NCBI GenBank assembly: GCA_030610885.1
Contig: JAUWQW010000007.1
Coordinates: forward strand, 1 to 46,389
Direction of reading: 5' to 3'
Length of the DNA: 46,389 bases
Origin: Candidatus Aminicenantota bacterium
GTDB lineage: Bacteria > Acidobacteriota > Aminicenantia > UBA2199
The notes beneath the pieces are model-generated. The model was not told the DNA's origin. It did no database searches and saw nothing but the letters and a program-made list of their open reading frames with translations. A program made the translations under genes and the position numbers. Each line of letters starts with the position of its first letter. Within the stretch, counting starts at the first letter, position 1. Positions 1 through 46,389 of this stretch are shown here, in pieces.

Positions 1-222
1 CGTATTATCCAATTTAATAAAAACGGCCAGTTTTTGTCAGATTCGGGAATAATATCTGCATCAGAAGTCTCAGGAAATCACTCAAATTTTCAATATAAAG
101 ATTTTCAATTTACGACCCATAGTGCCGCGATAAAAATCGAAATTCGCTTACAGTTAAACAGCCTGGATTCATGGGCAAGGGTATGGTTTGATTCACTTAG
201 ATTTAGGCTAAAGAATCCTTAA
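1..222 (+). CDS. C-terminal end of a CDS cut by the window edge; carbohydrate-binding/jelly-roll-like tail
   Basis: Frame 1 is open from base 1 (RIIQFNKNGQFLSDSGIISASE...ARVWFDSLRFRLKNP*), so the listed start at 34 is internal; the ARVWFDSLRF ending resembles CBM-like domains. Confidence 0.5.
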   Translation, partial: RIIQFNKNGQFLSDSGIISASEVSGNHSNFQYKDFQFTTHSAAIKIEIRLQLNSLDSWARVWFDSLRFRLKNP

Positions 223-291
223 CCCTTAAGGGGGTGTCTATGTGTTGGATGCCAAAGGTAACTGCATTCCATTGATAAGAGAATAATGTAT

Positions 292-330
292 ATGACCCTC
301 TGTGGAAATTCCAATCACATAAAGGGTCAT
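292..330. terminator. Hairpin between convergent genes, putative bidirectional terminator
   Basis: Inverted repeat ATGACCCT(ctgtg)...(cacataa)AGGGTCAT between converging CDS ends. Confidence 0.5.
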
Positions 331-349
331 GTACCTCTTTTCTCTACTC

Positions 350-2035
350 TTACCCTTTCAATTTTTCTCCGAAAAAAAGTTGATAGATCTGAACTCCAAG
401 TTCACGGTTGTCTTTAATTTCCGGGTTCAGCGCAGAGGGGACAAATATTTTATCAGTTTCGATAATGAGAGAGAGCTTATCATCTTCTTCCATCATTTCA
501 GGAGTAATGACATATTCTTTAAAAAATTTTGCAGTGCCTGGGTTAAATTCATTAATGACTCTCTCTTTTATTTTTATGATAACTTTTTGATCTATGTGTG
601 CTTTTTTGTCAATTGAGCCGCGAATAATCAATAAAGCATTCCTCCTGGGATTTTCTAATATACAAACAGATTTTTTAGCTGTCCACCTCCAAGTTTGCCA
701 GTTAGGATCTTTAATATTTAAATTCGTTTCTGTTTTATACCAACCTTGGTCATAAGTAACTTCAAAAGGCTTTAAAATGTCAGACTTAATTTCTATTTTT
801 TTTGGAAACATAAATCTTTTAATGCCTGGGTTGAGATATTTCCAAACCTTTTTTTGAAGTGCATTTATTGTTATCCACCCTCTACTGGGACAATTTATAC
901 AATCTGGGTGTAAATCACCTGTAAGCAAGCCTCTTCTGAGTTCCTTAATCTGTGAGTTATTAAAAACTTCTGATAAAGATTGTCCTGTTCCCAATGAATA
1001 GATAGGTTTGTGCCAACAACAAGGTAAAATATCCTTATTTGCTTGAACCATTACAAACTCCCATGGGTCTAAACAATCTCGTGTTTGGCCTTCTTTCTTG
1101 GATGAAGAATATCTGTGTGGAGCAGATTCATCTTCTATAGATTCCATCTTTTCACTCTTTTTTTGTATATTTTTCTCTTCAATCTTCATTACTTCTTCAG
1201 AATTACTACTATTATGATTCACTTCTTGTAAACATTTTATTTTCTGCTCGAGAGTATCTAATAATCCTTGTTGGACATGATATTCTATATTAGAGTCTTT
1301 TAAAAATTTAAACGTTTCATTCAAAGATGCTTGAGCCTTTTGCAGCAAATCAACTGGCATCTCTGTAATGTGGGTTACATTCAGAGCCCCCTGTACATCT
1401 GGATACTTTGTTAAATTACAGAAATTAAAATGATTAACACCAAGTGCTTTGCCAAATGCAACATATTCCTTCAGATTAAAAATATTTTTATCAGATACAA
1501 CACAACTAAGGGAAATGCTTGGAGTTTTTCGACCTACTTTAATCATAATAGCACGAAGCCTCAATATATTAAGACATATTATTTTTAAATCAGCGCCACG
1601 CCTCAACTCTCCAAACAGTTCTGGATCATTTGTGTCGCAGCTAATCTCAATACTTTTAAATCTTGAAAGGGTTTTAAGCTCTTCTTGAGAGAACTCTTTA
1701 GCAAAATTAGATATAATATGGAGGTGCATTCCTGCATCTAACATTTTGTTACATAATAGGTTCCAATTTTTGTATATTGTTGTTTCTCCATGTCCACTCA
1801 CAGTTACAACTTTAACATTTCTAGATTTTAATGATTCAATAATACTCTCCATTGTTTCTATATCAAGATCAACTCCTTTGTAGTTAGGTTGGCTGACATA
1901 GCAAAACACGCATTTTAGATTACACCTGGATGTAAATTCAATATGAGCAATTTTTGTTCTTGGTGATTCCAATAAATTTGTGGGTTTTGTTTGTTCCAGT
2001 TTTGAAAAATTTTTTATCCTTTCAATTATATTCAT
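350..2035 (-). CDS. Radical SAM protein with SPASM-type C-terminal cluster and an extra C-terminal beta-rich domain
   Basis: CNLKCVFC (CxxxCxxC), SPASM-like Cys set (CLDPW...PCCWH...CINCPSRGW), then a WRWTAKKS...DNRELGVQI tail. Confidence 0.85.
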   Translation of the reverse strand: MNIIERIKNFSKLEQTKPTNLLESPRTKIAHIEFTSRCNLKCVFCYVSQPNYKGVDLDIETMESIIESLKSRNVKVVTVSGHGETTIYKNWNLLCNKMLDAGMHLHIISNFAKEFSQEELKTLSRFKSIEISCDTNDPELFGELRRGADLKIICLNILRLRAIMIKVGRKTPSISLSCVVSDKNIFNLKEYVAFGKALGVNHFNFCNLTKYPDVQGALNVTHITEMPVDLLQKAQASLNETFKFLKDSNIEYHVQQGLLDTLEQKIKCLQEVNHNSSNSEEVMKIEEKNIQKKSEKMESIEDESAPHRYSSSKKEGQTRDCLDPWEFVMVQANKDILPCCWHKPIYSLGTGQSLSEVFNNSQIKELRRGLLTGDLHPDCINCPSRGWITINALQKKVWKYLNPGIKRFMFPKKIEIKSDILKPFEVTYDQGWYKTETNLNIKDPNWQTWRWTAKKSVCILENPRRNALLIIRGSIDKKAHIDQKVIIKIKERVINEFNPGTAKFFKEYVITPEMMEEDDKLSLIIETDKIFVPSALNPEIKDNRELGVQIYQLFFGEKLKG

Positions 2036-2076
2036 ATAGATTTCCTTATATAATTTTGTATCCTTTTATAAATTTT

Positions 2077-2105
2077 ATTCTACAATAAGTATTTGTATAG
2101 GTCAA
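2077..2105 (-). promoter_or_regulatory. Sigma70-type promoter for the radical SAM gene
   Basis: Minus strand TTGACC-N17-TAGAAT, about 40 bp upstream of the start. Confidence 0.55.
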
Positions 2106-2154
2106 GCACAGTAAACAATGGGAGGCAGGTCTTGAAATACGACCTTTTGTCATT

Positions 2155-2280
2155 TTAGCTCTTCTTTGCTTTTTCAATTCTTTTTATTACTCTGCTTATT
2201 GTTGTATAATGAACTCTTAAGTATTCAGATATCTCTTTCATCGTATAACCATTTTCAATACAAATTTGAACTTTACAAAT
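2155..2280 (-). pseudogene. Remnant of a REP-associated/IS200-type (Y1) transposase, C-terminal HTH only
   Basis: Minus-strand translation ICKVQICIENGYTMKEISEYLRVHYTTISRVIKRIEKAKKS*; typical C-terminal HTH of Y1_Tnp-like proteins; no catalytic domain upstream. Confidence 0.55.
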
Positions 2281-2384
2281 AGAAATGTTTGGAAAAGTAA
2301 TTAAATATTAATAGTGTCCGAAATTTCATACAATCGGGTAAACCTTTATCAGATCTTATTATAGAGCGTTTTTTTAAAAATCTA

Positions 2385-2402
2385 TGTATGGAAAACCATA
2401 CA
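2385..2402. promoter_or_regulatory. Palindromic upstream activator site candidate
   Basis: TGTATGG-AAAA-CCATACA, perfect 7-bp arms, about 120 bp upstream of the sigma54 promoter. Confidence 0.45.
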
Positions 2403-2520
2403 ATAACCTAAAAGCTAAATTAAAACCAATATAAAATTAAAATAAAAAAATAATAAAAATCTCTTTCATATTCGATGTCTTGGACAATATTTTAGTTATA
2501 GTTATCATTTTCACTAAAAA

Positions 2521-2536
2521 TGGCACAATTATTGCA
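2521..2536 (+). promoter_or_regulatory. Sigma54 (-24/-12) promoter
   Basis: TGGCAC-N5-TTGCA, full match to consensus, GG-N10-GC spacing, 37 bp before the start codon. Confidence 0.75.
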
Positions 2537-2572
2537 TGCTATAAATATACTAAAACTTATAGGAGGTTTTAA

Positions 2573-2893
2573 ATGAAAGCTTTATCAAAGCTATTTACAT
2601 TATTGTTAGTTGTTGTTATGATTGGTTCTCTCACAACTTCTATTTATTCACAGGAAGAGGAAGAACTTAAAACTATTTCTGGAATAGTAAAAGCAGTTGA
2701 TGTAAAAAACAATTCCATAACTGTAAATGAAGATGGTACTAAGATTGACCTTAATTTTACTGTTACTGAAGAGACCATAATTAAAAAGGGAGACAAAAAA
2801 ATCGAATTAGCAGATCTACAAGAAAATGATGCTGTGGATGTTAAATTTATTGACAGCACAGAAGTAAAATTTATTATTGTTAAAACAAAGTAA
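2573..2893 (+). CDS. Small secreted protein, DUF5666-like beta-barrel
   Basis: Signal peptide, RBS AGGAGG, TISGIVKAVDVKNNSITVNEDG...DAVDVKF pattern. Confidence 0.65.
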   Translation: MKALSKLFTLLLVVVMIGSLTTSIYSQEEEELKTISGIVKAVDVKNNSITVNEDGTKIDLNFTVTEETIIKKGDKKIELADLQENDAVDVKFIDSTEVKFIIVKTK

Positions 2894-2945
2894 ATAAAAC
2901 TAACCTGAGTATATCTAATATATCATTCTATACTTCCTTAGTGTG

Positions 2946-3003
2946 GCATCTCGTTGGACGCACTTTATTACAAAGAGCATTCAACGAGATGCTTTCTTTT
3001 TTT
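2946..3003 (+). terminator. Rho-independent terminator
   Basis: GCATCTCGTTG...CAACGAGATGC stem followed by TTTCTTTTTTT. Confidence 0.75.
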
Positions 3004-3135
3004 ATAAATAAAATAATCCAAATTATCTAAGATCAAAAACAAAAAATAAAAACTTAACCTCATTTAATATCATTCAATTATTTGAATCTTTCAATCAACT
3101 CATTTTTATCAAACAGTTTCTAAAAAGGGAATTTA

Positions 3136-3164
3136 TTGACAAATATAAACTAAAATGCTATTTA
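3136..3164 (+). promoter_or_regulatory. Possible sigma70 promoter of the pyr operon
   Basis: TTGACA-N17-TATTTA; strong -35, weak -10. Confidence 0.4.
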
Positions 3165-3190
3165 TTTGATTTAGTAAATCGGAGGTGTTA

Positions 3191-3742
3191 ATGGAGGAAA
3201 AAATAAAAGCTAAAATAATGGATGGAGAAAAAATGAATAGAGCATTTTCAAGAATTGCAATGGAAATTCTTGAAAAAAATAAGAACGTAGATAAATTGGT
3301 TTTAATTGGAATTCAAACAAAAGGAGTCTATGTAGCAAAAAGAATTAAGAGTTTAATAAAAGAAATGGAAGGAATTGATTTACCTTTAGGAATTTTAGAC
3401 ATTACACTTTTTAGAGATGACCTTCATAAACAGGAACAACCACCTTTAATTAAAAAAACAGAAATAAATTTTTCAGTTGAAGACAATGATATCATTTTAA
3501 TTGATGATGTAATATTTACTGGAAGAACAATTAGAGCTGCAATGGATTCCATTTTTGAACTTGGAAGACCTGCAAGTATACAATTAGCAGTTTTTATTGA
3601 CAGAGGTCATAGAGAATTACCAATATGTCCAGATTTCAAAGGTAAATATGTCCCAACATCAAGAATAGAGAGGGTAAATGTAATGTTAAAAGAAATAGAA
3701 AAAAAAGATCAAGTATTGATTATGGAACCCGAGAGGTTTTAA
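3191..3742 (+). CDS. pyrR: Bifunctional pyr operon regulator/uracil phosphoribosyltransferase PyrR
   Basis: PRPP motif DNDIILIDDVIFTGRTIRAAMD; start set at ATG 3191 behind GGAGGTG (ORF track starts at GTG 3185). Confidence 0.9.
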   Translation: MEEKIKAKIMDGEKMNRAFSRIAMEILEKNKNVDKLVLIGIQTKGVYVAKRIKSLIKEMEGIDLPLGILDITLFRDDLHKQEQPPLIKKTEINFSVEDNDIILIDDVIFTGRTIRAAMDSIFELGRPASIQLAVFIDRGHRELPICPDFKGKYVPTSRIERVNVMLKEIEKKDQVLIMEPERF

Positions 3743-4687
3743 ATGAAAGAAACAATTTTTAAACAAAAACATCTATTAAGTATTGAAGATTTAAGCACTG
3801 AAGAAATTGATTTGATCCTTGAAATTGCAGAATCCTTTGTTGAAGTTTCAACAAGAAATATAAAAAAATTTCCAGCTTTAAAAGGTAAAACAGTTGTTAA
3901 TCTTTTCTTTGAAAATTCAACAAGAACACGAAGCTCATTTGAAATAGCTGCAAAGAGATTAAGTGCAGACTTGATAAATTTTAGCGCTTCAATTTCCAGC
4001 CTTAAAAAGGGCGAATCATTAAGGGATACAGTTTTAACTTTAGAAGCAATGAACCCCCATATAATCGTAATAAGACACTCTGCTTCAGGTTCTCCAAAGT
4101 ACCTCACAACATTTGCTCGTTCATCTATAATAAATGCCGGGGATGGTTTCCATGAGCATCCAACTCAAGCATTGCTTGATGCATTAACAATAAAGCAAAA
4201 ATTCAATACTTTAAGGGGCCTAAAAATCTCAATAATAGGAGACATACTCCATTCAAGAGTTGCTCGTTCAAACATAATTCTTCATCACAAAATGGGAAAT
4301 GAAATTTCATTAATAGGACCTCCATCATTAGTTCCAAAAGAATTCGAACAAATGGGAGCAAAAGTTTATTATAACCTGAAAGAGGGTGTAAAAAATTCTG
4401 ATATTGTTATGATGTTAAGAGTACAGGAAGAAAGAGGAGCAGGAAATTACTTCCCATCAATAAGAGAATATAGAAAATTATTTGAGATAAACCAGGAAAC
4501 ATTTTCTCTTGCAAAAGAATCTGCAATACTAATGCATCCAGGTCCCCTTAATAGAGATGTAGAAATAGAAACATCTCTTGCTGACTCTGATAAATCAGTG
4601 ATCTTACAACAGGTAACAAATGGTATTGCAGTTAGAATGGCTGTTTTATATCTGTTAAAAGGAGAAAGAAATGAAATTATTAATTAA
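3743..4687 (+). CDS. pyrB: Aspartate carbamoyltransferase catalytic subunit
   Basis: FFENSTRTRSSFE, HPTQALLD, HPGPLNRDVE. Confidence 0.95.
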   Translation: MKETIFKQKHLLSIEDLSTEEIDLILEIAESFVEVSTRNIKKFPALKGKTVVNLFFENSTRTRSSFEIAAKRLSADLINFSASISSLKKGESLRDTVLTLEAMNPHIIVIRHSASGSPKYLTTFARSSIINAGDGFHEHPTQALLDALTIKQKFNTLRGLKISIIGDILHSRVARSNIILHHKMGNEISLIGPPSLVPKEFEQMGAKVYYNLKEGVKNSDIVMMLRVQEERGAGNYFPSIREYRKLFEINQETFSLAKESAILMHPGPLNRDVEIETSLADSDKSVILQQVTNGIAVRMAVLYLLKGERNEIIN

Positions 4688-5954
4688 AAATGGACGTTTA
4701 ATAGACCCTGCAACAGGAACAGACAATACATATGATATTTTAATTGATAATAAAAAGATAAAAGAGATCTCATCATTAATAAAAAAGACTCCATCAATAA
4801 AAACAATAGATGCTGGCGGACTTGTTATTAGCCCTGGATTTATTGACATGCATGTACATTTAAGAGAACCTGGCTTTGAGAATAAAGAAACAATTGAGAC
4901 TGGTTCTAAAGCTGCTGCTCATGGAGGATTTACTTCTATTGCATGCATGGCAAATACATTACCTGTAAATGATAATAGAACTGTTACTGAATATATTATT
5001 GCAAGATCAAAAGAAGCCGGAATTGTAAACATTTTCCCAATTGCAGCAATTTCAATGAATCTTGAAGGTAAAAATATAACCCAGATGGATGATCTTGTTG
5101 AAGGAGGCGCTGTTGGTTTTTCAGATGATGGCAAATGTATAATGAGCGCTGATTTAATAAGAAAATCACTTGAATACACAAAAATGCTTGATGTACCAAT
5201 AATAGAACATCCCGAAGACCATTCAATTTCAGGTGATGGACAGGTAAATGAAGGATTCATCTCATATAAGTATGGATTAAGAGGAATCTTAAATGCAGCA
5301 GAAGAAGTAATTGTAGCAAGAGATATCATACTTCAAGAAAGAATTAAATCAAAATTACATCTTGCTCATATTTCTACTTTTGGATCCATTGATCTTATAA
5401 AGAATGCAAAAAAGAAAAAAATCAAAGTTACTGCTGATGCAACTCCTCATCACCTTCTTTTAAATGAAGAACTTATAACAACATATGATACAGTTTATAA
5501 AGTTAAACCTCCATTAAGAACCGAACGAGATAGGCTTGCATTGATAAGAGGGCTCCAGGATGGAACAATAGACTGTATTATTTCTGATCACGCCCCTCAC
5601 ACAAGAGATGAAAAGGATAAAGAATTTGAATTTGTGCCATTTGGTGTGATTGGATTGGAAACATCTTTCTCTGTAATATATGACAGACTTGTAAGATCAA
5701 AAGTCATAAATTTGAAAAGACTAATAGAATTGTTCTCAACAAATCCTGCAAAAATTCTTAATCTAAAAACCAGAGGAATGGTAAAACCAGGACTTCCAGC
5801 AGATTTGACAATACTAAATTTGAATAAAAGATTTAAAATAGATGAAAATGACTTTTTATCTAAAGCCAACAATTCTCCATTTATAGGCTGGAAAGGTCAA
5901 GGAGTTATTGAATATACAATAGTTAATGGAAAGATTGTTTATAAGAGATCTTAA
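4671..5954 (+). CDS. pyrC: Dihydroorotase
   Basis: GFIDMHVHLREPGFE, DHAPHTRDEK; overlaps the pyrB end. Confidence 0.95.
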   Translation: MKLLIKNGRLIDPATGTDNTYDILIDNKKIKEISSLIKKTPSIKTIDAGGLVISPGFIDMHVHLREPGFENKETIETGSKAAAHGGFTSIACMANTLPVNDNRTVTEYIIARSKEAGIVNIFPIAAISMNLEGKNITQMDDLVEGGAVGFSDDGKCIMSADLIRKSLEYTKMLDVPIIEHPEDHSISGDGQVNEGFISYKYGLRGILNAAEEVIVARDIILQERIKSKLHLAHISTFGSIDLIKNAKKKKIKVTADATPHHLLLNEELITTYDTVYKVKPPLRTERDRLALIRGLQDGTIDCIISDHAPHTRDEKDKEFEFVPFGVIGLETSFSVIYDRLVRSKVINLKRLIELFSTNPAKILNLKTRGMVKPGLPADLTILNLNKRFKIDENDFLSKANNSPFIGWKGQGVIEYTIVNGKIVYKRS

Positions 5955-6007
5955 TTTAATCTATAAAAGGATCATAGAGTATCTGTTTTATTATAAAGGG
6001 AGATTTC

Positions 6008-7330
6008 ATGACTGAAACAAATAGAGTTTATCCATTTTTTCACCCTGCAGCAAAAGGATTTAGATTCACAATTCTTGCTTTTGTTAGCATGCTCACTTTA
6101 GGAACATATTTTGCCTATGATATTGTTGCAGGTATTGCTGACAGTTTAATGAAAAATATGGGAGCAAGTGAAAGCAACATTGGGGCTATGTACAGCATGT
6201 ACAGTGTTGCTGCTATTATTGCTGTTTTTATAGCTGGATTCCTGATTGATATTCTTGGTACAAGAAAGGCAAGCATGATTTTCTCAATTACTGTGGTAAT
6301 TGGAGCTGCTATTGTGGCGTTTTCTGCATCTACAAACAATCTCACAATACTATATATTGGAAGATTTATTTTCGGTGCTGGATCTGAGCCATTAGTTGTA
6401 GCTCAAAGTTCAATTCTCGCCAGATGGTTTAAAGGAAAAGAATTGGCTCTTTCATTTGGAATAGCTCTCACTGTTAGTAGACTTGGTACTCTATTTGCTC
6501 TAAATACAGGCGAACTTATATCAACAAACTATGGTGGGCCATTTTATGCTCTTTTAGCAGCTATGTTTATGTGCATTCTTTCACTTCTTGCAAATATAGT
6601 ATATGTTGGTATGGATAGAAAAGGAGAGAGAATACTTAACTTAAAAAAAGTTGCTTCTGAAGATAAGGTTGTTTTAAAAGATATAAAATATTTTAAATCA
6701 AGTTTCTGGTATGTCACAATACTGTGTGTTACATTTTATTCTGCAATCTTTCCATTTACTGCATTATCATTAAAATTCTTTAATGAAAAATGGGGAGTTC
6801 CTCTTGTTATTGAAAGTACTGGCGGGTTTTTGTATAAAATATTTGAAAATTTCTTACATATGTTCAATACTGCTGGAGGTATTGCTTCAATAATTATCTT
6901 TACCTCAATGATGTTTGCGCCATTTGCTGGAAAATTTGTTGATAAAATAGGAAAACGAGCAACTTTAATGATATTCGGGTCATTGCTCATGATTCCAAGC
7001 CATTTATTAATGGGTATTACCAAAATTTACCCTGTAATACCAATGATCTGCTTAGGAGCAGCCTTTGTTCTTGTACCAGCATCAATGTGGCCTTCGATTC
7101 CCCTGGTTGTTAAAAAAGGGAGGGTTGGTACTGCATTTGGTGTAATGACTGCTATTCAAAATATTGGTCTGATGACATTTCCAATCTTAAATGGAAAATT
7201 AAGAATGTTAACAGGCTCATACACAGCAAGCCAGATAATGTTCGCCTCCCTTGGTGTAATAGGTTTAATCTTTGCTATTCTCTTAAGGAGAGCTGATAAA
7301 AAAACAGGAAGTACTTTGGAAAAACCTTAA
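6008..7330 (+). CDS. MFS transporter
   Basis: About 12 hydrophobic segments, GFLIDILGTRK loop; RBS AAGGGAG. Confidence 0.85.
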   Translation: MTETNRVYPFFHPAAKGFRFTILAFVSMLTLGTYFAYDIVAGIADSLMKNMGASESNIGAMYSMYSVAAIIAVFIAGFLIDILGTRKASMIFSITVVIGAAIVAFSASTNNLTILYIGRFIFGAGSEPLVVAQSSILARWFKGKELALSFGIALTVSRLGTLFALNTGELISTNYGGPFYALLAAMFMCILSLLANIVYVGMDRKGERILNLKKVASEDKVVLKDIKYFKSSFWYVTILCVTFYSAIFPFTALSLKFFNEKWGVPLVIESTGGFLYKIFENFLHMFNTAGGIASIIIFTSMMFAPFAGKFVDKIGKRATLMIFGSLLMIPSHLLMGITKIYPVIPMICLGAAFVLVPASMWPSIPLVVKKGRVGTAFGVMTAIQNIGLMTFPILNGKLRMLTGSYTASQIMFASLGVIGLIFAILLRRADKKTGSTLEKP

Positions 7331-7348
7331 AATATTAAGGAGATAATA

Positions 7349-8101
7349 ATGCTATTAACAATTGATGTAGGAAATACATGCACAGGAGCTGCGGTTTTTG
7401 ATAAAAAAAATATTATTTTTAAAAATAAGCTTTCAACACCTATTGAAATTTCCGAAAGATTCCTGAAAAACCTGATAAAATCTGAATATAGAGATAAAAT
7501 AAATAAGATTATTATCTCCTCTGTTGTACCTCTTATAGACAAATCTCTATCAATATCTATTGAAAAGTTATTTGAAAAGGGAGCCTTTTTTATAGATTTT
7601 AAAACAGATACAGGAATAAAATTAAAAATAGACAATCCTGAAGAGATGGGAGCAGACAGAATTGCAGACTCAGTCGGAGCCCTATATTTTTTTAAACCCC
7701 CTTTTATTATAATTGATTCAGGAACTGCAACAACATTTGATATAATTAATGAAAATTATGAATATATTGGAGGTTCAATATTCCCGGGAATTGATATTTC
7801 AATTAAAAGCCTTGCAAATAATACTGCGAAATTGAATAAAATAAATTTTAAAATTCCTGATTCTATTATTGGAACAAACACAGAAGATAGTATAAAAGCT
7901 GGAATATTTTACAGTTATATTGGAGGTTTGAGCTTTATGATAGATGAATATAAAAAGATTATTGGAAATAAAGCAAAGGTTATTGTTACAGGTGGATTGA
8001 TAAAATACTTTAAACATAGAATTAAAGAAATCGATCTATATGAACCGGACCTGATATATTATGGGCTAAATATAATAAATGAAAGGATATCAAAACAATA
8101 A
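7349..8101 (+). CDS. coaX: Type III pantothenate kinase
   Basis: LLTIDVGNTCTGAAVF, GADRIADSVGA, IDSGTATTFDII, GGSIFPGI. Confidence 0.93.
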   Translation: MLLTIDVGNTCTGAAVFDKKNIIFKNKLSTPIEISERFLKNLIKSEYRDKINKIIISSVVPLIDKSLSISIEKLFEKGAFFIDFKTDTGIKLKIDNPEEMGADRIADSVGALYFFKPPFIIIDSGTATTFDIINENYEYIGGSIFPGIDISIKSLANNTAKLNKINFKIPDSIIGTNTEDSIKAGIFYSYIGGLSFMIDEYKKIIGNKAKVIVTGGLIKYFKHRIKEIDLYEPDLIYYGLNIINERISKQ

Positions 8102-8124
8102 TGCTTCTAACTCTGTGCTTATAA

Positions 8125-8733
8125 ATGTCTGAATCCAATATTTTAAATTCAAAACCCAAAATAACTGATTATGATTTTATAATAAAGATCATTCAATTTC
8201 TTGAATCAAAATTTGGCATAAGTTTCTTTATTACAACAATGGATTTTGATACCCTCTACAAATGGTGGGAAAAGAAGATTCCTTTTAAAATTATTGAAGA
8301 ATCAATTTCAAATGTTATTAATAGATGGAATTTAAAAAAAAGGAAAATTTACAGTTTTTCTAACTTTTCATATGAAGTAAGAAAAAATTATAAAGGATTT
8401 CTTGAATTAAATGTAAGTGTTGGAAAAAGGGAAGAAAAAAAAGAGGAGTATGATAAGATTGAAAAGTTTTTCAATAATTATCCACAAGAGTTAAAAAAAC
8501 TCAAAAAAGAATTCGAAAATGTTCATGAAAAATTCAAAAACAAAGAAAATATAGATATTGACAATATAAAAGAGAAATTATTAAGTTTATTTAAAGAGAA
8601 TAATGAATTAAACCTTAAAACACAGATTTTTTTAAGAAGCCTTGCGCCTGAATTGAGAAAACCTGAAATTGAAAAAAGATATAGAATAAATTATCTTTTA
8701 AATAAGTTCAAAATCCCTGATTTTGATATATAA
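8125..8733 (+). CDS. Hypothetical protein, Lys/Glu-rich helical
   Basis: 202-aa ORF just after coaX; family not recognised. Confidence 0.6.
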   Translation: MSESNILNSKPKITDYDFIIKIIQFLESKFGISFFITTMDFDTLYKWWEKKIPFKIIEESISNVINRWNLKKRKIYSFSNFSYEVRKNYKGFLELNVSVGKREEKKEEYDKIEKFFNNYPQELKKLKKEFENVHEKFKNKENIDIDNIKEKLLSLFKENNELNLKTQIFLRSLAPELRKPEIEKRYRINYLLNKFKIPDFDI

Positions 8734-8807
8734 AGTCGCAGATGTATACATACAAGCAATTCCATTTGGATCTATTCTTTAAAACAGGAATCAATTTTAT
8801 TTTTCCT

Positions 8808-9200
8808 CTAATTTAATTTTTCATTATCATCAAAAAAGCTTTCAATTAAATCAATCAATTCTTTTTCATCAAAGACTCTCGAAATATAACCATTAGGACC
8901 AATTCCTTTAAATTCCACCCTCTTTTTCTTTTTAAAGTCATCAGAAATAAATATGATGGGTTTAGAGAAGAATGGCCTCACCCTTTGAGCTGTTTCAATG
9001 CCATTCATTCTACCTCCCAATTTTAAACCAATAAAAATAACATCAGGAGTTTTTTTCTTTATTCTTTTCTCAACATCTTCTCCCCTTGCTAATATTCCAT
9101 CTATAATATAACCTGATCTCTTTAAAGCCATTCTTAAAGCAGCTGCCGGTGTACTCTCATTCTCAACGATCATTATCTTTCTTCTATATTTAACCTTCAT
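8808..9200 (-). CDS. Response-regulator receiver domain protein, degenerate (pseudo-receiver)
   Basis: Receiver-like fold pattern IMIVENES...PDVIFIGLKLGGRMNG...IIFISDD...NGYISRVFDEKEL, with the phosphoacceptor Asp replaced by Gly. Confidence 0.75.
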   Translation of the reverse strand: MKVKYRRKIMIVENESTPAAALRMALKRSGYIIDGILARGEDVEKRIKKKTPDVIFIGLKLGGRMNGIETAQRVRPFFSKPIIFISDDFKKKKRVEFKGIGPNGYISRVFDEKELIDLIESFFDDNEKLN

Positions 9201-9278
9201 ATTTCCTCCTTTTTGCTTTTTCCATATTTTTTCTGTAGTTTTAATTTATAAAACCTATGCTTTTCTAAAAGAATATTT

Positions 9279-9974
9279 TCAATTCAAATACTTTCTGTAT
9301 AATGCCATCATATCCATTTCTTTTAAATGTTCTGAAATTATAGGCTCTGCAGGCATAAGGCTACCATTCTTAATAAAGCTTACTCTATCAGCAATATTAT
9401 ATACATAAAATATATTGCCAGTTAAATATAAAATAGCTTTATCTTTCTGTTTCATTTCCTCAAGTAATATGTTAAATTTCAGTTCAAACTCCTTATCTTC
9501 ACCTCTTATAAAATCATTAATTACAATATTATTTTCATCATTCATCAATGAAATAGCCAAATAAACTGCCTTAAAATCAATAAGATTCGAATTCTTTATT
9601 TTTATATTTAAATCCTTTTCAAACAAATTAAATTGAAACAGAATCTCAAGAACTCTATTCTTTAAATTTATGTTATTACCACATATGTAATCAATAAAAT
9701 TATTCAAAGTAACCTCAATCTCAAAATCACCTATATCTTCAATATGGTTCACTGATGAAATATATTTTTTTTCAGATTCAGTCACATCATTCGAATCAAC
9801 AAAGATCTTACCTTTATTTATTTTTCTGAATCCTTCAAGTATTTCAAAAAGAGTTTCCAAACATTGTTCTTCTTTACATATCAAACAATATATCTCTCCA
9901 TTTTCTATTCCCATATTAAGATCATTCAATAATGATCCATTTTCACCATATTCCAAATGTTCTATTTTAATCAT
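9279..9974 (-). CDS. ABC-transporter ATPase-like protein lacking the nucleotide-binding motifs
   Basis: Collinear with ABC ATPases (IKIEHLEYGENGSLLNDLNMGIENGEIYCL...IADRVSFIKNGSL) but Walker A, signature, Walker B and H-loop are not conserved. Confidence 0.75.
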   Translation of the reverse strand: MIKIEHLEYGENGSLLNDLNMGIENGEIYCLICKEEQCLETLFEILEGFRKINKGKIFVDSNDVTESEKKYISSVNHIEDIGDFEIEVTLNNFIDYICGNNINLKNRVLEILFQFNLFEKDLNIKIKNSNLIDFKAVYLAISLMNDENNIVINDFIRGEDKEFELKFNILLEEMKQKDKAILYLTGNIFYVYNIADRVSFIKNGSLMPAEPIISEHLKEMDMMALYRKYLN

Positions 9975-11314
9975 TTCTTATAAATTAGATTTCTTAATCG
10001 AAAATAAGAAATTCCAATAAGTATTATGCAGTAACACATTATAATCAAGATCCCATATAAATAAGTTTCAGGTAAATGATTTTTTGCTCCGAAAATATTC
10101 TCATTATGTTTAACAAAGGGTTCTATCTTCTGGCTTCTCTTTATATACATTTTTTGAATGTAATACTCAAGAAACTCTCTCCTCAAATTTATGATATAAT
10201 CATAAAAACCTAAATATCCATAAAAACCCTGACCAGATATTTCATGTGATACAAATGAATAATAAAGAGAAGGATATAATAATGAACTTTTTTCATAATA
10301 ATTTATCAAATTTCTAAGCTTTTTTCTAAGCATCATTTCCCGACTTACATTTAGCATGAATTCGTTCTTCCTGTATTCCTTAGCAAGTTTTATATTTATA
10401 GGTTGAATTTTAGTTAACGAATCTTTTTTCTTAAGAAGCAGTTCCAGTCCTCTTTTTTCAAAATCCATTAAAGTTTTTAGCTTTTTTATATTTATCTTTT
10501 CATTTGTCGGAAGCTTTTGAGATTCATTAAACAAGTAAACACGATTAATCTCAGGGATTAAAAAAATTGATACAAACCAGAATAAGAAAACCCACATATA
10601 AGTAATCATTTCAAATTTTGATAGAACTTTTATTAAACTTCCAATACAAAAGAAAAAATTTAGAAACAAGAGAGTATATAGGAGAAAGGGTAAAATATAA
10701 GGTATATTTTGAACATGAAGAGAAATGCCCTTTATTAAGGTAAAAAAGTAAACAAACTCAAACAGGAGAACAAAAATCATATTCAGCCAAAAGAGTCTTG
10801 AAAAAAGTGCCTTAAAAAACACTCTCTTTAAATCCATTTGCTTCAAAACAAATCTCATATAATTCTTACTTTCAATCACTCCAGCGCCCATATAAATCAT
10901 AAACAAACTTCCGAATAGAAACACAATCCCTGAAAAATCCTTAAAACTCCCCTTTTGAGTAAACAAATTTTTACCCTTAAAAGAATGATATATTTTCAAT
11001 ATCTCAAGAGTATCAACATTAGATTCAATATCCTTGAATACAGTACTGTTTGTAAAAAAAACAGTAACAGGAGAAAGCTCATAAAGTACCCTGAATCCAT
11101 ATCCTCCATATTGTGTATAATTTGTATATTGTTTGACTTTCTGTTTTTCATAAGCAATAAAATTCTCTTTTTTGTTTAAAAATCCCATATATTCACTAAT
11201 CCCAACAGATATATAATAAAGAGAAAGGACAAATAAAAAGATTACAAACAGGTTCACCTTTTTATCTCTAAAAATACGCAAAAATTCATATCTTAAAAAT
11301 CTCATACAATTCAA
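9971..11314 (-). CDS. ABC-2-type permease-like membrane protein
   Basis: N-terminal LRYEFLRIFRDKKVNLFVIFLFVLS, several TM segments, large extracytoplasmic region; ATGA overlap with the ATPase-like gene. Confidence 0.75.
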   Translation of the reverse strand: MNCMRFLRYEFLRIFRDKKVNLFVIFLFVLSLYYISVGISEYMGFLNKKENFIAYEKQKVKQYTNYTQYGGYGFRVLYELSPVTVFFTNSTVFKDIESNVDTLEILKIYHSFKGKNLFTQKGSFKDFSGIVFLFGSLFMIYMGAGVIESKNYMRFVLKQMDLKRVFFKALFSRLFWLNMIFVLLFEFVYFFTLIKGISLHVQNIPYILPFLLYTLLFLNFFFCIGSLIKVLSKFEMITYMWVFLFWFVSIFLIPEINRVYLFNESQKLPTNEKINIKKLKTLMDFEKRGLELLLKKKDSLTKIQPINIKLAKEYRKNEFMLNVSREMMLRKKLRNLINYYEKSSLLYPSLYYSFVSHEISGQGFYGYLGFYDYIINLRREFLEYYIQKMYIKRSQKIEPFVKHNENIFGAKNHLPETYLYGILIIMCYCIILIGISYFRLRNLIYKK

Positions 11315-11341
11315 TCATATTTATCTTACCAGATATCCCGA

Positions 11342-11380
11342 ATTTAATCAAAGGGCAGTCTCACTGCCCTTTGATTAAAT
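11342..11380 (-). terminator. Perfect 17-bp hairpin spanning the stop codon, intra-operon attenuator or processing element
   Basis: ATTTAATCAAAGGGCAG-TCTCA-CTGCCCTTTGATTAAAT; poor U-tract on either strand. Confidence 0.5.
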
Positions 11381-12001
11381 ACTATAGAAAACAAGAGTAG
11401 CATAGTTCCCATAAAGACCTAAAATATTGTATTGCTGCAATAAGCTCCAGAAAAGTTTAATATCAGGTTTTTGTTTCATTAAAATTTCTTTTTTTATCTC
11501 TTTTAGTGTTGATAAAATCGAATCCATATCATTAACACTCTTCTCATACACACCTGCTACATCTCCTTTTTTAAGCAATTCTGATACCTCAGCCATAATT
11601 TCCTTATTAAGATGGTTCTTTTCTGCAAATGATTCATAATCAAATTTAGCATAACTCTCAGCCTCGCCCTTTTCATCACATATGATTTTACCAAAATTCA
11701 TTGCATCCGAATAATGAATCCTGGCCTTTTCCAGCTTAAAGATCGCTGATTCAGTAAGCTTAAAAACATAATCAAAATCAAATGCCATTTTTTCAGCAAT
11801 TTCAACCTCATTTAATAACAATAAAACATCGGAATTGGACTGAAGAAACAGAGATGTACCCTCAATAATCAGATCATTCTGATCGGATTTGTAATCGCAT
11901 GGGGGGTAATTCAATGCAATTATAGCATGAAGATACGTATAAGCTAATAAAATTACCACTAGCACAACAAATATTTTCAAAAAATTCCTTTTCTTTAACA
12001 T
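11375..12001 (-). CDS. Membrane-anchored/secreted hypothetical protein
   Basis: MLKKRNFLKIFVVLVVILLAYTYLHA N-terminal anchor; start set at 12001 behind AAGGAG (ORF track extends to 12037). Confidence 0.65.
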   Translation of the reverse strand: MLKKRNFLKIFVVLVVILLAYTYLHAIIALNYPPCDYKSDQNDLIIEGTSLFLQSNSDVLLLLNEVEIAEKMAFDFDYVFKLTESAIFKLEKARIHYSDAMNFGKIICDEKGEAESYAKFDYESFAEKNHLNKEIMAEVSELLKKGDVAGVYEKSVNDMDSILSTLKEIKKEILMKQKPDIKLFWSLLQQYNILGLYGNYATLVFYSI

Positions 12002-12153
12002 TTTTTTTCTCCTTATTAATTTAATTTCTTTGTTCAATTACAATATAGATTATAAAAAAGATAAATTGATTATCTATGGAGGAATAAAAACATCTATCAT
12101 TTGTCAGTCTTTTTCATTCTAATTTAAAGTTATTTAAATTGCATAACCTTGAA

Positions 12154-12324
12154 TTAAAAATCTTTTATACTTTCAAAATATTCTTTAGTTCTTAAAATTT
12201 TTTCCAGTTTCTGTCTTGAAATTCCATAATTCTTTTCTAATTTATCAATATTATAATATTCATCATATTTTTCTTTATTAATTTCTTTTAAATCTTTTAA
12301 CTTTTTTTTTAAATCTTTACTCAT
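12154..12324 (-). CDS. Small 56-aa ORF not in the supplied track
   Basis: MSKDLKKKLKDLKEINKEKYDEYYNIDKLEKNYGISRQKLEKILRTKEYFESIKDF*, RBS AGGAGT 5 nt before ATG, downstream of the sigma54 promoter. Confidence 0.6.
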   Translation of the reverse strand: MSKDLKKKLKDLKEINKEKYDEYYNIDKLEKNYGISRQKLEKILRTKEYFESIKDF

Positions 12325-12381
12325 TTTTTACTCCTAAATCATAATTTCGCCTTTTTATAATTTTTATCATATTAAACACAT

Positions 12382-12397
12382 AGCAATTTTTATGCCA
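12382..12397 (-). promoter_or_regulatory. Sigma54 (-24/-12) promoter
   Basis: Minus strand TGGCAT-AAAAA-TTGCT, GG-N10-GC spacing, 58 bp upstream of the small ORF. Confidence 0.65.
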
Positions 12398-12481
12398 ACT
12401 TTTCTAAAAAAACCCTTATCATTTGATATCAAGGATTTCCAGCTTTTTTCATATTTTTTTTATTCATACAATCTATATTAA

Positions 12482-12502
12482 TGTGTTAAGTATCTTTACA
12501 CA
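12482..12502. promoter_or_regulatory. Palindromic site 1
   Basis: TGTGTTAAG TAT CTTTACACA. Confidence 0.6.
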
Positions 12503-12563
12503 ACAATTTTATAAAAAGCTTTAAAGCATTTGACAATGAGGGTTTATAAAATTCAGCCTAAAT

Positions 12564-12584
12564 TGTGTAAATTTTCTTTACACA
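12564..12584. promoter_or_regulatory. Palindromic site 2
   Basis: TGTGTAAAT TTT CTTTACACA. Confidence 0.6.
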
Positions 12585-12634
12585 TCGCAAATACAATCAA
12601 TAATACTTGATATCAAAGGCTTTCCAAAAAATAA

Positions 12635-12655
12635 AGTGTAAAATATCTTTACACA
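12635..12655. promoter_or_regulatory. Palindromic site 3
   Basis: AGTGTAAAA TAT CTTTACACA. Confidence 0.6.
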
Positions 12656-12705
12656 ATCATCTCCAAACACGAGAATAAAACATCGGGAATACTTTAAATT
12701 ATTTT

Positions 12706-13488
12706 CTAATCATTTTTGCTTTTAATAGCAGAAATAATGTTCTCTGCAATTTGCTGGAGATTCTCATAATGAATCAACCTTTTAAATATAGATTCCAGAG
12801 AGGGAAGCTGCATAAGATCTTTTAATTGAGTTACTGAGTTATCTGCAAGAATAACTCCCTTATCTATGATAATAACACGATCACATATTTTTTCAACAAC
12901 TTCCAGAATATGAGATGAATATATGATGATCTTTCCCTGTTTGGAAAACTGTCTTAAAATATCTTTAAATATTAACATAGTTGAGGTATCAAGTCCTGAT
13001 AAGGGTTCATCTAATAAAAGGATGTCCGGATTATGTATCAAAGAAGCTACAATTAATATTTTTTGCCGCATGCCTTTTGAATAATTAGATATGGGAAGAT
13101 GCATATCTATGGATAAGCCCAATTGCTCCATCAAATAATCTATTTTTTTGTTTAAGATCTTTTCAGGAATAAGCCGCAATCTACCAACCAGTTGAAGATA
13201 TTCTTTACCACTCAAATGAGAATATAACTCAGCCTGCTCAGGAATATACCCTATTCTCTTTTTATATTCAAAAATGTTTTGATCAATATCCGATCCATTG
13301 AATAATATTTGTCCTGAATTGGGTTCCAGCAAGCCTGAAAGCATTTTAATTGTAGTAGTTTTTCCTGCTCCATTGGGACCAAGATACCCCAGTATTTCAT
13401 AAGGTTTAGCAACAAAACTTATACTATTAACAACTGGTATATTATTATATTTTTTAGTAATTTTTCTTATCTCTAATATTTTATTCAT
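12706..13488 (-). CDS. ABC transporter ATP-binding protein (intact)
   Basis: GYLGPNGAGKTTTIKM Walker A, YSKGMRQK signature, ILLLDEPLSGLD Walker B, SSHILE H-loop. Confidence 0.93.
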   Translation of the reverse strand: MNKILEIRKITKKYNNIPVVNSISFVAKPYEILGYLGPNGAGKTTTIKMLSGLLEPNSGQILFNGSDIDQNIFEYKKRIGYIPEQAELYSHLSGKEYLQLVGRLRLIPEKILNKKIDYLMEQLGLSIDMHLPISNYSKGMRQKILIVASLIHNPDILLLDEPLSGLDTSTMLIFKDILRQFSKQGKIIIYSSHILEVVEKICDRVIIIDKGVILADNSVTQLKDLMQLPSLESIFKRLIHYENLQQIAENIISAIKSKND

Positions 13489-13528
13489 CTTTTCCTCAAA
13501 AGTTTCTGTCCATTTCCATAAGCTTCAA

Positions 13529-15250
13529 TTAATCCAGCCCTAATGTTAACATTACAGATTCAGGCTCTTCCTCATATATGAGATGAAGCTCTTTAATTTT
13601 ATAATTTTCGTAAAACCTTAAACCCAAATACATAATAAACGCTATTGAAAAGAAAAACACATAATAATGTGGATTATTCAATAAATAGACTCCCAACTTA
13701 GACAATGAAAAGAAATATCCAAAAAATCCTAAAACCAGATATGGCCAAAAATATTTAAGTTTAAGTTTTCCTGGAACGTATTCAGATGCAAAAGGGAGTT
13801 TCCTGAAATTAATAAAACACACTTCCAATAATAACAGAGCGATGAATAAACAATAAAGTGTGTGATATATAGCAAGCTTCATGCCCCAGAAGTAATGATA
13901 AAGAGGATAAGTAATAATGGCTAAAGGTAAAACCGAAGAAAAAATGAGACCCTTTTTAAAGCCCTTTATATAATTTTTGATCTGTATAAGTTCACTGATT
14001 TTAAAAATCCAATTAGCTTCAAGCATGATAGGATATATAACAATCAGCCTCAATCCAACAATCAAAAAAAAGTATAAACCTATTGGAATAGATACAAAAT
14101 AAAAATTGACAGACCAAAAAAAGCTCTCTCCCTCTTTTATATATATGTGGATAAATCTACTAATAAAAAAACTAATGGGAAATGCTAAATACAATATCAA
14201 TTTTAACTTATGCTCCTTGCTTCTTTTTAGTGTTTTAATATAAAACATGAAAATTGCATACTGAACAGGATGTTTTAAAAAAAGCTGCTGAAATATATGT
14301 TTTAAATACTTGAACAAAGATATATATTTTATTCTTTTTTGATTCACAGCATAATTTTTCAGGTATCTCCTTAAGCTGATTGGAACAGCTGTCAAGTACA
14401 AGGCAACTAAAAGAAACACTGCAATAAGGCCAATCATACAATTTCTTTCCAATATTGGATCTGTTTTGCAAATCATGTGGTTATAAATCCCGGTAAACCA
14501 TAATGGGGGATAATAATCCATAAAATTGGAAGCATTATCCTTTAATGAAGGCAATGATTTATATACCATTGGAAACCACACAAATACAGATAGAAAGCCT
14601 AAAAGCAGAGTAAACTGAAAAAAAGCAGATACCTTTTTAAAGATTTCCCTTTTAAACAAAATCATTAAAAGACTTTGTATGAATGCAACTGCAAAAAAAA
14701 CAAATAGACTCCCCAACAAATTGGATAAATAATGAGCCAGTCCTCCAAAAAAAGGATTGAAATTGGGCAAGTTACCAGGATAAAAAATGAATATAAGGGT
14801 TGAAAAAATATTCAATATAGTTGATATGATCACTATAAAAATAAGCAAACTAAAAAATTTTGCTACAAACAACACTCTTGCTCTAACTGGTAATGATATT
14901 AAATTAATATAATCCATACGGTCTAAGAAAATTTTATCCCAGTTTGAAATAGTAATTACACCAATTAAAGCCATATTAAGGCTTAAAATCAATGTTTCTT
15001 GCAACCAAAGGTCTGAAACAGAGAGATTGAACATTTTGCTCCAGAGATATGGTGATAGTATTGTTTGGGAAATATATCCTATACTTACTGAAAAAATCAC
15101 CAGCAATACAATCTGCTGTTCTCTCTGTTGATTTTCAAACTTTAATAGATCATTGTAAAATAGACGCGTTAAAAAGTGTCTTGACAATGAATAAAATTGT
15201 CTGAGTTCATTGCTGATTGTTTTAAATATTTTCATATCTTTTAACAACAT
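13529..15250 (-). CDS. ABC transporter permease
   Basis: 573 aa, many TM segments, directly upstream of the ATPase gene. Confidence 0.8.
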   Translation of the reverse strand: MLLKDMKIFKTISNELRQFYSLSRHFLTRLFYNDLLKFENQQREQQIVLLVIFSVSIGYISQTILSPYLWSKMFNLSVSDLWLQETLILSLNMALIGVITISNWDKIFLDRMDYINLISLPVRARVLFVAKFFSLLIFIVIISTILNIFSTLIFIFYPGNLPNFNPFFGGLAHYLSNLLGSLFVFFAVAFIQSLLMILFKREIFKKVSAFFQFTLLLGFLSVFVWFPMVYKSLPSLKDNASNFMDYYPPLWFTGIYNHMICKTDPILERNCMIGLIAVFLLVALYLTAVPISLRRYLKNYAVNQKRIKYISLFKYLKHIFQQLFLKHPVQYAIFMFYIKTLKRSKEHKLKLILYLAFPISFFISRFIHIYIKEGESFFWSVNFYFVSIPIGLYFFLIVGLRLIVIYPIMLEANWIFKISELIQIKNYIKGFKKGLIFSSVLPLAIITYPLYHYFWGMKLAIYHTLYCLFIALLLLEVCFINFRKLPFASEYVPGKLKLKYFWPYLVLGFFGYFFSLSKLGVYLLNNPHYYVFFFSIAFIMYLGLRFYENYKIKELHLIYEEEPESVMLTLGLD

Positions 15251-15284
15251 TATATATATAACAAAGTATCTATAAACACTTTAC

Positions 15285-15313
15285 ATTATAGGACTTAAAG
15301 CCTTTATATGCAA
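15285..15313 (-). promoter_or_regulatory. Possible sigma70 promoter for the ABC operon
   Basis: Minus strand TTGCAT-N17-TATAAT. Confidence 0.4.
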
Positions 15314-15364
15314 TATGTATGTTCCCTGTATTTCATATTAATATAGCTTTTTTAAGGTTTTTTC

Positions 15365-15386
15365 GTTCTGAATCTTGATTTAGAAC
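15365..15386. promoter_or_regulatory. 22-bp dyad between divergent transcription units, operator candidate
   Basis: GTTCTGAATC-TT-GATTTAGAAC, 9/10 arm match. Confidence 0.45.
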
Positions 15387-15434
15387 ATGTTTTAAAATAA
15401 GATAAAACACAAGAATAAAACATCATAACGCCTC

Positions 15435-15463
15435 TTGACAGTTATATTTTAAGATTGTATATT
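15435..15463 (+). promoter_or_regulatory. Sigma70 promoter of the kinase/regulator operon
   Basis: TTGACA-N17-TATATT. Confidence 0.65.
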
Positions 15464-15497
15464 AAATTTGTTTCAAATTGTATATAATTTTAACAAT

Positions 15498-16700
15498 ATG
15501 AAAAAAATAAAAGAATTTGAATTTATAAAATCAATTTCCAAAAGCATTGAGGGTTCCTATTCTCCTAATGATTTTTTAAATCTTTTACACAAACTCATTC
15601 AAAATTTCATACCTTTTAAAAGAATTATCATATTCTACAGAGATGGATTCGGTAATAAATTCAGCCCCTTTCCAGAAAAAATTGATAATTCTCAAATCAT
15701 TACACTTAATGAAAATTCCAATTTAATAAAGAGCTTCATTACACGTAAGAGTTCTATACTATTTGATAAAAAAGAGAATATATATTGGGAACTATTCAAT
15801 AAAGATTCAAATAATTTATTGGATAAATATAATATAAACTATATTATTCCACTATATTGTAAAAATTATTATCGCGGGATACTTCTTGCCCATATTGAGC
15901 ACAATAAAACCAGACTTATAAAAGATATAGATAGAATAATAAAAATAGCTGCAAATATCTTCATACCAATCATAGAGACTGAACGCCTTGAAAATGAAAA
16001 TGACAGAAACTATTACAGATTATTCAAATTTGACAGGTTAGTTTTACTTGGTGAAATGGTTGCCTCAATCTCTCATGAACTAAAAACACCAATGAATACT
16101 ATTATTTTAGAGATCGAAGAAATCATTGATTCATATATTAAACCTGATGAAATTAAATCAGCTTTAAAAAAAATAAAAAAAGAAACCTTTAGAGTTAATG
16201 ATTTTATAGAATCACTGCTAAGTTTCTCAAAGCTTAAAGAAATATCAATAATAGACTTTTCATTAAAAGAATTTATAGAAAAAGCTCTTAACGATATCCC
16301 AAAAAAAAGGATACCTGCTAATGTTAAAATAATAAAAGAAATAGATGAAGACCTATATGTGTCAGCTGATAAAAACAGGTTACATCAAGTTTTTTTAAAT
16401 ATACTCTTTAATGCAGTTGATGCAGTTGGAGAAACAGGCGAAATTACAATAAGAATCTATTCAGAGTACAAAGATGTAAAAAAGGGCATGAAGTATATAA
16501 TTTCAATCCATGATAATGGACCAGGTATTCCTTTAGATATAAAAGATAAAGTACTTAAACCCTTTTTTACCACAAAAAAGGAAGGAACCGGCCTTGGACT
16601 ATATATTTCCTATGGAATAATGAAAAGCTTGAAAGGAGATTTAGAAATTGAAAGTACTGAAAATGGAACAACTGTTTATTTAATATTACAGGATGATTGA
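15498..16700 (+). CDS. Histidine kinase with GAF-like N-terminal region
   Basis: ISHELKTPMNTI H-box, NILFNAVDAVGE, DNGPGIP, KKEGTGLGLYIS; start set at 15498 because the promoter makes 15468 unlikely. Confidence 0.9.
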   Translation: MKKIKEFEFIKSISKSIEGSYSPNDFLNLLHKLIQNFIPFKRIIIFYRDGFGNKFSPFPEKIDNSQIITLNENSNLIKSFITRKSSILFDKKENIYWELFNKDSNNLLDKYNINYIIPLYCKNYYRGILLAHIEHNKTRLIKDIDRIIKIAANIFIPIIETERLENENDRNYYRLFKFDRLVLLGEMVASISHELKTPMNTIILEIEEIIDSYIKPDEIKSALKKIKKETFRVNDFIESLLSFSKLKEISIIDFSLKEFIEKALNDIPKKRIPANVKIIKEIDEDLYVSADKNRLHQVFLNILFNAVDAVGETGEITIRIYSEYKDVKKGMKYIISIHDNGPGIPLDIKDKVLKPFFTTKKEGTGLGLYISYGIMKSLKGDLEIESTENGTTVYLILQDD

Positions 16701-18054
16701 AATGAAAAAAAAACATTCAATATTAATTGTTGAAGACGATATTTCATTAAGAAACTCAATAAAAAATATTCTTAAAAGAAGAGAATATGAAGTCAGTGAG
16801 GCAAACTCAGTAAAAACAGCACTTCTAACCTTAAAAAAGAGAGTATTTGACCTTATTCTTTTAGATATTACATTAAAAGATGGGTCAGGTATGAATGTTT
16901 TAAAAAAGATCTCAAATGACTATAAAAACAGAGTTATAATAATTTCAGGAACAGGAACTATTGATATAGCAGTAGAAGCCATAAAAATGGGAGCTTTTGC
17001 TTTCCTTCAAAAACCAGCTGGACGTGATGTGATTTTAGAAACAGTAAAGAAAAACATATTATTAAACCAAAAGCTGGATGATTATCAGACACTTATATCT
17101 GAATTGTGTGATAAATCAAAATTCGAAAATATCATTTTCAAAAGTCTTCAAATGAAAAAAATAATACAAAAGGCAATCAAAATTACTGATCTGGATAATA
17201 CGATATTAATTAGTGGAGAGACTGGAACTGGCAAAGAGTTACTTGCACGTGCTATCCATTATACATCAAAAAGGAAAAATGACCCCTTAATTACTATTAA
17301 TTCTGCATCAATTCCAGACACCTTGGCAGAATCTGAACTTTTTGGATTTGAAGCAGGGGCATTCACAGACGCAATCTCTTCCTTTCCTGGCAAATTCATA
17401 CTTGCTGGAAATGGAACTATATTCTTAGATGAAATTTCTGAATTATCTCCTCTTATTCAATCAAAATTATTGAGAGTTCTTGAATCAGGCGAAATCTCTC
17501 CATTAAAAAGTGCTAAAACAAAAAAGATAAACGCCAGAATAATTACTGCAACAAATAAAAATTTAGAAACACTGGTCAAGAAAGGACTTTTCAGAAAAGA
17601 TTTATACTACAGAATAAACCAGATTAATATTCATATACCTCCATTAAGAAAAAGAAAAACAGATATTATACCTATTGCTGAACATTTTCTTTTTATTTCC
17701 AATATTACCCTATCAAAACGTATTGAAAGATTTGATGATGAAGTTAAAGAGACTCTTCTCCAATACTCATGGCCAGGTAATATTCGCGAATTAAAAAATG
17801 TAATCAATGAGCTCTCTCTCTTCGTTTCAGGTCCAGAAATTAAGATGAAACATCTACCTTACAGTATATTAATGCAAAAAAAATCATTTAAAAAAGAAGA
17901 ACATTTAACCACATTAAAAGAAATTGAGAGAAACCAGATTATTAATGTCCTAAAATCAACAAATTTTAATATTAAAAAAAGTGCTAAAATTTTAGGTATT
18001 TCCAGACCTTCTATTTATAAGAAGATAAAAGAGTTTGACATAAATAAAATTTAA
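16693..18054 (+). CDS. Sigma54-dependent NtrC-family response regulator
   Basis: REC domain, GETGTGKELLARAIH, GAFTDA loop, GTIFLDEISEL, Fis-type C-terminal HTH. Confidence 0.95.
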   Translation: MIEMKKKHSILIVEDDISLRNSIKNILKRREYEVSEANSVKTALLTLKKRVFDLILLDITLKDGSGMNVLKKISNDYKNRVIIISGTGTIDIAVEAIKMGAFAFLQKPAGRDVILETVKKNILLNQKLDDYQTLISELCDKSKFENIIFKSLQMKKIIQKAIKITDLDNTILISGETGTGKELLARAIHYTSKRKNDPLITINSASIPDTLAESELFGFEAGAFTDAISSFPGKFILAGNGTIFLDEISELSPLIQSKLLRVLESGEISPLKSAKTKKINARIITATNKNLETLVKKGLFRKDLYYRINQINIHIPPLRKRKTDIIPIAEHFLFISNITLSKRIERFDDEVKETLLQYSWPGNIRELKNVINELSLFVSGPEIKMKHLPYSILMQKKSFKKEEHLTTLKEIERNQIINVLKSTNFNIKKSAKILGISRPSIYKKIKEFDINKI

Positions 18055-18168
18055 ATTTTTCAGTTATTTCTTTTACTGAAGTTGGTATTAAAGATAGAAA
18101 AGGTAAGCAAAAATAGTTTTATCTTTTAGGTACTGGGAAAAAAGATTCAATTAGTGATAAAATAATAT

Positions 18169-19017
18169 ATGATGAAATTAAAATTTAAAAAAGCTGGCAT
18201 TGTTGTCAAACCTCATAATGATGTTGCTTTTCACTTAAAAAAAACTTATGAAATACTTAAAGAACTTAAAGTTGAAATTATTCTTGAAAAGATTGCTGCG
18301 AATTTATTGAATTTAAAAAGTGATATTTCAAGAGAAAAAATTGCTGATTATTCTGATATTATAATTCTAATAGGTGGAGATGGAACATTCCTATCAATTG
18401 CAAAACAGGTAGTTGAAAATCAGATCCCTATTGCAGGTTTTAATCTAGGAACACTTGGATTTTTAACCGAATTGAACAAAGATCTGCTTGATAAGTACTT
18501 ACATCAAATTTTTTATGGTAAATTGAAAATATCTGAGAGAAAATTACTTGAGATTGACTTTAAAAGAAAAAAATATATTGCATTGAATGACGTTGTTGCA
18601 AGTAAAGGCAATATTTCAAGAATTATTAAATTACTTCTTGAAATAAACAAGGTTCAAGTTGCTGAAATTAGATCAGATGGTCTTATAATATCAACACCTA
18701 CTGGTTCAACAGCATACTCTCTCTCTGCAGGAGGTCCAATAGTTACCCCAGATGTAAAGGGTATTATTATAACACCAATATGCCCTCACTCATTAACATT
18801 TAGACCTATCATTATACCAGACAATTCTGAAATAAAAGTAAAACTACTGTCTGATACTACAGGAGTATATATAACAATTGATGGTCAGGAAGTAATTCCA
18901 ATGTCAACAGATGATCTTTTCAAGGTAAGAATTTACGATAAAAAGCTAAAAATAATTGAATCCATTGATATGAACTACTATAAACTCCTTTCAGAAAAAT
19001 TAAACTGGGGAATTTAG
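18169..19017 (+). CDS. nadK: NAD kinase
   Basis: LIGGDGTFLS, GFNLGTLGFLTE, STPTGSTAYSLSAGGPIV. Confidence 0.95.
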   Translation: MMKLKFKKAGIVVKPHNDVAFHLKKTYEILKELKVEIILEKIAANLLNLKSDISREKIADYSDIIILIGGDGTFLSIAKQVVENQIPIAGFNLGTLGFLTELNKDLLDKYLHQIFYGKLKISERKLLEIDFKRKKYIALNDVVASKGNISRIIKLLLEINKVQVAEIRSDGLIISTPTGSTAYSLSAGGPIVTPDVKGIIITPICPHSLTFRPIIIPDNSEIKVKLLSDTTGVYITIDGQEVIPMSTDDLFKVRIYDKKLKIIESIDMNYYKLLSEKLNWGI

Positions 19018-19277
19018 TATAAAACTTATAAAAATTTTTTCAACCATATTTCATAAATAATGTGGAAAACTTACTTAAAACAAACACCTAACCTTTACAG
19101 GAGTTAAATCTTAATGGTTTGCACATTTTTTACATTTGTAACATAGCTATATATTTGCTTTTTCGCCAAAACTATTGACTGTAGGGGAAACCTTAATTTT
19201 AATTGACATAAAGCCCAAACAATAAATAAAATTAATATACTAACTTAAGTATTTCAAGAATAAATTACCAATCAAAT

Positions 19278-19712
19278 TTAATTGTCAAGAATAAAGAATA
19301 CAAAATCACCTTTTTTTAAGTTCAGGTCTTTCACTCTATTTCCCTTTAATTCTAATACATATTTAGCAGGTTTAGAAGATATATAATTTTTACAGGGTTC
19401 AGTTTTACACGGAGGTACATTTGTAAACATATCAACAATTTGCTTACTTTTATCTAAACAAATAATATCAAGATAGATAAAAGTATTTTTCATCCAAAAA
19501 CTACGTATATCCTCTTCATCAAATACAAATAGCATACCATAATTATCTGGTATTGATTCTCTGTACATCAATCCTCTAACCCTTGCTTCTTCAGTGTTAG
19601 CAATCTCAACAATAAATTCATTTGAACCAATAAACAATGGAATCAATTTTGTATCTCCATAAATTAAAAAAGAAACATAAAAAATTATAAATATAATATA
19701 TATTTTTTTCAT
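19278..19712 (-). CDS. DUF192 family secreted protein
   Basis: EARVRGLMYRESIPDNYGMLFVF...FWMKNTFIYLDIICLD. Confidence 0.88.
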   Translation of the reverse strand: MKKIYIIFIIFYVSFLIYGDTKLIPLFIGSNEFIVEIANTEEARVRGLMYRESIPDNYGMLFVFDEEDIRSFWMKNTFIYLDIICLDKSKQIVDMFTNVPPCKTEPCKNYISSKPAKYVLELKGNRVKDLNLKKGDFVFFILDN

Positions 19713-20341
19713 ACAAAAGGTACAAAAGAAACGCCAATCAAAGATTCTTCAACAATTTTACCTTTCAATTTTCTATACCGCATTAATCTCTGAATATAAT
19801 CACCAACTGGAGCTACTGCAATCCCACCCTCTTCCAACTGATCAAAAAGATTCTCTGGAAATTTATATGTAGAAGCAGCAATTATTATTCGATCAAATGG
19901 TGAAAATTCAGGCCAGCCGTTTCTTCCATTTTCAATTTTAAAACTTATATTGGAATAATTCATAATATCAATTAGAGTGACTTTTGCCTTTTCTCCCAGC
20001 TCTTCAATTACCTCTATAGTAAATATATGATCAACAATCTCAGCTAAAATTGCAGTCTGATATCCAGAACCAGTTCCAATCTCTAAAACTCTTTCATTTC
20101 CATTTAATTCCAACATTTCAGTCATATATGCAACAATATATGGCTGAGATATTGTTTGACCATAACCAATAGGAAGAGGACCATCTTTATAAGAGTAACT
20201 TTTTTCTCTATCTGAAACGAAAATTTCTCGTTTAACCTTTAACATACTATCAATAACTTTTTTATCTTTAATTCCCCTGGCTTTTATCTGCTTATCGATC
20301 ATTGCCTTTTGTTCTATAGAAAAATCCTTACCCATATTCAA
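19709..20341 (-). CDS. pcm: Protein-L-isoaspartate O-methyltransferase
   Basis: LPIGYGQTISQPYIVAYMTE, VLEIGTGSGYQTAIL. Confidence 0.93.
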   Translation of the reverse strand: MNMGKDFSIEQKAMIDKQIKARGIKDKKVIDSMLKVKREIFVSDREKSYSYKDGPLPIGYGQTISQPYIVAYMTEMLELNGNERVLEIGTGSGYQTAILAEIVDHIFTIEVIEELGEKAKVTLIDIMNYSNISFKIENGRNGWPEFSPFDRIIIAASTYKFPENLFDQLEEGGIAVAPVGDYIQRLMRYRKLKGKIVEESLIGVSFVPFV

Positions 20342-20412
20342 TTATTTCCTTTATATATTATAAGTTAATATAAATTTGAATTCAAGATTTTATTATGCAC
20401 TTTAAATTAAGA

Positions 20413-21921
20413 TTATTCTACTTTTATAGCACTCTTAAATATTAAATATCCATTGGCATCAATATATAAATTTCTTACCTTCTTATTATAAACAACAGTT
20501 GATTTTAAATGAAAAAGTGGATTCCATGGTGCATCATTGTGAATTATCTCCTGTGCACGCTCATATAACTTAACCCGTTTTCCCTTTTGTAATGTTTTTC
20601 TCGCCTCTTCAAGAATGGATGTAAGCTCAGGATTATCATAATGGGCTCTATTTTTACTCCCTTTTTTCATTGTTAAAGTTGGATATAAAAAACTATCTGG
20701 ATCAGGCCCTGCTATCCATCCTACAAGAACCATATCATGTTCTCCCCTATCTACTCTTTTTAACATTTCATTAAATGACAACGGGGCTTTCTTAATAAAA
20801 ATATTTAAAGGTTTGGCGTTCTCTATTAGAATATTAGCTATCTTATTCAATGCCATATTAGTTTTCTCATAAAAAATAGAACACTCAAAACCATTTTCTA
20901 ACCCGGATTTCTTTAAAAGCTCCTTCACTTTTACTATATTGTAATCATAATCAACAATCTTTTTATTAAAACCAAATAGATATGGAGGGATCGGTGTAAC
21001 TGCTGGTATGGCAAGATTCTGAAAAACATGTCTTATAAGCATCTTTTTGTCAATTAAATGACAAAAGACTCTCCTTATCTCAACTTTATTGAAAGGCTCT
21101 TTTTTAGTATTAAATGCTAAATAATGAATTCTAAAAGATGGAAAAAAGAGAAATCTAACCTCTTTATCTCCCTTAAACTCTTCATATTCCTTTGCTGAAC
21201 GAATCTCTGAAATATCAGCAATATTGTTCTTTATATGAAGGAATTTAGTGCCAGTATTTTTTACAATTTTATAAGTAACTTTTGAAAGCCCTGTCTTCCC
21301 ATCCCAGTAAAACTCATTTCTTTTAATAATAAGGAATTTACCCTTTTCCCATTTTTCAAATTTGAATGGCCCAGTACCAATAGGCTTAAAACTATTACCC
21401 TTATAACAACCCGGCGCTACTATTGAAGCAGCCGGATCTGTTAATGCAGTTAAAAATGGAGCATAGGCCTTATTTAAAACTATCTCAACTGTATACCTAT
21501 CTATAAGTTTAATATCTTTTAAATATGGAAAAAAATATTCCCATTTCTCATACTCTGATCTGTAATTCCCCATTCTTCTCTTGAATGATTTTACAACAGC
21601 TTTTGCATCAAAAATCTCTCCATTATGAAACTTCACGCCCCTTCTGAGTCTGAATATCCATCTTTTACCATTATCTTTAGCTTCCCAGCTTCTAGCCAAA
21701 CATGGTTCTATAATAAGGGTTTCTTTTTTAAATCTAACAAGGCCTTCAAATATATTTGATAAAACTTGATTTGAGTAAAAATCAACTGCTTTGCCAGGCT
21801 CCATAGATGCGGAATCAATTGTCCTTACATAAATAATAGTATCTCTTGAAGAATAGAGATTGAAGAATAATAGAATACAAAAAGAGATAATGGGAAAAAA
21901 CTTCTTCCTATAAAATATCAT
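20413..21921 (-). CDS. ABC transporter substrate-binding protein, family 5 (peptide/nickel type)
   Basis: SBP_bac_5 pattern (W-x-FRLRRGVKFHNGEIFDAKAVVKSF); N-terminal signal peptide. Confidence 0.9.
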   Translation of the reverse strand: MIFYRKKFFPIISFCILLFFNLYSSRDTIIYVRTIDSASMEPGKAVDFYSNQVLSNIFEGLVRFKKETLIIEPCLARSWEAKDNGKRWIFRLRRGVKFHNGEIFDAKAVVKSFKRRMGNYRSEYEKWEYFFPYLKDIKLIDRYTVEIVLNKAYAPFLTALTDPAASIVAPGCYKGNSFKPIGTGPFKFEKWEKGKFLIIKRNEFYWDGKTGLSKVTYKIVKNTGTKFLHIKNNIADISEIRSAKEYEEFKGDKEVRFLFFPSFRIHYLAFNTKKEPFNKVEIRRVFCHLIDKKMLIRHVFQNLAIPAVTPIPPYLFGFNKKIVDYDYNIVKVKELLKKSGLENGFECSIFYEKTNMALNKIANILIENAKPLNIFIKKAPLSFNEMLKRVDRGEHDMVLVGWIAGPDPDSFLYPTLTMKKGSKNRAHYDNPELTSILEEARKTLQKGKRVKLYERAQEIIHNDAPWNPLFHLKSTVVYNKKVRNLYIDANGYLIFKSAIKVE

Positions 21922-21972
21922 AAACTAAATATAATTTATTTTTAATAAAAATTCAACAAATAACTATCCTAT

Positions 21973-23760
21973 TTATTTTTTATTAAATATAATTAAAGGT
22001 TCACTGATATAATAATTATTCAATATCTCCTTAAACAAGAGGTACTCTCCAGGCTCGATCTTTGATTTATTAATACCAACATCTAATTTTATCTTAACAT
22101 TTCCACCCTTTTTTTCATTTATATTTTGTTCATAATACCCTAAATCATTTTCAAGAGTTACTTTAGAAGCAATAAAATCGACTTCAAATTCTTTTGGAAA
22201 TTCAATGTCAATATCAACTGAAAATTTAAACGGAACATCCAGATATAATATATTATTTCTTTTTTTCTGAAAAACCATACTCTTTGACAAATAAGGAAAA
22301 TCAAATTTCTTTATCTTAAATTTATCTTTATAGATCTCTTTCAGAATTTTTCCCTCTATTTTAACTTCTGCTTTCAACTCTTCTGGGTTTAATAACAATA
22401 TCTTTTTAACATCCAATTTTGATATAGATAAAATATTTCCAAGGATTCTTTTAAGAAATGATTTGTTGTTTTTTACAGCAGATTTATATTGATTAAAGTT
22501 ACCTTTAATTGAAATAAAAAATTCACCATTACTCTTTTCTTTACCAATCTTTATGTTCCCGGAAATCTCAATTTTATTATCATTCCAGGTATAAATTTTT
22601 ATTTTCTCATATTCCCCCTTATTCACATTATAAACCTGTGAGCCCGACAACTTATAAGGGAATAGATTGTTTTGAACCTTATATGGATTTAAATAGATAA
22701 TACCATTATCCTTATCTCTTACCTTTATTAGATAATCCTCAATCTGAAGAATAGTAGGTACTGTATCTATCATATATTTATCATAAGGAACTGCAAGAAT
22801 TTCAGACGAAATATCAAAATATTTAAAAACCTGATTCAATAAACAGGCTTTTTCTAATTTTGTACCATAATTTGATAAATAAACCTGGTTAATATCTCTA
22901 ATATTAATACCTGTCAAATCTGTTCCTATCATGCAATTATCAATATTCTTCGCAACAATATTCTGAACTTTAAAACAAAATTCATTTTCATTAGAAGTAG
23001 ACTTTCTAATCTCTTCAACCTCTTTAAGCAATCCCGCAGGAATAGGTTGTGTTTTTCCTATTTTTGGAAACACTGAAGCCCAGTTAGAAGCTGTAGAAAA
23101 AATAATATGAGGAGCATCTTGAAACCTGATATAAGGTTCATAAATAAAAGCTTTTAAATTCTCAAAAGAAAAAGTATAGATTTTCTTGCCTTTTCCCTTT
23201 TTAATTTCTGGTTTGCTATCAAACTTATAAACCTTATATTTAAGATCAATTGAGTCAGGAATAATAAGTTTTACTATTAAATGATTTGTTGGTAAACGAT
23301 CTTCAATAAATTCACAGGCAGAAAAATTGAACATAAAATCTGGCATGATTGTTATCTCATAATTAAGATCAACCACAGCACCCCTTTCAAGACCAGTATG
23401 AGTAATTACCATTTGTCTTAGATGCGAAAAATCAGGGTATTCATGAGCTGTAAATGGAAGAATATCATTAAGTGCGTTTTTTGGAAGAGGAACCTTTTTC
23501 CCATGTTTCATAGTTGTTTCAGATTTTATTATTTTAAGTTTCTGATATTTTGGATTATAAATTATAAATGTCTCTCCCATTCTTCGAATAGTATAATAAC
23601 TATTATATTTTAACAGGTGATGATAATTCTTTACCCATGAACCATCAGAGTTTAAAGTATATGTGATCTCCTTCTTTATGTATTGTCCATCATATTGAGA
23701 AACTGCAACCAATAAAACAGAAAAAAACAAAAAAACTATAATACCTATTTTTAATCTCAT
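21973..23760 (-). CDS. DUF3857/transglutaminase-like protein without recognisable catalytic triad
   Basis: Same architecture as the neighbouring gene; YGTKLEKACLLN in place of GVCKDKAGML. Confidence 0.65.
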   Translation of the reverse strand: MRLKIGIIVFLFFSVLLVAVSQYDGQYIKKEITYTLNSDGSWVKNYHHLLKYNSYYTIRRMGETFIIYNPKYQKLKIIKSETTMKHGKKVPLPKNALNDILPFTAHEYPDFSHLRQMVITHTGLERGAVVDLNYEITIMPDFMFNFSACEFIEDRLPTNHLIVKLIIPDSIDLKYKVYKFDSKPEIKKGKGKKIYTFSFENLKAFIYEPYIRFQDAPHIIFSTASNWASVFPKIGKTQPIPAGLLKEVEEIRKSTSNENEFCFKVQNIVAKNIDNCMIGTDLTGINIRDINQVYLSNYGTKLEKACLLNQVFKYFDISSEILAVPYDKYMIDTVPTILQIEDYLIKVRDKDNGIIYLNPYKVQNNLFPYKLSGSQVYNVNKGEYEKIKIYTWNDNKIEISGNIKIGKEKSNGEFFISIKGNFNQYKSAVKNNKSFLKRILGNILSISKLDVKKILLLNPEELKAEVKIEGKILKEIYKDKFKIKKFDFPYLSKSMVFQKKRNNILYLDVPFKFSVDIDIEFPKEFEVDFIASKVTLENDLGYYEQNINEKKGGNVKIKLDVGINKSKIEPGEYLLFKEILNNYYISEPLIIFNKK

Positions 23761-25715
23761 CTATTACCTCCTTTATTCAAAATCAAAACTTCTCCTTCAG
23801 GCTTTTTAAACTCCTGAACACTTTTTTTGAAACTTTCCCAATCTTCTGGCTTATATATTCTTTTCTTTAATATAATATTTTTTGTAATAATGATCTTTTT
23901 ACCTTTCTGTTTAATAGAACCATTAAAATTAGCACCTTTTCCCTCCACTTTTTCAAATTTTGGATCATTTACCAAATCAAATCTCTTATAAAGTTTTATT
24001 GTTTCAACCACTTTAACCAATTGAGAACATCTAGTCCTAAAGGGATATTTTCTCTTCTTGAGTTCTGTTCCAATACGACTAAAAAAGAGAGCTCTTGAAA
24101 AGGGTAAAACAGAGGAAATAGGAGTTAAATAAATACTCTTTTTCCCTATTTTTAAATAATTTGCAATTTCAACAGAAAAGCTTATTTTTATTGGTTTTGA
24201 AATATCAACAGGGTCAGAAAAAGAGAGGTTCGAGACCTTAGCTTTACTAGAAATATTAAAAAATTCTCTTTCAAAAGAGAGAACTCGTTGATTTTTTAAC
24301 CCTCTACCTATCAATCTTCTCAAAGTTGAATCAGATTGGCCCTCAGCACAGATCTCAACATAAGCTTTTAATAGACCATCACCTGTTATATGACTGTTTA
24401 TCTTATACTTTATGTAATGATTTTCTGGAGGACTAATAGGAGTGGAGTTTAGATCAGCTCCCTCTGGAACTCCCATTAAATATTCCTGCTGCTGTTCAGC
24501 AGATGACCATAATTCTCTGACTCCTGGTACCCAGGTTGGATCAAGAAGATGATATTTACCCTTTAATTTAACAAGAGTAACGCAATGATTGAACTGGTCT
24601 GCAGGTATCCGATCAATTCTTGAGCCAGCCATAGTCATTGCAGGAAAGGATTCATATCCTGCTGCTCTTAACATTGTTATTAACATTCCTGCCTTATCTT
24701 TACAAACCCCACAGCGATCTCTAAATGTCATAGTGCCTTTGTGAAGAGTATACCCTTCTCCTTCACCCATTGATATCCCTGAATACCTGATCTCTTCAGC
24801 AACCCAGTGGGTCAAACGCGATATTTTTCCCCAATCATCTTTAGCTCCTTTAATTATATCATTCACCTTCTCTTTTATATCATCATCATAATTAAAAGAA
24901 CCATAATCCTCATTTACTTTGTAAAACCATAAGGATTTAGCTTTCCAATCAGGTGAAGTGGATAAAAGAAGTTTAGGAGCAAAATCTGAAAGAGATACCA
25001 TATTTGGTTCACTCTTTATAGGTTGAATACTCTTTTTTTCCCATAAATAAATCATTTGATCACCTTCATTATGTGCATAATGACGTGCCTCACCATTATA
25101 AAACTCAAATTGCAATGTCTTATTTGAAGGAATTGAGATTTCATAAGTTTTAGTATTTATTGGTACTCTTGAATAAAAAGGTACAATATCATAAAAATGA
25201 CCTTTCATCGGAGGAACATATTTATTATCACTTGCTTGAAATAAAAGTGCATATGTAAAGCCCTTTCTATAAGTCTTAACCCACACTCCATCTCCGGGTT
25301 CAAGTCTTGTAATTGGAAGTATTTTTTCTCTTGCACCCCAATATATCCCCCATGCTGGAGCAGGGTAATCATTTATAGAATTCAAAGATAATTCCTTTAT
25401 TTTTCCACATTTTTTCACTATTTTTGCTTCTTTCACTTCAATATAAGCTGTTTGCGGATCATATCCAAAAGTTAAGGATTTTAACTGCTTTGCACCATCT
25501 TCTGTCAATACCTTATAAAATATTTCACCTTCAACAAGGCTCAGCCCTGAATCCATAACTTTTACATTTGTTTTATCAAAAACAATAAGATATGGAGAGT
25601 CAGGGTAATCAGATGAGTTGCCAGCTTCAGATAAGAGTTTTGAAAGATTATCCTGTGCTTCAACAGTAGTAAAAATTAAAAACGCTAAAATAATAAAAAC
25701 AAATAATTTTCTCAT
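23757..25715 (-). CDS. DUF3857 plus transglutaminase-core protein
   Basis: Cys-His-Asp triad: RCGVCKDKA, FNHCVTLV, LLDPTW; signal peptide. Confidence 0.85.
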   Translation of the reverse strand: MRKLFVFIILAFLIFTTVEAQDNLSKLLSEAGNSSDYPDSPYLIVFDKTNVKVMDSGLSLVEGEIFYKVLTEDGAKQLKSLTFGYDPQTAYIEVKEAKIVKKCGKIKELSLNSINDYPAPAWGIYWGAREKILPITRLEPGDGVWVKTYRKGFTYALLFQASDNKYVPPMKGHFYDIVPFYSRVPINTKTYEISIPSNKTLQFEFYNGEARHYAHNEGDQMIYLWEKKSIQPIKSEPNMVSLSDFAPKLLLSTSPDWKAKSLWFYKVNEDYGSFNYDDDIKEKVNDIIKGAKDDWGKISRLTHWVAEEIRYSGISMGEGEGYTLHKGTMTFRDRCGVCKDKAGMLITMLRAAGYESFPAMTMAGSRIDRIPADQFNHCVTLVKLKGKYHLLDPTWVPGVRELWSSAEQQQEYLMGVPEGADLNSTPISPPENHYIKYKINSHITGDGLLKAYVEICAEGQSDSTLRRLIGRGLKNQRVLSFEREFFNISSKAKVSNLSFSDPVDISKPIKISFSVEIANYLKIGKKSIYLTPISSVLPFSRALFFSRIGTELKKRKYPFRTRCSQLVKVVETIKLYKRFDLVNDPKFEKVEGKGANFNGSIKQKGKKIIITKNIILKKRIYKPEDWESFKKSVQEFKKPEGEVLILNKGGNR

Positions 25716-25961
25716 TAATCCTCCTTAAAAAGAGCAATAAATTTTAAATCTATCATTTGTATAAATATACTTCCCTACAATTTTCTTAATAAAATATTAT
25801 ATTTTATTTACGAATAAAGTATAATAAAGTTTATTTTAATAGAGATATTTTAATAAAAGGAAACAATTTTTGTTCCTTTCCATATAATAAATAAAATTAA
25901 AATATCCTATTACTATTAATATTTCTTTGAAAAAGAGTTATAAATTGATATAATTATTATC

Positions 25962-26252
25962 ATGAAAATATATTGTCTGATTATATTTCTTTTTTTTAGC
26001 TTAAGCCTATCTTTTTCAGATTCAAATACAAATAAAGACAAATCATATAATAGCCCGAAAATAAAGAAAACAAAAGAACAAACATCTTTTCAAATGCAAG
26101 AAAATGATGATTATAAGATAGAAGATGACGATTTTTATTATGAATCAAATTTTTTCCCTAGAAAAATATATCAAAAAAAATTAGTTCCACTCTCAAATAA
26201 GGAAAAAATAATTTGGTCATTTAGAATGGCAAACAAAAATCTATTTCTATGA
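25962..26252 (+). CDS. Small secreted polar protein
   Basis: Signal peptide, low-complexity Lys/Asp/Asn region, ATGA overlap with the next gene. Confidence 0.5.
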   Translation: MKIYCLIIFLFFSLSLSFSDSNTNKDKSYNSPKIKKTKEQTSFQMQENDDYKIEDDDFYYESNFFPRKIYQKKLVPLSNKEKIIWSFRMANKNLFL

Positions 26253-29008
26253 TAAAGAAGTATCATTGGTATTTCATCTATTTAATTTTTATAATATTAG
26301 CCCTCACCAATATATTTCAAAAATTACAATGGAGTTCTTCAACAGATAATATCAGATGGGAACAAACTGAAAATGGTTTAATGTGCATTAATTCTCCTTC
26401 AGACAGCCCAATAAAAAAAGGAGATACACTATTAACAATAAATAAATATATAATAGAAACCAATATTAACAGGGAAAGAATAATAAAAAAAAGAAAATAT
26501 TGTAGGTATGAAATTGAAAGAAATGGGCTTTTAAACAATGTTGGTATTGATATAATCAATAAACATACCCCATTTTCATATTATATTTTAGCTTTTTCAG
26601 GAATACTTTTTATACTACTTACACTTAATATTTTAAATGCAAATTTAAAACAACCAAATCATATTTTAACTCCACCAATTTTTTTTATACTCAACCTATC
26701 TTTTTCTGGAATTTTAATATTTTCTCCAACAGGGGACTACAATTTATCAGATTTCTTTTTCTTATTCCTTGATAGGCTCTCATTTCTTATATTTCCAGCC
26801 TTATTATTAAGCTATTCAATATACTTTCCAATAAAATCAATCGTATTAAAAAAGATTAAACCAAGATTTCTTAATTTAATAATTTATCTTACTCCAGTTA
26901 CCATAATGCTTGTATCCTCTTTATTCATAATTAAAAATTTCAGAAAACCTATCATTAAAATCTTAACATTAACAATTAACTATTTCAGGAATATCTCTTT
27001 AAAATATTTTATTGTATACATTTTTTTGTCTTTAATATTCTTTTTGATTTCAGGTTTAAAACTCATTGTTAAAAAAAATCAAAAGAGGTTTTTATTACCC
27101 TTTTCAGGGGTTTTTATAAGTACTACATGCTTATTAATTAATATACTCATAACACCTACAAAAAATATTCTACAAGCACCATTAAATTTAAGCCTCTTTC
27201 TCCTTGCTTTGTTACCTTTAAGTCTAACCTACTTCTTAAGTCAAAAAAGATTTACAGATATTGAAATAATAATCAAAAAAACTCTTGCAATTTCATCTAT
27301 CTTCTTATTCATCTTTGGGATCTACTTGTTTCTCGGAATCAATATTGAAAAAAACAAGCTTCTTGGAATTTTCTGGTCTGTTACTGCAATTATAACTGCA
27401 GGATTACTTTTTAAACCTATTGAAGCAACAGTTCAAAAATATTTTGAGAAAATATTTTTTAAAGGTAGTTTTAATTTTAAACATAGGTTAAAAGAATTAA
27501 TTCAATCTCTTAGACAGGAAAGAAACTTATCATCTCTTTCAAAAAATTTTTTAGAAACAATAAACCATGGATTTAATCTAAAACAAAGTTCATTAATTAT
27601 TCATTTCAAAAAAAACGTTTTTTACTCTTTTCCTGAAAAAACAAAAATACTCTTATCAAAAACTTTTATAAATGATCTGTTTGCTAATGATAATTTGATT
27701 TTTTTCCATGCTCGTGAATTTGAAAGAAAGTATCCAAAAGACTATAATGTAATGAAAGATCTAAAATATTTTCAGTTTCTTCCATTAGGAACAAAACATA
27801 ACCTAATTGGCCTTATTGCGTTTGGTTTTAATGAAAACAATAAATACCTTACATTAGAAGACTGGGAGTTAATGTTCAGCATTTCTTCCTCATTATCTCT
27901 TTCAGTTGAAAATGCGTTTTTATACTCTGAGTTAGAGACTAAATTAAATGAAATAAGCTTACTAAAAGAATTTAATGAAAATATTATTGAAAACTTAAAC
28001 TTAGGTATAGTTGTGTTATCCAAACTCAATATTATAAGGAGTTGGAATAGCTTTATGGAGATTAAATTTAATATTCCAAGAAAGATAGCAATAAACAAAA
28101 AAGCTCTCACTGTTTTAGGTCCCAAACTATGGAAAAAAATCCATATAAAGAAAAATATAGTTTCTTCTTTAAATAATGAAGAGATAAAAATCTCTGAAAA
28201 GGAGTTTATATTTGACATTTATATTTCTCCTCTTAAAAATAACATTGGTAAGATAATTGGGACAATTATTGTATTTGAAGATGTAACTGAAAAAATATTC
28301 ATTCAAAATCAATTAACAACATCTGAAAAAATGGCTTCTCTTGGTTTACTATCAGCTGGAGTCGCCCATGAAATCAATACGCCATTAACTGGAATTTCAT
28401 CATTCTGTCAATTTATTCTTGATAACCCAAATGATTCAGAAAATATCGAATTAATATCAAAAATTCAGGAGCAGGTTATCAGAGCAAACGAAATTACAAA
28501 AACATTATTAAACTTCTCAAGACAGAAGGGTGAACAACCTACTGAGATCAACTTAAATAAATTAATTGATGAAAGCATATCTTTAATAGCTCATAAATTA
28601 AAGAAAAAACATATAAAATTAAATAGGAAATACAATTTTAAAAGTAAAATCTACGGATTTTCAACAAGACTTCAACAACTATTTATAAATCTGTTTATAA
28701 ATGCAAGTGATTCAATTCCCAACTCAAATGGTATAATAACTATAATAGGAAAAGAAGATAAGAAAAATATCTCTATAGATATAATAGATAATGGTATAGG
28801 TATTGAACAACAGAATATAAGAAAATTATTTAACCCATTTTTTACAACAAAAGCTCCTGGAAAGGGCACTGGTTTGGGGCTCTCAATAACCTACAATATT
28901 GTAAAAGAACATTATGGAGATATTGAAGTGAAAAGCAACTCAAATAAAGGAACCACTTTTATTATAACACTTCCAATTAAAAGCCCTTTGAGGAGAATAA
29001 AAATATGA
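26249..29008 (+). CDS. Membrane histidine kinase: PDZ-like N-terminal region, multi-TM, GAF-like, PAS, HisKA, HATPase
   Basis: NGLMCINSPSDSPIKKGDTLLTINKYIIETN, 8 or so TM segments, GVAHEINTPLTGI H-box, GKGTGLGLSI. Confidence 0.88.
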   Translation: MIKKYHWYFIYLIFIILALTNIFQKLQWSSSTDNIRWEQTENGLMCINSPSDSPIKKGDTLLTINKYIIETNINRERIIKKRKYCRYEIERNGLLNNVGIDIINKHTPFSYYILAFSGILFILLTLNILNANLKQPNHILTPPIFFILNLSFSGILIFSPTGDYNLSDFFFLFLDRLSFLIFPALLLSYSIYFPIKSIVLKKIKPRFLNLIIYLTPVTIMLVSSLFIIKNFRKPIIKILTLTINYFRNISLKYFIVYIFLSLIFFLISGLKLIVKKNQKRFLLPFSGVFISTTCLLINILITPTKNILQAPLNLSLFLLALLPLSLTYFLSQKRFTDIEIIIKKTLAISSIFLFIFGIYLFLGINIEKNKLLGIFWSVTAIITAGLLFKPIEATVQKYFEKIFFKGSFNFKHRLKELIQSLRQERNLSSLSKNFLETINHGFNLKQSSLIIHFKKNVFYSFPEKTKILLSKTFINDLFANDNLIFFHAREFERKYPKDYNVMKDLKYFQFLPLGTKHNLIGLIAFGFNENNKYLTLEDWELMFSISSSLSLSVENAFLYSELETKLNEISLLKEFNENIIENLNLGIVVLSKLNIIRSWNSFMEIKFNIPRKIAINKKALTVLGPKLWKKIHIKKNIVSSLNNEEIKISEKEFIFDIYISPLKNNIGKIIGTIIVFEDVTEKIFIQNQLTTSEKMASLGLLSAGVAHEINTPLTGISSFCQFILDNPNDSENIELISKIQEQVIRANEITKTLLNFSRQKGEQPTEINLNKLIDESISLIAHKLKKKHIKLNRKYNFKSKIYGFSTRLQQLFINLFINASDSIPNSNGIITIIGKEDKKNISIDIIDNGIGIEQQNIRKLFNPFFTTKAPGKGTGLGLSITYNIVKEHYGDIEVKSNSNKGTTFIITLPIKSPLRRIKI

Positions 29009-30354
29009 GAAAAAAGATAATTCATCTTATTGATGATGAAAAGATTATTCATGAAATTTTTAAAAGAATATTTAAAAGTAATGAATATGAATTGATTATT
29101 TCTGAAAATAAAAGTCAAGCAAAAACACACCATACTCCAGATGTAGATGTTACAATTATGGATTTAATGATTCCAGGAAGCTCTGGAATAGAAATTTTTA
29201 AAGAACTTAAAAAAAGTGACCCTGAAATTAAAATTATATTTTTAACTGCATATGGAACAATTGAATCTGCCATTGAGACAATAAAATTGGGTGCAGAGGA
29301 TTATTTACAAAAACCCTTTAATAATATAGAACTCAAACACAAAATTGATAGAATTATAAAAGGAGAATATATCAAAAAGGAAAATATACAATTAAAAATG
29401 GTTTTAAATCAGAGATTTTCATTTAATAATATAATTGGTAAAAGTAGGATTCTTATGAAAACTCTTTCATTGGTAGAAAGCGTTGCTAAAACAAATTCAA
29501 CAGTTTTAATAACTGGAGAAAGCGGCACAGGCAAAGAATTGATTGCAAAAGCTACATATAACAATTCAAACAGAAAAAATGACCCATTCTTCTCATTGAA
29601 CTCAAGCAATATACCAGATGCCCTATTTGAAAGTATACTATTTGGTCATACAAAAGGAGCTTTTACAAGCGCATATACAGATAAAAAAGGTGTTTTTGAA
29701 GAAGCAGACAAGGGAACAATTTTTTTTGATGAGATTTCAAATTTAAACCCAGAAACTCAATCAAAAATATTAAGAGTTATACAAGAAAAAGAATTTCAAC
29801 CTTTAGGTAGCAATAAAACAATAAAAGTGGATGTGAGAATAATAGCAGCCACAAATGTTGACCTTAAAAAGAGAGTAGAAGAAAATAAATTTAGAGAAGA
29901 TTTATACTATAGACTCAATATTATAAATATAAATCTCCCTCCTTTAAGAGAGAGAAAGGAAGATATCCCTTTACTTGCTGAACACTTTCTGAAAAAATAT
30001 TCAAAAGAAAATAATAAAAATGTAAATAACATAGACAATAAATTTATGAAGTATTTGTTGAATTATAGCTGGCCTGGTAATATAAGAGAACTTGAAAATA
30101 CTTTACAAAGAGGAGTTATACTCTCAACCTCAAACACCTTAACATATGACCTACTTCCAACTGAAATAATTGAATCAGATTCAAAAAACATTTTAAAAGG
30201 CTCTTATAATGAGCAAATTGATGAATTCAAGAAGCAATTAATAATCCAGGCTCTTGAAAAAAATAATTGGGTTCAGAAAAGTGCTTGCAAAAATTTGGGC
30301 TTAAAACCAACTACTTTCTCTGAATTAATGAAGAGGTTAAACATTCATAAATGA
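29005..30354 (+). CDS. Sigma54-dependent NtrC-family response regulator
   Basis: IMDLMIPGSSG receiver, GESGTGKELIAKA, GAFTSA loop, GTIFFDEISN, Fis-like HTH. Confidence 0.95.
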   Translation: MRKKIIHLIDDEKIIHEIFKRIFKSNEYELIISENKSQAKTHHTPDVDVTIMDLMIPGSSGIEIFKELKKSDPEIKIIFLTAYGTIESAIETIKLGAEDYLQKPFNNIELKHKIDRIIKGEYIKKENIQLKMVLNQRFSFNNIIGKSRILMKTLSLVESVAKTNSTVLITGESGTGKELIAKATYNNSNRKNDPFFSLNSSNIPDALFESILFGHTKGAFTSAYTDKKGVFEEADKGTIFFDEISNLNPETQSKILRVIQEKEFQPLGSNKTIKVDVRIIAATNVDLKKRVEENKFREDLYYRLNIININLPPLRERKEDIPLLAEHFLKKYSKENNKNVNNIDNKFMKYLLNYSWPGNIRELENTLQRGVILSTSNTLTYDLLPTEIIESDSKNILKGSYNEQIDEFKKQLIIQALEKNNWVQKSACKNLGLKPTTFSELMKRLNIHK

Positions 30355-31088
30355 CAAAGCTTAAACTTCAAAAATGTTTACAAAATTCTGGATTTGAAAG
30401 TAGAAGAAATATAAGAAAATTTATCTCTGAAGGTTATTTTAAAGTGAATGATATTTATGTAAAAGACCCAAATTTTTTAGTTGATTTAAATAAAGATACA
30501 CTCTTTTTTAAAAATAAAAGAATAAATATTAAATTAGAAAAAAAATCATACTTTATATTTAATAAACCATATGGAATTGTCTCAACCCTTCATGATCCAC
30601 AAAAAAGGCCTACTATTAAAGATTTTATAGGTAAAATAAAAGAAAGAGTTTACCCTGTAGGAAGGTTGGATTTTCATTCAGAAGGTCTTATACTTTTAAC
30701 AAACGACGGAGATCTAACAAACTTTATAATTTCTACTAAAAATAAAATTCCAAAAACTTATTTAATAAAGATAAAGGGAAGCTTAAGTAAAGAGAATAAA
30801 AGTAAATTAGAAACAAAGGGATTTTTTTTAGACGGAATTAGAACAAATCCCCTAAAAATCGATCTTATCAAAAAAACCAAAAATAATAATTCATGGCTAA
30901 AAGTAACAATAATCGAAGGTAAAAAACATATTTTACGAAAGATATTTAAATATTCTGGACATCCTATTGAAAAACTAAAAAGAATTACAATTGGTAATAT
31001 AAATCTAAAAAAAATACCTTCTGGACACTGGTTAGAATTAAAAGAATACGAGATAAATAGTTTTAAAAAAAAATATAATTGTGACTGA
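30351..31088 (+). CDS. Pseudouridine synthase, RsuA/RluB family
   Basis: S4-like N-terminus, NKPYGIVST, VGRLDFHSEGLILLTNDG. Confidence 0.9.
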   Translation: MTKLKLQKCLQNSGFESRRNIRKFISEGYFKVNDIYVKDPNFLVDLNKDTLFFKNKRINIKLEKKSYFIFNKPYGIVSTLHDPQKRPTIKDFIGKIKERVYPVGRLDFHSEGLILLTNDGDLTNFIISTKNKIPKTYLIKIKGSLSKENKSKLETKGFFLDGIRTNPLKIDLIKKTKNNNSWLKVTIIEGKKHILRKIFKYSGHPIEKLKRITIGNINLKKIPSGHWLELKEYEINSFKKKYNCD

Positions 31089-31090
31089 TC

Positions 31091-32344
31091 TTACTCTATT
31101 TTTGTGTTATCAGGTATCAACCCCCCCTTTGGAATAACAACAATTCCATCAACAATATAATAAAAACCATTATCTTCTTTTTTTGAATTCCCCTTATAAT
31201 CTATTACCACATTATCTCCTATACTAACGTTTTTATCAAGAATTGCATTTTTAATTGAACAATATCTTCCTATTCCAATTTTAACTTTTTCAATTGAATT
31301 TTCATCTTCATAATAGTCAGCACCCATCATAATCACTCTTTTAAGTGATGTTCCCTCTCTTATTATAGACCTTATTCCAATTATTGAATTAAATATTTTA
31401 GTCCCTTCAAGTATTGAGCCATCAGAAATCAAAGCATTATTTATCTCGCAATTTTTAACTTTTGAACCTGGGAGAAAACGAGCGTGAGTAAAAATTGGAC
31501 ATATTTCATCATAAAAATTAAATTTAGGAACTGGATTTGCAAAATCAAGGTTTGCTTCAAAAAAAGCTTCTATTGTCCCAATATCTTCCCAGTATCCTCT
31601 AAAAATGTAAGAATAAACATTATGTGTCTTTATAGAGTCAGGTATAATTTGCTTTCCAAAATCCTCTTTTTCATTATTTTCTAACAATCCAATCAAAATA
31701 TCTTTATTAAAAATATAAATACCCATTGATGCAATAAAATTCATGTTATTATCTCTATCTATATAATCAGAAGGATTATATAATTTGTTTAACATATTAT
31801 CATCTTTAGGTTTTTCATAAAAATCAACAATTTTTCTATGTTTGTCTATCTTCAATATACCAAAACTTTTTGCAACCTCTTTACAAATTGGCTTTGATGC
31901 AATTGTAATATCAGCATTTTTTGTTTTATGATAATCTAGAAATTCTTGAAGATTAATCCTGAAAAGCTGATCCCCCGAAAGTATAACAACATAATCAACA
32001 TCCTGATTTTTTATATAGTTGATGTTTTGTCTGACAGCATCAGCAGTACCTTGATACCAATTATTATTTTTAATTGTCTGTTGGGCAGCAAGAATTTGGA
32101 CAAACCCCTTTGAAAAACCATCAAACCTGTACGTAGTTGCTATATGTCTATGAAGTGATACTGTATTGAACTGAGTTAAAATAAAGATCTTTTTTAAACC
32201 CCAATGAATACAATTTGAAATCGGTATATCAATCAGTCTGAACTTACCTCCAATAGGAACAGCTGGCTTTGCTCTATATTTTATCAGAGGAAACAACCTT
32301 GTTCCCCTACCTCCCCCTAAGATTATTGAAAGAACTTTTTTCAT
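31091..32344 (-). CDS. glgC: Glucose-1-phosphate adenylyltransferase
   Basis: LGGGRGTRLFPLIKYRAKPAVPIGGKFRLIDIPISNCI, WEDIGTIEAFFEANLD. Confidence 0.95.
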   Translation of the reverse strand: MKKVLSIILGGGRGTRLFPLIKYRAKPAVPIGGKFRLIDIPISNCIHWGLKKIFILTQFNTVSLHRHIATTYRFDGFSKGFVQILAAQQTIKNNNWYQGTADAVRQNINYIKNQDVDYVVILSGDQLFRINLQEFLDYHKTKNADITIASKPICKEVAKSFGILKIDKHRKIVDFYEKPKDDNMLNKLYNPSDYIDRDNNMNFIASMGIYIFNKDILIGLLENNEKEDFGKQIIPDSIKTHNVYSYIFRGYWEDIGTIEAFFEANLDFANPVPKFNFYDEICPIFTHARFLPGSKVKNCEINNALISDGSILEGTKIFNSIIGIRSIIREGTSLKRVIMMGADYYEDENSIEKVKIGIGRYCSIKNAILDKNVSIGDNVVIDYKGNSKKEDNGFYYIVDGIVVIPKGGLIPDNTKIE

Positions 32345-32367
32345 TCTAATCTCCTTTTGCTTTTTTT

Positions 32368-32931
32368 TTACTTACTTACTCTTTCTATGTATGAGCCATC
32401 CCTTGTATCAACTTTGATAATGTTTTCAGCCTCAATAAATGGAGGAACCTGGATTTCCATTCCATTATCTAATTTTGCTGGTTTATAAGATGCTTGAACA
32501 GTAGCACCCTTTAAAGCTTTTTCCGTTTCTATTACTTTAAATTCCATTGTTAAAGGCGGAGTTATATTCATTGGACGATCTTTAAACATTTCTAGACTAT
32601 ATATTGCATCCTCGCTTAAGTAATATGCAACTTCTCCAAGAAAATCCTTATTTAGACTGATTTGATCAAATGTTTCATTATCCATAAATATAAACTGATT
32701 CTCATCCTGATATGAAAATGAAACTTCTTTTGTTTCAAGTGCAACCCTTTCAACCTTTTCAGCAGAACGAAATCTATAATCCCTTATTGTCATATCATTC
32801 AAATCTCTAATCTTTGTTTGAACAACTGCATTCCCCTTGCCAGGTGTTATATGCTTCATATCCTCAACTCTATAAAGCTTGTCATTTAAAAGAATTACCA
32901 TACCCTTTCTAATCTGTATTGCATTAATCAT
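32368..32931 (-). CDS. efp: Translation elongation factor P
   Basis: HITPGKGNAVVQTKIRDL, C-terminal VDTRDGSYIERV; start set at 32931 behind GGAGG. Confidence 0.93.
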   Translation of the reverse strand: MINAIQIRKGMVILLNDKLYRVEDMKHITPGKGNAVVQTKIRDLNDMTIRDYRFRSAEKVERVALETKEVSFSYQDENQFIFMDNETFDQISLNKDFLGEVAYYLSEDAIYSLEMFKDRPMNITPPLTMEFKVIETEKALKGATVQASYKPAKLDNGMEIQVPPFIEAENIIKVDTRDGSYIERVSK

Positions 32932-33214
32932 AAAAACCTCCACTGACTATTTTTATATATATAATTAATAAATCTCATTCCTCTAAAATATAAAGTTCTT
33001 TTTCAATTCTACTTTTTTATCAGAAAATCCCATCAAAAGAGAAAATCTTTTCATTGCATATTTATAACATATTGAAAATGTTTAGTAAATATTCAGCCTA
33101 TTCAACACTCACCATTTTTTATTCAATTTAATATTTAATAGTAGATTTTTTATTTCCGAATAAAATTTAAAAATTTTAATAAAATATTTTTTTAATTAAA
33201 AGGAATATAAAAAA

Positions 33215-33287
33215 TGGAGCTGAAGGGGATCGAACCCTCGACCTTCTGAATGCCATTCAGACACGCTCCCAGCTGCGCCACAGCCCC
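33215..33287 (-). tRNA. tRNA-Ala (anticodon GGC)
   Basis: Cloverleaf GGGGCTG...TCTGA-ATGGCAT-TCAGA...GGTTCGATCCCC...CAGCTCCA; G3:U70 pair present; CCA not encoded; followed by T-run. Confidence 0.95.
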
Positions 33288-33357
33288 ATTCTGAAAATAG
33301 GAAAAATATTATCATACTTTATGCTATAAATCAAACTTAAATCGCAGACGCAAGGGG

Positions 33358-34953
33358 TCAGATCTTAGTTTTTGTCATACTCTTAATCATCCATTTTTTA
33401 GCAATAAGAAGAATAACAGGACTTATCATTGCAATAAATGCATATATAAGCCACATTTTCTCTGGATTTAATGGTAATCCAAGTTCAGGCTTTGGTATAT
33501 ATTTACTCACAAAATATCCTGAATATAGAGATGTGATAACCTTAGTTAAAAACCATGGGAATTGGCCAATTCCCATATAAATGCCAGTTTTACCTTCAGG
33601 TGCTATTTCTGCAATCCATTGTAAAAACCTGGGCTGCCACATAGCTTCACCAATCGTCATAATCAGAATATAAAAAAGAAGAATGTATGTATTTGTGCCA
33701 ATTGCTAAAAGAAATGTGGGCATTGCCATAACAAAGGTCCCTATTATCATCATTTTATATATGTTTGAGCGAGCTGTAAGACCAGCAATTATTGGAGCTA
33801 AAATAAAAATTAAAAGAGGATTCAAATTTGAAAAAACCTCAAAGTTCTTACCTACAAGCGTTCCATGAAATGCTCGATCTAAATAATATGGGATAGTCAG
33901 CCAGTTATGAGCAAATAGGGTTTGAACAGGAATAAGCATGAAAATAAAAAATACAAACTTTTTATCTCTAAATGGATGATCTGGTCTATGCCTTATATAT
34001 TCCCATACTGTTAATATAATGCTTACACATAATAGAAGCACTGTTAGATAATTCGGCAAATTTAGTTTTCCAATTTTGGCCATAATAAATAATATAAGAA
34101 AACCAATTGCAATTAATAAATAAGCAATAAAAGGTAAATTGTTGATCTTTCTCTTTTCTATCTTCTTTTCTTTAACCTCATTGTTTTCTTTTATTTTCCC
34201 ATTTGCACTATTTATCTCATCTGTTTCTCTCTTCACTCTTTCAACTGCATGTTTATCAACCTTTTTTGTAATAATAAACATAGCCAGAAGTGCTGCACAA
34301 ATAGTGAATATAGTTAATAACCAGAAAACAGAAGTTAAACCATTTGGAGGGAATATATTCTCAAAATGTTTCCGTGTGAAAGAAGATATTGGCCCAAATA
34401 TAAAAGCTCCTAAATTCATCAAAGCATAGATCACTGCATAACCTACTGCTGCTGTTTTTGGATTTGTATACCGTTTCACACCAGCATAAGCAGCAGGTTG
34501 ATACAAACCATAAGCACAAACCATAAAAAAGAGGCCTATTGCAGTAACAATAAACATGGGTGAAGCGATTCCATAACCAATAGAGATTGTACCTCCCAAA
34601 CTGATTATTGCTCTTCCTACAGCCATAATACCCAAAGAAAGTATCATAGAAATACGAACTCCAATTTTATCTACAACTCCACCTAAAAGAAGCATGGCAA
34701 AGGTAATACCTCCTGTTACACCTCCATAAACCCATCCCGCCTGAGGATCAGTAAGTCCTATATTCTCCGAACAATACTTTCCGAGTATGGTTAAAATACC
34801 AAAATAACAAAGGCCCTCAACAATATATGGAATATTAATACCCCATAATGCACGAGGAGATTTAAAAAAAGCTGAAAAAGTATCAATTAATTCTTTAAAA
34901 GCATCACTTATGACTTCACAAAAACCCTTTTTTTTATTTTTTTTCTCATTCAT
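33358..34953 (-). CDS. MFS transporter
   Basis: 531 aa, about 12 TM, GGVVDKIGVRISM motif. Confidence 0.85.
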   Translation of the reverse strand: MNEKKNKKKGFCEVISDAFKELIDTFSAFFKSPRALWGINIPYIVEGLCYFGILTILGKYCSENIGLTDPQAGWVYGGVTGGITFAMLLLGGVVDKIGVRISMILSLGIMAVGRAIISLGGTISIGYGIASPMFIVTAIGLFFMVCAYGLYQPAAYAGVKRYTNPKTAAVGYAVIYALMNLGAFIFGPISSFTRKHFENIFPPNGLTSVFWLLTIFTICAALLAMFIITKKVDKHAVERVKRETDEINSANGKIKENNEVKEKKIEKRKINNLPFIAYLLIAIGFLILFIMAKIGKLNLPNYLTVLLLCVSIILTVWEYIRHRPDHPFRDKKFVFFIFMLIPVQTLFAHNWLTIPYYLDRAFHGTLVGKNFEVFSNLNPLLIFILAPIIAGLTARSNIYKMMIIGTFVMAMPTFLLAIGTNTYILLFYILIMTIGEAMWQPRFLQWIAEIAPEGKTGIYMGIGQFPWFLTKVITSLYSGYFVSKYIPKPELGLPLNPEKMWLIYAFIAMISPVILLIAKKWMIKSMTKTKI

Positions 34954-35310
34954 TTAAATACCTCTTTTTTTATTATATGAAATGAATATTTTCAACCCCA
35001 AAATACCCAGCATAATTATTCCAAAAGCAATATAATGACAGATGTTTATTATATAGAAATTATTAAACATCACTATATAAAGAACAGGGAAAAGTATAGA
35101 GAGTATTATATAAAAAAATCGTAGAAATTTTATCTTATAATTTGAGAAATTAATCACTGCACTCCATCCCAAAGCTGCTGAAAAAACAAGAATTGCTGTT
35201 AAATAGCCCCCTGGTTTTAATGTAGAGTTATAAATAAAAAGATAAAAAAGAGACAAAAATAGAGCAAAAAATAATGGAAAAAAAACCCTGAATACCTTAC
35301 TTATTTTCAA
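34954..35310 (-). CDS. Small membrane protein, hypothetical
   Basis: 118 aa with about 4 hydrophobic segments, directly upstream of the MFS gene. Confidence 0.55.
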   Translation of the reverse strand: MKISKVFRVFFPLFFALFLSLFYLFIYNSTLKPGGYLTAILVFSAALGWSAVINFSNYKIKFLRFFYIILSILFPVLYIVMFNNFYIINICHYIAFGIIMLGILGLKIFISYNKKRGI

Positions 35311-35443
35311 ATCCTATTTTAATTATATTTTTAACCTATGTCAACAAAAAAATTATAGCAATATAATTTTATAATATAACAATTTTCATTTAATTTCGTA
35401 TATAATAAATTAAATAATATACTTTAAAAGAGGAGAAATATCT

Positions 35444-38443
35444 ATGAAAGTGAAAAAACTGTCTTTTATACTGATGCTTTTTTTAATGCTCAGTATTATT
35501 TTAAACTCAACCCTATTAAATGCAAAAAGTTTAGAGGTAGGGAAAACCTATTATGGATTTAAATTAATTAAAGAGAAAAAAATTAAAGAGTATCAAGCTG
35601 TTGGAAAATTGTTTATCCATTTAAAAAGTGGTGCCCGACTACTTAAAGTTGAAACAGATGATGATAATAAAACCTTTATCATCTCATTCAAAACCCCCCC
35701 GGAATCTGATGGCGGGATGGCTCATATCCTAGAACACTGCGTTCTGAACGGATCAAAGAACTTTCCTGTAAAAAGCCCCTTTGATATACTAATGAAGGGA
35801 TCTCTTAAAACATTTCTCAATGCAATGACTGGAAGTGACCGCACAATGTACCCTGTATCCAGCAGGAACAACAAAGACTATATGAACCTGATGCATGTAT
35901 ACCTGGATGCTGTATTTTTCCCCCTTATTTATAAGGAACCTAAAATTTTTCAACAGGAAGGCTGGCACTATGAACTTGATAACAAAGATGGTGAAATAAA
36001 ATATAATGGTGTGGTTTATAATGAAATGAAGGGTTCGTTTTCTTCCCCTTCACGAGAACTCTACTATGTAATATCCAAAAATCTATTTCCTGATAACAGT
36101 TATGGTTTTTCATCCGGAGGTTATCCTATAGCAATCCCCAAACTCTCTTATAAACAATTTCTTTCATTTCACAAACGCTACTATCACCCTTCAAACAGCT
36201 ATATTCTTATTTATGGTGATTATGATGTTTTAGCAGAATTGAAATTTATAAATGAAAAATATCTTTCTAAATTTAATAAAATTAAGATAGACTCTTTTAT
36301 CCCTTTACAAAAATCTTTTAAAAAGATGAAAGAGATTATTGCCACCTATCCCATAACACAAGATGGAAAAGAGGAAAACCAGACCTTTTTAAATTTAAGC
36401 TTTGTAACTGGATTGAATACAGACAAAGAACTTTCTTTAGCTATGAACATTCTCTCCAGCGCACTTGTCAATCTTCCTTCTTCTCCAATACGCAGAGCTT
36501 TACAGGATGCAGGAATAGGACGAGATATCTCTGCTTATAATGATGACTCTCAGCAAAGCGTCTTTAGTCTTACTGTTAAAAATGCTAATCTGGTTGACAA
36601 GGTAAAATTTAAGGATATTGTCTTTGATACCTTAAAAAAAGTAGTAAAAAAAGGTCTGGATAAAAAGGTTTTAGAGGGTCTAATTAATCGTATGGAATTC
36701 AGACTTAGAGAAGGAAAAGGCGGTTATAAAGGACTGATATTAGGGATGAGCGCTTTAACAGGCTGGATGTTTGCAGATGACCCTTTTCTTTCTTTAGAAT
36801 ATGAAAAATCTATAAAAATCCTTAAAAGTGCTTTAAAAACAAGATATCTGGAAAAGATAATAGAAAAACACCTTATAAACAATCCACACTCATTATTGAC
36901 AGTATTAAAACCACAAAAGGGATTATTAGAAGAAAATATGGCAAAAACCAAAAAGGAACTGGCTGATTATAGAGCTACACTCTCTGCAGAAGAAGTTGAA
37001 GAACTTATAGAAAATACCAAAGAATTGAAAAAATACCAGAAAACCCCGGATACCCCGGAAAATTTAAAAAAAATACCCCTCCTCTCCCTTAAAGATATAG
37101 ATCCTAGAACTGATTTTTATGAAATTACCAAAAAGGAAATAAATGGTAAAAACTTCCTGACCTATCCGGCTTTTTCTAATAATATTATATATACAAATTT
37201 TCTGTTTGATACATCAATTATTCCACAAGAATTGATCCCATATATTAAACTATTATCACAGGTTTTAGGTCTACTTAACACAAAAAATTATTCCTATGGA
37301 GACTTAGATACAGAGATAAACATTCATACTGGAGGTATCAATACATATCTGACTACTTATTTAAAGGGCCAGGACACAAAACAATTGATTCCCCGTTTAA
37401 TTGTTCAGGGGAAGGTTATGAATTATAAAGTGGAGAATTTCATCAAGCTCTACGGAGAAATAATTAAGAACACTAAATATGATGACCCCAAACGATTAAA
37501 GGAGGTTTTAACCCGTTTGCAATCACGATTAGAAGCATCCGTTCAAAGAAATGGGTTTGGAGTCGCTATGACCAGACTCTCTTCCTATTTTTCTTATGCA
37601 GGAAGATATTCAGAATTGACTCGTGGACTCACTTATTATAGATTTGTTACTGATATTACCAATAACTTTGATAAAAATTCAAAGGAAGTTATTACAAAAT
37701 TAAAAAAAGTAGCTGATCTTATTTTTAACAGATCAAACCTGGAAATAGCTGTAACTGCCTCTAAAAATGATATAAGCAAACTTTATAAAAAATCCGATCT
37801 GATTCTAAGTTTTTTAGGTAATAAAAAAGTTAAATCCCACAAATACAAGTTTTCTTTTGACCAAAAGAATGAGGGTATCACTTCCTCATCTAAGGTTCAA
37901 TATGTTCTTCAGGGTTTTAATTTCAAATATCTAGGTTACAAATACTCAGGAACTATGGCTGTTCTTAATCAAATCCTGTCCACAGAATACTTACAAAAAC
38001 AGATAAGAGTTCTGGGTGGAGCATACGGCGGATTTTCCGTATTTGGGAAAGACGGCACAGTATATTTTGCTTCTTACCGGGATCCAAATTTAAAAGAGAC
38101 TCTGGAAAATTACAAAAAATCAGTGGATTATTTAAAAGATTTCCAGGTAGATGAAAGAGCAATGACAAGATTTATTATTGGAACCTTATCAAAGTATGAG
38201 ATGCCTTTAACTGCACAACAGAAGGGCAATTCTGCATTAAACAACTATTATGAGGGCATTAAAGCAGAAGATGTCTTGAGAGAAAGAAGTGAAATCTTAA
38301 GTACAACTCCTAAAGATATCAGGGCAATGTACAAGATGGTTTCTGATATCCTTGATAAGAACTATTACTGTGTTTTTGGAAACGAAATAAAGTTAAATGA
38401 TGCTAAAGATATTTTCACTAAACTGGAAAAATCTAAAGAATAA
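35444..38443 (+). CDS. Secreted M16C metalloprotease, presequence-protease (PreP)-like
   Basis: GGMAHILEHCVLNGSKNFPVKSPF (HxxEH), TFLNAMTGSDRTMYPVSS; signal peptide. Confidence 0.93.
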   Translation: MKVKKLSFILMLFLMLSIILNSTLLNAKSLEVGKTYYGFKLIKEKKIKEYQAVGKLFIHLKSGARLLKVETDDDNKTFIISFKTPPESDGGMAHILEHCVLNGSKNFPVKSPFDILMKGSLKTFLNAMTGSDRTMYPVSSRNNKDYMNLMHVYLDAVFFPLIYKEPKIFQQEGWHYELDNKDGEIKYNGVVYNEMKGSFSSPSRELYYVISKNLFPDNSYGFSSGGYPIAIPKLSYKQFLSFHKRYYHPSNSYILIYGDYDVLAELKFINEKYLSKFNKIKIDSFIPLQKSFKKMKEIIATYPITQDGKEENQTFLNLSFVTGLNTDKELSLAMNILSSALVNLPSSPIRRALQDAGIGRDISAYNDDSQQSVFSLTVKNANLVDKVKFKDIVFDTLKKVVKKGLDKKVLEGLINRMEFRLREGKGGYKGLILGMSALTGWMFADDPFLSLEYEKSIKILKSALKTRYLEKIIEKHLINNPHSLLTVLKPQKGLLEENMAKTKKELADYRATLSAEEVEELIENTKELKKYQKTPDTPENLKKIPLLSLKDIDPRTDFYEITKKEINGKNFLTYPAFSNNIIYTNFLFDTSIIPQELIPYIKLLSQVLGLLNTKNYSYGDLDTEINIHTGGINTYLTTYLKGQDTKQLIPRLIVQGKVMNYKVENFIKLYGEIIKNTKYDDPKRLKEVLTRLQSRLEASVQRNGFGVAMTRLSSYFSYAGRYSELTRGLTYYRFVTDITNNFDKNSKEVITKLKKVADLIFNRSNLEIAVTASKNDISKLYKKSDLILSFLGNKKVKSHKYKFSFDQKNEGITSSSKVQYVLQGFNFKYLGYKYSGTMAVLNQILSTEYLQKQIRVLGGAYGGFSVFGKDGTVYFASYRDPNLKETLENYKKSVDYLKDFQVDERAMTRFIIGTLSKYEMPLTAQQKGNSALNNYYEGIKAEDVLRERSEILSTTPKDIRAMYKMVSDILDKNYYCVFGNEIKLNDAKDIFTKLEKSKE

Positions 38444-38459
38444 TTTATATTAATTCTAA

Positions 38460-39524
38460 TCATTTATCTTTATCCAATAACTTTTTAACCTGTTTTACTT
38501 TTTGAAGATCATTAATATTAGCTACTAATAATCCGTCTTTTGTATTTATAACAGCAATATTTTCCAACCCAATAATTGCAACAGGTTTTTTTTCCTTAGA
38601 AAATATTAATGATTTTTTTGTACCAATTAAAACATTGTTACACACTTCTATTGCATTTCCATTGCTATCCTTCTTATTCAATTCATAAACACTTGACCAT
38701 GAACCTACATCACTCCATATAAATTTAGCCTCAAACATCTTTATTTCTTCAATCTTTTCCATTAAAGCATAATCAATAGATTCTGCTTTTATTTGCTCGA
38801 ATATTTCACAGAACCTATCTCTATTTTCAAAGGATTTCTCAAGCTCAAGATATTTTTCATAATAGTAATCTGAATATTTCTTAAAGAATTCTTTAAAATG
38901 CTTTAGTTTATATATAAACATCCCGGAGTTCCAATAATAATTCCCATATTTTATATATTTCTTGGCTGTTTTTAGTTCTGGCTTTTCTTTAAACTCATTT
39001 ACATCAAAAAAATCAGTTTCTCCCGATTTTAAAGCCCTATATTTATCAAACTTTATATATCCATATCCAGTGTGTGGCACTTCTGGTTTTATTCCACATG
39101 TAATTATATACTTATTATCTGCATAATAAAGAGCATCCTTCATTTGAATTTTAAAAATATCTTCCTTAGAAATATAATGGTCTGCAGGTACTATAATAAC
39201 ATTTGCATTGCTGTCAAATCTTGAAAGGAAAATATTTGATAAAATCAGGCTGGGAGCTGTATTTCTTGGAGCAGGTTCATCAATAAAATTGGATTCTTTA
39301 AATTCAGGAATTGAATCTTTTATGAGTTTCAAGTACTTATTATCTGCAATTATAAAAATATTCTCTTTTTCTATAATTTTTTTTAATCTTTTATATGTTT
39401 GAGAGATTAAAGACCCTTTTCCAACAATATTTAAAAATTGTTTGGGATTTTGTTCAGTACTGAAGGGCCAGAATCGAGTACCCTGACCACCTGCAAGTAT
39501 TAATCCGAAATTTCTACTTTTCAT
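38460..39524 (-). CDS. manC: Mannose-1-phosphate guanylyltransferase
   Basis: LILAGGQGTRFWPFSTEQNPKQFLNI, IIVPADHYI, FEAKFIWSDVGSW. Confidence 0.9.
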   Translation of the reverse strand: MKSRNFGLILAGGQGTRFWPFSTEQNPKQFLNIVGKGSLISQTYKRLKKIIEKENIFIIADNKYLKLIKDSIPEFKESNFIDEPAPRNTAPSLILSNIFLSRFDSNANVIIVPADHYISKEDIFKIQMKDALYYADNKYIITCGIKPEVPHTGYGYIKFDKYRALKSGETDFFDVNEFKEKPELKTAKKYIKYGNYYWNSGMFIYKLKHFKEFFKKYSDYYYEKYLELEKSFENRDRFCEIFEQIKAESIDYALMEKIEEIKMFEAKFIWSDVGSWSSVYELNKKDSNGNAIEVCNNVLIGTKKSLIFSKEKKPVAIIGLENIAVINTKDGLLVANINDLQKVKQVKKLLDKDK

Positions 39525-39586
39525 TAATAATAAGTAACACAAATATAATAAAAAAACAATTGTTGGTTGAGGTGGAATTTTAATAT

Positions 39587-40663
39587 TTATTTTACTGGCT
39601 TCATCCCCAACACATCTTCAGCAAACTCATAAGTCTTTTCTTCAACCGATTTTACATCTTTCGACAGGATACCTGATAGAATAGGATGAACACCTGCATC
39701 GGGAAATGCCTTTTTCCATTTTTTGTTTGCCGGGGTAGAAACCTGTTCAAACATCTCCAGCATCCGCTCCACGGAAACAGTCGGGTCTTTTTCATTTTCA
39801 TTTTTATAATAATAGCCAAGGAATAAAGGCTGATCCACTTTCCTGAAGGTCTCTTCCGTCATGGTAGCATTGACCAGGACTTTTATTGTCTGCACAGCTT
39901 CGAGGCGGTATTTTGACTGCCAGTATTTTTGCACTTCCGGTGGGTCATCATACTCGTTATATTTCCCTTTTATCAAACTGGCAATCTGCAACCCCCAGGG
40001 TTTTAATAAAAGGTTAGCAGACTTGTCATTTATGTCAATATTCGGCGAATAAAGAATAAGTGCATATATCCACGGATTCTCAGCTGCTATAATCAAAGAA
40101 AGTGTTCCCCCGGTTGATGTACTCATTAAAATTACTTTTTCGCCAAGTTGCCTTCCAATGTTCACAGCATGTTTGGCTGTTTCCAGATAGTTTTCGGGAG
40201 TCAGGTCAACGAGTGCTTCGGTAGTTTTCAAACCATGTCCGTGCAAACGAGCCATATACAAATTACAACCATATCTTTTTGCAAAATCAAGATTCACCGG
40301 ATAACCTTCTCCACAACTCGCTGAAAAACCATGAATGTAAACCACACTGAATTCTGTTTTTTCTTTCTTTTTATGGTTAGCCCAAATTATCCTTGCTTCG
40401 TTATCTTCTTTTAGATTTGGGATTGATTTTTCAGATTGGATGATTTCTCGTTCCAACTTTTCCAAATCTGATGTAATATTTTCATTTATAAGTCCATTCA
40501 AAATAGGCTTTGCAGGTTTTGGCCCTAAAAAATAAATGATTGACAATAAAATTATTACGCCTAAGATTTTGGGGACGATAGGTTTTGTCAAGACTTTTTT
40601 ACCAGCATATGGTTGAGATGGAACCGTATCTCTTTGTAATGGATATGTGTGTTTGACAGCCAT
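39587..40663 (-). CDS. Membrane-anchored alpha/beta hydrolase
   Basis: VVYIHGFSASCGEG, ARLHGHG, LMSTSTGGTLSL nucleophile elbow; one N-terminal TM. Confidence 0.85.
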   Translation of the reverse strand: MAVKHTYPLQRDTVPSQPYAGKKVLTKPIVPKILGVIILLSIIYFLGPKPAKPILNGLINENITSDLEKLEREIIQSEKSIPNLKEDNEARIIWANHKKKEKTEFSVVYIHGFSASCGEGYPVNLDFAKRYGCNLYMARLHGHGLKTTEALVDLTPENYLETAKHAVNIGRQLGEKVILMSTSTGGTLSLIIAAENPWIYALILYSPNIDINDKSANLLLKPWGLQIASLIKGKYNEYDDPPEVQKYWQSKYRLEAVQTIKVLVNATMTEETFRKVDQPLFLGYYYKNENEKDPTVSVERMLEMFEQVSTPANKKWKKAFPDAGVHPILSGILSKDVKSVEEKTYEFAEDVLGMKPVK

Positions 40664-40866
40664 AAAATGATGGTTACACCATATGAAATTCCTTTTTTCA
40701 TCTCAATGAAATATTAAGGGAATTATTGTTAGTTGTCAATAATTAATGAAAAACTTAAACAAAGGGAATAAAGATTTTTAGTTAATTTCGTAAAACAATT
40801 GATTTTTAATGAGATTTTAATTAAGATTTATAATTCGAATATATTTATAAAAGAGAGGCATTTGAA

Positions 40867-41859
40867 ATGTCAAAAATTTATTATGATAAAGATGTAGATG
40901 TCAGTTTATTAAAAGAAAAAAAGATCGCTATTATTGGATTCGGGAATCAAGGACATGCACAAGCAATGAACTTAAAAGATAATGGCCATGATATAATAGT
41001 AGGGCTCAGACAAAATAGCAAAAACATTACAAAGGCTAAAAAATACAATATAAAAGTATACAGCATTGAAGAGGCAGTCAGAATCTCTAATATAATAATG
41101 ATATTGATCCCTGATGAAAGCCAGGCTTATGCATATAAAAAGTATATTGAGCCAAATTTAAATAAAGGTAAAATGTTAATGTTCTCTCATGGATTTTCAA
41201 TCCTATATTCTCAAATAAAACCTCCAAAAAATATAGATGTAACAATGGTTGCACCAAAAGGACAGGGTCATATGTTAAGAAGAGAATTTCAAAGAGGGAA
41301 TGGTTTACCGGGTGTTTTAGCTATCCATCAAGATTATACAGGAAAAGCAAAAGAAATTGCTGCTGCCTATGCAAAAGAGATTGGCATTACAAGAGTAGGT
41401 TTACTTGAATCAACATTTAAAGAAGAGACAGAATCAGATCTGTTTAGTGAGCAAGCAGTTATCTGCGGAGGATTAACTTCCTTAATGAAAGCTGGATTTG
41501 AAACTCTTGTTAATGCAGGTTTCCAGCCTGAACTCGCATATTTTGAATGTGTAAATGAAATGAAATTAATTGTTGATTTGATTTATGAAAGAGGATTAGC
41601 ATACACAAGAGAAGTAATTAGCAACACTGCTGAATATGGAGATTACATCTCCCAAGAAAAAATTATAACTGAAGAGTCAAAAAAGAATATGAAAAAAATC
41701 CTAAAAGATATTCAAACTGGCAAATTCGCAAAGAATTGGATTAAAGAAAATGAATCAGGAAATACTTTCATAAAAAAAATGAGAAAAAAAGAAAGAAATC
41801 TTCCAATTGTAAAAATTTACAAAAAATTGATAAAAAAAATGCCATGGGTAAATCAATAG
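40867..41859 (+). CDS. ilvC: Ketol-acid reductoisomerase
   Basis: IGFGNQGHAQAMNLKDNGHDIIVGLR, MVAPKGQGHMLRREF, SEQAVICGGL. Confidence 0.95.
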   Translation: MSKIYYDKDVDVSLLKEKKIAIIGFGNQGHAQAMNLKDNGHDIIVGLRQNSKNITKAKKYNIKVYSIEEAVRISNIIMILIPDESQAYAYKKYIEPNLNKGKMLMFSHGFSILYSQIKPPKNIDVTMVAPKGQGHMLRREFQRGNGLPGVLAIHQDYTGKAKEIAAAYAKEIGITRVGLLESTFKEETESDLFSEQAVICGGLTSLMKAGFETLVNAGFQPELAYFECVNEMKLIVDLIYERGLAYTREVISNTAEYGDYISQEKIITEESKKNMKKILKDIQTGKFAKNWIKENESGNTFIKKMRKKERNLPIVKIYKKLIKKMPWVNQ

Positions 41860-41870
41860 AATTAAATATT

Positions 41871-41898
41871 AAAAATAATTCGTTGATTTATTTCTTAA
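41871..41898 (+). repeat. Direct repeat, copy 1
   Basis: AAAAATAATTCGTTGATTTATTTCTTAA, 27/28 identical to 44499-44526. Confidence 0.85.
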
Positions 41899-42010
41899 TC
41901 CACCTATTAGGGATTTTTTTAGGGGAACTCATAACAATAACGTTCAGATATACGGTTTTCTAAATCCTATGATAAAATATACAATTAAAAAAAGTATAAA
42001 GGAGCATTAA

Positions 42011-43651
42011 ATGGAAAAAAGAAAAATTGGAGTGTTATTTCTATTATCCTGTTTTTTTACATTCAACATTTATATTTTCTGCTGTACTATCATTGTAGCA
42101 GGCAAAGATGCTACTAAAGATGGATCAGTTATTGCATCCCATACTGATGCCTGTGAAAACTCACGACTGATGGTTGTTCCAGCAAAAAAATATAAAAAAG
42201 GAGCTCAAGCTCCCGTTTATCTTGGACTACAAGATCCCAAAATACCATTGGGGAAATTCGGTAAAATTATCGGTTATATCCCTCAAGTGGAAAAAACATA
42301 TGGCTATTTTCATTCTGGATATTCACATATCAATGAGCATCAACTGGCCATAGGAGAGAGCACTACATCTCAAAGAAAAGAGCTACATGTCAACTACACC
42401 ACCGGAGGACAAATTATAACCATTGAACAAGCAATGGTCTTTGCCTTGCAGCGATGTAAAAAAGCAGAATCTGCTCTAGAATTGATTACCTCTCTGATCG
42501 AAAAACACGGTTTTTTGCCTTCCTGTGCGAATGAATCAGAAACCATTGCCATTGCAGATCCCCAAGAAGTCTGGATTTTGGAAATATTCAGCGTAGGACC
42601 GGGTTGGACACCGAATAGTGGAAAATTAGGAGCAATATGGGCCGCCCAACGAGTTCCCGATGATCATATTGCAATTGTTCCAAATTGGAGCATCATTAAA
42701 GAAATTGATTTATCCAAATCGAATGAATTTAGAGCCTCAAAAAATTACAAACAATTTGCCATTGAACGGGGATGGTATGATCCTCAAAGCGGTAAACCAT
42801 TTATCTGGCAGGAAGTATATACACCAATTCTTGTAGAATGGGGACTCAGCCGCCTCTGGCTTTTTTACAGTACCTATTGCAAATCCTTGAAAAATTGGCC
42901 AAACAAGTATCTGGATAAACTTCATAAAAATTATGACCCCTACCATCAATACCTGGAGTCTCTTTCCTTTTATCCATTTTCTGCAAAACCGGATAAAAAA
43001 ATAACCGTTCAGGACATAATGAAATTTCAGCGCTCAACATTTGAAGGAACCATCTATGATATGACAGCGGATCATGATTGGTTTGTTCCAGATGGGAAGG
43101 GTAGTTTTGTAAAAAGCCCTTTAACTACACCTTTTCCCACTCCAGACATGCGAGCATTATTGGATATCAATTTCAGGCGGAATGTCTCCAAAGGTGGATA
43201 TGGAATGATCGCTCAATTGAGGAGTTGGCTTCCGGATCCAGTAGGCGGCATTTACTGGTATTTTGTTGACAATCAATATGTGAGTACCTATATCCCCATA
43301 TATACGGGAGTTCAACAAATCCATCCCTCCTATAAAATATTTAATCCTGATAAATACACAGAGAATTCTGTCAGATGGGGGATAGATTTTGTTGATAACC
43401 TCCTTTATTTAAAATTCCAGGAAGCTATAAAAGATGTAAGAAAAGTCAGGGATCCACTTGAAGCAACATTTTTTGAAGAATTGAGTATCATTGACAATAA
43501 AGCAGTCACCATGTTCAAACAGCGTCCTTCAAAAGCAAAAAAATATGTGACCCAACTCACCTGGAAACGAATGGACAAAATTCACAAAATGTATTTGAAA
43601 TTGCGTGATCAATTAATTACAAAATATACGAATAATCACGTTCGACCTTAA
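42011..43651 (+). CDS. C69-family dipeptidase (Ntn hydrolase)
   Basis: CCTIIVAGKDATKDGSVIASHTDACENSRLMVVPAK, RNVSKGGYGMIAQLR. Confidence 0.9.
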   Translation: MEKRKIGVLFLLSCFFTFNIYIFCCTIIVAGKDATKDGSVIASHTDACENSRLMVVPAKKYKKGAQAPVYLGLQDPKIPLGKFGKIIGYIPQVEKTYGYFHSGYSHINEHQLAIGESTTSQRKELHVNYTTGGQIITIEQAMVFALQRCKKAESALELITSLIEKHGFLPSCANESETIAIADPQEVWILEIFSVGPGWTPNSGKLGAIWAAQRVPDDHIAIVPNWSIIKEIDLSKSNEFRASKNYKQFAIERGWYDPQSGKPFIWQEVYTPILVEWGLSRLWLFYSTYCKSLKNWPNKYLDKLHKNYDPYHQYLESLSFYPFSAKPDKKITVQDIMKFQRSTFEGTIYDMTADHDWFVPDGKGSFVKSPLTTPFPTPDMRALLDINFRRNVSKGGYGMIAQLRSWLPDPVGGIYWYFVDNQYVSTYIPIYTGVQQIHPSYKIFNPDKYTENSVRWGIDFVDNLLYLKFQEAIKDVRKVRDPLEATFFEELSIIDNKAVTMFKQRPSKAKKYVTQLTWKRMDKIHKMYLKLRDQLITKYTNNHVRP

Positions 43652-43704
43652 TAGAAACACCTTAAATACACTGCTGAAATAGATAAATAATTGGGATATA
43701 CTAC

Positions 43705-44448
43705 TCAAAAAAATTGATGGTGCTTGAATATGGAGTCAAATGTTGAAATAATGTAACTCCCAATCACCGTATTCTGATTCTCTTTCAGGATGAACAGTCT
43801 GCCCATATGAATGACATAGGGGTAAGGTGTAACAATATTTTTATATATTAAGGGAATTTTTATTTTTTCGATCAAATCCCCATTTAATTTTAACACATAA
43901 AACTCAGTATCATCTACTATTTTATTAAAAGTTTGTACATAGATTTTATTATCTGTTATTCTAAAGGTACGGTACCGGGGAAAATATTGAGGAACCTTTA
44001 TGATTTTTTTTGCCCGTTGCCACAATCCTTCTTTATTATGTTTATACAATTTCCAGATTTCTTCTTTCTGTCTGTTGGTGATTAATACCCTTTTAAAATC
44101 ACACTCTATACTATTCACTTTAATACCTCTTGCATTGTAAACATCTATATACCTACCATCCCGGCCTAAAATATAAATATTTTCTTGGTAAATCTGCAAT
44201 TCAGGTCCATAGGTTAATAAGTCTAGAAAAACCATTTTTGGGCCTTTAGAAAGAGTTTTTTCCGTATGAATTGATTTATTTATACTGCACAATAATTTGG
44301 TCTTCCTACCATTTCCATTATAGAGGTAAAAATCCAGCTGCCAATGTGGAAATCGGGTAACCTGAAATCCGACAAATCTCTTTTTAAAAGGAGTTAAACA
44401 ATAAGCAGCATAATCAGAAACCCGAAGATCTTTAATAAAATCCCCCAT
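43705..44448 (-). CDS. 6-bladed beta-propeller-like protein, probably 5'-truncated
   Basis: YGPELQIYQENIYILGRDGRYIDVYNARG; frame open upstream of the ATG with propeller-like IFIYVGSRNKISRFTS up to the repeat at 44499. Confidence 0.55.
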   Translation of the reverse strand: MGDFIKDLRVSDYAAYCLTPFKKRFVGFQVTRFPHWQLDFYLYNGNGRKTKLLCSINKSIHTEKTLSKGPKMVFLDLLTYGPELQIYQENIYILGRDGRYIDVYNARGIKVNSIECDFKRVLITNRQKEEIWKLYKHNKEGLWQRAKKIIKVPQYFPRYRTFRITDNKIYVQTFNKIVDDTEFYVLKLNGDLIEKIKIPLIYKNIVTPYPYVIHMGRLFILKENQNTVIGSYIISTFDSIFKHHQFF

Positions 44449-44498
44449 ACTTGTGAACCTGGATATTTTATTACGACTCCCAACATAAATAAAAATTA

Positions 44499-44526
44499 AA
44501 AAATAATTTGTTGATTTATTTCTTAA
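44499..44526 (+). repeat. Direct repeat, copy 2
   Basis: AAAAATAATTTGTTGATTTATTTCTTAA, 27/28 identical to 41871-41898. Confidence 0.85.
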
Positions 44527-44548
44527 GATTAATTATAATATTTTCATA

Positions 44549-45823
44549 ATGAAAAGAATTCTCATATTATCTTTAATATTAATATTTCCCCTTTTATTGA
44601 ATTCAGAAATCATTAAACTTAAAATTAAAGGACCTATTGATACAATTACTGATGAATATATTGTAAATTCTTTTAATGAGATAAAAACTAAAAAGAATCC
44701 TAAACTTGTAATTATTGAAATTGACACTCCTGGTGGATTTGATACTTCAATGAGAATTGTAATTAAACAAATCATGAATTCTCCGGTTCCAGTTGCAGTT
44801 TATGTATCTCCAAAAGGAGCAAGAGCAGCATCTGCCGGCTTCTTTATAACAATAGCAGCTGATATTGCAGTAATGGCTTCAGGAACAAATATGGGGGCTG
44901 CTCATCCAGTATCAGTAACAGGCTCAAAAATCGAAGATACAATGAAGGAAAAAATAATAAATGATGCTGCTTCATATATAAAAACCCTTGCTAAAAGCAG
45001 AAACCGAAATTTAGACTTGTGCGAAAAAGCAGTAAGAAAGAGCAAATCATATACAGCTGAGGAATGCTTGAAAAACAACTTGATAGACTATATTGCTGAA
45101 GATATAAATGACCTTATTGAGAAACTTGATAACAAAGAAATCAATATGATCAACAATAAAAAAATTGTCTTAAAATTAAAAGGGGAAAAGATAATTCCTA
45201 TTGAAATGAGTGGGAGACAGAAATTTTTAAGAACAATAACTAACCCTAACCTTGCTTACTTTCTTCTGATCTTTGGTCTAATCGGTCTATACCTTGAATT
45301 TACTCATGCTGGAGCAATAATTCCTGGAGTAATTGGAGGGATTTCACTACTTCTTGCATTTATGGCATTTCAGATTTTACCAATAAACTATATAGGGTTA
45401 TTCCTTATTCTTCTCTCTGTAGGATTTTTTATAGCAGAAATAAAAATTCAGGGATTTGGTATGTTTGGAATTGGAGGCATAATCTCTTTTTTACTTGGCT
45501 CCATAATACTAATAAATGCCCCTGTCCCTGAAATGAGGCCAGCAATGAGCATAATTATAACATTTACTTTGATTTTTGGTATCATGTTTTTATTTTTAAC
45601 ATATAAAGTTATAAAAGCAATGAAAAGAAAAACAGAAACTGGAAAAGAGGGACTTTCAGGAGAAATTGGTGTTGCAAGAACTGACATAAATCCTTATTCT
45701 GGGAAAGTCTTTGTTCATGGTGAATGGTGGAATGCTTTTTCTGAAAAAGAAATTCCAGCTGGGTCAAAGGTCAAAGTTGAATCAATTGAACAATTTAAAT
45801 TAAGAGTAACTATTTTTAAATAA
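44549..45823 (+). CDS. nfeD: NfeD family ClpP-class membrane serine protease
   Basis: IEIDTPGGFDTSMRI, GARAASAGFFITIAADIAVMA, TM cluster and C-terminal OB-like domain. Confidence 0.9.
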   Translation: MKRILILSLILIFPLLLNSEIIKLKIKGPIDTITDEYIVNSFNEIKTKKNPKLVIIEIDTPGGFDTSMRIVIKQIMNSPVPVAVYVSPKGARAASAGFFITIAADIAVMASGTNMGAAHPVSVTGSKIEDTMKEKIINDAASYIKTLAKSRNRNLDLCEKAVRKSKSYTAEECLKNNLIDYIAEDINDLIEKLDNKEINMINNKKIVLKLKGEKIIPIEMSGRQKFLRTITNPNLAYFLLIFGLIGLYLEFTHAGAIIPGVIGGISLLLAFMAFQILPINYIGLFLILLSVGFFIAEIKIQGFGMFGIGGIISFLLGSIILINAPVPEMRPAMSIIITFTLIFGIMFLFLTYKVIKAMKRKTETGKEGLSGEIGVARTDINPYSGKVFVHGEWWNAFSEKEIPAGSKVKVESIEQFKLRVTIFK

Positions 45824-45841
45824 TTATAAAAGGAGGTAAAT

Positions 45842-46389
45842 ATGCAATTTTCTGCATTAACAATAATTATTGTTGTATTATTCTTACTTTTTAACTGGAT
45901 CAAGATTCTAAAGGAGTATGAGAGAGGAGTTATCTTCAGACTCGGTAGAGTGCTTGATAAGCCAAAAGGCCCGGGTCTTATTTTGGTATTATACCCAATA
46001 GATAAAATTGTTAAGGTAAGTTTAAGGACAATTGTTCTCGATGTTCCACCTCAGGATGTAATCACAAAAGATAATGTTTCAGTTAAGGTCAATGCAGTTG
46101 TTTACTATAGGGTAATTGACCCTAAAAAAGCAATCATAGATGTTCAGGATTATCAATATGCAACATCACAATTATCCCAGACAACCCTTAGATCAGTTTT
46201 AGGGCAGGTTGAGCTTGATGATTTATTGTCAGAAAGAGAAACCCTGAATCAAAAATTACAGTCCATTATTGATGAACATACTGATCCATGGGGAGTTAAA
46301 GTTTCAATGGTTGAAATCAAATATGTGGATCTTCCTCAAGAAATGCAGAGATCAATGGCAAAACAGGCTGAAGCAGAAAGAGAAAGAAG
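45842..46389 (+). CDS. Stomatin/slipin SPFH (band 7) protein, truncated by the window end
   Basis: Translation [46 protein letters not shown]...[25 protein letters not shown]...AEAERERK; RBS AGGAGG; nfeD partner. Confidence 0.93.

Follow-up and report, generated by a model that had tools for sequence, protein, structure and literature searches.

What is the function of three 21-bp palindromic sites that stand upstream of a putative sigma54 promoter in an uncultured bacterium, which genes do they serve, and which activator binds them? The window analysed here is a 46,389-nucleotide stretch of DNA from Candidatus Aminicenantota bacterium (contig JAUWQW010000007.1), and the sites in question lie within its positions 12,382 to 12,655. 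Taken together, the analyses described below indicate that this region is probably the enhancer-promoter of a sigma54-dependent operon, controlled by the kinase encoded at 15468 and the activator encoded at 16693 as a two-component system.

Promoter, dyads and the operon behind them

Three 21-mers and a minus-strand TTGGCATAAAAATTGCT had been reported by the first-pass annotation, and all of them were found at exactly the positions claimed (Table 1). The reported near-edge distances of 85, 167 and 238 bp were reproduced when measured from the TGG at 12397, and the right arm CTTTACACA, described as invariant, was indeed present in all three dyads, which share the pattern TGTAAA-N5-TTTACA. To estimate the expectation by chance, the window was described by a first-order Markov model and 200 windows were simulated, with a site threshold of at least 11 of 12 positions. 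Three such sites were seen against 0.54 expected, and no pair of sites less than 100 bp apart arose in the 200 simulated windows, so that a chance origin of the array is unlikely. Transcription from this promoter would start at about 12370, as judged from the sequence. RpoN is encoded in the same genome (PF04552, 154.7 bits) and in two congeners, G001 and G002. Elsewhere in the window, at 2521-2536 of the plus strand, TGGCACAATTATTGCA matches the sigma54 consensus at 11 of 12 positions, better than the promoter reported here. It stands 37 bp ahead of an ORF at 2573 for a 106-aa secreted-type protein, and strong dyads of the TGTAAA type were not found around it.

Table 1. Features of the enhancer-promoter region, its operon, the candidate regulators and the module copies of the same genome (window coordinates unless a contig is given)
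Feature	Position	Strand	Remarks
Sigma54 -24/-12 element TTGGCATAAAAATTGCT	12398-12382	minus	GG-N10-GC; TGGCA...TTGC hexamer context; 10/12 consensus positions
Position-locked element GAAATCCTTGATATCAAATG	12439-12420	minus	consensus aAAacC.TTgtCA..aaaGg; EM motif
Proximal dyad TGTGTTAAGTATCTTTACACA	12482-12502		predicted activator dimer site
Middle dyad TGTGTAAATTTTCTTTACACA	12564-12584		82 bp from proximal dyad
Distal dyad AGTGTAAAATATCTTTACACA	12635-12655		71 bp from middle dyad
56-aa ORF	12324-12154	minus	first gene behind promoter; predicted three helices, HTH-like; RBS-like AGGAG
208-aa protein	11375-12001	minus	N-terminal TM helix and helical bundle; AF2 pLDDT 83
447-aa membrane permease	9971-11314	minus	seven genomes of two other genera have homologs (447-454 aa, 31-41% identical)
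231-aa ABC ATPase-like protein	9279-9974	minus	without Walker A
Histidine kinase, predicted cognate sensor	15468-16700	plus	HisKA and HATPase_c; orthologs adjoin activator orthologs
Sigma54 activator, NtrC-type response regulator, predicted dyad binder	16693-18054	plus	PF00072, PF00158 (202.6 bits), PF02954 Fis HTH (48.6 bits), ...ISRPSIYKKIKEF...
Full array, C40			the window array
Full array, C93	C93:17317-17489		
Full array, C102	C102:5338-5511		
Truncated fourth copy	C124:28343-28464		retains proximal dyad and promoter only

The 56-aa ORF, the other module copies and the conserved element at 12439-12420 were absent from the first-pass annotation. The ORF is conserved at 56-57 aa in G001 and G002 with 77-80% identity, and its dN (0.08-0.12) is lower than its dS (0.12-0.49); the structure model obtained for it is of low confidence (pTM 0.38). 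Homologs of the 208-aa protein with 28-38% identity were found in G005, G008, G014, G024, G026, G007, G013 and G020, and a structure search with this protein against the PDB gave no match below an E value of 0.06. For the permease, one further homolog was found in G005. The motif G....GK[ST] is absent from the 231-aa protein of the window and from all six orthologs checked in other genera; by its sequence, therefore, this protein is a conserved pseudo-ATPase paired with the permease and not a product of local decay.

The assignment of the sites to the downstream cluster, which the first-pass annotation had preferred, is supported by the orthologous 208-aa, 447-aa and pseudo-ATPase genes, which also stand behind a sigma54 site in other Aminicenantes. 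In genus g6, a sigma54 site was found ahead of this operon at 4 of the 5 loci inspected, and some of the arrays of that genus precede the orthologous operon.

Copies of the module in the genus and in other Aminicenantes

The genome (G000; 2.5 Mb in 128 contigs) was searched with the pattern TGTGTAAAN5TTTACACA. All seven sites with at most one mismatch to the 21-bp pattern were located inside three arrays, and the palindrome was not found at many unrelated non-sigma54 sites. Two further sites had two mismatches, one of them in an array, and at three mismatches the background was at the control level (36 matches in all versus 47 for the reversed pattern). Each of the four copies, three full and one truncated, has a sigma54 site, and the -24/-12 element of the window is conserved at C93 and C124 as well as in G001 and G002. 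The four copies are about 88% identical on alignment, spacers included, and comparison of loci across the genus gives 88-93% identity over the entire region (about 290 bp). Two module copies were found in each of the two congeners, one per genome being the ortholog of the window locus.

Two related metallophosphoesterases (PF00149, 39% identical to each other) are encoded behind the copies on C93 and C124. The C102 array precedes a radical-SAM peptide cluster, in which the genes for a radical SAM maturase, a SPASM protein and a C39-peptidase transporter come after that for a double-glycine-type peptide; the peptide comes near TIGR04149 (22.1 versus a cut-off of 25). In this RiPP-type cluster (L017, 1-5149), the TIGR04149-like precursor of 56 aa, with GG and Cys residues, stands behind the same promoter, and a 355-aa secreted-type protein is also included. 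Upstream of the truncated C124 copy, at a distance of a few hundred bp, there is a gene for a Y1 transposase. At this locus (L030, 7346-8464), the transposase is IS200-like, CTGACCCC words occur near the broken edge of the module, and a TTGACCCC word was noticed near the distal edge of the C93 copy; these words at the copy edges hint at transposase-linked rearrangement. Short contigs of G001 and G002 (L037, L039 and L034) terminate in or beside the array; assemblies are probably broken by the repeat, and the true number of copies may be higher.

Outside the genus, two dyads 55-85 bp apart were searched for. With the TGTAAA half-site, arrays were found in one other Aminicenantes genus, g4, represented by G005 (Candidatus Aminicenantes Ww63), where each of the ten has three dyads and, after them, a GG-N10-GC site, with mean spacings of 72.2 and 84.1 bp and then 92.9 bp to the -24 GG. 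The identity of the G005 spacers was 0.58 versus 0.56 for shuffled spacers; the spacers are unrelated, and the geometry is thus conserved without sequence descent of the spacers. Targets of these arrays include an NRPS with condensation and AMP-binding domains, a second locus with homologs of the 447-aa and 208-aa proteins of the window and, by inspection, a B12-type radical SAM protein and a ketoacyl-synthase-like cluster. In total, 17 TGTAAA-type arrays in four genomes (G000, G001, G002 and G005) of two genera share the geometry.

In genus g6, the dyads are TGTCCC-N5-GGGACA, with the dyad length unchanged and usually three dyads per array. Mean spacings of 72.0, 78.2 and 94.5 bp were obtained for the 11 arrays measured, several of which are orthologous promoters of sister species and hence not independent. 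The ranges are looser (69-77, 73-82 and 85-98 bp), so strict helical phasing is not kept in g6. In nearly all of the 17 TGTAAA and 11 TGTCCC arrays, a GG-N10-GC site follows about 94 bp on, and this recurrence in a second and a third genus favours the promoter-plus-enhancer reading that had been put forward for the window. Neither dyad type was found near the activator orthologs (50-53%) of G008 and G014 (g7) and of G009 and G019 (g8), and exact site pairs of either type were not found genome-wide in these four, which counts against the 16693-type activator as the binder of the dyads. TGTAAAN5TTTACA dyads in pairs or in tandem, at distances of 69-71 bp, also stand before sigma54-like sites in MAGs of Geobacter, Aquificota, Persephonella and Hydrogenedentota (L062-L136); some have a third dyad at 18-20 bp, and the targets include secreted proteins and a glycosyltransferase.

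Between the proximal dyad and the promoter, the EM motif aAAacC.TTgtCA..aaaGg gave a log-likelihood of 108 versus at most 64 in shuffled spacers. Its offset is the same to within 3 bp in 17 of the 22 arrays and, for G005, in 8 of the 10. That a DNA-bending protein binds this element is a reasonable guess. An IHF site was considered and not adopted: a TCA/ATCAA core is present in many copies, but the WATCAANNNNTTR consensus was not matched by eye. Elements in the two other spacers are not claimed; the signals were 79.7 versus 48.4 in shuffled spacers for the distal/middle spacer and 60.2 versus 46.4 for the middle/proximal one, and the offsets scatter.

Candidate regulator and alternative explanations

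Twelve PF00158 activators are encoded in the genome, and the one at 16693 is nearest to the array. It is retained in the two congeners (at 95% and 88%) and in every array-bearing genome examined. In g6 and g7, seven genomes have its orthologs, together with those of the kinase, next to the genes for the 208-aa, 447-aa and ATPase-like proteins. The G005 ortholog is located about 1 kb from an array; against the assignment, 18 sigma54 activators are encoded in that genome, and two others (on C170 and C456) are also near arrays. The recognition helix of the orthologs reads RP[ST][IL]YKK in the TGTAAA genomes (G000-G002 and G005) versus R[ST]SLYRK in the TGTCCC genus g6. This covariation of helix and half-site favours the 16693 protein as the regulator, only suggestively so, because some other activators, such as those of the C8 group (K to Q), likewise have different helices in g1/g4 and in g6. 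By conserved adjacency, retention in the array-bearing genomes and a helix that differs between the dyad types, the regulator proposed by the first-pass annotation remains the best candidate at the level of sequence. A second kinase and sigma54 activator pair is encoded at 26249-30354 of the plus strand of the window, and the HTH of that activator, LKPTTFSELMKRL, is unlike that of 16693.

Binding of the arrays by a different sigma54 activator is unlikely. The example considered was the GAF-type activator on C124 (484 aa), with relatives near arrays on C456 of G005 and C5 of G013; activators of this type are physically close to arrays in three genera. The C124 activator is missing, however, from the array-bearing G001 and G002, where only AAA-domain matches of at most 45% were obtained, and it is without the canonical Fis HTH; the candidate was rejected for its absence from both congeners. 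In G013, moreover, the array promoter points into the gene of the C124-type activator, which looks like a target there. This arrangement (L227, 1141-2900, a TGTCCC array directed into the GAF-type activator gene) suggests an activator cascade. A good deal less probable is an origin of the array as a repeat or mobile fragment of a promoter, conserved through recent copying and not for its function. The high identity of the region between loci of the genus, the truncation of one copy close to the Y1 transposase gene and the contigs that break at the array would fit such an origin, but in G005 the dyads, the spacing and the sigma54 site persist at ten loci with unrelated spacers, and another genus keeps the array layout with different half-sites.

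Two known systems with similar sites were also weighed. In Haft et al. 2006 (PMC1569441), a 17-nt PEP-CTERM motif ending in TTTACA stands about 63 nt before a sigma54 site and is the predicted target of PrsR, an NtrC-like regulator with the kinase PrsK; TGTAAAN5TTTACA is likewise 17 nt, and the likeness of the window dyad to motif 1 is judged by length, 3' end and context. A true PrsR (609 bits) with the similar helix SRPTIY is encoded in a Geobacter MAG that has many paired dyads. The activator at 16693, on the other hand, scored 338.1 bits versus the TIGR02915 cut-off of 502.6, and the kinase scored 83.2 bits versus the TIGR02916 cut-off of 300; no Aminicenantes protein exceeded the TIGR02915 cut-off, and a search of six Aminicenantes genomes, among them the four with TGTAAA arrays, gave no exosortase (EpsH, PF09721). 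The target genes differ as well, and the PrsR box is single and sometimes repeated, whereas three dyads at set spacing are present in the window. Membership of a PEP-CTERM/exosortase region bound by PrsR was rejected by the family cut-offs and the missing exosortase, and is very improbable. Hardly credible is the reading of the dyads as TyrR-type boxes: their half-sites equal those of the consensus TGTAAA-N6-TTTACA (PMC4374768), but the spacer is N5 throughout, one base shorter (G-N13-C versus G-N14-C), and TyrR boxes were rejected for this wrong spacing. Nor is the regulator a TyrR, since the 16693 protein fits HTH_8 (6.8e-13) far better than HTH_50 (1.5e-3) and scored 256 versus the TyrR cut-off of 576, and the sister genus has TGTCCC half-sites.

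Relation to known sigma54 systems and proposed mechanism

At norVW of Escherichia coli, three upstream sites are required for sigma54 activation and serve as a scaffold for the NorR hexamer (Tucker et al. 2010, as summarised in PMC2941729). Three sites upstream of one sigma54 promoter are likewise present in the window, here known from sequence, and by this analogy the system may act like NorR at norVW. The GAF-domain activator NorR acts at one intergenic region, whereas the window has a two-component activator and TGTAAA/TGTCCC dyads, and the layout is found at many promoters across genera. With NtrC and AtoC, the 16693 protein shares the receiver, the AAA+ sigma54-interaction domain, the Fis HTH and the adjoining kinase; its best NCBIfam match is AtoC (349 bits, below the cut-off), and it differs in its own dyad sequence, the three-site geometry and the targets, namely the permease/pseudo-ATPase operon and peptide-biosynthesis genes. 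The system of the window is a variant of the known sigma54 enhancer type and not PEP-CTERM/PrsR. Within the literature collection searched, no paper on Aminicenantes with sigma-54 was retrieved.

For control by kinase 15468 and activator 16693, the following mechanism is proposed. The kinase would phosphorylate the activator, and dimers of the phosphorylated activator would bind to the three dyads, which are spaced by about 7 and 8 helical turns, and assemble one AAA+ hexamer. The hexamer would loop over about 94 bp to the -24 element, probably with the aid of the factor bound to the fixed 12439-12420 element, and its ATP hydrolysis would open the sigma54-RNA polymerase complex, so that the 56-aa ORF, the 208-aa membrane protein, the 447-aa permease and the 231-aa pseudo-ATPase would be expressed. 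Within the genus, the region has been copied ahead of other genes, namely the metallophosphoesterases and the radical-SAM RiPP cluster. The layout serves other genes again in sister genera, and where the half-sites are TGTCCC, the helix of the 16693-type activator is different too.

Sigma54 enhancers are usually thought to be tolerant of spacing. In about 28 arrays of three genera, the dyad distances are near-constant while the spacers, the target genes and the half-sites change. These arrays are a natural data set for two questions: does the activator hexamer nucleate from three dimers at fixed sites, as the NorR model has it, and how does the specificity of an activator shift in step with that of all its sites? 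With the odds about even, the three-dyad scaffold and the position-locked element may be, in a family of Aminicenantes, a portable sigma54 enhancer for specialised-metabolite and transport genes, whose geometry is constrained and whose half-sites were rewired between genera, from TGTAAA to TGTCCC, along with the helix of one two-component activator. The arrays also provide a predicted regulon for this uncultured lineage, comprising RiPP, NRPS, phosphoesterase and ABC-type genes.
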